Shown one piece after another: positions 1 to 64,000 of a stretch of 64,000 nucleotides of DNA. Within the stretch, counting starts at the first letter, position 1. Each line of letters opens with the position of its first letter. The notes under the pieces are model-generated. The model saw nothing but the letters and a program-made list of their open reading frames with translations. It searched no databases and had not been told where the DNA came from. Position numbers and translations under genes: made by a program. This DNA is from Henricia sp. BOLD:AAB3569 (Eukaryota; Echinodermata; Asteroidea; Spinulosida; Echinasteridae), in the NCBI GenBank assembly GCA_037783545.1, contig JBBELK010000402.1:558001-622000 (forward strand), in the 5' to 3' direction.

Positions 1-600
1 AAGAGAAAATGTAAAATGACAAAAAGTGTCGCTTCAAAACTGTTTAGTGTTAGATGTTTTTGCTGCATGCAAAATTGGCCATCCATTGTCTACGTCGTCC
101 ACAACACCGTGTACGCGTCAAATATAAATTTGAATGATGCTACTGTGTTCTTTAGGGAGGTATTTTACATGATTGTTAGGTTAAAACAAAATCTATTTTC
201 TGACAAAATCTCAATGGGCTCCTTTAAAGAAGCCTGTTCAGATGTTTTCAAAAACAAAAAATGGATTTCGCTCTAAGCCTAACAATTAATCATATAAAAT
301 ACATAATGTACCTCCCCAAAATACTATCCATGGGAAGAAAACAGGAAATCTGTAATCTCCAACTTGGATGTGGAAGCAAAAAGGTTGGTGTAATCACTGC
401 ACTGCTTTATGTAACCGGACAAATTATTTTACAAAACATCGGTGGATTTTTGATGATATCCTTAGAAATATGTGGACTAGGAGTGCGAAATTTTAGAATG
501 GTAATTTAAAGAAAAATATGACAAATTATATGGTATCAAAATCTCAACCACCATGGCAAAAAAATAGGGTGCTCAAAAATGTCATTTGGACACGCTCCAA
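1..600. repeat. Family A dispersed repeat, head-to-head copy
   Basis: Bases 145-245 match the 24600-24690 copy in one orientation. Bases 225-600 match the 60120-60510 copy in the other. The two arms (GGGAGGTATTTTACATGATT near 146 and its complement ending near 320) make a large imperfect inverted repeat around 250. The plus-oriented part carries the family landmarks: TGGAAGCAAAAAGG, AACAT(C)GGTGGATTTTTG, ATATGACAAAT and a weak ATGGACACGCTC-like end. Bases 1-144 show nothing I recognise. Other copies lie at 14050, 23610, 47130, 52000 and 60120. The transposition mechanism is unknown; palindromic structure suggests a DNA-type or foldback element. Confidence 0.6.
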
Positions 601-1088
601 ATTCTCAAAAACACTTGGGCTTCAAATGTTTCTGGATTCCTTAGCTTGTCTTTAACATCCAAATTAAAGATGGCAGCAATGTCTATGGGAGATTCCTCAG
701 GGTCACCCAAGGTCATCCAGCCCCCAAGTTAGCCATCTGAACGCGTCAACTCCGTTGCATACTTTCAGATTTGAATCCAGCCAAAGATCCCTCTGAAAAT
801 CCACGCCCGTCCCTCATCACCTCTAAAGGTCAACAGAGGTCAAGTTGGCTCTTTCACAGAATTGGCATATTTTGAATTGATGAGGGGCAAGGCTGCCTAA
901 AACTTTTTAAAGAATGCCTATTGGAGAAAAGTTGAAGTACAGGCGTTATTCAGACACTCTGTTGGGCAATTCTTCGGTGAGCGAAGTTACATTTTTACCA
1001 ATATATTGTAGTTCTGGACACGTCAACATGCATCATTTTATACTGTTAGTTGTGATGGACTCACTTTTGTTGTGATGGACTTGTGGAC
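601..1088. other. No recognised feature
   Basis: No gene, tRNA or clear inverted repeat seen. A short direct repeat (TTGTGATGGACT) occurs twice just before the TTAA at 1089. Confidence 0.5.
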
Positions 1089-1581
1089 TTAAAGCCTAAC
1101 GTACATCGACATTGCAACTGGAAGCAACTAGTGGCAACTGGTGTTTCCGGCAACTGGGAGCAACTGATCAGTTGCTCAAAAAGGTCGATTACGCGCACTT
1201 GCAACTACCGGCAACTGAAAAAATCCCAGTTGCCGCGAGTTGCTCATGTTCTACTTTCTGGCAACTAGTTGTACCCAGTTGCGGTCAGTTGCGTCGATGT
1301 ACGCGTACTTGCAACTAGTTGCTGCCAGTTGCTCGCGTGAATCTGATCATGTGCGCGCACACCGACAGCAACTGAAAGCAACAGTTGCTTCCAGATGCGA
1401 GGTCAATGTACTCTAGGCTTTACCGAGTTGCCGTGTCGATGTGCGCCCTCTGGAAATGTGCACTGACTAGTTGCTCCCAGTTGCCGCTAGTTGCGCAACT
1501 GATCAGTTGCTGCGCGCACATCGACAGCAACTGATCAGTTGAGTTGCTTCCAGTTGCAATGTCGATGTACGCTAGGCTTAA
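1089..1581. mobile_element. TTAA-flanked MITE with CAACTG-rich interior
   Basis: The ends are long terminal inverted repeats. TTAA then AGCCTAACGTACATCGAC at the left mirrors GTCGATGTACGCTAGGC then TTAA at the right, and the pairing extends through GCAACTGGAAGCAAC. TTAA occurs on both sides (1089-1092 and 1578-1581), the target-site duplication expected of piggyBac-type transposition. The interior is a dense mosaic of GTTGC and CAACTG words, so it can fold on itself many ways. No transposase ORF: non-autonomous. The family assignment rests only on the TTAA. Confidence 0.7.
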
Positions 1582-2346
1582 GCCCTTTTCACACGACATC
1601 AAAAAAACTCGCAAGGTTTAAGACAGAATTTCCGAGCACGGATTGTTTACTTTATGATTACACGGTAGGGTGATTTGGCGTACTTTCACATGACACAGCG
1701 AAAACATCACTGGCATTCCTTGAGACGAGAATGATTTTTCCGTTGGTCGCTGTCAGACCATTGATTTTGCGCATAAATGCTACTGAAACAAGCAGCCAAT
1801 AACATACTAGCGAGAAGGTGTACTGCGACAGCCGAGGAGACAAGATTGTCAAAAAAAATTAAATAAGTCATGGGGCTACGATGAAGTCGTCCAACATCCA
1901 ATCAAAAATGGATGGCATGGTCAAAATCCAGGATCGGAACGGTGATCAGATCCATGAAAGGTGGACGTACTTGCTGAATACTATCAGTTTAAATTTCGCG
2001 GGACGTGGCGTGTGCATGCTGTGCTGTCACAAGGGTCGTGTACGGTGTATAAATGTATCCACGCATGCGCATTGCGTTGAGTGTCACAAAGGACGTTGTA
2101 CAAATCGTTTCACACGATCGTTCTCAAGGATACCTTGAGAAATCTTCCGCTAGTGGAAGATTTTGTCCTAGGTCTGCTGGATCTCCGCCAAAATATCTCA
2201 AGGATTGAGAACATTTCTCAAGGAATGCTTGAGACTCTCAAGCATGGGTGTCCTTTCACACGATGGAACTTTTGTAAGATTTTCTCAAGCATTAAAAAAT
2301 ATCTCAAACCTTGCAAGTTTGTTGGCCTCGTGTGAATAGGGCTTAA
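1578..2346. mobile_element. Second TTAA-flanked MITE abutting the first
   Basis: Terminal inverted repeats of about 40 bp: TTAAGCCCTTTTCACACGA at the left mirrors TCGTGTGAATAGGGCTTAA at the right, followed inside by AACTCGCAAGGTTT and AAACCTTGCAAGTTT. TTAA sits at 1578-1581 and 2343-2346, and the left one is also the right flank of the 1089-1581 element. The interior holds repeated AAGGATACCTTGAG and CTCAAGGATTGAG type sub-repeats (2130-2330). No coding capacity seen. Confidence 0.7.
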
Positions 2347-2830
2347 AGGCAGTATACATCATCGGTAATCTCGAAAATCAGAAATGTTGACAGATTTACG
2401 CCTAACTTACACAATATAAACATGATGACCGTAGAAAACGTCCCCTGAAATGGTTTTGTCTAAAGTGCTATAGTCTTTGAGAAATGAGTAAAACAATTAG
2501 TTTTCGTCTCATGAGACGAAAATTCAATTCGCCACTTCGTCCGAGTGCCATTTCGCTCCAAATTACTTCGTCCAAACACTACATCGCCCAAATGCCACTT
2601 CGCCCCAAAACCACTTCGTGCACAGGCCGTGGTTCGGGGCGAAATGGTTCATGGCGAAGTGGTTTTGGGGCGAAATTACTGCAAAAACTTTTTTGACTGT
2701 TTTCTCAAAAGTTAGATGAAGTACGGAGCTGGTTTTTGCTCAGGTTGGTTTTAATCATGCATATCTTCAATCACACAGGGGGATAAAACTATTTGGAACA
2801 GTTTACCAATCATGTATACCATCTTCAAAG
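2343..2830 (+). repeat. Long dispersed repeat with CTTCGCCCC minisatellite core, copy 1
   Basis: Starts TTAAAGGCAGTATACAT directly at the right TTAA of the previous element. It is matched nearly base for base, in reverse orientation, by 59357-59868. The core (2500-2680) is an internal array of short units around ACTTCGCCCCAAAACC and its complement, preceded by the palindrome TTTCGTCTCATGAGACGAAA. No coding potential. Whether it is a transposon or a segmental duplication cannot be decided from two copies, but the TTAA-plus-AAGG start resembles other elements here. Confidence 0.65.
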
Positions 2831-3340
2831 CTCAACTATAGAGACTACAGCCCTCATCTGTCCTAAAACCTTGCTGATCTGTCAACTTGGATGCCCTTGT
2901 AACTTAGCTCAGTCTGTCCACATTAATAACCACCTGAAGATGCTGGGCATGTTTGAATCTACACATTCTATTGCACAATAGCAACCTTGATGACATAAGT
3001 TGAATTCCTCTGTACAGTGACCATTGCCACCTGTCTGCATCAAACTAAAGTGTATAATGGTTGGTGAAATTACTTAATTCTGATGTAAGATTTCAGCCAT
3101 CTGGTGTGAAAACCTTGAATGCATTTCTGCTCCATTAAACCAGCCAAGGCTAAATTGTATTGGATTGTTGGTAGCCTTTTAATGTTACTCAAGGAAAATA
3201 GCACTGATTTTTTCCCACCCAGCATAATCGGTATAAAATGCATGTCAGTGAAGAGCTCAATTTAAAATTCTACTGTGAGAATTCATGACACAAGACAGGT
3301 TTAAACCCTTTAGTGGTAGAAACCATGGGAGCGCAATTGG
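2831..3340. other. No recognised feature
   Basis: Unremarkable AT-rich sequence leading into the tRNA-like array. No ORF worth calling. Confidence 0.5.
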
Positions 3341-4215
3341 GAGAAGAATTGGGCTCATAGGGAAAACCTGAGGGAGTATACCACTGTGCCTCATACCCGG
3401 TAGCTCGGTTGGTAGAACATTTACTGGATGAGTCAGATGTCGTGGGGAAAACCTGAGGGAGTATACCACTGTGCCTTAGAGCTCAGCTGGTAAAGCATCT
3501 GCTCGATGAGTCAGGGGTCTTGGGGAAACCTGACGGAGTATACCGCTGTGCCTCATAGCTCAGCTGGTAGAGCATCTGCTCGATGAGTCAGGGGTCTTGG
3601 GGGAAAACCTGAAGGAGTATATCACTGTGCCTCATAGCTCAGCTGGTAGAGCATCCGCCTAGTGTGTCAGAGGTCTTGGGGAAAAACCTGAGGGAGTAGA
3701 CCACTGTGCCTTATAGCTCAGCTGATAGAGAATGTGCCTGGTGAGTCAGAGGTCTTGGGGAAAGCCTGGGGGAGTAGACCATTGTGCCTCATAGCTCAGT
3801 TGGTAGAGCATCTGCCTGGTTGTCACAGATCTTGGGAGAAAACCTGAGGGAGTACATGTAGATGTACATTTGTATACCATTGTGCCTTATAGTTCAGCTG
3901 ATAGAGAATGTGCCTGGTGAGTCAGAGGTCTTTGGGAAAACCTGAGGGAATAGACCATTGTGCCTTATAGCTCAGCTGATAGAGAATGTGCCTGGTGTGT
4001 AAGAGGTCTTGGGGAATACCTGAGGGAGTACACATGTACATTTGTATACCACTGTGCCTCATAGCTCAGCTGGTAGAGCATCTGCCTAGTGTGTCGGAGG
4101 TCTTGGGGGATACCTGAGAGGGAGAAGACCACTGTGCCTCTTCGATGAGCTGGTAAAGCATCTGCCTGGTGTGTCAGAGGTCTCGGGTTCGAATCCCGAT
4201 AAGGACCCTACGATT
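3341..4215 (+). repeat. tRNA-derived tandem array 1 (about 10 units)
   Basis: Units begin TGCCTCATAGCTCAGCTGGT at about 3387, 3472, 3549, 3628, 3707, 3785, 3883, 3961, 4055 and 4135, so spacing is mostly 77-85 bases with two longer units carrying extra TACATGTA sequence. Each unit has a D-arm (AGCTCAGCTGGTAGAGC, containing an A box), a degenerate anticodon arm (TCTGCCTGGTGTGTCAGA) and then GGTCTTGGGGAAAACCTGAGG in place of a T-arm, followed by the linker GGAGTATACCACTG. Units are noticeably diverged, suggesting an older array than that at 62891. ORFs read through it are by-products of the repeat. Confidence 0.85.
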
Positions 4216-4235
4216 TTTCTCTCACACCAAATTTT
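4132..4235 (+). other. Terminal array unit with intact B box (tRNA-derived SINE head)
   Basis: The last unit of array 1 differs from the others. After GTGTCAGAGGTCTC it continues GGGTTCGAATCCCGA, a full T-arm and B-box match, then AAGGACCCTACGATTTTTCTC, which contains a T5 run. The same downstream sequence follows the B box at 36066 on the minus strand. So this appears to be the head and start of the body of a tRNA-derived SINE from which the array units derive. The acceptor stem is imperfect, so it is not called as a functional tRNA. Confidence 0.6.
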
Positions 4236-4984
4236 GTTGTTTGGAAGCGTATACAATACTTCCTTTTCATTAAAACCATAAAACAAGAACAAGCTTGTCA
4301 TCGAACTACTGACGGAAAAGTTCAAAAGAGAAAGATAACTCTGCACAGAAAACCATCAAACACCCATTGCTCATCTCTACCTAGTTGACCTTTGACCCGA
4401 AGACCAACCTCACCTGTGTACATCATTCCGCAAATTGCAGAATAAAGCTGGTAAAAATACCTCACAATCGACTGTTGAAAGGTTTTTCATTCTCTCAGGG
4501 CTTGGCAAAAATTCCTCATTTTCGGTGAGCTGTCCCACCGCCCTTACACCATCAAAAATCATTCCCCTATGTTCGTGGCCCAGGATGACCCCCAAATTCC
4601 TTTCTGTGGAGATTCAGCAGTTTTAATTTTGTCCTCTTTTTAAATGTCTGGTATTTGTTTTTCGTTTTGCAAACCTTGTCTGTTTCCTTAAAGGTGCCCT
4701 GAATTACATACATGTACATGTAGTCGGTTAATAGGCTGTTTTCATAATGTATCAAAATTCATGGATGTTTTTTGTGACATTGTCTTGTGTTGAGCTATTT
4801 CATTCACCTGTTACTTTAAATTTGATTTCTATGGTTGGAATTCATTTTGCATACATTGGTTGTTGCTAGGTAGGACAAGCCTTGCACAAGCTTTAAAAAA
4901 TGCATTAAATTAAAAAGAATGGGGGGGGAGGTTGGTTTGACCCCCCAAAAAGCACCCCTCTGGATCTGCGTCTGGTAGCACTTT
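4216..4984. other. SINE-like body then unremarkable sequence
   Basis: The first 60 bases resemble the SINE body seen at 36066 and 56500. The rest shows no gene or structured repeat. Several TACATGTA palindromes occur near 4705. Confidence 0.4.
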
Positions 4985-5080
4985 ATACGAAAACAAAATT
5001 GTGTTGTGTTTGTTACCATTGCTATCGACACTTTTAGTCAGATGTCAACTTGTGAATTAAAATTTTGGGTAACGTGTTGT
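4985..5080 (+). repeat. Family C fragment
   Basis: GTGTTTGTTACCATTGCTATC and AATTAAAATTTTGGGTAACG match the distal part of family C (6740-6790) and, in reverse, 32045-32090. A short relic only. Confidence 0.45.
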
Positions 5081-5082
5081 AG

Positions 5083-5250
5083 TACTAGAGTCCAGGACTC
5101 GGACTAGAGTCCGACTCGAGTCACAATTTTCTTGACTCGGACTTGACTCGAGTCACAATAAAAAATGACTCGGACTCGGACTCTTACTCGACCATGATGA
5201 CTCGGACTCGAACATCATGGTGACTCATGACTCATGAGTCACATATTTCA
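5083..5250. repeat. Degenerate tandem repeat of GACTCG
   Basis: A run of GACTCG, GAGTC and ACTCGAGTC words, ending in GACTCATGACTCATGAGTC. The unit is short and variable. Because GACTC and GAGTC are complementary, the tract is also internally self-complementary. Confidence 0.7.
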
Positions 5251-5274
5251 AAAAAGAAAAAAAAAATTATATTC

Positions 5275-5640
5275 GCGCACTTAATTATTATTATTTATTA
5301 TTATTTCTTTCTGGTACATGTATTCATACCAAGAATTCCTCAATAGTGCTCATTGCACTGTCACTCGCAAGCGTGAGGAAACCCATAAAGAATTCGAATT
5401 AGAAATGACCAGAGACACCGGGGAATATCCCCTTGCTCTTTACGAAAGAATGCTCTGGGATCTTTAGAGTGCGTTACCATTACCTAACACACTGGACCAA
5501 CAACTTTACATCCCTTCTGAAGGATGGAGCAAGTGTGGTTGAGTGCCTTGCCCAAGGGCACAGGTACCGCAGCCGGATTCGAACCCGCAACCCCAAATTT
5601 TCACCCATGATTGCGAGTCAATGGCCCTAACCATTGATGT
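5275..5640 (-). mobile_element. tRNA-derived SINE, nearly full length
   Basis: On the minus strand the tRNA-like head (ATGGTTAGGGCCATTGACTC, then B box GGGTTCGAATCCGG) is followed by GTGCCCTTGGGCAAGGCACT, then a body (GATGTAAAGTTGTTGGTCC, TGTGTTAGGTAA, AAAGATCCCAGAG) and a TAA-rich tail near 5283-5310. The body is shared with the SINE at 22246. The head lacks the first bases of the tRNA, so it is slightly 5' truncated. Sea urchins have SINEs with comparable body motifs, as I recall; family name left open. Confidence 0.75.
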
Positions 5641-6139
5641 AATCACATTAATTAAAGACTAGAGAAACAGTTACCTACCAAAGTGATAAATTTCGAGGGC
5701 CCTTTAAAATAACCTAGGAATTTCACCATCTAATTGGATGTTCTGAACCCTGACCTCCGCTTAGGACACAAGAGAGCCATTCTCCTCCAAAAGATTGGTC
5801 CCTAAAGTTTAATTTGATACAGACTTTTCAAAATTTCGAAACTTAAACATCATGCTTCATTAAAACAGCCAATTTGAATTTGCTCGAGAATTCCACTTGA
5901 CACTGATGGGTAGGATTAGTTTGGTCCTGTAAAGAGCGTGCCGAAAAATTGTTCTGGGGGTTTGGGAATTTGCTCACAAATTGGCAGCATAATGGGCTGG
6001 AAGAAGTAGACATTTCTGCCCACTCGCTGAGGGAGTTCTGCAATTTCAGAGACTTTGTCGGCTTTAAAGGCCCATATCATTTGCAGATAGATAATTTTTT
6101 AACAAATTATCCAGAAACAACAGCGTTATATAACTAAGG
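5641..6139. other. No recognised feature
   Basis: No gene or clear repeat structure found. Confidence 0.5.
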
Positions 6140-6450
6140 CCTTTTCTCACTAGAATGTCAAACCCTGGGGCGAACTCTTCCTGGGGCCACCCCGGGTTGT
6201 CGTGCGATTTGTAACCCCCGAGTTCAACCTCGCGTCTTTTTACACTTGTCTTTCTCAAACCACACCTATTTCGCTCCCGGGGCAGGGGGGTAGGGAGGGG
6301 GCAGAGCTCGCCCCGGGGATTGGCACCCTGGTTTCCCGCTTGAGGAAGTCGAACCCCGGGGCGAGCTCCTATCAAGTATAATTTCTCGTCATTCTGTCCA
6401 GTTTTAGTTCCTTTTGTATTTCGTCGTCCTCCCAAGATTTGGACTTGTTG
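6140..6450. repeat. MITE-like fragment with CCCCGGG/CGAACTC words
   Basis: Begins GGCCTTTTCTCACTAGAATGTCAAACCCTGGGGC-like sequence and ends GGACTTGTTGGAAAGGCCTT. Interior GGGGCGAACTC and GAACCCCGGGGCGAGCTC blocks resemble elements at 9567-10243 and 25205-25530. The ends are only approximately complementary; boundaries are uncertain. Confidence 0.4.
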
Positions 6451-6454
6451 GAAA

Positions 6455-6790
6455 GGCCTTAAAGAATAATGTTGATAAACTGCCTTTTAGAAATTTTAGC
6501 CACATAGATGCAGTAATACTTCTGAAAACCTTAAAAATCCATGCATGGTTTTTGTATTGAATAAATAGTAAACAAAAATCGTTTTCAAACGATTTTAAAA
6601 GAAAAGATACCATTTTACAAGGGGAACAAATCATGTGGTGTTTGTTTGTTGTATGTTCGTTTTCATCGAGTTTCGAAAGTTTTGAGTCAAAATGTCAAGT
6701 TTTCGAGTTAAAAATGGCAGATTTCGAGTCAAAAATTTCAGTTTTTAAGTCAACTCATGAAGTAAAATTTTGGGTCACTTCAAATGATGT
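6455..6790 (+). repeat. Family C dispersed repeat
   Basis: AATAATGTTGATAAACTGCC, CACATAGATGCAGTAAT and CCATGCATGGTTTTTGT recur at 45961-46210, in reverse at 15295-15395 and in reverse at 32045-32300. This copy is uninterrupted at the point where a 527-bp element sits in the 45-kb copy, so it serves as the empty site. Confidence 0.6.
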
Positions 6791-7245
6791 AATTGGGCCT
6801 TTAACTTTTGCTAGGATTGTCAGGGGAGTGGGAAGATTAGGGCCTACATGTAGACCTAAACAAGGCCATCTGGCTGAACAATAAAACAAAGAGAGTACAT
6901 GATGGGTTCTGACACTGCCAAACTCCCCCTCACAATTTGGGCAGAGCGCAGCCTCTGGGGTTATTTTTTTTTTTTTTTAGTTTTAGCTGTCTGACATTTG
7001 GTAAATGCTCGGAATGCACCCTTGACGTGGAAAAGAACCCAAATCTAAACAAATTATACCCCTCCATCACTCTTCGAGTCTTCTGCTGCAGAGACGAAAA
7101 CATAATCTGCACCTTTTTGACAGTAATAAACAACACCGAGCATTTTTGATCAAAATGTATTTTTAAATTTATTTTCCAGAATGTTTTCTTTAGAGTACAT
7201 TTGCTGTAGGGCAATTCCACACATAGGAATCTTCTTTTTTTTTTT
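6791..7245. other. No recognised feature apart from poly-T runs
   Basis: T-rich runs at 6964-6979 and near 7235. Nothing else recognisable. Confidence 0.5.
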
Positions 7246-7286
7246 TCAAAAAGATGGAGGCTGATAGATGCGACATATTTTATTAG

Positions 7287-7601
7287 TCAGTAACGTGTAT
7301 GACCACCTCTTGTGGCAAGGCTGACTGTACCCTGCTTCCAGATGAGCAACTGAGGCAGGGTGCGCCACTCTGCCTGAAGAACCTCCATGATGAGCTCCTG
7401 CACCATGTAGAACCTGCATGGGAGGCACACAGATGCAGTGGTCAGCTCATACCATGCAGGTTCAGTCAGGTTCAGAGCCCCAGATTCTCCCAGAAGCAGA
7501 AAATGCCACACTTCATTACTGTGGGAATCACTTTGTTCAAACGGGTCATCTAGGACCTGGAGGAAATCACTGAAGCAGAACCGTCTTGAAAGCGATACCA
7601 A
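7287..7601 (-). pseudogene. Tc1/mariner-type transposase C-terminal remnant
   Basis: The minus-strand reading frame contains VLQAEWRTLPQ and ends ATRGGHTRY followed at once by TGA. A terminal Gly-Gly-His-Thr-Arg-Tyr after a (Q)AxWxxIPQ-like helix is a familiar C-terminus of Tc1-like DDE transposases, which cut and paste elements at TA sites. Only this tail is convincing. The upstream part of the frame does not show the expected DDE motifs or the DNAPxH-like block, so the gene is degenerate. A second, more decayed copy lies at 38445-38590, and the sequence upstream of both (7480-7645, 38840-39010) is also shared. Function is lost. Confidence 0.6.
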
Positions 7602-7749
7602 AGTGATTGGTCGATCAGTGCCTTGTTATCTACAAGCTCACTGTATTTAACAGACTGCGGTTCTGATCAATAATTAATATTTAATTAAGTTTTTAGGATG
7701 ATCACACTAAACTTGAAATGGTTAGGGTACATAAAGGCTCGTAAGTACA

Positions 7750-8339
7750 TACACTCGACCAAAAAAGTTCTGTCACCAGTAAGACATTTGTAGATATTTA
7801 TTATGAAATTGGACTTAATGTAGGAAAATAATATATCAGATTTTAGCTGAACATATCACTCAAAGGAATAGAGCTCAAGGGAGTCCATGATGGTAAGCTT
7901 CACGGAACAGGAATGCAACAAAGGAGTGTGGGGTCAGAATGAAAAACACAAAAAAACAACGATGTCAACTTTATTGCACTCAAGCAAGGGGAGTTACAGT
8001 TTTTGCTTCCACCATACCTAATGCAATGGCACGATTTAGATTGGACAATTTAACCATTTTTATTTTGATGTTTTTGACAAGACATTGATAAATCCAAACT
8101 CACTTAAATTGCCCAAATCACAAGTTGCATTTTTCTTTGGTGTTTTTCATTCTGATCCCACACTCCTTTGCTGCATTCCTGTTCAGTGAAGCATACCATC
8201 ATGATCTCTCTTGAGCTCTATTCCTTTGAGGGATATGTTCAGCTAAAATTTGATATATTATTTTCCTACATTAAATCCAATTTAATAATAAATATCTATA
8301 AATGTCTTACTGGTGACAGAACTTTTTTGGTCGAGTGTA
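7750..8339. mobile_element. TA-flanked foldback MITE (family F), copy 1
   Basis: TA then CACTCGACCAAAAAAGTTCT at 7750 mirrors AGAACTTTTTTGGTCGAGTG then TA ending at 8339. The arms stay complementary for roughly 200 bases each (for example AAAGGAATAGAGCTCAAG against CTTGAGCTCTATTCCTTT). TA on both sides and no transposase are consistent with a non-autonomous Tc1/mariner-type element. A second copy at 10961-11809 is interrupted by a LINE end. Confidence 0.8.
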
Positions 8340-8573
8340 TATTGGCTTCCAATTGGCGTTTTTCCTTCCAAAAAAGTTCAAATAAAAATAGATGCCATTT
8401 TCAGTAGCCTACGGTATGCAGTCACTTCAGCTTATAAACTGTTGTTCTGAAATCAATTTAGTTTCTTAAATACTGGTGGTATAATTTTTCCCCGGCATTT
8501 TTCTTACCTAAGTGTTCATGCCATCCTGCAGTGGTAATGTTTCTAATCTAAGACCTCATCACAGTAGCAATAG
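8340..8573. other. No recognised feature
   Basis: Short spacer between two inverted-repeat elements. Confidence 0.4.
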
Positions 8574-8990
8574 TGGTGTTCCCATTGGACTAATTTTGGT
8601 AAAACTCCCGTGGTTGTGCGGGAGGGTAACAAAATTTAGTCCAATGGGGACGCACGGAGAATTAGCGTCCCTGTAAAGCTACCGCGACCGCGATGTAAAA
8701 CTTACAGGGTAAAAGAGTCCGCGGAAACTTTCCGCTCAGCCGCGGGAGTTTTACAGGGCCATCGAAAAGTCCAATGGGAACAATTTCGCCCTGTAAAATG
8801 AACACGATCCTGCAGTAAACTATGGGCCTGCACTGCAAAAGTTTACTGCAAGGTCGCGGTAGCTTTCCGCATGGGCACTGAAAACAATTGCAAATGGGAA
8901 CGCATGGAAAGATTACACGAAGGAATGTTACCGAAGGTCGCGGTAACTTCCCGCGAGGCAGCGGAAAAGAAAGTCCAATGGGAACATGCC
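8574..8990. mobile_element. MITE with TGTTCCCATTGGACT ends
   Basis: GGTGTTCCCATTGGACT at the left mirrors AGTCCAATGGGAACATGCC at the right. The end motif recurs inside (around 8640, 8770 and 8893), and the interior has CCGCGG-, TTTACAGGG- and GGTCGCGGTAGC-type words in both orientations. A partial relative lies at 26040-26195. No target duplication could be read with confidence. Confidence 0.65.
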
Positions 8991-9566
8991 TAATGATTGT
9001 ACATCTAAATTTTCTGCCCAGGGCCGTGTTTTCACCTCACCCTGCAATCTCAGACCTTTTGCTATTTTGCTGAGGACCCTGCCATTGCACGGTCGCCCTC
9101 CGGTGGTCCCATAGCATCTGGTATTTCCATGTGTACAAATACTGACATAATCCCCATCTTTCAAGAATCACTAATAGACCCGCGTGCTCTGCCAGGACAA
9201 ACGTCGGCCGACAGGCCAAGCAGCCTTCGACCAATTTTACCCTCTCCCTTCTTGTCCGTCCGGCGTGACACGCAAACCGTGCGCCATCTGAGCTCGTGCA
9301 GACGGACAAAGCTTTAGGAACTGAAAGAAGCCGGGATTGTCAGGGGCTATGAAGCTGAGACCTCATTATGACAAGGATCTCGGATAATGCCCAAAAAATT
9401 TGATCCGTAAATCCGGGCGGCTTTCTCATGGAGCGTTTACGTGACTCGTTCAGGTCTTGCAGCAAAACTAGCTACAGAAGCATGATACTGGCTTATCATT
9501 CCTTGAAGTGTCTTCAGATTTTTAAAAGGCAGCCTCAAAATGCCAGGATTAAAACCAATACCCGTT
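8991..9566. other. No recognised feature
   Basis: Some complementary words (GTCCGTCCGG and CAGACGGAC, 9255-9305) but no clean element ends and no gene. Confidence 0.45.
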
Positions 9567-10243
9567 TCCCACTAAGCTTTTCTTATCCCGGGGTTCGTTA
9601 ACCCCGAGTTATGTTCCTATTTGTTTCGTTAACCTGGATTTTTGCAAAACCCAGGGCGAGCTTGCCCCGGGTTAGCGCAGTGTGGTTTCCCACTAGACGC
9701 GGCCATATCTGTATACAGGGACTGGAGGAACAGAAATCTGCAAACATCTTATTCCAATTTTCGAGTAGTCCCATCGAGTTGTTACTGAACTTGTCTATCG
9801 ACCAGGCCTGGATGAGGAGCTTTATATCTTCTTCTTTCCGCACCTTTGTCCTCTTCTTTTCGTTATGAATTGAGATATACGGTGCTTGAGAAGCCATGCT
9901 TTAATAAATTGGGAGAGCAAAAATGTGCACGTATACGTACATACAATTATAATGTGTGCCAGCACAGCGCGAGCTAACCCCGAGATTGCCTGTAAACGCT
10001 TAACCCTGCTTGGTTTCCCACTACAATGCTAACCCTGGGGTTCGGCCGTTAACCCCGAGATTGCCATCCTTAACCCTGGTCGCTGGCAGGGTTAACAAAC
10101 CCCGGGGTAACGGCCTAATTTTTTGTCTTAACCCGGGGCGGAAAAGGAGTAGTGGGAACACTCGCGCTGCCCCTGGGTATCTCGGGGTTAAGGATTGCCG
10201 TTACCCCGAGTTAACCTGGAGATTTTGTAGTGGGAAAGGTGTA
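9567..10243. mobile_element. MITE(s) with TTTCCCACTA ends
   Basis: GTTTCCCACTA at 9569 and TAGTGGGAAA at about 10228 are complementary ends. The same motif recurs inside at 9685, 10014 and (reversed) 10149, suggesting one element inserted in another or internal end duplication. The interior is full of CCCCGGGGT, AACCCCGAG and CTCGGGGTTA words in both orientations. Non-coding; boundaries approximate. Confidence 0.55.
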
Positions 10244-10315
10244 CAAGTCATAGTTCTTTCCAACTTAACTCTGAGGTCTTGTTTCTGTAAATAGAACGTC
10301 ACAAGTCAACTAATA

Positions 10316-10788
10316 GCCCGTTTACAGTCGATTCGCCTTTGCCGAATCGAACTCTGCAATTTCCAAAAAGGGGAGTTGAAGCTGGGTATGCACTAAGTGT
10401 AAACGCAAAAGGTGAATTGAAAAAGGTGGATCAGACCCGGGTCTGATTCGCCTTTTTCAAGTCACCTTTGGGGTAGGGTTGAACCCTGCAATCGTCAAGG
10501 TCGCTTGTAGTGTAAACGCTACCCGAATACAGATTCGGCAATTTGACTGTCCTTGGGGCGGTGCCCCCAGTGTACATGTAGTAGATTTAATTGACCAATC
10601 TGGCACTAGTGCAGCAACACCTTACAGCTCACGCATGCGCTGCAGTTACATTTAGTGGTGACTTTTGCGGTTTCTGAAGGCGAATTCAAGCGATTTGGGG
10701 TGTAGCGGCAAATGTTCAGTTTTGTGGTCGCAATAAAAATGCTGGATCTGTATCCACCTTTGCCAATTCGAGTGTAAACACGGTTTAA
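10316..10788. mobile_element. MITE with GTTTACAC-type ends
   Basis: CCCGTTTACAGTCGATTCGCC at the left mirrors AATTCGAGTGTAAACACGG at the right, with CTTTGCC next to each. Internal AAAAGGTGAAT and GATTCGCCTTTTTC are also complementary. A differently filled element with similar outer ends lies at 26196-26596. Confidence 0.6.
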
Positions 10789-11243
10789 TATTCAGGTCAA
10801 GCCTGCTATTCAAAGTCAAGTGGCCATTTCAGTGACCATCTCAGCCTTGTGTTGGGCATTTTACAGTTTTTCCAATTCAAGTCTTGAGTCTCAAATTAAT
10901 TTGCGCGAAGTCTGTGAGCACAAAAACTCATGGTTCTGTTTGGTTCATCACATCGCATACTACACTCGACCCAAGAAAATTCTGTCACCAGTAAGACATT
11001 TATAGATATTTATTATTAAATTGGATTTAATGTAGGAAAATAATATATCAAATTTTAGCTGAACATATCCCTCAAAGGAATAGAGCTCAAGAGAGATCAT
11101 GATGGCAAGCTTCACTGAACAGGAATGCAACAAAGGAGTGTGGGGTCAGAATGAAAAACACCAAAGAACAATGCAGCTTGTGATTTGGGCAATTTGTGTG
11201 TAGACAATTAGGAAATATTTAAGTGAGTTTGGATTTATAAATG

Positions 11244-11602
11244 GTTGAATGGTTGAATGGTTTATTTATCTCTGCGACCCCAGAGAGGTATGAGAGCCAG
11301 TATAAATTACATGACAGTAAGTACGTTAATTAAGAAGAAAAACATATTTACAAGTAAACGAAATAAGTTAAGTGAGGAGTAACCAGTAGGTACAATACAA
11401 GTTATTATGGGAACTTGGATAAAATAATCTTTATAAATTTTGCAAGGTTATACAGTTGATGGGAGCTGGTTATGTTAAAAAGCAAACCCAATTTCTCTTT
11501 GTTTGGCCTAGCCCAGTAAAAATTCTTAATCAAACTCGATCTCTCATGGCTTAGTGCAGTGCAAACAAGAACATAATGAAATTCATCACAAAGCTGGTCT
11601 TC
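11244..11602 (-). mobile_element. 5'-truncated non-LTR retrotransposon (LINE) 3' end
   Basis: The insert interrupts the family F copy and is bracketed by ATAAATG (11237-11243 and 11603-11609), a 7-base target duplication. On the minus strand it ends in an octamer tail, ATTCAACC repeated, as in CR1/L2-group elements whose 3' ends are short tandem repeats. Upstream is the end of a reverse-transcriptase polyprotein (next entry). Heavy 5' truncation is typical of target-primed reverse transcription. Confidence 0.8.
11405..11602 (-). pseudogene. LINE reverse-transcriptase polyprotein, C-terminal fragment
   Basis: About 65 codons in frame with no internal stop, ending TAA at 11405-11407. The frame starts EDQLCDEFHYVLVC, contains HERSSLIKNFYWARPNKEK and ends LAKFIKIILSKFP. 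A (G/C)DE(F/Y)HYLFVC block followed by a basic helix and a LAKFIK tail is the usual C-terminal pattern of polyproteins from LINEs of animals such as cnidarians, molluscs and echinoderms. The endonuclease and catalytic RT domains are absent because the copy is truncated. It cannot act on its own. The intact frame suggests a fairly recent insertion. Confidence 0.75.
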
Positions 11603-11809
11603 ATAAATGTCTTGTCAAAAGCATCAAAATCAAAATGGTTAAATTGTCCAATCTGAATCGTGCCATTGCATTAGGTATGGTGGAAGCAAAATACTGAACT
11701 GTAACTCCCCTTGCTTGAGTGCAATAAAGTTGACATGATATATTATTTTCAAAATAAATATCTACAAAAGTCTTAAGGACTGGTAACAGAACTTTTTTGG
11801 TCGAGTGTA

Positions 11810-12636
11810 TTTTTCTCCCCTTTTTTTCAAGGCTCTTTATAAATAAATTCACTAGCAATTAAAATTAAGCACAGTTTTCCCATGAACATGTATTGAAAAG
11901 AATTGGAAAGTTGATCATGGCTTCAGACCTTGTGTGCAAAACATATGAGACAGGCTGAAAAGGTGTTTCCTCACAAAATCTTAAATTTTTCCCACTCGAA
12001 ATTTTGTTTTTTTCCATCAAATTCACCCATTCCAATGGCATGCTGAGTCATTTTAAAGAAAAACATTTCTGATCAACTTCTCAACTCTTACACATGATGT
12101 ATTTTCGGGTTTTTATAAGCACATGTTCTCATAATTTTTACCAATACTGTGTAGATTCCCTCTTTTCTTTTTATGCAGTTGAATTCCTGTTTTCCTCCTT
12201 TTTCTTGTTTACCTCTCACATCCCCTATCCCCAGGACTTCAAACTCTGACAGCTCCTGTCTTTTAAATTCCCAACCTGTCAATCCTTTGCCCAATTTTGG
12301 CCCCCCATTCTGGTACCCAGTTAAGCAACTCCTACAGTGCCATCATGTAACAATTATACCACTGTTCAACCACGGAGCTCGAGACAATCAAAGACGGGGC
12401 CTAAACGATGACCTGTACTCTAACTCAAAAATCTTGAAGCGCTCCTCAAAGTCCATTTCGTCCCTATTAAGAGCAGGAAATTGGTTATAATTTGCAGTCA
12501 TGCTGTGAGTTACAATTACTGATGCTGTGTCTAATTCCTGTGGTCTGCTTGTCTCATGATACTTGTTTAGGATAGATAGATGCCTAAAGATAGATTATAA
12601 GATTGAAAACTGTTACAAACTGCATTATATCTATAA
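11810..12636. other. No recognised feature
   Basis: AT-rich spacer; pyrimidine-rich stretch 12160-12300. No exon with both splice sites found. Confidence 0.45.
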
Positions 12637-12968
12637 TGGGAGCGCATGTGGTCTAGTGGGTATGAAGCGGGACTCTCAATCAGAGGTTGGGGGTTCGAGC
12701 CCCACTTTGACCAACGTGTCTATGTCCCTGGGCAAGGCACTTAATCCCAGTTGCCTCGTCAACCCAAGCGATATATGGGAAGCTGTTAAGGGGAATGCCA
12801 CAATCTAACTGCTGATAGGGTTGTGCGCCTGACCAGCAGCCACCTAGTTGAAGCGAAATGGTTCTGGTGATTCCCTGATGGCAGCGGTAATAATGGTAAC
12901 AGCGCCTTGAACACCCTGCAGGTTGGATAAGTGCGCTATACAAATCTAATCATTATTATTATTATTAT
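12637..12968 (+). mobile_element. tRNA-derived SINE with (ATT)n tail
   Basis: The head has an A-box region (GTGGTCTAGTGGGTATGAAG) and a perfect B-box region (GGGGGTTCGAGCCCC), then CCTGGGCAAGGCACTTAATCC and a body ending GTGCGCTATACAAATC followed by TCATTATTATTATTATTAT. That order (tRNA head, body, LINE-like 3' end, short tandem tail) defines a SINE transcribed by RNA polymerase III. It belongs to a different subfamily from the SINE at 5275. A fragment of the same 3' body is at 20525-20600. Confidence 0.8.
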
Positions 12969-13165
12969 AGCCGTGTACGCTTTGGACTTGTTTTTTGGGA
13001 GGTTTTACCGAGACGATGAAAATTGGCTAAATTATACTGCTGTCCGCATTTGGACTTTTTTGACACGGTAAAATTTTACCGAGACCGTAGGAGAGCATGC
13101 GCAGTGTCCCTTCGCAGTGTCCCGACGTACGTTTCCAGAGCGCTTTTACCGACTGGCTGTGTCAT
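12969..13165 (-). mobile_element. Half of a CCGCATTGGACTTTTT MITE
   Basis: Matches, in reverse, the right half of the 17481 element: TTGGACTTGTTTTTTGGGAGG, TTTTACCGAGACGATG, CTGTCCGCATTTGGACTT, GAGCATGCGCAGTGTCCC and CGTACGTTTCCAGAGCGC. The SINE tail abuts it, so the SINE may have inserted at its end. Confidence 0.6.
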
Positions 13166-14049
13166 GCCCAAAAAAATCTGAACTCGCTTTTTTGAAAATT
13201 ATCTTATATGGTAAGTGCCATAGATTTATATTTCTCTAAATTTGAAACATTCCATATAGAAATATTTCGCACAGCTTCACACTCGACATCACATGCACTG
13301 TCCGTTGTCAATTAAATGGTCCGCAGATAACTTAAATGATTGATGACCTTTTGCGCACCATAATTAATCTAACTACGCCTGTGTAGTGGACACACTACAC
13401 GTAATGGAATGCCGAAAATTACCCAAAATAAACTTTTACTAAATTAAGATCAACGCTCGCCCAACCACAGAAAATAAATTCCACATTTTTATCATTTATC
13501 AGTATAATTTGTCACTCTTTCTGTCATAATGACCCCTGGCTATTGTGTGAAGTTACCAAATGGGTAATCGGAAAAGAAAACTGTTTTATTAGGGCGTCAG
13601 TGAATAAAGAAATCCACACAAAATGCGTAGTTACCGGGCAACCGCAGATTTTAAAAAATGTCTTCCTTGTTTGTTGACAGGAGTTATAAAATAACCCCTT
13701 TGATTAACATGTCTCGATACTCTGATAAATTCTTCAGATAGCTTTGGCCCTCTTGTGCCAAACGGTGCTAATGAGTTCGCACAGGTGTCGGGCTTTGACG
13801 CAAACAAATCGCCATTTTTGTTTGATTTTCGAGACCCGTAGGTCTTTTATTCCACCCACTAATGGTTATAATCTTATCCGTTTCCAAACAGTATAAGTGT
13901 TTTCTCACCTAGATTGTTTTCACCGAAACCTAGTAAAATTGCTGGTCCTGTTTCGGGCCCAGGTAGGGATAACCCAGTTTTTATTATATCCAGGTTTAGA
14001 GTGCAGTGCCTCCACTTGATGTTCAGATTTTTAGATTTTGAAGTACTGT
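13166..14049. other. No recognised feature
   Basis: AT-rich sequence with no supported gene or element. Confidence 0.45.
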
Positions 14050-14163
14050 AGCTTGTTTGGATTTTTCTAGAAAATGGATTTTGTTCTAGCCTATTAAACA
14101 AGCATATAAAATATCTCCCCAAAATACTATCCACGGGAAGAAAACGGGAAATTTGCAATATAA

Positions 14164-14612
14164 GTCTCGGCGTTCGAATTAGCATGGTCCGTTGGCCAAA
14201 TGACAGTTGATATCGTCTCGGGCCAGCTAGAAAGCCTCCCCAAATGGTCCGGCTGTCAAATTGAAATTTCCACGTTTCCGCGTATTTCCGCATTTTTAAT
14301 TTTCTTTAATGCCCTTTTTTTAAGCATGTTCCCGCTTTTTTGTTGAGTGTGGCAGATTTTATTTTCCACGTTTCCGCGTATTTCCGCATTTTAAATTTCC
14401 TTAATGCCCTTTTTAAAGCATGTTTCCGCTTTTTTGTTGAGCGTGGCCAGGCGTGGCAGATTTTATTTTCCGCTTAATTTTCCTAGTTTATTCACTCAAA
14501 TGTGTTTATTGTAAACATTAAAGGTCGACCAGAATTGAAACCGGGCCAGTCAAAACTTAAGCCAACTGGTCCTGGTGGCCAGTTGGGAAAAAAGTTAAGG
14601 GCGAACGCTGAG
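14164..14612. mobile_element. Inserted element with CTCGGCGTTCG ends
   Basis: CTCGGCGTTCGAATTAGC at the left mirrors GGGCGAACGCTGAG at the right. Inside, TTTCCACGTTTCCGCGTATT occurs twice, and the words AACTGGTCCTGGTGGCCAGTT and GTCCGTTGGCC recall the GGTCC-rich repeat at 16125. It lies inside the family A copy. Confidence 0.5.
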
Positions 14613-15018
14613 TCTGTTTTCAATACTGGAGAGAGTTTTTCACCAGGATCATAACTCTGCAAAGTCAGTTATCTTCTCTCAAAACAAAATAAAAAAATCT
14701 TAAGATGGATCTAAGGAGATAACTTAAGCAACAAATAGTGCAACAACATACCTTTCTGAAAACCCTGTGTACAAATTTCCTATTTAACGTATACATAACA
14801 TAGGACACATACATTTTTTGGTGTCCTTGTTACATATGGTATATTGAAAATTTGCACACAGGAAGGTATGTTATGGCACTATTCGATGCAGTTCTTTAGC
14901 TGAAGTTATCTCCTTAGATCCATCTTAAGATATTTCTTTCGTTTTGAGAGAAGATGAATGACATTGTACAGAGATATAATCCTGGAGGAAAGGTCTCTCT
15001 AGTATTGAAAACAGACAC
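14613..15018. mobile_element. Foldback element inside family A
   Basis: GTCTGTTTTCAATACTGGAGAG at the left mirrors CTCTAGTATTGAAAACAGAC at the right. The pairing continues through TCTTAAGATGGATCTAAGGAG and its complement, so arms are about 150 bases. The centre (CATACCTTTCTGAAAACC, ACGTATAC) is shared with the foldback at 53625-53775. Confidence 0.7.
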
Positions 15019-15275
15019 AAATACCAATTTGGATGTGGAAGCAAAAAAGTTTGTGTAATCACAGCGCTGCTTTATGGAACTAGATTTTTGGAACATCAGT
15101 GTTTTTTAGACAACATCCTTCAAAATATACGTATTGAGAGCGGGAAATTTCAGAATGGTAATTGTGAAAAATATGACAAATGGTATGGTACTGTATCAAA
15201 ATCTCAACACCCATTGGGAATGTGGGGAGGGGGTGCAGTCAAAATTGTGATCAGGACACACTTCTTCGAGATGGT

Positions 15276-16124
15276 ACTGTAAGAAATGAACAACTCAAAT
15301 GTGTACACAAAAACCATGCATGGCTTTTAAACGTTTTCTGAAGCATTGATGCATCTATGTGGCTGAAATTTCTGCAGACTAGTTTAAGGGCCACCCAAAG
15401 TTGCCAACATTTTCACGGTTCTACAGAACGTAGTATTTTTCAAGACCGCCTCCCTCCCCCCAACATTTGTCACTACCATGAAATGTCAACATTTTACAGT
15501 GCATGTAAAGTCGCATGCGGCCCTTGAGCACCCTCCCACCTTCCTATGCTTTGTAGAACCGTGAAAATTGTTGACAACCCCTTACTAACATTTGCAGTTA
15601 AAAGTTGCATTCATTGCACTATTGCTAAATGTGAATAGCGCCCTCTTTGGGTTGAGAATTGCTAGTGTGGTTCACTGTGTTTAGTGAAGTGGACATAATA
15701 AATGAGCAATTTCAGGTGCTTTTTTTTTTTTCTTCGCCCGAATGCGTCGTCGGGCAAATCTAGTCAACATGGTCTGCACTGGCCGCCGTCAACGGTTTAC
15801 AAAAAAATACAAGCAATTGTTGGCAATCTTTTTTCCCCATGTTTGCCCTCGTATGTTTTAATAAAGACATTTCAACTCGTTCACTAAAAGCTACCATAGA
15901 ATTGGTTATTAATTAATCTTTAATTCTGATATAAATTAACACTTTATTTAGCGAAAGCTTTTTTTCCAATCGTGTTTACCTTTCCGCCATCTTGAAAAGT
16001 GACGTGATTACAACTGACTAGAGATGAACCTACCCCAGGGGCTTGGTTCCTCTAGTCAAACTAGCTAGTCAAACCACACAGTGTTCGGGTGACATCTAGA
16101 TCGACTATGGTTGGTCTAGTCAGG
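15276..16124. other. Family C fragment, then unremarkable sequence
   Basis: 15295-15395 matches family C in reverse (AAAAACCATGCATGG, TGCATCTATGTGGCTG). The rest has a poly-T run at 15720 and two near-complementary blocks (GGTTCTACAGAACGTAG near 15418 and TTTGTAGAACCGTGAAAAT near 15550). No gene. Confidence 0.45.
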
Positions 16125-16512
16125 GGTCGAAATTAACCTGAATTTCATGCTGGTCAGAAGGACCAGTAGATTAGAGAACTCTACTGGTCATGCTGAAAAT
16201 TTGGTGGTCCACCAGTGCTTTTCAAAATGGCACCGAGATACTGCAACACTTTCTGGTTTATAAGGCCATTAAGTGCAGGATGGATGGGATATTGCTTTTT
16301 GATCCAACACTGGGGCATGTCTGGAGAGATCGGAGAAAGAAGTGTAGTTATCTGAAAATGTCTAAAGCGATCAGGAATTGTTTGTGATACCGGTAACTGG
16401 GAATTCTTCGCATTGAATAAGAAATGTTTTCACTGGCCCACAGGACCAGTGCTTTTGACAGATCTAGTGGTCCTTCTGATTTTGTTACTGGTCTCGGACC
16501 ACGGGACCAACA
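16125..16512. repeat. Repeat with CAGGGGTCGAAATTAAC start and GGTCC words
   Basis: Starts CAGGGGTCGAAATTAACC, then alternating GGACCAGTAG, CTACTGGTC, GGTGGTCCACCAGTG, CCACAGGACCAGTG, GGTCCTTCTG and GGACCACGGGACC. The CAGGGG start is compatible with a hAT-type end, but no matching right end is clear. Confidence 0.45.
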
Positions 16513-17034
16513 ACATGTATAGTTGCCCGCCCGAACTTGCTTCATGCTGTACAAACTGAGCACTGGAGATTTCAAAAGGGAAACATTCTTTCTGACTTTT
16601 TGTTTTCATATTGGGCAAGGAGTGGGAAAACAAAAGTAAAATCTGTCAATGTTTTTAATTAAAATTTCATGTTAATTGTTTTGCTATTGAATCACAGCAA
16701 GAGTTTGGACAATTAATAAACAGTTTCTCCGCAAACGCGGTGCCTTTTGATGTAAAATTCATGCTGATAAGCATAGTTAGATTTCCAGGTAGTTTCCTAC
16801 CTCCAATTTTGCCCCCTCCCTCCAAACAGACTTGTCTCAAAACGTTTACCCCCAACTTTTTCCAAACACAGCAAGACCACATGGCTACCATATGCTGTAA
16901 ACGTTTCCCACTGAGTCAAGTGATTACCCCCTCTCTTTAAACCAGCAGGTCACAGACTATCAGTGTTGATATGCTAATACTTTAATATATTTTGAGATTC
17001 TTTTTCTATTTTGAGATTTTAAATCCAGTAAACG
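16513..17034. other. No recognised feature
   Basis: AT-rich; no gene or element ends supported. Confidence 0.45.
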
Positions 17035-17366
17035 GTTAGTTACCAGCGTTAGATGAACTTTATGCGTCATGTGTTGTAAAGAAAGCTAAGTCAATCATTT
17101 CAGACGATTCTCATCCTGCAAATGGTTTATTTGTAACGATGAGAACGGGCAAGCACTATAGAGCAATTTGAGCTGATTCTAACCGCACTCGTAATAGTTT
17201 CTACCCCAGTGCAGTACGTTTGTTGAATGTTTAATTGTGCTTGTATACATGTACACGTCATTGTAGTAGTATGTTTGAACTTGTATTTTTGTTGCTCGCA
17301 AGACCACACTGAATTTCATTGTATGTTGTTATACAGATGACAAATAAATGTAAATTGAATTGAATT
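17035..17366 (+). pseudogene. Second LINE 3' end with decayed reverse-transcriptase C-terminus
   Basis: The frame from about 17039 to the TAA at 17232-17234 reads HPANGLFVTMRTGKHYRAI, a TGA stop, then ADSNRTRNSFYPSAVRLLN. The pattern basic-HYR-I-R, then NSF(Y/F)P-AVRLLN is a common C-terminus of non-LTR retrotransposon polyproteins. The stop sits where Arg is expected, so a CGA-to-TGA change (CpG decay) is a simple explanation. The 3' UTR ends in a pentamer tail, TTGAA repeated. This is a different lineage from the LINE at 11244, judging by tail and protein end. Confidence 0.65.
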
Positions 17367-17480
17367 GAATTCAAACTTTTGGGGATCAGTCCCGATTCCA
17401 CTTTAAGAAAGAGAAAACACTTGCAGGGGGTTGCTTATTTTACATGAAGTTTACATGAAGTACATGTATTAAGGAATTAT

Positions 17481-17878
17481 TGCCTGTACATATTGGACTT
17501 TTTTTGGGGAAAACTTACCGAGACGATGGGTACTTTTCCCATTTTAAGTCCAATGCGGACAGCCTAGGACGTTTTCCTCTCAGTAACTTCTCCTGAGTCC
17601 AGCAGTTACTTTTCCTGGCCAACTGCTGCCCAGGAAAATTGACCAGAGAACTTTTCCCGAGACAATAAATCCAGTGGCGGACACAGTGAGTCTGTAAAAG
17701 CGCTCTGGAAGCGTACGTCCGGACCGTGAAGGTCATACTGCGAAGGGACACTGCGCATGTTCTCCCACGGTCTCGGTAAAATTTTCCCATGTCAAAAAAG
17801 TCCAAATGCGGACAGCAGTAAAATTTAGTCTCGGTAAAACTTCCCGAAAAACAAGTCCAATGCGGACACAGCTTTAGT
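17481..17878. mobile_element. MITE with GTCCGCATTGGACTTTTTT-type ends, copy 1
   Basis: GCCTGTACATATTGGACTTT at the left mirrors AAGTCCAATGCGGACACAGC at the right. Inside, CTTACCGAGACGATGGG and TCTCGGTAAAACTT repeat the complementarity, and AAGTCCAATGCGGACAG also occurs internally. Near-identical in layout to 21799-22213. Confidence 0.7.
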
Positions 17879-17964
17879 CTGCGACCAGCTGGTTTAAAGG
17901 CTTATTAACTGTATCCCTTCTGACTACATGTATTTGAAAAATCACGTTTAATTTGCATCTAAAT

Positions 17965-18590
17965 AAAGTCGCCATGTTTTGGAGTTTGGCGCTTGGACTC
18001 AAGAGGGCGTTAGTCAGGTCACAGCAAATATTCCATACTTCACGGCGGGTTGGAGTCGGGGGAACAATCGTTCAATCCTGGACCCAATTTCATGGAACCC
18101 GTTAGCACAACAATTTGTTTAGCACAGAATTTCTTTGCTCTGTAAAATGGGTTACCAGCCAAAATTGTATGTCAAATTGTATTTTTAGGAACAGGAGCAA
18201 AATATCAGTAAATACACATCACTTACGATTTTGGCTGGCAACCCAGTTTTCTAAAATAAAGCAAAGAAATTCTGTGCTAAACAAATGTTTGTGCTGACGG
18301 GTTCCATGAAATTGGGCCCTAGTGTCATACATGCAACCATTGCATGGTTGACGTCGGTTTCCCTTTCAAAATTTTAAATATGGTGCAGCACATATACATT
18401 GGCTTTAAAGTTTATCCAAATTAAATTTGTTGCCAATGTAAAAAAACGAGTGCCCTGGATTTCTCTAAGGGTTTACGGGCAATACATAGGGTACGTTTTA
18501 CCAAAACAATTCCAGCACAAATCTGCTCAAATCGCCTACTTGTCAATCAATTTGACTGACGGTCGGAAATCACAAGAAAAAACAACTTGT
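17965..18590 (+). repeat. Family D dispersed repeat, interrupted
   Basis: GTCGCCATGTTTTGG, CATACTTCACGGCG and GCAACCATTGCATGGTTG match 27703-27985 in order. The 27.7-kb copy lacks the 241-base palindrome that lies here at 18080-18320, so it marks the pre-insertion state. Confidence 0.6.
18080..18320. mobile_element. CCCAATTTCATGG palindromic MITE, copy 1
   Basis: GGACCCAATTTCATGGAACCC at the left mirrors GGGTTCCATGAAATTGGGCCC at the right. Pairing continues through TTTAGCACAGAATTTCTTTG and its complement, then GGTTACCAGCCAAAA. Inserted in family D. Relatives at 51320-51563 and 61051-61275. The motif resembles one I recall from sea star sequence (unverified). Confidence 0.75.
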
Positions 18591-20155
18591 ATATTGACAC
18601 ACACAACAATCCGCAACAAACGTCATCCCCCGAAATACCGATGCAGAACAGTCCCGTCACAATGGCTCCCCCACCTAAATCCCATTTAACACTTTGGAAA
18701 AGCATTCAAGAAAAATAGAGCCTGTTTATCCAATTAGCACGCAGAATTAACCCCGTCCATTAAATAGTCTGGCCTACGGTAACCCGTTGACTTTGCCTCC
18801 CCATAACGTCAAGCCCACATGTTTTAACAGTGCTCGGCACTTGTAACTATTTTCGTTGGCCTTTCTGCGATTCCGGTCTTTTTGTTCGCGGCGGAGTCTT
18901 TTGCCAGATTTCTGTCAGTTGAACTTCAATCGTATGACAATGGACTTCAAGTTTATGCACTGTTGATCACTTAACAGGTAGGCCTACACGTACAACTGGT
19001 TTTTTTTGGTCAAAATAACCCGAGGGCGACAAACACGGTGCCTGAAACACAGTCTGACTTTTGACTGACAAATGCTAGGAACACGGCCTCGTGCATTCCA
19101 TTCTCAAGTTTGAGTAAACAAATTGTACTCTGTCCTGGCTTGTTCTCAGTTATTGACTGTATATTTGCACATGACATTCTTTTTTTACGATATTTGATTT
19201 CAAACAGGATTCGTACCTTAGACCTCACGTTTGCCATGTATATACTCAAAGCAGTTTCCGGGTTACAAGTTCCATTTGATTTCCCACAACTTTCGAAGTT
19301 TACAAATTACCCAAATTAACTTACCAAAAATGGCACTTTAGTCTTGTAACTTTTGGCCCTGTTTTGGAGGTGGCCTTACCTGGGCACTAATGCAAGTCAC
19401 ATTTTGAAATTTTCAGAAAATTTCTTGAAAATTTGCTCATAATCTAATTTTAATTTATAAAGTACAGGTGCTAGAGGGTAGGTAAAACCAACAGCTATTT
19501 TTTCCCCCAAAAGGAACTGGTCAAAAAGACTACATGTATTTTACAACAGGCCGCAAGTTGTGAGTACAATTTTAGCTAACACAATGTTTGGGCATAGCCA
19601 AAGACTTGGGACTTGATTCCAGACTTGACAGAAAAGACAGAAAAGAACTAGAATTCCACTGTGCTCAAGAGCAAATATTTGCACAGTGAGTGTACACACA
19701 TCAGCAGGCTCCACTTTCTGACTTTACCCCCTTTCGTGACTTTTTCCATTTCCGAGTGAAAAGCCTGCAAAACTAACATACCCCCATTAACAGGTTTCTC
19801 TCGTGCCAAAAGCGTGACAAGGCAGCCGTTTCCTACAATGTCCTACCTGTTAACAATGGAGGCTTCTCTATGCCAAAATGCTTTGAAGTCTGGCGCCCTG
19901 ACCTTGGTGTATAATCTTCAACAAGGGGTATTAAGCTTACAAGCATACAAAGAAAGCCCCTTCCTTTAGTTTCTGTGTTTGTAGTTTTGTACATGCATCC
20001 TTAGGCAATACAAATTGGGGCCCTGCCCCATCCCCAAAACGTTTTTAAAAAAGTGGTAACCTTTTCCTTCCGACGAATTAAACAAAAGCAAAATTGCAAA
20101 AACTAAACAAGTAGATAACCCATTTGAAGGGTCAGGGGTGAATTTTGAACTGTTT
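18591..20155. other. No recognised feature
   Basis: No supported exon, tRNA or inverted-repeat element in about 1.5 kb. A CpG-containing stretch around 18840-18900 is unremarkable. Confidence 0.45.
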
Positions 20156-21798
20156 TTAAAGGCCCTGTAGATGATCTGTTTTTTGAGCGATTCTGCGAAT
20201 AAAACCATTATAAATCAAACGAAAGACATCAACAAACTCATCCGAAGAAATATCAGCTTTGTCAAATGTACCACGTTTATAAAAAACATGAAAATCCATA
20301 TGCGTTCTCCTGGTATTAAGGCGGGGTGTTTCAAATATTCGTTCTCAGTTGATCTGGTACTATGTGGCTTGCGTCATGCATTCTGTGGCGCACATCATAT
20401 ACTGCGTGTGAGCGCGATCCATAAAAATACATCGCGTTGGAACACGCACACGCAGTACACAGAGCCCATGCATTTTGGACCGCGTAGATGCGAACCAAAA
20501 ATAAGTAAATCGGTGGATATGTGACTGGGCTTTTAATAATAATGGCAACAGCGCCAGGAGTACCCTGCAAAATAGACAGGTGCCCTCCACATGAATCCAT
20601 AATTGTACTTGTGTGAATAATCCTATTCTACTTTTTGGACCATTTTTTAAAAAATGTAGCATCTGTTCTGGGTTTGCTTTGTATCACCCAAAATCGCACA
20701 ATCTCTGCAAGTACATGTACCAGGCGATTATAGTAATTTCCTAAGCATTAGGAAAATGCCTCTGGGCCACTTGCAGCCAATAAAAAGATGATTTAACAAC
20801 GAAGGTTATTTACAAGATGTTTTATTTTAGAGGATAATATACTACACTCTGCAGCTGTCCTTTCAAGCCAATATATTCCTGTGTCCTTCAGAGGATTAAG
20901 AAAAACATGCACTTAATTTGTCTAAGCTTAGAAGATATTATGTAAACTGTTAAAGCCTGCTATTAAGTCTGGAATACGATACTTCATTTGGGATTCTGCT
21001 CTTTTTGTTTGAGGTTTGGTGAAAAGCCCGGTGCTTATGTGGGAAGTCTTGGCAGAGTGTGAATCTAATTTCAACTTCAAAGGGTCTGTTTGACAAGATA
21101 ATCCTTGGTTTTCAGTCTGAATGTGGTTTTATTTGATCTTTGTAATTGATAGATCAGAGGGTACTTTGTAAGGGGGGATGGTGAATGAATGTGGGAAAAT
21201 TTGGAGGATTGTAGAGGACAAATAAAGATTTGTTCACAATATACTTTTTGGTATAACTCAGTTAAAGGCTTAGTGGATCATTTGCAATGACCCCAAAAAG
21301 AAATCGACGAGTTTACAGGGGAAAAGTTCTGAAAGTAAAGATTGAATTAATAGCAACTACCCAATGAAAGGTTTCCGCTCGAAATGATATAATTTTACCA
21401 GAAAATAATCCGTAAAGATGAAATTATTTAGATCGTTTGCAAACGATTTACTTATTTTTGGTTCGCATCTACGCGGTCCAAAATGCATAGGCGCTGTGTA
21501 CTGCGTGTGCGTGTTCCAACGCGATGCATTTTTATGGATCGCGCGCACACGCAGTATGATGTGCGCCACAGAGTGCATGACGCAAGCCACATAGTACCCG
21601 ATCAACTGAGAACGAATATTTGAAACACCCCGCTAAGACCAGGAAAACGCATATGGATTTTCATGGTTTTTTTAAACGTGGTACATGATTTGACAAAGCT
21701 GAAATTTCTTCGGATGAGTTTGTTGATGTCTTTCCTTTGATTTATAATGGTTTTATTCGCAGAATCGCTCAAAAACAGATCATCTACAGGGCCTTTAA
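20156..21798. mobile_element. 1.6-kb TTAA-flanked foldback element
   Basis: TTAAAGGCCCTGTAGATGAT at the left mirrors ATCATCTACAGGGCCTTTAA at the right. The arms are about 360 bases each (20156-20515 and 21440-21798) and remain closely complementary, for example CACACGCAGTACACAGAGCC against GGCGCTGTGTACTGCGTGTG. TTAA lies at both ends. The roughly 920-base centre is not self-complementary, encodes no recognisable transposase, and includes a SINE 3' fragment at 20525. Confidence 0.75.
20525..20600 (+). repeat. SINE 3' body fragment
   Basis: AATAATAATGGCAACAGCGCC and CCCTGCAAAATAGACAGGTGC follow the 3' body of the SINE at 12637 (GGTAACAGCGCCTTGAACACC). No head present. Confidence 0.5.
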
Positions 21799-22213
21799 GG
21801 CCTGTCCGCATTGGACTTTTTTGAGGAAAATGTACCGAGACGATGGGTACCTTTCCGATATTAAGTCCAGTGCGGACAGCCCAGGACGTTTTTCTCTCAG
21901 GAACTTTTCCCGAGTCCAGCGGTTACTTTTCCTGGCCAACTACTGCCCAGGAAAAATTCCCAGGTAACTTTTCCCGAGACGAAAAGTCCAATGCGGACAC
22001 AGCGAGTAGGTAAAAGTGCTCTGGAAGCGTACGTCCGAGCCGTGAAAGTCAAACTGCGAAGGGACACTGCCCATGCTCTCCCACGGTCTCGGTAAAATTT
22101 TACTGTGTCAAAAAGTCCAAATGCGGACAGCAGTAAAATTTAGCCATTTTTCATTTTACCATCGTCTCGGTAAAACCTCCTAAAGAACAAGTCCAATGTG
22201 GACACGGCTTTAG
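21799..22213. mobile_element. CCGCATTGGACTTTTTT MITE, copy 2
   Basis: GGCCTGTCCGCATTGGACTT at the left mirrors AAGTCCAATGTGGACACGGC at the right, with CGAGACGATGGGTACC and CATCGTCTCGG inside. It abuts the TTAA of the foldback element with no spacer. Internal AAGTCCAGTGCGGACAGCCC repeats the end motif. Confidence 0.7.
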
Positions 22214-22245
22214 TTGATGGGTGCTTTGACTCAAATGAAAGTGTG

Positions 22246-22577
22246 GGGTACCGTGGCCGAGTGGTTAGGGTAAAGGCTTGGTGTTGCAGGTTCGATACCC
22301 TTCGGAAGGGATGTAAAACCATTGGTCCAGTGTGTTGAGTAACGCACTTAAAAGATCCTAGAGGCACTCTTTCATGAAGAGTAAAAGGGAATTTCTCGGT
22401 GTCTCTGGCCGTCGGCTGCCAATGGCGCCACCCAACAGCATCACTACACCATTTTGAATGGGGGGGGTGCCTTGCCCAAGGGCACACGCACCATGGTCGC
22501 GGCCAGGAATCGAACCCACGACCGTGGATTTAGACATGCTCTTGAGTTCAACGCACCAAACCGCTCTGCCATATGGT
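22246..22577. mobile_element. Two SINE copies joined tail to tail
   Basis: Plus strand 22246-22455: GGTACCGTGGCCGAGTGGTTA (A box), GCAGGTTCGATACCC (B box), then a body matching the SINE at 5275 (GGGATGTAAAACCATTGGTCC, AAAGATCCTAGAG). Minus strand 22577-22460: ATGGCAGAGCGGTTTGGTGC, B box GTGGGTTCGATTCCTGG, then GTGCCCTTGGGCAAGGCAC. Both heads face outward and the bodies meet near 22455. The plus copy seems to have lost the segment between head and body. Confidence 0.65.
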
Positions 22578-23025
22578 ACATTAACGAGCCCCTGTTTTAG
22601 AGTAATATTCCTACTTTCAAAAACGTGACTAGTGTTTAAATTTGATCCCCTTGAACAGTAATAATTTTTTTCTGGTCTTCAACCAACAATTTCCCCTTTG
22701 TGAAAACATAATTTGTCAACCTTGGTTTTCATTTTGTTCTATTCAGTTATAATGCAGGATTCAGACCCTACGTGACTGATCTTTGACAAGGCAATTGTCA
22801 TAACTTCACACCCCTGTGGGGTGACCGACAACTTTAATAATATGTCCCAAATAAACAACCTTGCAACCACAATAAAATATTGTCCATCTATTCACGCGTA
22901 GCATTGTAAAATGACATACTTGACAAATTTTTGAAGTGGGATTTTTGGGGCAAGGTTACGATTTGTGCTAATAAGTGTCTCTTTTTAGAACACCTGACTT
23001 CTTGTTTGGCTTAGTTCTGTGCGAT
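22578..23025. other. No recognised feature
   Basis: AT-rich spacer. Confidence 0.45.
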
Positions 23026-23606
23026 TTAAAGGGCCCCTTATTTAGGATTTTTATCAATGAAATATATGCTTTAAAACCACTCTACTCAGTTAAAGTCATA
23101 AAAATCCTATTTGGAGCTTGCTTTGGGGGTTAAAACAAAGGTTTTTAGTTTTTATGCTAATGAAAATATGCATATTCATGACCAAGGTCACGATGTCACA
23201 AGAGGCAACCACAGGAAAATCACATTCAACTGTGCACAAAAGATTCAACTTTTTTCTTAATTTTCCTGAAACTTTTGTAATCCATGGCTGTTTGAGTTTG
23301 TTTTACATGTTGCCTGCTGTAAGCCATGACAAAACTGGGGGTAGAAACTGCAGCAATTTGCCACAAGTCCAACTTGAAGTCTTATGTTTTTTCTTAACTT
23401 TTCCCTTCTGTCTTCCTTATGTGATGCACTCAAAACAGCGCCCTCTGTCTGTGATTTATTGCAATGAAATCTTCAAAGTTGAAAAAGGCCACCTTTTATT
23501 GATTTGACATCCAAACGAACAATAGTATGTCTTGCTGAACAAGTAATCCGTCATTATGAAGCAAAGCTTAGGCACAAAGTTGTTTAGCATGTCACAGGCC
23601 CTTTAA
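23026..23606 (+). mobile_element. TTAA-flanked MITE with TTAAAGGGCC ends
   Basis: TTAAAGGGCC at 23026 mirrors GGCCCTTTAA ending at 23606, with TTAA on both sides. The left 340 bases match 41383-41730 (TTTTTATCAATGAAAT, TTTACATGTTGCCTG), which lacks the right end. Arms are short; the interior has no coding signal I accept. Confidence 0.65.
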
Positions 23607-23638
23607 AGAAGTGTGTCCAGAACACTTTTTTTGACCTT

Positions 23639-23696
23639 CCCCCCCCCCCCCCCCTCCCCCCCTCCCCCCCCCCCCCTCCCCCCCCCCCCCCCCCCC
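23639..23696. repeat. Poly-C tract inside family A
   Basis: Nearly uninterrupted C for almost 60 bases with four isolated Ts. It sits exactly where unexpanded family A copies have a short G-rich (complement C-rich) word such as GGGGAGGGGG at about 15220. Confidence 0.85.
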
Positions 23697-23807
23697 TTCT
23701 TATTTCTCCCATGGGTGTTGAGATTTTGATACCATATCAGTTGTCATATTTTACGCATTACCATTCTGAAATGTAGGTAAAAAAAGGACATCGTAAAAAA
23801 AACACCA

Positions 23808-24492
23808 ATAGGCGTGTTTCTATTGATATCCATTTACCGGATAATGCCAGAAAAGACGGAAAATGTGCTCAGTAGAAACAGGTCTTATCCGCTATTTTCC
23901 GGTGAATGGCGGGGAGAATTTTCCTTCTCGAGGATGGAAAATGCCGGGAAATTTTTCCGGGAAGCGCCAATAAAAACACACACCGTTCCGCTCGAGTGTA
24001 CGAGCGTGTAGTACATTATATACGAACCTGCGGACAAAGGAGGTCCGCATAAACCAGGTAGCACCGTAACTGTGTGGGCTTGCACAGGTCCGCAGACGAG
24101 TTGTCTTAGCATTTGAAAAAGGATAAGGGGAGGGGGTTCAAAAAAAAGTATAAGGTGTGTAACGATGCCCTTAAACGAATTGTAAAATTAGGGCAAAATC
24201 CTGCGTTTCGTTTTTGAGAAAAAAAAGAAGTCCGCATAGTGTATGTGGTAACGGTCTGTGTGCGTATACAGGGGGAGAAAATGTAAACATGACCGCACAA
24301 TGACTGATCCAATGTACGTGCTTGACCCCTGCATGTGACCTTTACCCGGCAAATCAGGGAAGCGTGATGGAAGGCCAGCAGGCTTGGCTATTTTCTGGAT
24401 AGAGCGGCTCAGTAGAAACTTCGCGTTGCCCGCTATTTTACCGGCAAATGGGTTTACCGGTAAAATTCCGGATCTTCAATAGAAACACGCTT
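23808..24492. mobile_element. MITE with GCGTGTTTCTATTGA ends, nested in family A
   Basis: GGCGTGTTTCTATTGATATCC at the left mirrors CCGGATCTTCAATAGAAACACGC at the right. Inside, TTTACCGGATAATGCC, TTTTCCGGTG and ATTTTACCGGCAAAT are complementary words. About 685 bases, no transposase. Target duplication not resolvable. Confidence 0.7.
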
Positions 24493-24690
24493 TGTAATGT
24501 AATTTATCCGGTTACACTAAAGCAGTGCAGTGATTACACCAACCTTTTTGCTCCCACATCCAAATTGGAGATTGCAAATTTCCTGTTTTCTTCCCATGGA
24601 TACATTTTTGGGGATGTATTATATATGATTGTTAGGTTAGATCAAAATCCATTTTCTGGAAAAATCTGAATAAGCTTCTTTAAAAATGCC

Positions 24691-25204
24691 CCTTATGCCA
24701 AATTAAGGTTAAGAGGGATTAACTGTCCTCCTCAAGCAATCTTGACCTTTCTCTATCAGACACTTGAGTTTGACAAAATTAGCTTATACCCCTGACAGTT
24801 CCTTTGTATTCAAACGACCTTCCCCACCCCACTGACAAAAGAAAACTTGAGAAAGTTTGTTAAAATAGTTTGCTCTTCTGTGTTTCAACAATAGAAAACA
24901 ACTGATTTCATCAATAACGGACATTTTGCTTCTTCAGTCCTTCAGGAAAACCTTGTTGAATTGGTTCCTACTTTTGTGAAAGGCAGCTTTTTTTTGTTGT
25001 ATCTATTATGTTTTGGTAGCCTTGTTTTGGCGGATTTGTGTGAGCCCTTTGTAGCCGAAATCTGGAAATGATTGGACGTGATATAAAATCGTAACCATGA
25101 ATTTCATTGAAAAAAAAAATGAGATTTGTGGTGTAAAAACTGCAAGTGTAAGCTATTTTGGGCGAATTCAACCCCTCTAAAGTATTGTGCCACTCCTGGC
25201 GACG
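24691..25204. other. No recognised feature
   Basis: AT-rich; plausibly part of the intron upstream of the exon at 25579. Confidence 0.4.
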
Positions 25205-25530
25205 CTGATTAAAAGATGCAAGATTATTTCGCCCCCGAGTTCACACATGTTCTCGATTCACGCTTGTTCTCATACCGTACTTGCCCGGGGTGACCTCACT
25301 TGAACAAGGGAGGACTCGCCCCTGCTCTTTTCACACTACCGTTCTCGCCCTGGGAAAAGCGTCTTGTCTCGGTGCAAGATTTTCAACCCTGCTCCCAGGC
25401 AGGGTTGAACTCGCCTCTTGGGAAAGGGCAATCTCGGGGGTGGCTTGGGGTTAGCGTGAGAATGGGTGAATCAGGGATTATTTTCACCTCCACGTCTCCC
25501 AGGCACCCCCAAGATTTGGTCTAGTGGGGA
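25205..25530. repeat. MITE-like fragment with CTCGCCC/GGGTTGAAC words
   Basis: CGCCCCCGAGTTCACACATG, TTTCACACTACCG, GCAGGGTTGAACTCGCC and TCTAGTGGGGAAATG resemble the elements at 6140 and 9567. Ends are poorly defined. Confidence 0.4.
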
Positions 25531-25578
25531 AATGCTTAAAATTAACAAATTAATATTATTTTTTTATCTTTTCTGCAG

Positions 25579-25649
25579 AGAGTGTAAGAAAGATACAGGA
25601 GAAACTGGAAGACTTCATCGCAGCTCTCAACAAGGAGAAGTCTAGATGA
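25579..25649 (+). CDS. Terminal coding exon of an unidentified gene
   Basis: A long pyrimidine tract (ATTATTTTTTTATCTTTTCT) leads to a CAG acceptor at 25576-25578. The open frame then begins SVRKIQEKLE, ends FIAALNKEKSR and stops at TGA (25647-25649). The 22 residues are charged and would form an amphipathic helix, a common type of protein C-terminus. Downstream is AT-rich and could be 3' UTR, though no clear AATAAA was seen nearby. I could not place the family, and no convincing upstream exon was found, so the preceding intron probably contains the transposon-rich sequence before it. Could be a chance match, but splice site, composition and codon use agree. Confidence 0.5.
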
Positions 25650-26039
25650 CCATAACCTGCCAGTAGCAACAACTTAAAGCTAAGCTTCCATAGATTGAAT
25701 AGTACATTAATATTGTGATTGAACTATATTAGCCAAGTAGCGCGTTGGATTACCTTCCCTGCGTTTACCCGTCGGGTGATGACGGACCTGCGCAGCCATG
25801 GGCGTAGGCTGGTTTGGTCCCGGAGAGGTGGGACAAGGTGCGATTTTCATGAAAGTGGAACTCCAACTTTAATTTGACATATGTTTGAATCAGGCCATCG
25901 TGTTTGACAACAGCAGGGATCCTTCACTTGCAGGTATCATAAACAAATATTAAAATTTTACACATTTCAAAACGTAACTTAATGCTCCATGCCCCTAGCA
26001 GCAAGGCAGAATAAGCGAAGACTTTAGCCCGAACAGAGA
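25650..26039 (+). other. Possible 3' UTR and spacer
   Basis: Follows the terminal exon. No polyadenylation signal stands out and no other gene is seen. Confidence 0.3.
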
Positions 26040-26195
26040 ACTAGCATTGTCAAGTTACCGCGGCCATGATGTCAAACCAAGAGGGGCAACGAAAACTTTC
26101 CGCTCAGCCATGGTAGTTTTACAGGGCTGTGTTTTAGTCCAGTGGGAACAGTTTTGCCCTGTAAAAGTAACATAACCCTGGATTAAACAATGGCA
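26040..26195. repeat. Partial relative of the 8574 MITE
   Basis: AAGTTACCGCGGCCATGATG, AACTTTCCGCTCAGCCATGG, TTTTACAGGGC and AGTCCAGTGGGAACAGTTTTG follow 8670-8830 in order. Both outer ends missing. Confidence 0.55.
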
Positions 26196-26596
26196 CCCTG
26201 TTTACAATTGATCATTCCCCGATCACAAACTGAGTGTAGACGTTCTCGGGACCAAATTGGCCCCGGATCAGACCCTGAGATTTTGGCATCGCGTTGGGGG
26301 AGGGTTTGATCCCGAGCTCGGGATCCGTTTGTGGTTACATAAGCAATTAATCTTTACTGCATCCTGCCGCATCTGTTTCACAGCCGTAGCGGGGGAAAAG
26401 CCCGCGAAATTCAAGTGGCCTGGTACACTGTACATGCACACATTGATCAATACATGACTGCAACTTCTGGCACCGCGCTCGAGATCAACTACAGAATGTA
26501 AACGCGGCACTCGGGATCATTGCGGTTAACACTGACACATTCTTATCAGGGGATCAATCTTGATCCCGAGCTCGGGACCAGTGTAAACACGGAGTA
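26196..26596. mobile_element. MITE with GTTTACA/TGTAAAC ends
   Basis: CCCTGTTTACAATTGATCATTC at the left is roughly complementary to GGGACCAGTGTAAACACGG at the right. Interior TGATCCCGAGCTCGGGATC (26310) and the same word at 26560 are palindromes. Related in end sequence to 10316. Confidence 0.5.
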
Positions 26597-26988
26597 AGAC
26601 TACATACGTACATTCAGTTTAATGGCTATGGCTGGAGTTATTATACAGGAGTTCAAGGCAATTGAATAGCCGGCTACCGTTGACTTAAATGCATAATTTC
26701 AAGCCGTAGCCAAGAAATTCGGAACCAACCTATATTACACAATTTGTAAGTGTAGTAGTGGTGGGCGGGTCTTTTGGGGGGTGGGGGGCGGGGGACAATG
26801 TGGGGTATTTTCTGAGGAAACAAAATACAGTATTGAATCATGAATTGTAAAGATATGTTTGGGTCAATGCTTTGGTATTGTGGAAACCTGCTGTAAATAT
26901 CTAACATGAATGTCAAATATACTCTTTGTCAGGTCTTATAATCTTCATCTGTTTTGAAACAGATAGTGAATCAGCTATGCCATAACAA
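26597..26988. other. No recognised feature
   Basis: G-rich word at 26770-26795; nothing else supported. Confidence 0.45.
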
Positions 26989-27328
26989 TAAGGCCAAACA
27001 AAATAAATGGTGTGTTTACGGTAACCCGACCTACCTGGCATTTTTGAGGCCAAATTGTCGACCTCAAACTTTTTATTGCCGATTTTCAAGTTGATAATTT
27101 TAAATGAGCACTATTTGCAATAATTTCCAACGAACATAACATTTTTTACACTTGAACATGAACATGGTTAATAGTGTTTATAGTGAGTTTCAAATATTGC
27201 AAAACAACACACAAATGCATGAACTAAAATGTAAAAGAAAATGACAAAATATAATTATTTTCCTACCTACCTACCTGATTTTGTTTAGGCCGTTATCGTA
27301 AACGCACCATTTATTTTGTTTGGCCTAA
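26989..27328. mobile_element. Harbinger-like MITE with TAA duplication
   Basis: GGCCAAACAAAATAAATGGTG at 26992 mirrors CACCATTTATTTTGTTTGGCC ending 27325, an almost perfect terminal repeat continuing through TTTACG. TAA flanks each side (26989-26991, 27326-27328). A 3-base TWA target duplication is the signature of PIF/Harbinger transposition. CCTACCTACCTACC lies just inside the right end. Confidence 0.75.
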
Positions 27329-27702
27329 TGCATTGTTGTCAGAAAGGTACAAATATATCTGCTTCTGTAAATTTTGTTTATACAAATTTGATATCAAAAA
27401 GTCCCCTTTTTTTAATCGGTTCATTGCGTGATGGAATGTGGTGTTCGATTTGAGTGTAATCCGGATGCATTTACAATACATGGGGGTATTGTGAATAACA
27501 ATGGTGCATCATATACATGTATAGATTTTTGGGGGGAACGTTTGTTTATATTTGCGCATTGGTTTGGCAGGGTCGCAAGAACGTTTCATACTAGACACAA
27601 TTTCGGGGTTGGCACAGGTTTGGAAACAAGTGGCGTGTGAACCCAGGGTTAAAGGAAGGGACAACACTTGCAAAGGGTTCCCTAACTCAGTACACTTCAT
27701 GT
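27329..27702. other. No recognised feature
   Basis: No supported gene or element. Confidence 0.45.
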
Positions 27703-27985
27703 AAGTCGCCATCTTTTGCAGTTCAGCGCTCGGACTTGAGAGGGCATGAGTCAGGACACAACAGATTTTTACATACTTCACGGCGTATGGGAGTCGGGAA
27801 ACAAGGCATTAATCTTGATGTCATCCATGCAATCGTTGCATGGTTGCACGTCATCATCCCTTTTAAAATTTCAAATATGGCACGGCACATAGTTGCATTA
27901 GTTGCAGAGTTTATCATCAAAATTAATGCATAGTTCCGACCTGTCAATCAAACCGAACTCGCCGACCAATCACAACAGAGCTAGC
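27703..27985 (+). repeat. Family D dispersed repeat, uninterrupted copy
   Basis: GTCGCCATCTTTTGC, CATACTTCACGGCG, GCAATCGTTGCATGGTTG and AATTTCAAATATGG match 17965-18590. It is the empty-site counterpart of the MITE insertion at 18080. Confidence 0.6.
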
Positions 27986-28636
27986 AGACGGCGCCCACAT
28001 AGGTCAAAGTGATGCAATCATCACACAATCACGCGATTTTCTGCCCAGACAGTTTGTATGTTGTATGTGCCAGTGACCGGGTGAATTTTGGTTTCAATGT
28101 TGAGCGATTCACTGTTCAAAGGTAGGAAAGCGCATTTTTATGAATATATGTCATCCCTGCATTACTAGCCCTTCGCTCAGTGTGTGCTACGGTAACTGTC
28201 GACCCTAAAACATAAATACCTTTGAGTTTTCTCCAATGAATCTGTGCTGTCCATGCCGAGTCCCGTTGCTTTGTACGTTGTCGCTATTTTTTTGCGATGG
28301 CTTGTGAGCACATAGCAACAATATCTAAGGGGCGGGGTTAACTGGGCAATCTCGGAACTATGCATTGTGTTACCAATGTTGAAAACAAGATTCTCTGGTT
28401 CTCATGAGTGTTTATGCACCGAGCAATACATCGGTATATTTTTGATTAAATTCATCAATAATTCCAAACAAGTGTTGCCTCTTCCTTTTAAAACTCAACT
28501 CTGTTTCAGACCATGAATTGGAATTTTCAACCCAGGGTAAAATTCTCAACCCTGAGTTGAAAAAAACTAGTGTGAAACGAGTACAATTGTCTTTAAACCG
28601 GTTTGAGTGAAGTCTAGTCTCCTGAATATCTTAATA
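27986..28636. other. Mostly unremarkable; short MITE-like word near 28500
   Basis: 28500-28585 has TTTTCAACCCAGGGTAAAAT and ATTCTCAACCCTGAGTTGAA, with GTTTCAGACC / AGTGTGAAAC outer words, like a minimal version of the CCCGGGG-type elements. Confidence 0.4.
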
Positions 28637-28859
28637 CAGGGCAATTCTATAAATTCAGATTTGCATTTAGGGCTTGTAATGCTTCACATATTCAAGTTGT
28701 TTGATTTTAAACACGTTCTTTAAACAGCTAGAAACCCCCTGTCCACATTTTTTTAGTTTTTCTGTTTATCATGGAGGTGTATGAGTCTACAACACCATGA
28801 CAACTTGTTTTTCACAAAAAATCGACAGGCTTTTGCTTAAAACGTAAAGCAGTTCCTAC

Positions 28860-28928
28860 CCTCTTCAGCCGAATTCTGAAACGCTCGAGGTCACTTGGCT
28901 TGTTTATCAACAGGGTTTTGACGTCATC
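28860..28928 (-). CDS. Possible internal exon inside the hAT-like element
   Basis: On the minus strand TTTTGTATGTTTCTCAG precedes an open 69-base stretch, DDVKTLLINKPSDLERF then RIRLKR, followed by GTAGGA. Acceptor and donor both fit consensus and the exon is phase 0 at both ends. I do not recognise the 23-residue peptide. Options: a host exon captured by the element, an exon of a host gene in whose intron the element evolved, or chance. No neighbouring exon found. Confidence 0.22.
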
Positions 28929-29699
28929 CTGAGAAACATACAAAACGGCCTGTACAGTATTGAATGGAAAATACACGAAGTAAATGTTTATCATGCCTGT
29001 TTTGTCCTTGTTATTCAAAATACAAACGTGAAAAACACTTCATGTAATATGACAACACTCTACTATTACCTGTTTTGTGGAAAAAACGGTGAAATTGTCG
29101 CTCACAATGAAGCTCTTTTGAAGTAAATACTGGTGCATTGCGACGGGTGGTTTTGTCACGGAACGAACGGCATTCACATCGGTCTGTCTACAGCATTGGA
29201 CGGTTCAATGCGGGGGAAGCTTCGACGTGTTTGAACATCGCCCGGTACAAGTTAGAATGAGCGACTCATTTTTCTCTCTCTTGGTAATAGAAAAGAAAAT
29301 CTTTCTGCTCTTTTTTTTTTTCATAGTGTGGTAAAACATACAACTACGCAGCTACTGGGCATATCTCTGGCTTTTTGGACCAACAAAATTCTTCAAAAAA
29401 CACCATCTAACAGAGACGGTTTTCCAAGTTTTTTGCGTGTAAACGTATGGAGCTAACAATCGTGTTGACTTCTCTTTCTCAGGATTGCGTCACGGGGTCA
29501 CGCGCATATCATGAATACCTAATGAGCGTTTCAGAAATCGCGAAAATCTCATTTTCGAAAAGCGCACTTTTGCTTGCAATTTATCCACTTAAAACCGACA
29601 ATTAAAAAATAATAAAAATCCACGTCGGCAAGAGGGATGTTTGGACTATCGAAAAAAGCCTTAATGCTGGATTTTCGTCAAGGGGGATTCTTCCTCTTT

Positions 29700-29903
29700 A
29701 AGCATCCTTGATGGAAGTGTAATTCCTACAAATCCCATTGTGATCCCATTCCCAACAAGCATAATAGGTCAAAAAACCTCGGTTTTGGACGAACTCATTG
29801 AGTACTTCCGAAACCGAGGTTTATTTTTTAGCGTACCTCGCTTATTGAGAATGGCATTACAATCAGTTTTTCAGGAATTACACTTTCATCAAGAATGCTT
29901 GAA
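29700..29903. repeat. Small foldback within the hAT-like element
   Basis: AAGCATCCTTGATGGAAGTG at 29700 mirrors CACTTTCATCAAGAATGCTT at 29902, through GTAATTCCT and its complement. At its centre a perfect 12-base arm hairpin (AAACCTCGGTTT at 29774, AAACCGAGGTTT at 29811) forms a second level of folding. Confidence 0.6.
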
Positions 29904-30027
29904 GAACATGTGTTTAAAATCAAACAACTTGAATACGTGAAGCATTACAAGCCCTCAAAGTTTCTGAAATGTAAATCTGAATTTATGGAATTGCCCCACA
30001 CTTAATATCCTCTTAACCATACTAAAT

Positions 30028-30200
30028 TGTTGTTGCTATGTTGTGCACACAGCAGGTTGTGAAGTACAGAATCAATACTGTGTTCACCGTAGGAGAGAAT
30101 GGCATAAAGCCACCAGATTCTTATTTGTTAGGCAATGATGTGCACTAAACAGTGTAGTATGTGAATTTCTTTTAACTGCATGACCACCATTTGACTGTCT
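30028..30200. repeat. Family H (GCTACGTGATGCACG) copy 1
   Basis: TTGTTGCTATGTTGTGCACAC, GTGAAGTACAGAATCAATAC, GGAGAGAATGGCATAAAG and GGCAATGATGTGCACTAAAC match the better copies at 40385, 50090 and 50995. Ends are weakly complementary, so a decayed MITE. Confidence 0.6.
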
Positions 30201-31221
30201 AGTTATGATCTAGTTACAGCAGATATGCAGCGGGCACAAAAACAATAGATATGGACCATGTTATTGATGTAAATAAACGGTAGCAGAAAATTCCGAAGCT
30301 CAATTTTTTTATAAATAGCTCAAGCAATTCACACTTTCACGGGTCGATTTGTCTTTTTTCGGGGGTGGGAAAAACAAACAAGCACACGAAGTGATATTTC
30401 ACCACCAAAATACATCGCTCATATGGCGATTTAAAGTCTAGTTCCCAGTCTTCATGTAGTGTCTCACAATGTGCAAACATGCCGCAGCGCCAGACTAGAA
30501 AAATCCCCCAAGGGCATAGCACCGATGTAGTGTTGGAAAATATACAGACAATTAGGGCCCTTTTAAGAATATAAACAAATTTTGGAGTTCAGTGCGGTGG
30601 TCCTTTTTCAGCCATCATTAATGCAGTTTGCTGGGCCAACAGAGTATTTCAACAAACACTAATAATGCGTTGATGGACATGTAGTGATATTCGTAAAAGA
30701 CAGAAAGAAATAAAGCGAGAATGGGCTTTGATTTTTGGACGAAAATTGTAGGGTAAGAACAATAATCGGTGTAAGTTCAACAAATTCAATATGGCGTTGT
30801 ACGTTCAGTATGCCAAGAAAGGTCAATCTTGATTGGCTGAGAAAAGTTTCAGGTTGATGTACTCGCTTCTGATTGGTCAATGAGTCGATGTTTTTGCAGC
30901 AGTGAACAGCAGCAGGCAACATGGTCAGATTTTAGCAAGTTTAACCTTGCAGAAGCCATGAACAGGTAACGAAAATTGACTTTTCTTTAAGAATAATTAT
31001 CGGCCCAAAGTAGGTTGCTGTCACAAACGTAACTTTACTGCCAAAAAAGACCAGTTTTGTTAGAAACTATTTTACAAAAAGAGGCATCTAATAGCGGGAA
31101 TGTAATTTATAATGACCGTGGTGCGCTAGGGATCCCGATAACGCTTTTGAGTGCGATTGTGTGTACGCATGTGTGTGACGTAACGTTCCCAACGCCTGGG
31201 AGCACCAGGGACGAGCGTTCG
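30201..31221. other. Spacer with CCAAT-type boxes near 30830-30880
   Basis: Two ATTGG boxes (GATTGGCTGAG near 30832 and GATTGGTCAATG near 30870) precede GAAGCCATGAACAG followed by GTAACG at 30966. This is a possible promoter and first exon but cannot be linked to any later exon; shown for completeness only. Confidence 0.2.
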
Positions 31222-31429
31222 AAAACAGCCTAGAGTGTGCACTGGCTATTCAAGTCACGTGTGTGGACTGTGCTGATGTGGGCGGCGCCATGTTTGCTTA
31301 ACGCTATTAGTGCAAAGTGGGCAACACGAACACCGTTCCCCTTTTCCCACCGTGCACCCATAGCGTTAAGCCAAAATGGCGGCGTCCATATCGGCACATC
31401 ATGTATTAGGAGTGCGCACTCTAGTTTTC
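31222..31429. mobile_element. Palindromic MITE with CTAGAGTG ends
   Basis: GAAAACAGCCTAGAGTGTGC at the left mirrors GTGCGCACTCTAGTTTTC at the right. Inner blocks GGCGGCGCCATGTTTGCTTA and TAAGCCAAAATGGCGGCG also pair. Arms about 75-85 bases. Confidence 0.65.
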
Positions 31430-32044
31430 TATATCTAACTCTATGGTTACACCCAACATTTTCGACCGAGGTTGCAAACTCGTGGTCAATGCATACGTGA
31501 CATTTTTCACGGTGACATTACTCCGCAAAGGTGGTTATATTGCGAATATGCCTTTTTTCCCCTAAAGATGCCAAATATTTGACACCAATTACAAGAGTAA
31601 AGGGCTCCCGTTTCCCCACCCGAATTATTTTCCCGCTGTAAACCTTGAATTGAATAGCTTATTGTGTAGACCTATAGCCTTTTCAAAACCATTCATAACT
31701 GGTGAGGTATTTCCATTATTTGTAAGGTTAAATGTTATGCTTCGCTTTGTTAAACCGTGGAGGAAGATTTCCTTCCTCTGTGGTTAAACGACAATGTGCA
31801 GAACAAAGAAATTGTGGTCTTGTGTAATGCAGTATTTTCTGTAAAATGCGGAAAGGTTTGGCATACAGTGATGTAAAACCTTTCTCCCGTTTGGTTTACG
31901 TATGGGTCTCATTTTTCATTGGTAATTTGAAAGACAATGGGGTGAAAATGGAATTGGGCGATTATACCTAGCTCCGTCAAATATCGTGTATCGGTTTATA
32001 AACCTTTCGAAAATATTGTTTAAAATCCCATTATTTCCAATTAC
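31430..32044. other. No recognised feature
   Basis: AT-rich; no supported gene. Confidence 0.45.
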
Positions 32045-32300
32045 AAAATTTTACTTCATGAGTTGATAGCAATGGTAACAAACACGACTTGGGTTTATTT
32101 CTGAAATCTGTCTTATCATGGTACTTTTTAAAAAAGAAATCGACCACTGAAGGTGTTTTTTTTGAAATTTCTGTGTGCATACATTTTTTTATCAATTCAC
32201 TTATAACAGTTTACACAAATTTTCTGAAGTATTACTGCATCTATATGTGGCTGAATTTTCTACAAGGCAGTTTATGGTTGCACACACGTAAATAGGGCTC
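32045..32300 (-). repeat. Family C copy (minus)
   Basis: AAATTTTACTTCATGAGTTG, AGCAATGGTAACAAACACGAC and ACTGCATCTATATGTGGCTG are the complement of family C landmarks at 6455-6790 and 4985. Confidence 0.5.
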
Positions 32301-32830
32301 TCATAGGAACCAATGCTAAATGCCAAATTTTCAAAAATCATTTAAAAATACAACTCTCTCAGCTTCTCGGGACAACAACCAAAATACTCATTGAAGTCTC
32401 ATCTTTTCAATTCTGATCAATTTTATGGGGGTAAGCAGTCACTTTTATTCCCTAATATCCACTTGAAACGAAACTACCCCTGCAACAGTGGAAATTGCTA
32501 AACAGACCAGCATCCATTTTGGAACAAAGGCACATACGCTACTGGGCAAAATAGGGCCACTTTTAGGAGCTACAGTGTCAAAAATGTTTATAGTTGGAAG
32601 AAAAAATACCCCACATCGCGACGATAGTCATATTCTACACAAGACCACACTCGTTCAGCTCGCAACTCTCTCTAATAAAGAAGAATTTGAGGGCATACAA
32701 AATATTCATGAGCTCGGCGCACAGATCTCTGCCTATTTACTTGGGTGCACCCTTATCAACATTATTCTTTAGTTATGTAATGCTGTTGTTCTTGTTTTTG
32801 AAAGTTCTCCAATCATGTAATATGTCTTTA
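32301..32830. other. No recognised feature
   Basis: No supported gene or element. Confidence 0.45.
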
Positions 32831-33003
32831 AATCGTGTCCCCTGAATCAGTCCTATAGAGTGCAAACCGCTGATTGGAAAGGGTGCCAGGCTATCTATAC
32901 GTTCTAAGCCTCGTCTTCAGATCGAGGCTGAGAAGGAATACGTAACTGGCACCTTTCCAATCCGCGGTTTGCATTCTATAGAACTGATTCAGGGTACACG
33001 ACT
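32831..33003. mobile_element. CGTGTCCCCTGAATCAG palindromic MITE, copy 1
   Basis: AATCGTGTCCCCTGAATCAG at the left mirrors CTGATTCAGGGTACACGACT at the right. Arms of about 55 bases continue through GCAAACCGCTGATTGGAAAG. A relative is at 49077-49283. Confidence 0.75.
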
Positions 33004-33046
33004 GAACCACTTTCCGCGTGAAAAGTGTATTTTCTTGTTGTATTAG

Positions 33047-33315
33047 GCTATTCGCTTACTGCAATGCAAAACATGTTTTTCCAAAGAGTTGAAACCATTT
33101 CTTGTGTTGTTATCGACGGGGCGTTAGTTTCGCTACGGTTTCACATAAACAACACATATCGGCGCCTGCCGGGACACGAGGCCAACTCGTATATGGACAT
33201 TAAACCGGACTTAAAATTCGCCTCGAGTTGTTTTGGATGGTATGCCAAAACAAAACGGGGGCGTATGTTTGAATTTATCGTGGCAGGTTTTGGCTTGGAT
33301 GTGTTCCAGCGAAGG
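33047..33315 (+). CDS. Possible internal exon, unidentified
   Basis: TTTTCTTGTTGTATTAG precedes an open stretch reading GYSLTAMQNMFFQRVETISC to GFGLDVFQRR, followed by GTGTGT. Roughly 90 codons without a stop, flanked by plausible acceptor and donor. No family recognised, and no upstream or downstream partner exon in compatible phase was found. The open frame continues beyond the donor, so the splice call is weak and chance is a real alternative. Confidence 0.2.
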
Positions 33316-33439
33316 TGTGTACTAACAATATTTTTTTGTTTTTGCCAACAACATACAGATTTATCCCATAAAGTCGGCCAAGGTCGTGGGGAAAAGTTTT
33401 TGACACTTTTACTTTACATCATTTTGTGATGACATTCTG

Positions 33440-34395
33440 GTTTCCCCCCCCAAGACCTCCGACAGATGCTCTGTAACAGCTGAGCTATGAAGCACAGTGG
33501 TATACTCCCCCTGCAGGTTTTCCCTAAGACCTCTGACACACTGGGCAGATGTTCTATAACAGCTGAGCTATAAGACACTTCGGTGTACTCCCTCAGATTT
33601 CCCCCAATACCTCTGCCTGACTCACCAGGCAGATGCTCTACCAGCTGAGCTATGAGGCACAGTGATATACCCCCTCATGTTTTCTTCCAAGACCTCTGAC
33701 ACATTGGGCAGATTCTCTACCAGCTGAGCTATGAGGCACAGTGGTATACTCCCTCAGGTTTCCCCCAAGACCTCTGACACACCAGGCAGATGCTCTATCA
33801 GCTGAGCTATAATGCACAGTGGTATACCCCTCGGGTTTTCTTCCAAGACCTCTGACACACTGGGAAGATGCTCTACCAGCTGAGCTATGCGGCACAGTGG
33901 TATATACTCCCTTAGGTTTTCCCCAAGACCTCTGACACACCAGGCAGATGTTCTACCAGCTGAGCTATGAGGCACATTGGTATACATCAGGTTTTCCCCA
34001 AAAATCTCTTACACACCGAGCAGATGCTCTACCACCTGAGCGATAAGGCACAGCAGTATACTCCCTCAGGTTTTCCCCAAGACCTCTGACACGTCAGGCA
34101 GATTCTCTACCAGCTGAGCTATATGGCACAGTGGTATATTCCCTCAGGTTTTCCCCCAAGACCTCTGACACACCGGGCAGATGCTCTACCAGCTGAGCTT
34201 GGATATAAGGCATAGTGGTATACTCCCTCATGTTTTCTCCAAGACCTTTGACACATCAAGCAGATGCTCTACCAGCTCAGCTATGAAGCACAGTTGTAAG
34301 TCCCTCAGGTTTCCCCCAAGCCCTCTGACAGACTGACACACCAGGCAGATGCTATCCCAGCTGAGCTATAATGATGAGGCACAGTGGTAATCTTG
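33440..34395 (-). repeat. tRNA-derived tandem array 2 (about 12 units, minus)
   Basis: The complement of the array 1 unit repeats about every 78-80 bases: CAGCTGAGCTATGAGGCACAG blocks near 33480, 33562, 33645, 33724, 33805, 33885, 33962, 34038, 34117, 34195, 34277 and 34365. Between them lie TATACTCCCTCAGGTTTTCC and AAGACCTCTGACACACCAGG. Read on the minus strand each unit has the D-arm, anticodon-arm relic and GGGGAAAACCTGAGG hairpin. Units differ at many positions (CTGAGCGATAAGG, CTGAGCTTGGATATAAGG), so it is as degraded as array 1. No B box at its downstream (left) end. Confidence 0.85.
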
Positions 34396-36065
34396 TTCAG
34401 TTTTTCACTCCGAACCCAACTTTTGTCTCGGAGAGAACACTTCAATATTTTGACTTTTGTGAACGCCATTGTACGCATGCCTTCCCAATTATTAAATTTT
34501 AGAAATGTTGAAAACTTGGGTCCACCACCACCTGCCGACGAGAATTTTAGCCGAATCGAAAGTGACGTCACAGGCGGCCATTTCTTGCACCATTCCGTCC
34601 AGTCATTTTCATTGTTTCCTGGCAGCTGGTCGATAGGCCTATTCTTTCTGTGTGCCGGAATTTCCCTCCTAAAAAGCCAAACAATTAAATACAAATTTTT
34701 CACTTATGACGTCTTCTCAGAACGTACGACGTGTCGAAATTCAAACAATGCATTCGTCCGGTGGACACGTGCCAGCTAACACCGAACAAAAGCCGGTCAG
34801 GAAGCGTTTTGGTGTTTCAAGGGGGTGAAGTCGCGGGTGCTTGTGTGAAAGAATTTGGGAGAAATGGTCAATTTCAAACAAAATGGGAGTTCTGTGTCAA
34901 ACTCGAACGTGCCACCCGCCGTTGCGTGTATTGTTCGCGTGAACAGTGGCCACGCGACCGGACTGTGGCCATGCGCTGCGTATGCACGTGCCACGAGGCA
35001 CTCGAATGCAAAAAGCCGACCGGCGTTTGGCTGGATTAAACGGCAGAGCGGCTAGCATCGGCCCGCTGCTCCTTAACAGACCGGGAAATTTGAAAAGGGT
35101 TCCGCCAGCTGTAATTGCGACCCAGTCGCGTGTCTCAACAATCGCTTTTTATACTTAGCCCAGTCGAATTTTCTAATGACCCGCATTCGTTTTGTTTGAT
35201 TTTCTTTCCCCAAATCGTTGACACTTGCCAAACATCCAAAATGGTCAAGGATTTTGACACAATGAAGTTAAGTGCATCTTGTGATTTTTGTTTTCTAAAA
35301 GAAGGCGGGAATTTTTCAGTTTCTTTGTGTCAGACGTTATGTCAAACATATGCAGTTGTTGAGACTAGACTGCAACGAGGCAGAAATATGCTTGTTCAAA
35401 AAAATATTTGTTTTTGAAAATATTACGTCGTTTCGTATAAAAATACTGTGTGCTGCAGAGTACAAAAAAAGATGTAACCTAGCCAAATGAATGCAAATCA
35501 CACCCTAGTTTGATAAAGTTATAGGCCAATTAAGAGAAGTCGGTACGGACTTTCGAAAATGCGCAACTAAAGTGCAGTGTGCTAAAATTGGTCCGTGCCA
35601 TCTTGTCCGGAAACTGGTACGCCCTCTGTTCTACCTTTGCGGACAAGTCCTACATAATACAATGCTGATAATAATTTCAAAATATTTTTTATTTTTTTAT
35701 GAATTGCTTGAAACATTACTATTCGGTTAAAAAAAAACCATTGTGTACGCGATGCATAGCATAAGTTTAGCGGTGCAGTTTCAAGCCAACGGCTGTTTTC
35801 TGTTCAAGTCACTCCCGTGGGAGTTTTCGACCGCCCGTTCACACGCCCCCAAGACGACCCAGCAAAGAGGCTAGAACATCAAACTGTCGTTAGGTATTAC
35901 GGAGCTTTACGTCTGAAGTAGCCCGACGTAAGTTTGACCCTTGTGAAATGTTTGATTGCCGAGTCAGACATAGAACAGTTAAGTATAGGGCTATTCCGAC
36001 GGCAGTTTTCTGCACCGCCAAGGGTCATTGTTGTTACACTACAATAATATGGTCAAACTTGGCAC
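34396..36065. other. No recognised gene; CpG-containing stretch
   Basis: 34550-35110 is richer in CpG and holds a TGACGTCA (CRE) palindrome at 34563, so regulatory activity is conceivable. Open frames here (for example 34731-35039) have no recognisable domain and no splice context. Confidence 0.3.
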
Positions 36066-36150
36066 GAGAGAAAAATCGGGATTCGAACCCGAGACCTCTG
36101 ACTCACCGGGCAGCCGAGCCACAAGGCACAGCCGATTCACAAGGCACAGC
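36066..36150 (-). mobile_element. tRNA-derived SINE fragment related to the array units
   Basis: Minus strand: GTGGCTCGGCTGCCCGGTGA, GTCAGAGGTCTCGGGTTCGA and ATCCCGATTTTTCTCTCGTG. It has the B box and the downstream sequence that follow the last unit of array 1. A short piece (CACAAGGCACAGCCGATTC) is duplicated in tandem at its head. Confidence 0.6.
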
Positions 36151-37316
36151 CGATTCGTTCTGGAAAAGGTAGTTGCTGATTTTACTCAGCTGTAGAACCT
36201 GGACTTTATCGATTCAAATTACATTATGAGCGAAATTTGTTACATTTTGAGCGAAAGTATCAAAATGTCACACTTGCATTTACAAGATTGCTCTAGTTTA
36301 TTGAATCGTTCTCATTATGTTTTGGGTAGTATCAACAGATAAAGGTGGTGGTCGATTCATGAGGTCATATATTCTTTATATGCTGAGGTGAGGGTGATCG
36401 TTCTCTGAAGTCTGGTAATAATAAAACGTCAACTCCAGAAGTGTCACGACGTAAGGGGGACTATGTGTCCTGTTTTTAATAGAATGACCACCAACAACCA
36501 AACTTGAGAAATATATATTTTTAGTAATTTTACCCAAAACAAATTTTCCCCCCTGTCTTTCTGAACTGCCGAAATTTCGCAACTAGGACCCTGTGGCTAC
36601 CATAGTATTATGGCTCCGTTTTCCGTGGCAGTATAGTCAAGGAACCAGACTAAATAGGACGATCGTTTTGCACAATTTCTTGAAAGCACGAACACAGTTG
36701 TTCATCGTTTTCTCGAAATGTACATGAGGTATCCTTGGCTGGCTTTATGCACAGCTTGGTTTTTATCATACACATCCTCGATCACAAAACATTTTGACTT
36801 TCCACAAAATAAAAATATGAAAATTAAAAAGAAAATTCAGATTATTGCATTATCATTAAAAGTTATGACATTGACGCAAAAATTGACATAGAAACGTACA
36901 GTGTCGAAATTTTGTCTCAATAAATCAAAAATGCCTGCATAACAAAATGGTGCATGTTAACATTTACTAGATATAAAACAGCCGTCGGCAGGTCACTCCA
37001 AAGTTACCAGCTCCTCTAACAAAATATGCACTTAACGTGTTCGTCAGCTACAGCTGCAACATCTATTAATAAATTGATGGGACGTGCAAATACAATTTGA
37101 AGAGAAGTCTGACATGTGTCATAGTCCATTTATGTCCACTGTGTTTGTTGTAGTTTGCAATTTTCTCCATGTCTGGTAAATTGAAATTACCCTATATTTC
37201 AGGCCTGGGTAACTAATCAATTTTTATTGATTTATTTTTGAGGAAATTCTCGAGGAATCTTTTTTACTGTTTGTGGAAAATTTCACTAGCGCTAATTATG
37301 TAGTATAAGCAAGTTT
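36151..37316. other. No recognised feature
   Basis: AT-rich; no exon, tRNA or inverted repeat supported. Confidence 0.45.
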
Positions 37317-37980
37317 TAGGCCCGTATTCTAAGACGTTCCTCGACTCACACTCACTGAGGAACTCCTCATCCTCACTAAGGACGACCTCATACTCATTGA
37401 GGAGAAGGTGCTACTCACTGAGTGCGAGGTCGACTTCACCTAGTTTCCATTTCAAAGACCTCCCTCTTCCTCAAGTAAGTGTTCCTCTGTGAGTAAAGCT
37501 TGAGGAAGGGCAATACCTGCCTTGAGACTTCCTCAGTCAGTCTAAACATGGCGTTTGACATGGTTCCTACACTGGTAGTGGGTACACAGAGAACGACCAG
37601 GCCGACCTAGATCTTTTTGAATGTGCAATGTATAACAGGGCCGGTGCTACCAAGGCAATTGGTCTGACCTTTCATTGTTCATTCATGGTTCTGTGATTTT
37701 GGATAATGAAAGGTTGGACCTGTGTGATGTAGATTCCACATTATCATTTATATAACTTGTTGTTCAATAGCCAGCACAAGTCATAACAGTGCAGGCTGAC
37801 CTCAATCAATTGCAACTTGAGGAATCTCTTTGAATAACAAAATGTCATTATTCCCGTAAGGTTGAGGTATACCTCAATGAGGGTGAGGTAGACTTCCTTT
37901 TCCTTGAGTTACACTTGAGTCCTCCTCACTGGAGTGTGAGTGGAGGATGACGTTGAGTGATGTCTTAGAATACGGGCCTA
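37317..37980. mobile_element. TA-flanked MITE with GGCCCGTATTCTAAGAC ends
   Basis: TAGGCCCGTATTCTAAGAC at the left mirrors GTCTTAGAATACGGGCCTA at the right, a perfect match, with TA on each side. Subterminal CTCACTGAGGAAC, GAGGTCGACTTCACC and GAGGGTGAGGTAGACTTCC words occur in both orientations. The 660-base element has no transposase. Confidence 0.75.
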
Positions 37981-38440
37981 TATCTTGCTTTCTCCGCGTC
38001 GCTGGCGCACACTTCGACGGGAAAATACCACATGTAACTTACAGAATCAAGGGCACTAGTAACATTTTAGACGAATTGTTCTTGTGGACTCATGGTTTTG
38101 TACCATGGTCTAGCGCCCAATGTCCACAATATTGCTTGTCTTGCAGAGTTTGGAAATGCCGAGTAACCGTTCCGGGGCCAGAACTTGAGAAGAAAACCAC
38201 CAAAGGGGGAAGAGGGTCTGAATTTTTGAAATATTCCAGCAGAAGTTAGGAAATGATCGGTCCCCCGAGAACGTCCACGCGGAAAGTACACCTGGCCCAC
38301 GAGCCGTTCCCACGGTCCGCCGCGCCGCATCGGACCGGCACACTCAGCGTGAACTCCAATGTGGACGGATGGCTTTCCCATCACACGATGGGGCTCGTGC
38401 AGTATGGAGCACCAAAATATACAGTTCCAAAAAAGAAACG
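37981..38440. other. No recognised feature
   Basis: Open frames overlap here on both strands but show no domain; those running into 38445 cross the Tc1 relic out of frame. Confidence 0.35.
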
Positions 38441-38444
38441 CAAT

Positions 38445-39010
38445 TTTATTGGTCGGTGATAGGTATGGCCACCTTGTTGCAAGGCCGACTGTACGAGTTT
38501 TCGAAAGAGCCGCTGGGGCAGGGTGCGCCACACTGCCTGAAGCGACTCCCTGAACTCGTGAACTTTTGAGGCGATACCCAGCCCGATTTGACACAAAGGG
38601 ACTCCCCTAACGGGCCTCTATGCCTGTACCTCAACACACTCTTCCCTTTTGTTAACGCACCAACTCGGGCCCGCCCGCCCCCACCCCCTCCTCCTCCTCC
38701 CCCCGCCCCCCTCCTCCTCCTCCCCTGCGCCCCCTCACCCGCAACCGCTCCCTTCCCCTAAAGCTGAAAGGAATTCCTTTGAAATTCCCTAGGATGTTTT
38801 CTCCCACAACTCGATGTGGGAGCAACAGCCTTACGACAGGAAGATGGTAACGGCAGGATTCTCCCAGAAACAGAAATTGTCACATTTTATCTCTGTGGGA
38901 ATCACTTTGTTCAAACAGGTCATCTAGGACCTGGAGGAAATCACTGAAGCAGAACAGTCTTGAAGGCGATTCCAAAGTGATTGGTCGATCAGTGCCTTGT
39001 TATCCACAAG
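38445..39010 (-). pseudogene. Second Tc1/mariner transposase relic, interrupted
   Basis: Minus strand frame LQAVWRTLPQRLFRKLVQS then ALQQGGHTYH (38445-38590) corresponds to the 7287 tail, but the final TRY-stop is lost. 38840-39010 matches 7480-7645 (GTGGGAATCACTTTGTTCAA, AGGTCATCTAGGACCTGGAG). The intervening 38600-38835 is unrelated and includes a C-rich simple repeat. TATACAGTTCCAAAAAAG near 38417 may be an old element end. Confidence 0.5.
38668..38760. repeat. C-rich simple repeat
   Basis: CCGCCCCCACCCCCTCCTCC followed by further CCTCCTCC and CCCCG runs. Purely compositional. Confidence 0.8.
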
Positions 39011-39121
39011 TTCACTGTATTCAAGAATCAACATTTTAATAAAATTGTGATACTTTTGGGGGAGGGCATATACAAACAATTATTTACACACGATGTAATT
39101 CATTTTGTCATGTACATGTAC

Positions 39122-39264
39122 TTAAAGGCCAGAAGGCTCGTCAGCAATGCGTGCGCGCCAAATTCGTGCCACAAAATACGCAGCTCCATGCCTTTGCTTT
39201 GGAGCTGCGTATTTCGTGGCACGAATTTGGCGCGCGCGCATTGCTGACGAGCCTGTGCCTTTAA
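39122..39264. mobile_element. TTAA-flanked near-perfect palindrome, 143 bp
   Basis: TTAAAGGCCAGAAGGCTCGT at the left mirrors ACGAGCCTGTGCCTTTAA at the right. Arms of more than 50 bases pair almost without mismatch (CAGCAATGCGTGCGCGCC, AAATTCGTGCCAC, ATACGCAGCTCCA), leaving a loop of roughly 12 bases (TGCCTTTGCTT). TTAA at both ends. A very compact piggyBac-type MITE. Confidence 0.8.
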
Positions 39265-40384
39265 TCGATATTGGCGCCATATTTCATGTACAAGATATTT
39301 TGCATCAGTCTCATTGTTTATTATACATAGGGCCTACTGGTTTCCAAATTTCCAGTGTTTAAAAATAATTTACGCCCCCGTATGCACACATTTCAGAGTT
39401 GACCCGATCATGACCAGTCGTGACTATTTCATGTGTGAACACACCCTAGGAATTATTTTGGATAAATTAGCAAAAATCTCTGTAAATTTTAAAACCGAAC
39501 ACGGGACCGCTACAACTTTTTCCGTCATAAATCTATGACTTCAGAAATAGAACAATTATATTGTATTAGTCATAAGCGAGCAAATAACAAATTATATACA
39601 AATAGTTTATTGTACCATTTGGCGTTCCATAGTAACACAAATGCAAAATACAGTGAGCACTGAGCACTAAAATCTGCTAGTGCAATCATCAGTGTGGTTT
39701 GAGAAAAAACGGAGGGCTGTGAAAAGGCGGGAGAGGTAACAACAAAACTGGGCCGAATTCTGTGATTGGAAAACCAGTCTGATGAATCTAGGGCGGTGCG
39801 CCCCCTCCCGTTGAAGAGGAGTGCTATTATACCCGAGAAACAAAAGACAATAAACAAATCCATAATACACTGTATTTCTGTGATTGGAAAAACAGCCCAA
39901 TTAATCTAAGGGAGCGTCCCCTCCCGGTAAGAAAAGTGTCGAATTAAAGAAGTGTGCCTTTACGGTTCCCCCACAATTCACTGCGGGCGGTACATGGCGC
40001 AGTGCATGATGGGATACAAATCTAGTACGCTGGCAGAATCTCTCGTTTGTTCGATTGTACACAAGTGAATGGGTTTCCAGAGGTGGGAGTTCTTGGCCGC
40101 TTCAAACTCGTAAATCGCGGTGAATTTGTGTTTTTGACTCAAAATGTTAACTGGTAATATAGAGCTCAGATACAGATTCAACCTACTGTATATCTGTTTT
40201 GGGGTTATATGGGCGTCTAGGGGTGGAATTTTTGAGATAACTGTCGAAAATCTGTGGTTACGGTATTGCGTGAAGACGAGCGTGCGTGGCGTCGCGAGTC
40301 ATGGGACTCACTACGCCTGACTGGAGTAGCCTATACAGTGAAAAGCGTGTAACCTTCGCACTATGGCTAAAGCGCCCTAAATCA
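39265..40384. other. No gene; a local tandem duplication at 39757-39935
   Basis: CTGTGATTGGAAAACCAGTC ... CCCCTCCCGTTGAAGAGG (39759) recurs as CTGTGATTGGAAAAACAGCC ... CCCCTCCCGGTAAGAAAAG (39876), about 117 bases apart. Each copy has a CCAAT box on the minus strand. Confidence 0.5.
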
Positions 40385-40640
40385 AGTTCACTTTCAAACG
40401 GAGGTGCAGTTATTTACATAAAGTTACAGAAACGTACATGCTATGCTGTTGTTGCTACGTGATGCACGCCAATGGCAAGCAACCAACAGTCTGGACGCTT
40501 TATGCCATTCTCTCCTACGGGAAACACGGTATTGAATTTGTACTTCGCACCTGCCGCGTGCACCACATAGCAACAAAAAATAGTCTGGTCAAGTAGATAC
40601 CGAGTGTGCATACGAAAGGAAGTACGTCAGTACACCAAAT
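40385..40640. repeat. Family H copy 2
   Basis: GGAGGTGCAGTTATTTACAT, GTTGTTGCTACGTGATGCACG, ATGCCATTCTCTCCTACGG and CGCGTGCACCACATAGCAAC. The GCTACGTGATGCACG and CGTGCACCACATAGC blocks are complementary, giving a palindromic MITE layout. Confidence 0.65.
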
Positions 40641-41382
40641 GCTATTCATGTCAAACGGGCAAAATGCTATTATTAAACTCAGCCTCGAACAAATTTTCAA
40701 AAAGTGCATGAAGAATAAGTTGAATTTTTTTTGACACCAAAAACGAAAAACTGCACGACTTTTCCCAGGTACAAAAGCAAACATATTTACACAGGCCTGT
40801 TATCCAATTTTAAACAGCCGGCTAAAAATTTCATTTCATAAAAACAAAATTCGAAAACCAACGTTCATTTCTGTGCCCTCCGGTTGTGTACATTTCCTCA
40901 GCTACAAAAACAGTCCTCTGGCAAAGAGCGACCCCAAGCGACAGGGTGCGAACTCGCATTCGGCACGGAGTCATTTCGATTATGATTCCCGCCAATTTTC
41001 TTGGTAAATATTTTTGACGGGTCGGCGTTTATTTTTGATTAGTGATGAGTCCGCTGAGTAAACGAACGGAGCGGGCCGCAGCGAGAGGCCAGTGGGGGTG
41101 CGTGGGGCTAGTCACGGTGTAATGGCGCGGTTTTCCCGCGCTTTGCACAGCGTGCAACTGAGTGGTGGCTGAGGGCCATTTTGTCGGTAAAACATCAAGA
41201 AAACACGGCATATTCTAGGTATCAGTCAGTTTGCTGTCCGCATGCACGTGTGGTTCTCTGTCGCGTCCCCAATCGGGAATGTAAAACTTACTGACCCGAT
41301 AGAGTGCGTGTACAACAGCAGATGGATATGCGAAAATTAAAGCAACGCTTCTAGATATATTCTTCAGTTGTGTCCCGATCCC
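40641..41382. other. No recognised feature
   Basis: CpG-containing stretch 41030-41170; no supported gene. Confidence 0.4.
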
Positions 41383-41730
41383 TTAAAGGACCCATGAAAT
41401 TGTCTTTTTATCAATGAAATCTGTGCTATGCAACTACTCCATTCATTTACAGTCATAAAAACCCTACTTGGAAGTTGTTTTAGGGGTTACAATCAAGATT
41501 TGTTTTATTTTTATGCTAATGAAATCTACATATTCATGAGTAAGGTTGTGATGTCACATTAGGCAAACACAGGAAAATCTCATTCAACTGTGCACAGAGG
41601 ATTCAAGTATTTTCTCCAACTTGCTGAAACTTTTGTAACCCAAGTTTGTTTGGGTTTGTTTTACATGTTGCCTGTAGTTAGTAAGCCATGAAAAAAACTA
41701 AGGCTGGAAACTGCAGTAATGCGTCACCCG
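41383..41730 (+). mobile_element. Partial copy of the 23026 element
   Basis: TTAAAGGACCCATGAAATTG starts at a TTAA, then TTTTTATCAATGAAATC, CATATTCATGAGTAAGG and TTTACATGTTGCCTG follow the 23026 copy. The right end is missing. Confidence 0.6.
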
Positions 41731-43050
41731 TCGGTGATGGCTCCTCGCGCGCTAAAATCACTCAACTGGGCATTTTAGTCAACTACCATAAACACTAATT
41801 TCAGATCTACTGCGAAAGAGTTCAGTGGAATTTTAGGGGTAAGTATAAGATTTCCCCGTTGGCAAACGCATTATTCCAGGCCATAGATTTTGTATATTTA
41901 CACTGGTTTGCGGGAGCTGGCGGTATGTGCTTGATGTCGTTGGAATTCCCTTTGCCAAGGCTTTGGCGAAAGAAAATCTTCCTCGGTTTGACTACCAAGC
42001 AGCGTTGTTGTCAAGACCAGGCCGCCAACGATCGAAATCGACACCAGTGCCCAATTTCAAAACTCGCAAGCTCGCGTTTTCTTCTATAACGGCGAGCTGA
42101 AATAAAAATGGCGCTGTCGTTTAATAAAATTCGTGTTTCTATTCGAAAACCACTTCGCGAGCTAAATCGCGTGTACCGAAACGTTTTTCCGAAGTCCCCG
42201 AACTTGAAAATTACACATTGCGCGAACGAGTGCTTTAATCGATTCTGCAGCACTGTTTTCGATAGCATTAACCGATATATCTTTTATCTCTGGTTGGTAT
42301 CGATTCCCGTGCACGATTCCCGACCTCACCTCCAGAATGCATGGTCAGAAATCGTGCACTGGACTGGTTCGCGTCATGCATTCCTGATCCTTGGAGCGCA
42401 GAGCTTTGTTAATTTTCAAAGCGCGCGTCATTATTTCATGGATCCACAGCCACTCACTCCTCAAGTCGTTAGTTTTCGAAGGTTTGCAAATGGCGTTGTA
42501 CGGCCTTTAAAACACTCCTTTTCTATACACACAAAATGCTCGATTTTTTTACCCCTTGGTCACGGCAAAAATTTCAAACCCTCTCGTGGTCGAAACGTGG
42601 TCCACTGCGGTCCGCCTATCACAACAATACCTCAATTTTTGGCGGGGAAATCGCGCCGAATTCCTGGGGTTTTTGTTACCCCAAGGCACCGCCCCAGCCC
42701 TCGTGCCCCAAACCCACGCACCAGCCGTGCCACATGGCACACGCCGTGGGCGGCCCGGCTATCATGTCAGCAACACGCGCTGGGGGTTCGTAACCGATCG
42801 CTAGTGCGGCCGCTTGCTGAAAGTTGTGCATGCCTTTTTTTTGGTCTCCACCCATAATTTATTTCGGTACGACTGACTGTAGTCGAAAACTCATCTTTTG
42901 GGATTCACATAGGCCTCTGTTCCCTTGTTTTGAAAGATTTTACAAATTATATTGTTCGTGGTTCTCAGCAAATTCGATATTTGTTTTCTTCCTCCGAACG
43001 AATTTTTAAAGCATTTACTTTTATTTTTACTGCCGTTTTTGCGCCTTGCA
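41731..43050. other. CpG-rich stretch holding a long ORF
   Basis: CpG density is higher than in most of the window, as in an animal promoter or first-exon region. See the ORF at 42108. Confidence 0.3.
42108..42857 (+). CDS. Longest ORF, 249 codons, unidentified
   Basis: ATG in a good context (AAAAATGGCG), open for 249 codons, starting MALSFNKIRVSIRKPLREL and ending ESCACLFFGLHP. No domain, signal peptide, repeat or catalytic motif recognised. The C-terminal third is rich in Arg, Pro and His (HRPSPRAPNPRTSRATWH), as translated CpG-rich non-coding DNA often is. A frame this long is unlikely but not impossible by chance in this window. No neighbours argue for a gene. Confidence 0.2.
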   Translation: MALSFNKIRVSIRKPLRELNRVYRNVFPKSPNLKITHCANECFNRFCSTVFDSINRYIFYLWLVSIPVHDSRPHLQNAWSEIVHWTGSRHAFLILGAQSFVNFQSARHYFMDPQPLTPQVVSFRRFANGVVRPLKHSFSIHTKCSIFLPLGHGKNFKPSRGRNVVHCGPPITTIPQFLAGKSRRIPGVFVTPRHRPSPRAPNPRTSRATWHTPWAARLSCQQHALGVRNRSLVRPLAESCACLFFGLHP

Positions 43051-43272
43051 TAGACTTGCCCAAGTCTGACTTCCCGTGTTTGGTCTGCAATACGCAGCGT
43101 ACAGCAAGCCCTCTGGATTATAGTGGCTTGTCAAATCTCCTTTCTTCTGTCTCGGGAGATTTTCTGAGACAAAAGAAACAGAAAGATATTAGACAGTCTC
43201 CATCAGCCCAGAGGGCGCGCTGTACGCTGCGCGTTCAGACCAAACACGGGAAGTCAGACTTGGGAAAGTCTA
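43051..43272. mobile_element. Palindromic MITE, 222 bp
   Basis: TAGACTTGCCCAAGTCTGAC at the left mirrors GTCAGACTTGGGAAAGTCTA at the right. Pairing continues through TTCCCGTGTTTGGTCTG, ACGCAGCGTACAGC and GCCCTCTGG. Arms of about 65 bases. Possibly TA flanked. Confidence 0.75.
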
Positions 43273-45430
43273 CGCCTTACCGTGTGTTGAGTTATTGGCG
43301 GACCGCCAATAATTCGAAATATTGGTTCAATAACTAAACGTTGGTCGATTTTGTTCGTTGATGTCTCATTTAAAAGCGAATAACTTTTATGTTTCTCGAA
43401 AAATATCTATTCAAGAAAAAATAGTTTCGAGGTTTTTATAGGGAGATATCGCCGAAGCCTACTTATCGGAATTTGAACCGGAGACCTAAACACATACAGC
43501 TTTCGAAACATTTGTTTATATCTATTACCGTCCTCTGTTGAAAATTGCCCGTCCTTATGCATATATACATTCTGATTTGCATAAATTTGGTTTAGTAATT
43601 ATGTCAAAGGTCACATAATTTAAAGACTATTTCACTTGCGACCTCTTTCGAATCGATTGAAACATTTTGGTCTTTATACAACTTCTGTGCAGGTTTTCAA
43701 AAAAATGTGGTTATTGGTGTAAAACGGACACTCAGTTTGGCAGATATTCAGATGTTTTCTTTTAAACAAATGGCCAACCAATATCGCTTTCTTGTTTGTA
43801 AAGTAACACCAGAAACGTGGTCGATTAAAACAAGACCTCATGGTTACTCGAAACGAGAAAGTTGGGCGGCGACCTAAAGATTTCGTGTAAAACCACCGGA
43901 TCTGGCCGCTCGTGTCCCCGGGCGCAGACGCGCGTCTGACCAGCGGGACTTCGGTCTAATTACACTCGCCTCATCCCGTCGGCAAGTGACTTTTTTGCCG
44001 GGTAAAAGGCGTTTCCAAAAGGCTCATTTACCGTGAAGTTCGAAGGATACTCCGTCAGCCAGAGGTGTTTGATTTAAAGGTTTGGTGAAATTTACGATAC
44101 AAACAAAATTTCAGACAGACAAGTATTCAGACAAGTATTTCTTTATTGTTCACCAATTTCCTTTGGGTCGTTCCAAAAAGTTGGGACACAAAAGTGTGAC
44201 ATTTCTTCATTTCCACAAAATGGCCAATAAATGAGCAGGGGTCGTGTTCTCTATAATGATGTTGCACGATATGGTTGCTTTGCCTGTTCTGTGATAATTA
44301 TTTAGTCTTCAGTCTTGGTGGAGTTTAGCAATTTTGAATCATTTGAAAAAATGACCATGGTTACCGATGTAATGGGGACGCCACGCCAATTTATCTAAAT
44401 TTACTCCGACCCTGGAAGTAATCTTGTTAAATATGACATTAGCACACAGTTCTCGCTCTAATTCTAAACAATCATTAAAATCTAAATTTGGAAAATTCAA
44501 ACTTGAATTTTCACGTAGTTTAAAAAATATGTTAAAAAACACCAACATTGTCACACCTGCATTTGCATAAATTTCCATTTAGTTGCCTGATGCTCCTATA
44601 TTTTGTTACAAATAATGGAGGTTTTTATTTTATCTCATTAAACCGCTGGTTTTTCTAAGTACTATTGACTAATGAAATTCGTAAGTATAAACATATAGCC
44701 TCTATAAAAGGTATCGTATCCGATGTAACATGAGACACCGTATCCCAACTTCATAGAAGTGAGCTGATTATAGGCAAGAGTTGAGAAGTCGATCAGATTT
44801 GTTTCTTTAAAATGACTCGTCAAGTATCGGTAAGTGCAGATTCGATGGAAAAACCCAAATTTGGGAGTAAAAAAATTGAACGATTTTATGAGTAAATACT
44901 TATACATTTTTCAGCCTGTCTCATTATATTTTGAACACAAGGCCTGAAGTCCTGATCAACTATACTCGATTCTTTCCGCTGATTATCATAAATTAATTTA
45001 TCATCAGATCCAAAGGAATTCGGCTTTCAATCTGCGGTGTTGAAATACCTTCAATTTTATCGCATCATTCGGACATTTTGATCCCCGGGTAGTCTGCGCA
45101 CCGTCAACCAATCCGGTAAGGGATTAGGTGAAATGGGGTCGGGGGACATCCACACCCACTTACAAGCTGTCATTAAAATAGTTGGAGGATTACGCATCTA
45201 TTCGCAGAAAGTCCTCCTGGAATTTCCAATGGGTGTGGAAGAAATGACGCATGATAATTATTCACGCAGGGCCCGCTATACGATGAAACTTGAAAAAAAT
45301 ATTTCGCTGTCGTCGTTAGTTATATCCAACTATGCGTGTGACTGGAAGGGACTTGTAACTTACAGATAGGGTATGGAAAGCTTTTAAAACCAGGGTATAC
45401 AACAACAGGGGTATACAGCAGCAGCATAAT
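43273..45430. other. No gene; one B-box-like fragment
   Basis: 43466-43490 (minus: GGTCTCCGGTTCAAATTCCG) looks like a tRNA 3' half or SINE scrap. A short direct repeat (CAGACAAGTATT) is at 44112-44138. Otherwise AT-rich with nothing supported. Confidence 0.4.
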
Positions 45431-45433
45431 GTT

Positions 45434-45960
45434 AGGGGCGTTCGAGACGCTTACACCGGGTAACGGGGGGTTACACCGAGGGAAGCCCCCCAGAAGATGC
45501 AAAACGAACGACATAGGGTCTCGCTTTGAATTCTGGGAACACGTGGTCAAAGGTTGTTGCCGGGTGGGGCTTTATAAACGCCGTTATCGTTTGACGCAGG
45601 ATGAAAAATGAAGCCGGCGCCACGCAAAAATAGTAGCCCTAAAGTACCGAAATAAACTTCGTCAATGCCCACAGACATCTACTGATTCAGCAAAATGTAT
45701 TTACAGCCCTATTCCCTCCTATTTTGTGTCATAAATAAGTGTTTTTCTTCGTACTCACGTCGCGATTCCAAACTGTCCGCCATGTTTTACTACTCGCGGT
45801 TACTAGGTGACGTCATTACACCTTGCTTTACGCCACAGACCCGCTCGCGAGCTCGGGCAGTGGTGGCTGCCACCGGGACAGACTCGTGTAACACGTGATG
45901 GCTAAAAGAACGCTCCGGAGTAAGTCGGTGTTACCCGGTGTCAGCATCTCGAACGCCCCT
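45434..45960. mobile_element. MITE with AGGGGCGTTCGAGA ends nested in family C
   Basis: AGGGGCGTTCGAGACGCTTA at the left mirrors GCATCTCGAACGCCCCT at the right, with ACACCGGGTAAC and GTTACCCGGTGT next. GTT flanks both ends (45431-45433 and 45961-45963). The uninterrupted family C copy at 6455 reads ATAATGTTGATAAACTGCC across the site, so the insertion and its 3-base duplication are exact. Confidence 0.75.
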
Positions 45961-46210
45961 GTTGATAAACTGCCGTGTATAAATTTAGTCACATAGATGC
46001 AGTAATGCTTCAGAAAACCTTAAAAATTCATGCATGGTTTTTGTGTTGAATGAATAGTAAAAATAAATCGTTTGCAAATGATTTTTTACGGACCTATATA
46101 CAGTTGGCAATTTCTCCCACAAAAATACTATTTTACACGGGAAAAATCATGTGGTGTTTGATACCACTTTTAGTCGGGTTATTCTTGTCAACGCGTGCAA
46201 AGTAAATTTT
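45961..46210 (+). repeat. Family C copy carrying the nested element
   Basis: GTTGATAAACTGCCGTGTAT, CACATAGATGCAGTAATGC, CATGCATGGTTTTTGTGTTG and AATCATGTGGTGTTTGATAC match 6455-6640. Confidence 0.6.
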
Positions 46211-46266
46211 TAGGTAACTATATACAAATTAGGGCTGTAAAGAATACCCAAGAACAAAATACATTA

Positions 46267-46452
46267 TGTTAAACAAGTGCAATTGTACATTATACAAAGA
46301 ACACGAAATTATGACTTGTAGTAATGGGCGCCGCCATTTTGTCCGAAAACTGGGCCAGTACAAGGCATCGGTACAATTGCAATTCCTTGTGAAATTTGTC
46401 ATATTTCTTGTTCTTTGTATAACGATTAATGTACGAGTTGTACTTATTTAGC
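46267..46452. repeat. Imperfect inverted repeat
   Basis: ATTATACAAAGAACACGAAA near 46290 pairs with TTTCTTGTTCTTTGTATAAC near 46405, and outer AAACAAGTGCAATTGTAC is loosely complementary to GTACGAGTTGTACTTATTT. A decayed palindromic element; ends uncertain. Confidence 0.4.
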
Positions 46453-46633
46453 AAAATTTATTTTATTTCTTTGGTATAGCCTACTTTTTGACACCTTATA
46501 TTATTGATTTATTAAATCACGCTGTAAAAATAGTGGCCTCACGTTTTGACCCTATAGAGTCTTCAAAGACAAATTTTTCGTAGAATTCGCCTGACACCAC
46601 TCAAAAAGATGACGACATCCTTGTGGAATTCAT

Positions 46634-46740
46634 TGGCGGATCCAGCCTCATTAAAATACAGAAATATACAGTGGATTTCGGGGGGCTGTAGCCCCCGCTT
46701 TTCTTTGTATTCCTGTATTTTAATGAGGCTAGATCCGCCA
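46634..46740. mobile_element. 107-bp palindromic MITE with TGGCGGATC ends
   Basis: TGGCGGATCCAGCCTCATTA at the left mirrors TAATGAGGCTAGATCCGCCA at the right, continuing through AAATACAG. TGGAATT occurs just outside each end (46624-46630, 46742-46748), a likely target duplication. Confidence 0.75.
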
Positions 46741-46904
46741 CTGGAATTTGTCTGCAAACTGTCTGGATTATAGCCGACTTGAGACAGAAATTTACCCTCT
46801 GGGTGTATTTTTTGTGTTGCACAGCCGAAGCTGTCATCGTGTTCGATCGCTGCATGTTATCATTTCAAAGGTTGCTTGGTATTTGCATACAGAGGTATGT
46901 TTTT

Positions 46905-47045
46905 GCCAACATGACCAGAAACACGTTTTTGGAATAATTACCTATTCAACCAATGGCCAGCTTCGACCATTGTCAACCAAAGTCATTCATTGGTTGAATC
47001 AATAAACATGTCACAAACATGTCTCTGGTTATAATCGCGAAAACA
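46905..47045. mobile_element. GAAACATGTTTCTGACG-type palindromic MITE, copy 1
   Basis: ACATGACCAGAAACACG at the left is complementary to CTCTGGTTATAATCGCG at the right. ATTCAACCAATGGCCAGC pairs with CATTGGTTGAATC inside. Most degraded of three relatives (49598, 61908). Confidence 0.55.
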
Positions 47046-47128
47046 CCCCGGTTAAAATGGAGGATTACATGTATATATTTTATTTACGCGTTATGATAGT
47101 TAAAGGTCTTAACAATATCGTTTTTGAG

Positions 47129-47520
47129 CCCCCCTCCGCCCACCCCCCCCCCCCCCCCCCCCCACCCCCCACCCCCCCCCCCCCCCCCCCCCCCACCCCC
47201 CCACACACACACACACACACCGTACCTCAGCAGGTGACGATATTTTGATAGGCCTATATAATTTGTCATATTTTTCTTATTACCAATCTGATATTTCTCG
47301 CTCTCAATCCGTTTACTGATTTTCATGGATATCGTAAAAAAACAACGATGTTTTGTAAACTAATTTATCCGGGGTTAGGCCCACATAAAGCATGCAGTGC
47401 AGATTTTCGCTTCCACATCCAAAGTGGAGATTGCAAATTTCCTGTTTTCTTTCCATGGATAGTAATTGGGGAAGGTATTTCATATGATTGTTAGGTTAGA
47501 ACGAAATCCTTTGTCAAACA
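47129..47520 (-). repeat. Family A copy (minus) with poly-C and CA expansions
   Basis: After a C-rich tract of over 70 bases (47129-47202, with scattered A) and nine or so CA repeats (47203-47220), the sequence follows family A: ATATTTTGATAGGCC, CTATATAATTTGTCATATTT, AACAACGATGTTTTGTAAAC, GCTTCCACATCC, ATGATTGTTAGGTTAGAACG. The C tract occupies the same element position as at 23639. Confidence 0.7.
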
Positions 47521-47919
47521 ATATACAATGTACATGTACATACTGTGTAAAAACGCAGAGATACGTGTACATTGTATTCAGTATGCAGTATAGACATTTT
47601 TTAAATACGATTTATTTATTTTTATTTATTTCGAACATTGACCCGTGGTGGGTGATTGTGCATGTAATTTATAACGAAAAAAAAGATTTAGAAATACAAT
47701 GTACACATGTATCTTACAATTGATTTTTATGTGCTGACGGCGTATCCCGTTGGAAAAAAAAACATAAATACCTGAGGAAGTATGACGTCACAGCGTGCGG
47801 TTTGCTCTGTTCATGGCGCGTGATCAAATATGCGCATATTTAATGTCTTTATGACTCATCATGCGCGGCTCGTGCGTTCAACGGAACTAGACCGGATAGA
47901 TTAGCCATTGTGGACATGA
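47521..47919. other. Upstream of tRNA-Phe; no other feature
   Basis: A TGACGTCA palindrome lies at 47783-47790, about 130 bases before the tRNA. TACATGTA words at 47530. No gene. Confidence 0.35.
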
Positions 47920-48025
47920 GCCGAAATAGCTCAGTTGGGAGAGCGTTAGACTGAAGATCTAAAGGTCCCTGGTTCAAAACCCCCGGAGGACTCGCATGAG
48001 TTCTGAATTGTCCCGGGTTTCGGCA
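47920..48025 (+). tRNA. tRNA-Phe(GAA) with a 33-base insert in the T-loop
   Basis: Acceptor arms GCCGAAA (47920-47926) and TTTCGGC (48018-48024) pair fully, with A as discriminator. D-arm GCTCAGTTGGGAGAGC, anticodon stem TTAGA/TCTAA, loop CTGAAGA with GAA at 47953-47955 and the 5' T-stem CCTGG are standard for animal tRNA-Phe. After TTCAA the normal continuation TCCCGGG is postponed by 33 bases (47978-48010). The A box is intact, and GGTTCAAAACC across the junction still fits the B-box consensus. The insert can fold as GGACTC-GCAT-GAGTTC. Unless the insert is removed, the T-loop is disrupted; this may be a pseudogene or an unusual intron-bearing gene. No other tRNA-Phe is in the window. Confidence 0.8.
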
Positions 48026-48031
48026 GATATC

Positions 48032-48046
48032 TTTTTTCCTTTTTTA
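48032..48046 (+). terminator. RNA polymerase III terminator
   Basis: TTTTTT begins 7 bases after the tRNA discriminator, followed by CC and another T run. A T4+ run close to the 3' end is the normal Pol III stop signal and supports transcription of the whole 106-base gene including the insert. Confidence 0.7.
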
Positions 48047-49076
48047 AAATTTCTTGATTTGTTAGAATTTTCGTACATAAAGCTTTAATTTCAATGCACT
48101 TTTTTGTGGAAAGCTTTTTTTTGGTGTTTTTTTAGGACAAAATTGTGGGATTTTGTAAATAATCGCTGACAATGCCAAATCATAGGTGTCTGGCGTATTA
48201 GCAGAGGTTCGAATCCCGTTTGGGCACAAGCTACAGTGCTGTTTTTGATGAATCCTTGGTTTCAGTACCAGAAAGAATAAACACTAATAATTTACAACAG
48301 TGGGAATCTGTCAAGAGTAAAAAATAAAATCAACAGTTGCGTTCTTGTTGAGAATAGGCAAAATTCCATATTGGTGACACATGCGCGTAACGTCCCTAAG
48401 GACCACGGGAATCCTCACCCACCTCCGAGTGCCTACCCCATACATCACCACCAGACCATTTCCTGTCTACAAACCACGCGAAGACAAGTGGCTCATTCAT
48501 ACAGGCCTGTTTCACACGTGCTTCTAGACAAGCAGCGCGCAAACCGCGGACTCCTGCCCGGGTCCCACGGCACGGCAAGCCCGGGGTGTGCAGAGGTCGT
48601 GTCACGGTCGTTCCCCAGTTGGTTTTTTCTCAAGACACGTGTTGCACACGTGGGTGTGACTTTCCGCGCGTCTTTTGAACCGCATCTTGCGTGGATGTTG
48701 ATTTAAAAGAAAGAAGTATATTACACGACAGCTGTTCTCTCTTAGAGCCGTGCTGAGGCACATATGTAAAAATCACAATCCTGGGAAACATTTTCCTTTT
48801 TTTCTAAACTCTGTACCCTTATTTTTTTTATAAACTCCATTTTTTGTAAACCACACTATCACAATATCCGGCAGGTACAGGTGGCGCTAGATTTCAAACT
48901 CTAGACCATAGAGTACCTTTTTGTGTGTTGCCAAGGTTATTGGATCTACACTTTAATCAGTGAACTGTTTCCCTACACTTTAGCAATGGACGTTTCAGAT
49001 TACCAGCGAATTGTTTAGACGCAGTTATCCTGGCAACTGACGTCACACTTTAGTAGTATACAACCATGCGAAAGGA
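48047..49076. other. No gene; one B-box scrap
   Basis: GCAGAGGTTCGAATCCCGTT at 48202 is a tRNA 3'-half-like fragment without a partner 5' half. 48480-48690 is CpG-rich. No exon accepted. Confidence 0.4.
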
Positions 49077-49283
49077 CGGTTCGGTCGTGTCCCCAGAATC
49101 ATTTCTATAAAATGCAAATTGCTGAGTGGAAAGGGCCATGACAAACTTCCAGCAGCATCTATGACGTCACCATGACGTCATTGATTACGTAACTATAATA
49201 ATTTGAAAATGTCAAGAAAATGTCATTCTTTCTAATCAGCAGTTTGGACTCTATATGACTGTATCAGGGGACACGATTGAACG
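49077..49283. mobile_element. CGTGTCCCCTGAATCAG palindromic MITE, copy 2
   Basis: GGTTCGGTCGTGTCCCCAG at the left mirrors CAGGGGACACGATTGAACG at the right. Inner blocks AAATTGCTGAGTGGAAAG and CTTTCTAATCAGCAGTTT pair. The loop region contains two TGACGTCA palindromes (49162, 49173). Confidence 0.7.
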
Positions 49284-49597
49284 ATGTATGAATTTGGTTT
49301 TAGCAGAAACTCGTTAATACGATGTCGTTGGGACTTTGCAGACTACCTTGTTATTACAGGAACCTTGTATTATCGGAACGAAAACAATGAAGAACAAATG
49401 GTGGGGACCTAAATTTGTTCTTGGTATAAGAGGAACGTTGTATCATTATCGAGGCTCAAATATACATGTACCTATAATATGTACATCTGTCAAACCATGT
49501 GCACAATTCAGCTTATGAATCTGCACGAGACAATTAAACCTAAATCACAATGACGTCACACATTGTTACAACGCCGAGCATGATGAAATCTGCACAG
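49284..49597. other. No recognised feature
   Basis: No supported gene. TGACGTCA again at 49551. Confidence 0.4.
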
Positions 49598-49755
49598 AGG
49601 CCTGTTTTCGCGACCATAATCAGAGCCATGTTTCTAACGTAATTACTGGTTCGACCAATGAACGGCTTCGGTTGTTGACGACCAAAGCTGACCATTGGTT
49701 GAATCCGCAGTTACGTCAGAAACATGTTTCCGATTGTGAACTCGAAAACAGCCTC
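49598..49755. mobile_element. GAAACATGTTTCTGACG-type palindromic MITE, copy 2
   Basis: GAGGCCTGTTTTCGCGACC at the left mirrors GAACTCGAAAACAGCCTC at the right. Arms of about 65 bases continue through GCCATGTTTCTAACGTAAT and ATTGGTTGAATCCGCAGTTA. Best preserved of three copies. Confidence 0.75.
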
Positions 49756-50089
49756 GTGCATCAGTACCACTACCAGTATTCATGCGCAATCTCTCCAGAG
49801 GTCTAATGCCTAGTTTGTACAAGAGGGGCGAATCGTGTTATCCAATTTGTCCACTTTGGTGTTGACCTTGTTAAGGGCTATTAGAGACAGGTGCAACTTT
49901 GGCCAGCTCTTGTGCGTCCAAAAATTCAGACAAGAGCCTGGGGAATCCGGTTTGAGATGGGCTGGCATGGTTGACCCTTTTATAGCTCCATGGTTGACCG
50001 TAGACGTCTGTTGAGATTGCGTTGTCAAAATTAACCTTTAGCGTGTACATGATCTGCATAATGTCTGGCGCCCAGAATTCTCCACCTTC
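49756..50089. other. No recognised feature
   Basis: Spacer; overlapping minus-strand open frames have no domain. Confidence 0.4.
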
Positions 50090-50280
50090 AAATGGAGTTG
50101 CAGTTTAGAAAGTCACATACTACGCCGTTCTTGCTACGTGGTGCACGCCAGTGGCTATCAATCAACAGTCTGGTTGCTTTGTGCCATTCTCTCCTACGGT
50201 AAACACGGTATTGATTCTGTACTTCACACTTGCCACGTGCACCACATAGCAAGACAAATTTAGTGGATACTAGGTGTGCC
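50090..50280. repeat. Family H copy 3
   Basis: AATGGAGTTGCAGTTTAGAA, CTTGCTACGTGGTGCACGCC, GCCATTCTCTCCTACGGTAA and GCCACGTGCACCACATAGCA. Same layout as 40385. Confidence 0.65.
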
Positions 50281-50994
50281 CTCCTAATGTCTCCGCCTTA
50301 TTTGTAAAAGGCATGGTCACCCGAACACTGAAGGCGTTAGAAGAACATGACTTGTTCTCAAACGGTGCCTCAAGTTAATAAAATTTGATGTCCTTACTGA
50401 TTCCTTCAGTCAAAAAGAACACGTGGAAAAAACCAGTAGGTGTGCGCGCCGTGAAAGAAAAAAAATCTTGTTTCAATATTTACCTTTAAGCTGAGCAAGG
50501 TCTTCAGCGTGTTTCGCGAGGCCGCCTCCCCCGGACCAAACGCGACAGGGCAGGTGCGAGTCGTGCGACTGGCCCTGGCAAGGTTGCCAAACACGTGGAA
50601 CGTTTTCGTAGGCGGTTTTCAAAATAACTGAATTCGACTTTAGGGTCAGTTTTTAAGATGTTCTGCCCTCGTTTATGTGCAGTTTACTTGCATAAGTTTC
50701 TTCTAAATTTGTTTTGCCATGCGTTAAAATTTTGGAGATACACCAAGCCTTAGCTGGAGACGAAGCCGGTCGTATCGAAAACAGCCATAGGCTGATTGAC
50801 GCGCCGTATTTAAATATTCATGTTATGACACCGATTTTGAAAAGTCGGATTACGTGCCAAAACGACACCATATTTTTAGAGTACGTTTTTTCAAGAATTG
50901 ATGAGAAACGTTAACCATTTCCGACTTAACCTTTTGCACGTTTCACTTGAATAGCGTCTCGCGTACTGGCGTACTTCTTTTTACATGCACACTT
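50281..50994. other. No gene accepted
   Basis: The minus-strand frame ending at about 50490 (GEAASRNTLKTLLSLK then GTAAAT) has a good donor but no start or acceptor. 50500-50590 is CpG-rich. Confidence 0.25.
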
Positions 50995-51190
50995 AGTTTC
51001 CACTTGACCAGACTAAATTTGTTTTTGCTACGTGATGCACGCGGCAGGCGTGAAGTACAGAGTCAATACCGTGTTCGCCGTACTAGAGAAAGAATGGCAT
51101 AAGGCAACCGGACTGTTCATTGCTGGGCAATGACGTGCACCACGTAGCAACAACAGCATAGTATGCAAATGTTACACACAAAAGGCAAAT
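50995..51190. repeat. Family H copy 4 (reverse)
   Basis: TTTTTGCTACGTGATGCACGC, GTGAAGTACAGAGTCAATAC, GAATGGCATAAGGCAACC and GACGTGCACCACGTAGCAAC: the complement of copies 2 and 3. Confidence 0.65.
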
Positions 51191-51319
51191 TTTAAACGGT
51201 TCAACGAGGGCGCTATTTAACCTGATGAATATTCATCTCCAATCCACCAATCGGAAGGCAGGGAATCACTGCACATGTAAATGTTTTGGAAATTAAAAAA
51301 ATTCCACAGCCCGGCCTCT

Positions 51320-51563
51320 GGCCAATTTCATGGTGCTCTTTAGCAAAAAAATTCGCTTAGCACACAGAATTTATTTACTTTATTTTGCAAAAATTTGTTG
51401 CCAGGCAAAATCGTCTGTGATGTGCATTTACTAATATTTTGCTTCTGTCTCTAAAAACACAATTTGACGTACACAAAAATTGTCTGGAAATCCATTTTAC
51501 AAAGCAAAGAAATTATGTGCTAATAATTAATTTCTGTGTTAAACAGCGCCATGAAATTTATTG
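51320..51563. mobile_element. CCAATTTCATGG palindromic MITE, copy 2
   Basis: GGCCAATTTCATGGTGCTC at the left mirrors GCGCCATGAAATTTATTGG at the right. Inner GCACACAGAATTTATTTAC and AAATTATGTGC pair. More decayed than copy 1. Confidence 0.65.
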
Positions 51564-51999
51564 GTTCCTGGTCTAAGTTGATTGAAGCCAAAATCCTTGG
51601 CTTGCACCATGGAGGTAGGCTTGCACAAAGCCGTGTCATCGATTCATTAAACCCTCTATCATTCCCTCGGCGGCTGGTGGACGGACTGCGGCCGGACAGT
51701 TGACTTTCCCACGGTCCGCCCAAGGACTTTACATTATTCGGACCCGCTTGTCCATCAAGTTCCGATAATTCGGCCAAATTTATTTGCCCCGGGGCGATCT
51801 AATTAAAAGCCGCATGACTAGGGACGCACGAACAACCAACCTGATCATGTTTTGATCATCGCAGAGGAATGTCGTGATGGTCAGGCGCACACCTGTGAAC
51901 ACAGACAAAAAACCTAGGCATACAAATCACGTCACAAGAACAGTGTCGTAAATCGACCAATGAGGCGAGTTAAAATTGCTTGACCAGATCACATGGTTG
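51564..51999. other. No recognised feature
   Basis: Spacer without supported gene. Confidence 0.45.
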
Positions 52000-52280
52000 T
52001 TGAAATTTTAATACCATTTCATGTGTTATATTTTATCTCAATGCCATTCCGAATTGTGGCGCTCCCAATCCGCATAGGATATCGTCAAAAAGCACCGATG
52101 TTTTGTGAACTAATTTATCCCGTTTTTATATAAAGCAGTGGAGTGATTAGCTACACCAGCCTTTTTGCTTCCACATCCAAATTGGAAATTGCATTTTATT
52201 TCCCCATTGATAGTATTTTGGGGAGGTGTTTTATAGTGTTAGGTTATTTTAGAACGAAATCCATTTTCATTGTATTTGAT
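52000..52280 (-). repeat. Family A copy (minus)
   Basis: GAAATTTTAATACCATTTCA, GGATATCGTCAAAAAGCACC, GATGTTTTGTGAACTAATTT, TTTTTGCTTCCACATCC and GTATTTTGGGGAGG. Uninterrupted across the site where the 23808 element is nested in the 24-kb copy. Confidence 0.65.
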
Positions 52281-53624
52281 ATAATGGCCTTTAAGAAACT
52301 CTTCCAAATTTGTTTTGCCCAAATTCGTCACGTGACGGGGGTGCCCGATCATATAAACGTTGTATTCAGATTCGCTACGATTGGAAACCAGACCTAATGG
52401 GAGCATGCGCACTGTGGGTACGGCAGACGGCCACGTGCGTACTGCGTGTCAATCGTGCTCGTTTTGGCGGGAAACAAATTAAGGTATGCCATGATACTGT
52501 ATCAGCTAAATATTACTGTATTGCAAGTTCTGTTCCGTTAATGTGTGAGTAGAAAACATAAATAAAAGTGTTTTGGTTTTAAATTCCTCTCAAATGACTG
52601 CATCACAAACACAGATTGACTGATTGAACGGATGGCGACACCGGGTTTAGGCGGGAAAATCAGAAAAGGCCCGGCCGACACTCCCGATATATTTACGGCC
52701 CAGCCCAGCCACCGGACACGCGGTGCGTCCCGCGGCTTCGTGTTGATTTAAGAGGCTTTTACACCATCTCACAGATGATAAATTAGGGTCGGAGAGCGGA
52801 AGGTCACACACCCTTGAGGTACCGTGGGAACGGGGCAAGGGGTCCAACTTTATGAACCGCGAAAAGCAATCGTAGGGGGCCGGTTGCACGTTTCTATTGC
52901 TCCCGTGAGGGCCGAGGCATCCGTAGTTTGGAATATCAATCTTCTTCGAGATTGTGTATAGTGGGATAATTAACACATAAACTGGCAGAAACCGCTTACC
53001 ACTGGGTACATTATTGCCAGCATGTGGGCAATTATTGACATTCTTTAACAAAAATTTAGAGAAAATACACATATTTGTCTCCCAAGCCGAGTTGCATGGG
53101 ATGCATGGCGGGAAAATAGACGAGTTAATTAAACACACTGTTTAATATACCGAAACCATTTTGACTTCGCGAACAACCTTCAGCCAAACTGCAGCCTTTC
53201 TGTCCTAAAATGCATCAATTTTGTTGTGCCAATGACAAATTAGTGCACGTGTTTTAAGAAGGTATACCAATAATGTTTGTTCATAATCTTTCGTTTTAGG
53301 GGCCAAGTTACTCGGTGTGAATATCAGTCACGTTCACCACTAATTCTTGAAAATACAGGATTTTTATATCATGCTCCATAGATCTACTATGTTGGAGTCT
53401 TAAAAATAAAGTTGTTTTATTTTGAAGCAAAATAAAGGCGTTTGTACTCATGTGATGTTGGTCTCTAAATGGGTGTTTCCACAGTAATGCCGTACATTTC
53501 TGTGACGTACAAGATCTTAGATCCCAGTTCACTTCAAATGTCTTAATTTTATCTTTAAATTATGCAGCTCAACTGAGGAAATAACTTTTGCACCAAGGAG
53601 CTTGGAGTAAGAAAAATAGTCCTA
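52281..53624. other. No gene accepted
   Basis: A minus-strand open frame of 163 codons (52647-53138) has no recognisable domain, and its length is expected by chance. 52640-52930 is CpG-rich. Confidence 0.35.
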
Positions 53625-53775
53625 ACATACATTTGTGAAAACCCCGTGCACAAATTTTCCTATTACGTATACCAAAGACAGAAAAAAAGTCACAATTGGT
53701 CTGTCCACGTTACATAGGCCTACGTATAAGGGGAAATTTGTACACAAGCTTTTTAGAAATGTGTGTTGTGGCAGC
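53625..53775. repeat. Foldback related to the centre of 14613-15018
   Basis: ACATACATTTGTGAAAACCC at the left is roughly complementary to CTTTTTAGAAATGTGTGTTG at the right, with CACAAATTTTCCTATTACG opposite CGTATAAGGGGAAATTTGT. The same words make up the centre of the 14.6-kb foldback. Confidence 0.55.
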
Positions 53776-55124
53776 AATTTCTTACCTTTTTAGGCAAAAG
53801 TACGAGAACAGTACAAGAAAATTTCTTTAATTCTGAGATACACTAAAGACATCTAAAAGGAGTTATTGACTCATTTTTAAAATGTCCCATTACTGTGGAA
53901 AGTGTGTTTTAACTTACAACTATAATTGATCAATACACATAAAGACCTATCTGAACGTCTTCGCTTTGTACGATAAGCATCCTGTATATAGTGTCATCGT
54001 CACTTGTTCAGATGCAAAATGCACAGATCCACGTCAGCAACGCAAACGCGCCAAAACGGGGTACAAATTGAAAGGTTAAAGTACAATGGGTTATTTGTCT
54101 ATACACCATCGCTAGTTTGCTGAATCGACGCGTAGAAAAAAAAATGAGACTTGAGAATCTTCAAAAATAAATTACGAATCTATTATCCAAACCCTAACAT
54201 CGCATAAGTTATCCATTTGACCCGATGTATTTGTCTGTTTGTCTGTATTTATTCCGCCAAGCCGCCATTACTCTTCTTTAATTATAAACATACACAGCTA
54301 AAACCATCCTCCACCTCCTCAATTTCAAACCAAAATGTTGTGTGCCATGCCCTCCCGATTTGACCCCCTTTAAAAACAATTGAAAACCGCACTTGACCCG
54401 TGTGCCACTTTCGCTGTCGACGCGCCATTATGCCACGCGCGGTATTTTTTCATCCCCGCGGAAAACACGTGCATCTTATACTTTGGGTCAAGATATTTCG
54501 TTATCCCACGTCCACAAAAAAACCACAGAGCGCGCGCTGCACAAAGTGAAAAAAGAAGTCAAACATATTTGACTTGTCGAAGCTAACAAATGACAAGGGA
54601 TCGCAGGGTCATGGTGATATGAATGGACGCCTGTCAGAAATGTGTGGCCAGTTTGTATTTGCTGTTTTTCCCCAAAAAAACACTGCAAACAATACATGGG
54701 ATTAAATTATCATGCGCCAGTCACGTCCCAAAGTTGGGCGTCGAGCTAAACTCGTTATGGTCTGGTGCCGGACGGTGTTGAATCACATGACACTTTGACA
54801 GTGACCGTATCTCGCCAATGGCGTAGACTGGATTCCAGACTGCGCGGAAAGCTACATTTCTAACAGTAACGCGCATTTACGAATTCTTTATGCATTTCTA
54901 GTCTGCACGGTTTGTTTGGATGCTTTTTGCCAAAATGCTGACCGAAAAAGTTACTTTAAATTTCTGTACATGCATTTTTTAATTTAAAATAAAAATAATT
55001 GCACTTTCCACACATAAATCTATCTTGCTAAATGAATGTAATGAAGGTATATTTTGCATTATACACGTAGACTAAAAATATTTCCCGAGAGTACGTTAAA
55101 AAACTCCCAGCGTGCTCGATCATC
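53776..55124. other. No recognised feature
   Basis: AT-rich; no supported gene or element. Confidence 0.45.
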
Positions 55125-55180
55125 GGTTGGGACTCGAACCCACGACCTCCTGCTTGCTAGTGGCGAATGGCGGATCCGAT
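55125..55180 (-). repeat. tRNA-like SINE fragment with B box
   Basis: Minus strand: GCAAGCAGGAGGTCGTGGGT then TCGAGTCCCAACCG. Contains a perfect B box (GGTTCGAGTCC) but no convincing A box or acceptor stem. Confidence 0.45.
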
Positions 55181-55300
55181 TGTTCTGCAAAAAAAAATAT
55201 TGTTTGAAGCACAGGTTGCCCATTATGACCACCTATACAGAGAACAAATGGCTTGGAGGCTTCGCAGATAATTTGAATCTGTGCCATTTGAAAACAATAC

Positions 55301-56251
55301 TTAAAGGAACACGTTGCCTTCAGATTTCACGAAATCTCACGTTTGAGGGTGTTCCTTATACTTATTAAGAGTTGTTCTTGCAATAAAACACATTTAATGT
55401 GTTATAATTAGTGAATTGTAATTAAAAAAACAAACACTGACCTCTGACCCCCACTACATGTCCCGCGAAATGTATACGTATTTCAAGCCGTAAATACGAT
55501 CGTCCGGGTAGTGGGCAAAATGCAGCGACGAGCAGGAGTTAGGTTGGCGCCGTAGCCAGTGGTCAGGTAAACCTATCAGATGAACGCAAGGTACCATACC
55601 ATTCTCCGCCTCCCGAGACGTGTGTGAAATGTAAACACACACACACACGGAAATTTATAAAACCCGGAAGTCGGAGATACACAAAGGTACCAGGAGGTAG
55701 ATTGTTTTTGCTAACGTGTAGTTGGTGCGTTGACGGTGGCCCGGAGCTACGCAGTATTAAAATAACAAGCCGGAGGTAGGTTGTAGCATGTACTACACGG
55801 TCACAACAAATTCTACCTCCGACCTCCGGGTTTCAACGACACTCCCCACACACACACACCGACTGGCTGTCAAAAAATGGATCGTCAAGAGAACACAGCA
55901 GACGCGTCAAAAAAGAAAAAACGAAAACCTCGCCAATCAGGGTAAAAATATTGTCATGGGACAAACCGATAGAAATAATTGTTCAGAAGTATTTCAACAG
56001 CTGCGACTGGAAATAAGACTAACATAATTTCTCCGCCATTTATGGGAGTCAAGATTTTGACTCCCATAAATGGCGGAGCGTGCTGCTTCGCGAAATTACG
56101 CAAAATTAAAGCATTTCTAAGGCACGTTTGTGTGGATCATTATATTCTACTTTTTAAACATCTTTCAGATCGTGCTCATTATACTTCAAACGCTTGTAAT
56201 AGCCCAAAAACGCCCAATAAAGCGCAACCCGAAGGCAACGTGTTCCTTTAA
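55301..56251. mobile_element. TTAA-flanked element with TTAAAGGAACACGTTGCCTT ends
   Basis: TTAAAGGAACACGTTGCCTT at 55301 is the exact complement of AAGGCAACGTGTTCCTTTAA ending at 56251. TTAA bounds both ends, the piggyBac-type signature. The 951-base interior has CA runs on both sides (55632, 55846), CCGGAAGTCGGAG and CTCCGACCTCCGGG-type complementary words, and a perfect hairpin at 56031. No transposase recognised. The end sequence is one I recall from sea star genomes (unverified). Confidence 0.75.
56031..56078. repeat. Perfect 22-bp hairpin with 4-base loop
   Basis: Left arm CTCCGCCATTTATGGGAGTC plus AA, loop GATT, then the exact complement to 56078. No mismatch in 22 pairs. Lies inside the 55301 element; such perfection suggests recent origin. 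Confidence 0.9.
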
Positions 56252-56399
56252 CCATTGCTGCTCTCACCACGTTTTCGGCAATTGGAAAATTCAACCCACT
56301 GTGCGCTGCTCGTCGCGGTAGGCCGCGCACAAACGGAAATCGGCTCCTGTACATGGCGCCTCGCTGCCATGGAACAAAACATGCGACTTCATCTGGACT

Positions 56400-56530
56400 T
56401 GAACCTAAGACAACTGGAACACCAGGCAGATGCTGCACTAAAGTGAGCTAATGAGGCCCTGTGGTATTACTTCGCAGTGTTCCAAATAAAGAAAACTCTA
56501 CGATTTTTGTCTCTGCCCGTGTTTTCACAC
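56400..56530 (-). repeat. Array-unit-like tRNA fragment (minus) with SINE-body-like neighbour
   Basis: ACACCAGGCAGATGCTGCAC, TAAAGTGAGCTAATGAGG and CCTGTGGTATTA are the complement of a single array unit with a small insertion. Next to it is CTCTACGATTTTTGTCTC, resembling the SINE body after the last unit of array 1. The two are in conflicting orientation, so their join is uncertain. Confidence 0.5.
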
Positions 56531-57261
56531 ATACAAGGCGGGAATGTATGGGTGTACGGTATGGTAACCACGGGCTGGCAATCGGCTGTTCCCGTGGCGA
56601 ATTCGCGAAGCGCTTGACCGTGGCGGGATAACTAGAAGAGGTTAAGGCCATTAAAACAGGCACGGCGTCAGTAACTTCATCAGAAAAAGCCAAGTCATTT
56701 TAAGACAAGTTGCACCTGCCGCCAACAAGCTATGGGTGTTATATCGGAGTAATTGTTTTGATTAACGGCGCGTGTTGACTAGTGGTTTAAAGCTGTCCCG
56801 GCCTCGGGTCGGCCACGCGAGTATTATTTGCCCAATAATCGCGGGTTTATCGCGTATAATCCCTAATATTGTTTAGATATCACAATAGGTTTAATCCCAT
56901 ATCTTCGTATTCAATCGTCTTCTTTTAACGGTGCTCCGCCCACCTCAAAGACCGTTCCAACTACGAGAATTAGAAGCTATCACGCGCGTGGGCGCATAGG
57001 TATATAATACGCACGCGTTAGTGCTGGGATTAGCCAGTACGCGCGCGTACCGAGTTTCCAAGAACGCGCGCGTGCAGGAGCGCATAATGTCATCCGTACT
57101 ACCATTATTTTTCATCTTTCATAATTTCGCCCAATGAAATTGTTTTACCAAATCAACAACACAATCGACGCCAATATTGACTGGTATTTGAGAGAAGTAT
57201 GAAGATGTTTAGTTTTAGAGGTGGTAGGGAAACGCCAAACACAAGAATGTGGGAGAGCTGA
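56531..57261. other. No gene; alternating CGCGCG words
   Basis: 57000-57085 holds ACGCACGCGTTAG, GTACGCGCGCGTACC and AACGCGCGCGTGC, alternating purine-pyrimidine palindromes that could favour Z-DNA. No element ends seen. Confidence 0.4.
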
Positions 57262-57411
57262 GGGCGTGTTTGTTTCACGACAGATCCGAATCCAGATCCC
57301 GAGTTTAATACCACGCAGAAACAAACGAAACTGCTCTCAACTAGGAATTAAAGTCACGTGAATTGGATCTGCGCGGATCTGAATCTGGATCCGTCCGAAA
57401 CAAACTCGCCC
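57262..57411. mobile_element. 150-bp MITE with GGGCGTGTTTGTTTC ends
   Basis: GGGCGTGTTTGTTTCACGAC at the left mirrors GTCCGAAACAAACTCGCCC at the right, continuing through GATCCGAATCCAGATCC and GGATCTGAATCTGGATCC. Internal AAACAAACGAAAC repeats the end motif. Target duplication not clear. Confidence 0.7.
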
Positions 57412-58073
57412 TTATATGCACTTGACTGCAGCATGCGACTGCAGCATGCGCTAATCTTACAACGGTATCTAATAACTGATTATGTCCCAAAGTAAAGCAC
57501 TATCGCCCTCTAATATTTTATATATATTTTATTTCCCAAAAGTTGGAGATGTAGGTTTATACAGAAATACCTACCCTGGATCCAAATTTTAAGCGTGTCC
57601 CGTTTTCGATCCGAGGGGGTTCTGACTGGCCGCCACACGGCGCGCCCGACCGGTGCCGCCTCGGTTGCCCCCGGCCCTGCTTAGCTGAGTGATTCAAACC
57701 AAATTCTCGGTATTATTATAGGAGATACAACAAACAATTTACTCCATTTTTTATGTCCCCACCGAGGCAAATGATCTCAAGGTCTTTTGGCGTCATTTGT
57801 TGAAGTAACTCCGTCAAGTATTTGCATACAACGGTAAACAATTTCTACCCGGGAGACCTATTTTGTCTTTCAAGTTTGTATTCAAATTTTTGTCGGGCAA
57901 AAGTCAAAAACAAAACAAAACGTATAGCCTACATTTTACACAATTGACATTTTTATGTGATATTGCAGTGCTTAACACCCTTTGTTTTTGCTGGCGTTTT
58001 GTCATAATTTTTTGTCATAATATTTTTTTCTTGCCTCATGGCTTGGAGCCTTGAATTCTTCACTTTTAAATTA
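57412..58073. other. No gene; small tandem repeat
   Basis: GACTGCAGCATGC occurs twice in a row near 57424-57449. 57590-57690 is GC-rich. Nothing else supported. Confidence 0.4.
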
Positions 58074-58205
58074 AATGGAGGTGCAGTTTACAAAGTCACA
58101 CGGTGTTGATTCTGTACTTCACACCTGCCGCGTGCACCACATAGCAGCACAAATTTAGTCTGGTCAAGTGGATACCAATTGTGCATGTGAAAGGAAGTAC
58201 ACAAG
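58074..58205. repeat. Family H copy 5 (internally deleted)
   Basis: AATGGAGGTGCAGTTTACAA, GTTGATTCTGTACTTCACAC and GCCGCGTGCACCACATAGCA. The half containing GCTACGTGATGCACG is missing. Confidence 0.6.
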
Positions 58206-58743
58206 ATGTTTAATATTCATGCGAAAAGGGCTAATTAATGACTAGTGCAGGATTGTCGCCAAGCTAATGTCTGTTTTGTGTTTTTAACTTCATTATAATA
58301 CTGAAACAAAGCTCTAGTCTTATAGAGCATCTTCGCGAACCCAAAACACAACCGCGCGTGTCCACTCTCCTATACTTCAGGGGCTGGCGGGCCATTCCCC
58401 GGGGCAACATAACCACGAATACACGCTCGGCTTTGTTCGACCGGACGCGGATTATCCCCAGACCCCACACAATTCGATTGACACTTTTAGCCTTTTTTCC
58501 CCAAACAGATCGCCTTTCTATTACCTATTTTTACATACAACGACCTCATCATTTCAAGATCGCCTTTTGGAGTTTCTCCCTGGGGCATTTTTTAAGCTGG
58601 AATAATGGACAACATGTCATCTCTTTTTCCCCCAACAATGATCGGTTTGTGTTAAAACTGGACGCGTGATTTTTATCCAGGGTGGGAAAGGACGCTGATA
58701 ATTTCCATGCTTCTGATTGGCCATTGGGTACGCAAAAAGTAAT
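58206..58743. other. No recognised gene
   Basis: 58718-58730 has GATTGGCCATTGG (opposed CCAAT boxes) just before the palindrome cluster at 58744. Confidence 0.35.
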
Positions 58744-58803
58744 ATGAATATTCATTGTTATGAATATTCATTGTTATGAATATTCATTGTTATGAATATT
58801 CAT
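58744..58803. repeat. Four tandem copies of the ATGAATATTCAT palindrome
   Basis: The 12-base palindrome ATGAATATTCAT repeats at exact 16-base spacing (58744, 58760, 58776, 58792), joined by TGTT. Each holds ATGAAT/ATTCAT in both orientations, resembling octamer-like or homeodomain-type sites. It could be a protein-binding cluster or simply a microsatellite. Confidence 0.8.
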
Positions 58804-59356
58804 TTTTAATAAGTGTACTACGTGTCCTACTTTTGATCTTGAATACCTTTGTCATTTTCCAACGGATTTTAACCAAAATTCTACATCATGCAAACAAGGC
58901 TTGACAAATTTTATTGAGTGAGTTTCATCGGTTTTTACCAAGAGGGTGAGATTTTATAGCCGTACGAAAAAAAAGGTAAATTTCAGAATTCGCCACTTTC
59001 GACTTGGCCTCCTGCAATGTCGATACACCGCTGTAGACTGGTGGAATATGCGTGCTGGAGCCAAAAGCTTCTGAGGAACCATTATACGACGGCTGTGACG
59101 TCACACTCGAAATCTCTATTTGACCCGGCTTCGGTTGAATGACCGCCCGGTTGATTCAGCGAACACGAACACGGACCTGCTATACACCCGACCCGACTCC
59201 GGGATGGTACGAACCACCAAAACAAATCCGGAATTGAATTGCCCTTGAAAAAAATATACAGGTTTAAGTTTTATAATTGGTGGCAGATAATCGACCGAAA
59301 AAAAATGGAAGCACGTGAAAACGAAAAGAACAGCTGGGGATAAAACAATCACATAA
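58804..59356. other. No recognised feature
   Basis: No supported gene. Confidence 0.45.
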
Positions 59357-59868
59357 CTTAAAGATAGTATACATGATTGGTAAACAGTTACAAATAGTTT
59401 TAACCCTCCTGTGTGATTGAAGATATGCATGATTAAAACCAACCTGAGCAAAAACCAGCTCCGTACTTCGTCTAACTTTTGAGAAAACAGTCAAAAAAGG
59501 GTTTGCAGTCATTTCGCCCCAAAACCACTTCGCCACGAACCACGGCCTGTGCACGAAGTGGTTTTGGGGCGAAGTGGCATTTAGGCGATGCAGTGTTTGG
59601 ACGAAGTAATTTGGGGCGAAATGGCACTCGGGCGAAGTGGTTTGGGGCGAAATGGCACTTGAGCGAAATAGTTTTGGGGCGAATCGAATTTTCGTCTCAT
59701 GAGACGAAAACTAATTGTTTTACTCATTTCTCAAAGACTATAGCACTTCAGACAAAACAATTTCAGGGGAAGTTTTCTACGGTCATCATATTTATATTGT
59801 GTAAGTTAGGCGTAAATCTGTGAACATTTCTGATTTTTCGAGATACCAATGATGTATACTGCCTTTAA
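59357..59868 (-). repeat. Long dispersed repeat with CTTCGCCCC core, copy 2
   Basis: The complement of 2343-2830 end to end: TACATGATTGGTAAACAG, GAAGATATGCATGATTAAAACC, TTCGTCTCATGAGACGAA, GATGTATACTGCCTTTAA. The inner array (59510-59690) has more GGCGAAGTGG/GGCGAAATGG units than copy 1, so unit number varies between copies. Confidence 0.7.
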
Positions 59869-59906
59869 TGGAAAAAGAGGGTACCTTTTTATGTTTCTGT
59901 AACAAT

Positions 59907-60028
59907 GTAAAAATTAGTTCGTCAAAATAACGTTAATTGGTAATATGTCCCATCATTTTGTTTAATTTATGTCAATTTGATGTCTGATATATGACTAATT
60001 AACGTTATTTTGACTAACTAATTTTTAT
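59907..60028. mobile_element. Small AT-rich palindromic MITE
   Basis: AATTAGTTCGTCAAAATAAC at the left mirrors GTTATTTTGACTAACTAATT at the right, with GTTAATT/AATTAAC next: about 31-base arms with one or two mismatches around a loop of about 60 bases. Confidence 0.7.
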
Positions 60029-60119
60029 AGTGGTGAAGTATAAGAAACTGAAGATGGTCTTTAACAATATCAGCATGCACTTGACATAAAAACAATGCAT
60101 GAATTTGTTTTTAAGATTT

Positions 60120-60510
60120 TCTAAAACACTGCTCTTTATTCTCAAAGGAGCTTGTTCAGATTTTTCAAGAAAATGGATTTCGTTCCAACCCAACAATCAT
60201 ATAAAATGCCTCCCAAAAATACTATCCATGCATGGAAAGAAAACAGGAAATTTGCAATCTCCAATTTGGATGTGGAAGCAAAAAGGTAGGTGTACTCGCT
60301 GCACTGGTTTATGGAACCGGATAGATTAGTTTACAAAACATCAGTGGTTTTTTGACGATATCCTTGAAAATATACGGATTGAGAACGCGAAATTTAAGAA
60401 TTGTAATGAGAAAATGTGACAAATGATATTGGTATGGTATGAAAATCTCAACACCCATGGGAAAAATGGGGCGGTCCAAAAATGTGATATGGACACGCTC
60501 ACCTTCATCT
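60120..60510 (+). repeat. Family A, uninterrupted plus-strand copy
   Basis: AAGAAAATGGATTTCGTTCC, AATACTATCCATGCATGG, CAATTTGGATGTGGAAGC, TTTTTTGACGATATCCTTG, CTCAACACCCATGGG and GTCCAAAAATGTGATATGG. It serves as reference order for the split copies at 14050 and 23610. The G-rich tract is short here (ATGGGGCGG). Confidence 0.7.
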
Positions 60511-61050
60511 CCAAACGACACATGACAACCAGTCTTTATAAATGGGGACGACGATTTTATTGGGCAATAGTGTCGGGCACCAGAGGTCAGCTGCAAGGTC
60601 ACGCGGTCCTGACGTGGAGGTACCGAGGGGTGTTTAGGAATTTAGGCTCAATAAATTATTTCTTTGCACGTCTGGTGTCTTGAGACGGTCGTTTGGTGAT
60701 TTTGATGTATTCGCGTGTTAATTGTACTGGACGTGTCCCTGTGCGTGTGCCGCGGCGACCGCCCCCTACTGCGTGTGCGTTTCTTCTGATGGGGGTGGGT
60801 TGGAGAGGGGGGAGGTAGGGAGTCGGGATGATATGCAGAACAAAATAATTTGTGAATTTCTACCTCACGCAAACGTGAATGACTGTGTTAACGGAGGTAT
60901 ACAGTATTTTCATGTGCCACCATTTTGGAGAAAAAAAATAATGCATGCCCTATACATATATAGGGCCTATATGACAAAGTCTGGAACGAACACTGCAATT
61001 GTTTTGTCCCAAAAAGTAATATTTTGTCATAATTACCGTCGAACAAACCT
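60511..61050. other. No recognised feature
   Basis: No supported gene. TATATAGGGCC and GGCATGCATT-type words only. Confidence 0.45.
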
Positions 61051-61275
61051 GGAGCCAATTTCATGGAGCTGGATAAGCACATAAATTTGCTTAGCACATA
61101 ATACATTTGCTTCGCAAAATGGGTTAGCAGAAAAACTATATGTGATGTGTTTTAAGATTGACTGGTACTCTGCTGATGCTAAGAACACAAGTTGACATAC
61201 AATTTTGGCGGGTAACTTATTTTTGCAAAACATTTTGTGATCAGCAATTTTCTGTTTAAAATCGTACACAGTAGA
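61051..61275. mobile_element. CCAATTTCATGG palindromic MITE, copy 3 (right end lost)
   Basis: GGAGCCAATTTCATGGAGCT, GCTTAGCACATAATACATTTG and AAATGGGTTAGCAG match the family; the opposite arm (TTTGTGATCAGCAATTTTCTG) pairs weakly and the outer right end is absent. Confidence 0.55.
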
Positions 61276-61354
61276 TGGTTCAATCTCCAATAAATTTTAG
61301 ACGTCATGACGTCATAGTTTGTTTACATGCGCGTTTTCCTATATACGGCCCGTG

Positions 61355-61440
61355 GTGCGTGTGCCCTTGGGCAAGTCACTTTACCATAAATTGTCTCTCT
61401 CCGCCCAGGAGGCCCGGTCACTGATTCGAACCTTACCTGA
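61355..61440 (+). repeat. SINE fragment
   Basis: GTGCGTGTGCCCTTGGGCAA and GTCACTTTACCATAAATTG match the segment following the tRNA head in the SINEs at 5275 and 22577. GATTCGAACCTTACCTGAGG follows. Head absent. Confidence 0.55.
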
Positions 61441-61907
61441 GGAATTGTATTTTTTACAAATGTTTTAAACGTATTATTTCCCTGATGATGCTACATGTAA
61501 TAACGCAGGCATTTCGTTTTCGAATGTTTATAAATGTTGTATATACAAGCTTTAATTACTGCTGTGACAGATTAACAGTGATATTGAAAGTTGTTGGCAA
61601 GTTTCGCCATGTTTGTATAAATATCTCGTCCAATGATAGTTTACGCGGCGTTTACGATCACCGCGAAGGACTGTTTCTCTTCGCCGGGAGGTTGCAACCC
61701 CGAGACCGCCCGCATGGATGGCAGCTAACCTCGCTGGTGTGTCCACTCTCGTTTTGGTGCCAAATAAATTTAATTTTCATGTACAGTTGAAAAAGGCACA
61801 CACAATTGCATTTAAAAGTCTTTTCCCCCGGATGATTGTGAAACTCATTTATTCAATTATTCGTTCCCCCTTTCGTCTTTCTGTCGTACGGGTAGGATAG
61901 GACTGCG
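61441..61907. other. No recognised feature
   Basis: No supported gene. Confidence 0.45.
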
Positions 61908-62063
61908 TTTTTGCGACCATGACTAGAAACAGGTTTGTGACGTAGTTTTAAAATATATCCAATAAGCAGCTTTGGTTATTGAAGACCAGAGGTGCTGATT
62001 GGTTGATTCAGCCATTACGTCAGAAAGATGTTTCTAGTTATGGTCGCGAAAATGACCTTTTAG
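61908..62063. mobile_element. GAAACATGTTTCTGACG-type palindromic MITE, copy 3
   Basis: TTTTTGCGACCATGACTAGAA at the left mirrors TTTCTAGTTATGGTCGCGAAAA at the right. GTTTGTGACGTAGTTTTA pairs with GCCATTACGTCAGAAAG inside. Confidence 0.7.
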
Positions 62064-62890
62064 GACTTGGTCCTTTGAACACCAGTTTTACGAACAATTC
62101 GGCCAAATTGGTTTCAATGATTTCCTCGTTCCGTTTGAAACGAAATTGTCGGCATTCCAAAATCGGTTCGAGAACGAACGCACATTTTGACGTCATTCAG
62201 CATTATTTTCGCCCCCTCCCTTCCCCCCAAAAATGAATTAATTTAAACTTGCACATCAAATTTTAGGCCTTAAATTCGCGTGTTGCGTTCGTGTTCGCGT
62301 GAAGTATGTCAACGCCACGCGAAAGCGAACCTGACGTAAATCTGACGTCATATGCATTTCGCAGTGAACAACTCGCCAATTGAAACTATACATGTAGGCC
62401 TAGTACAACTCTCTGCAAACTGGCGTCGCGAACAATTTGCTATGGCGAAAAATTAACGTTTCCCTTCGCTTGAAGTGAACGAACCAAGCTTAAACCGGCC
62501 TTCGTTCGTCCAACCATGCAACCTTTTTTTCCCCGGTTGAATAAATTGGCCATTGCATTGAGAACTTGCACTTGACGAAAAGGGTTTTTCCTCGCGGCAG
62601 CCGTGGACCTGGCGTCTGCTAAGTGCTCTCTGTTTATTTAGAAAATGGTTCGTCCTCGTCCTCTCCTGTTTTATTGCTCCAACTATGAACTGTTTTTCGA
62701 GGCTACATTGGCAAAAAGTTTACAATGTCAATTGACGTGAGTAAATCAGCGAGTTATTAATGCACACATACTGACAGAAGTTAGCCTCCAGCCGTGTCGG
62801 TTGCTGAAAAGAAGACTGTCTTCGGACCACCCGTTTCTAAAAGTGAGAGGCACAATAACAGATATTGTGTTCGTTAATTTGTCCGGTTTA
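62064..62890. other. No recognised feature
   Basis: 62270-62350 is locally rich in CGTTCG/CGCGTG words. No gene supported. Confidence 0.4.
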
Positions 62891-63990
62891 TGAGGGAATG
62901 TACATTATAGCCTACCACTGTGCCTCATAGCTCAGCTGGTAGAGCATATGCCTAGTGTGTCAGAGGTCTCGGGGAACCTGAGGGAGTATACCACTGTGCC
63001 TCATAGCTCAGCTGGTAGAGCATATGCCTATGTGTCAGAGGTCTTGGGGGAACCTGAGGGAGTATACCACTGTGCCTCATAGCTCAGCTGGTAGAGCATA
63101 TGCCCGGTGTGGCAGAGGTTTCGGGGGAACCCGAGGGAGTATACCACTGTGCCTCATAGCTCAGCTGGTAGAGCATATGCCCGGTGTGGCAGAGGTTTCG
63201 GGGGAACCCGAGGGAGTATACCACTGTGCCTCATAGCTCAGCTGGTAGAGCATCTGCCTGTTGTGTCAGAGGTCTCGGGGGAACCTGAGGGAGTATACCA
63301 CTGTGCCTCATAGCTCAGCTGGTAGAGCATATGCCCGGTGTGGCAGAGGTTTCGGGGGAACCCGAGGGAGTATACCACTGTGCCTCATAGCCCAGCTGGT
63401 AAAGCATCTGCCTAGTGTGTCAGAGGTCTTCGGGAACCTGAGGGAGTATACCACTGTGCCTCATAGCTCAGCTGGTAGAGCATCTGCCTGCTGTGTCAGA
63501 GGTCTCGGGGGAACCTGATGGGGTATACCACTGTGCCTCATAGCTCAGCTGGTAGAGCATATGCCCGGTCTGGCAGAGGTTTCGGGGAACCTGAGGGAGT
63601 ATACCACTGTGCCTCATAGCTCAGCTGGTAGAGCATCTGCCTGGTGTGTCAGAAGTCTTGAGGGAAACTAAGGTAGTATACCACTGTGCCTTATAGCTCA
63701 GCTGGTAGAGCATATGCCCGGTGTGGCAGAGGTTTCGGGGGGACCCGAGAGAGTATACCACTGTGCCTCATAGCCCAGCTGGTAAAGCATCTGTCTGGTG
63801 TGTCAGAGGTCTTGTGGGAACCTGCGGGAGTATACCACTGTGCCTCATAGCTCAGCTGGTAGAGCATCTACCTAGTGTGTCAGAGGTCTTCGGGAACCTG
63901 GGAGAGTATACCACTGTGCCTCATAGCTCAGTTAGTAGAGCGTCTTCCTGGTGTGTTACAGGTGTTCAAGTCTAAAAGAGAAACACTTAT
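62891..63990 (+). repeat. tRNA-derived tandem array 3 (14 units)
   Basis: Unit starts (TGCCTCATAGC) at 62921, 62997, 63073, 63150, 63227, 63304, 63381, 63457, 63534, 63610, 63687, 63764, 63841 and 63917: spacing is always 76 or 77. Units at 63073, 63150 and 63304 look identical, so homogenisation is recent. Each has D-arm AGCTCAGCTGGTAGAGC, an anticodon-arm relic, a hairpin TTCGGGGGAACCCGA or TTGGGGGAACCTGA in place of the T-arm, and linker GGGAGTATACCACTG. The last unit ends GGTGTTCAAGTC, a B-box-like sequence. Long open frames through the array exist because the units lack stops, not because they encode protein. Confidence 0.9.
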
Positions 63991-64000
63991 GCGTCTTACC

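Follow-up and report, generated by a model that had tools for sequence, protein, structure and literature searches.

Non-canonical tRNA introns that interrupt the T arm are known from algae, nucleomorphs and archaea, and where the available text of one review names non-canonical tRNA introns of eukaryotes, they are algal or nucleomorph (PMC4090602). In Cyanidioschyzon merolae, nuclear non-canonical introns occur in the D, anticodon and T arms, with hBHBh' motifs, processing intermediates seen by RT-PCR, and a T-arm intron at 53/54 (PMC9602550). The tRNA-Phe(GAA) gene of the sea star Henricia sp. described here is alike in the interruption of its T arm, but its insert lies at 58/59 and lacks a strict bulge-helix-bulge (BHB). 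The Guillardia theta nucleomorph carries non-canonical insertions of 3-24 nt, including some of 3 nt in the T arm; excision is described as confirmed by RT-PCR, and tRNA-Phe(GAA) is one of the genes listed there with two introns (PMC4090602). Nucleomorphs are remnant algal nuclei, whereas the Henricia insert measures 33 nt and belongs to a 741-Mb genome. Archaeal non-canonical introns (53/54, 56/57, 59/60 and others) include T-arm points close to 58/59, although they rely on BHB or related motifs and the archaeal endonuclease (PMC4090602). The same text also covers eukaryotic tRNA genes in which the D or T arm holds a short insertion; such a gene is mostly just one among many synonymous ones and is presumed to be a pseudogene (PMC4090602). 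The Henricia gene likewise has a short T-arm insertion, but the same insert stands at two loci. A search of titles and abstract openings found no T-loop or other non-canonical tRNA intron in an animal.

Within the window (the whole stretch of 64,000 nucleotides that was analysed), the tRNA-Phe(GAA) gene with a 33-base T-loop insert that the preliminary description had reported is indeed present, and the insert separates tRNA positions 58 and 59 (Table 1) instead of occupying the canonical eukaryotic position 37/38. Exon 1 comprises the 5' strand of the acceptor stem, the D arm, the anticodon arm, the 5' strand of the T stem and the T-loop bases TTCAA. The boundaries are unambiguous because any shift alters the joined exons. 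Joining places TTCAA directly before TCCCGGGTTTCGGCA, giving the junction sequence TTCAATCCCGGGTTTCGGCA and the T-loop TTCAATC, the same as in the uninterrupted copies found in tandem arrays. With the insert set aside, the acceptor stem has 7/7 pairs, the D stem 4, the anticodon stem 5 and the T stem 5/5, one of these last being U:G, a result that bears out the earlier statement that every helix is intact; besides the insert, no helix decay was found in the window copy. The exons, which we take to resemble vertebrate tRNA-Phe, have as joined plain RNA a cloverleaf of -21.9 kcal/mol against a minimum of -23.6 kcal/mol, a difference of 1.7 kcal/mol. The B-box match and the T-run noted at the outset are also in place, the former judged by what we take to be the B-box consensus; simple arithmetic gives the NNCC needed to complete it a probability of about 1/16 in a random insert.

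Table 1. Features of the interrupted tRNA-Phe(GAA) gene (window positions) and of the uninterrupted arrays.
Feature	Location	Strand	Remarks
tRNA-Phe(GAA) gene with insert	47920-48025	+	whole interrupted gene, 106 nt
tRNA-Phe(GAA) exon 1, 58 nt, positions 1-58	47920-47977	+	sequence reading, Rfam tRNA match, pairing
Insert, 33 nt, between tRNA positions 58 and 59 (T-loop)	47978-48010	+	
tRNA-Phe exon 2 (3' exon), 15 nt, positions 59-73	48011-48025	+	
Insert hairpin, 47987-47993 paired with 47998-48004	47987-48004	+	7 bp, one G:U
B-box-like GGTTCAAAACC	47971-47981	+	exon 1 end and first four insert bases
T6 run, possible Pol III terminator	48032-48037	+	
Long tRNA-Phe/tRNA-Ile-like arrays	C60 (places 3099114 to 3252118), C2003; L001-L008, L011, L012, L017-L032		

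The Rfam tRNA model gives the window gene 33 bits, with a match that spans model positions 8-63 of 71 and ends inside the insert; uninterrupted tRNA-Phe copies from this genome typically score 63.7 bits. ARAGORN reported no tRNA in the window, also with introns allowed. For a 35-base piece of the tRNA, 0 matches are expected by chance (100 shuffles).

A genome search for other insert-bearing tRNA-Phe genes found a second locus, and the insert is therefore not a one-off. Its 31-base core, with up to three mismatches allowed, occurs at three places in the genome (the window and contigs C250 and C1141), all exact, and the exact 15-mer of exon 2 occurs only at these three places. Since C250 and C1141 are colinear over ~30 kb, they are, on sequence comparison, most likely two haplotypes of one locus; their 20 matching pieces above 200 bp comprise 12 at 94-99% identity, one at 93% and seven at 84-88%, a set that includes four overlapping repeat matches. 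The idea of a single, recently disrupted gene is thus weakened, since a second locus also carries the insert and does so on each of its apparent haplotypes. Insert and exon 2 are identical between the window and both contigs (48/48 bases), in a comparison that covers the insert and 3' exon and in which the second locus shows no difference in the 15 tRNA bases that can be read there. The 33/33 identity of the insert rejects only divergence above ~9% (5% level), which leaves room for recent copying, and because the letters are the same, the copies give no covariation.

Similarity between the two loci hardly extends beyond the gene. BLAST extends the match from the insert and exon 2 into another 19 T-rich bases (93% over 68 columns). 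Compared in register, the flanks agree near chance, at 22/80 bases upstream and 27/80 downstream, and 60-bp local alignments of the flanks were not significant, being equalled by 75 and 86 of 500 shuffles. The five bases just upstream, GACAT, agree at both loci if the exon 1 run of the second locus has the length shown, and a T5 run stands there at a distance similar to that of the T6 run in the window. Neither 3' flank has a poly-A or CCA tail. A tRNA-derived SINE was considered and rejected, as the insert core occurs at three places only (up to three mismatches) and no tail was seen. Exact scans for the core in the viral_contigs and genome_contigs collections found nothing.

Taken at the level of sequence, these observations lead us to put first, with a probability of roughly 0.4, a small tRNA-Phe(GAA) gene family, of which two loci are seen, that carries one fixed, intron-like insert of 33 nt at 58/59. 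This retained intron-like insert stands at about even odds against a young duplicated pseudogene; in its favour are the intact stems, the occurrence at two loci and on each apparent haplotype, and the fact that the shared stretch barely exceeds the gene in length. Under the intron-like reading, Pol III would transcribe the insert-bearing gene, and the insert would fold into an extended T arm composed of the T stem, a CAA:UUG helix and the 7-bp hairpin, with both junctions at loop edges. A splicing endonuclease and a ligase could then excise it in the manner of a non-canonical tRNA intron, and the product would be a normal tRNA-Phe with the T-loop TTCAATC. That Henricia possesses a nuclear tRNA gene with a spliced T-loop intron at 58/59 is less likely than not.

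The insert hairpin described earlier is present, though with 7 bp instead of 6 (an extra A-U pair, and one G:U inside), and it is ordinary: shuffling almost the same sequence (33 bases, shifted by one) gave an equally good fold in 18 of 200 cases. The best fold that keeps the T stem joins CAA:UUG across the junctions around the 7-bp hairpin at -31.1 kcal/mol, 3.8 kcal/mol above the free minimum of -34.9 kcal/mol, in which insert bases pair with the 3' strand of the T stem and break it. Enforcing the acceptor, D and anticodon arms (-33.6 kcal/mol) leaves the same pairing and the T stem still broken. A strict 3-4-3 BHB, looked for at the junctions, was absent. A 4-bp GUUC:GAAU helix lies in the BHB register, with bulges of ~11 and 5 nt instead of 3, and the relaxed BHB fold (-25.8 kcal/mol) is weaker than the T stem plus hairpin alone (-28.3 kcal/mol); by modelling, a relaxed BHB is possible, yet it is not the most stable fold. 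Among 20,000 shuffled inserts, 5.4% allow such a 4-bp helix in the BHB register, 2.6% an adjoining helix of at least 6 bp and 0.18% both, in a test picked after the sequence was seen. The structure therefore permits splicing without demonstrating it. The departure from a strict BHB, the predicted lower-energy folds that break the T stem and the uninterrupted array copies argue against an intron. Furthermore, human TSEN34 is described as touching the elbow of D-loop and T-loop (PMC10539383), a contact that the insert would disturb, and this counts against the splicing reading.

Uninterrupted tRNA-Phe copies occur in tandem arrays. A 26-base tRNA-Phe 5' pattern with up to three mismatches has 555 places in the genome (88 + 467); among the roughly 100 matches listed, all fall on contigs C60 and C2003 and all have one mismatch. 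Similarly, 110 of the 114 matches to the window stretch are uninterrupted array copies on C60. The array unit of ~346-350 bp combines tRNA-Phe(GAA) with an oppositely oriented tRNA-Ile(GAU)-like gene. We counted 207 copies by an exact 21-base D-arm stretch; the loci overlap, so that many of the copies entered this count repeatedly. In each of the 207 the T-loop TTCAATC is uninterrupted, and T at position 5 stands opposite C at position 68 (a U5:C68 acceptor mismatch); canonical copies may exist elsewhere. The many normal tRNA-Phe genes elsewhere that the preliminary description named as evidence for a pseudogene are thus found in part, as uninterrupted array copies, but every copy read has the acceptor mismatch. 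The 3' ends differ as well, 200 of the 207 counted copies ending in TTCCGGCA and none (0/207) in TTTCGGCA, so that RNA reads from the arrays and from the insert-bearing gene would be distinguishable.

The window holds further repeats. Tandem arrays of a 77-79 bp unit occupy positions 3401-4187, 33463-34330 and 62913-63963, and another lies at 6304-6936 of locus L009; the unit holds a stretch resembling a tRNA A-box (TAGCTCAGCTGGTAGAGC) and is a tRNA-derived, satellite-like repeat, which Rfam did not call in the window at gathering score. At 46612-46761 lies a MITE-like foldback of ~150 bp. It resembles plant mir-172 and Wolbachia sRNA models, in both cases under the gathering score, and the likeness probably reflects nothing more than its shape as a hairpin. 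Downstream of the gene, another B-box-like stretch (GGTTCGAATCCC) at 48203-48230 has no tRNA body around it and may be left over from a tRNA-derived SINE; the nearby 48243-48297 matches loci L009 and L010. Pfam, run on 10 of the 47 listed open reading frames of the window, gave no match near the curated cut-off (best E 0.095).

The foremost rival is a tRNA-Phe pseudogene in which a 33-bp filler insertion arose and a unit of about gene size was copied to a second site, both copies being too young for decay. We regard this as well possible, if short of probable. Prior expectation and the mobility of tRNA genes favour it: supposed pseudogenes with such insertions have precedent, and tRNA genes are described as spreading like mobile elements and turning over fast (PMC4981973). 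The existence of uninterrupted arrays, the three arrays of a tRNA-like repeat in the window itself and an insert identity compatible with up to ~9% divergence also fit. Set against it are the same insert at two loci and on three contigs, a window copy free of pairing defects and a second locus unchanged in its 15 readable tRNA bases. Moreover, on both sides the copied unit must have ended no more than ~5 to 20 bases from the gene, and the 3' flanks lack the tails named above.

It is less probable, and in our view unlikely, that the insert stays in the RNA, either as a stable, tRNA-like molecule that has a long T arm and plays no part in translation or as a tolerated T-loop expansion. The retained B-box match and T-run would suit such an RNA, as would the stable alternative fold in which the insert pairs with the 3' strand of the T stem, but the folding energy is not unusual (z -1.41, equalled by 18 of 200 shuffles) and a retained insert would disturb the elbow between T-loop and D-loop. 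An assembly artefact is very improbable: three contigs carry the same insert, and two of these are colinear and apparently represent the two haplotypes of a single locus.

If the insert is not spliced, the locus indicates that a tRNA gene disrupted in its T arm can be duplicated and retained while showing no further visible decay. If the intron-like reading is true, introns outside the anticodon loop would be open to removal by the splicing endonuclease of an animal or by some other pair of nuclease and ligase. Splicing here would test the view that the animal enzyme positions its cuts by their distance from the body of the tRNA, and T-arm tRNA introns, known from algae, nucleomorphs and archaea, would then be known from an animal genome too.
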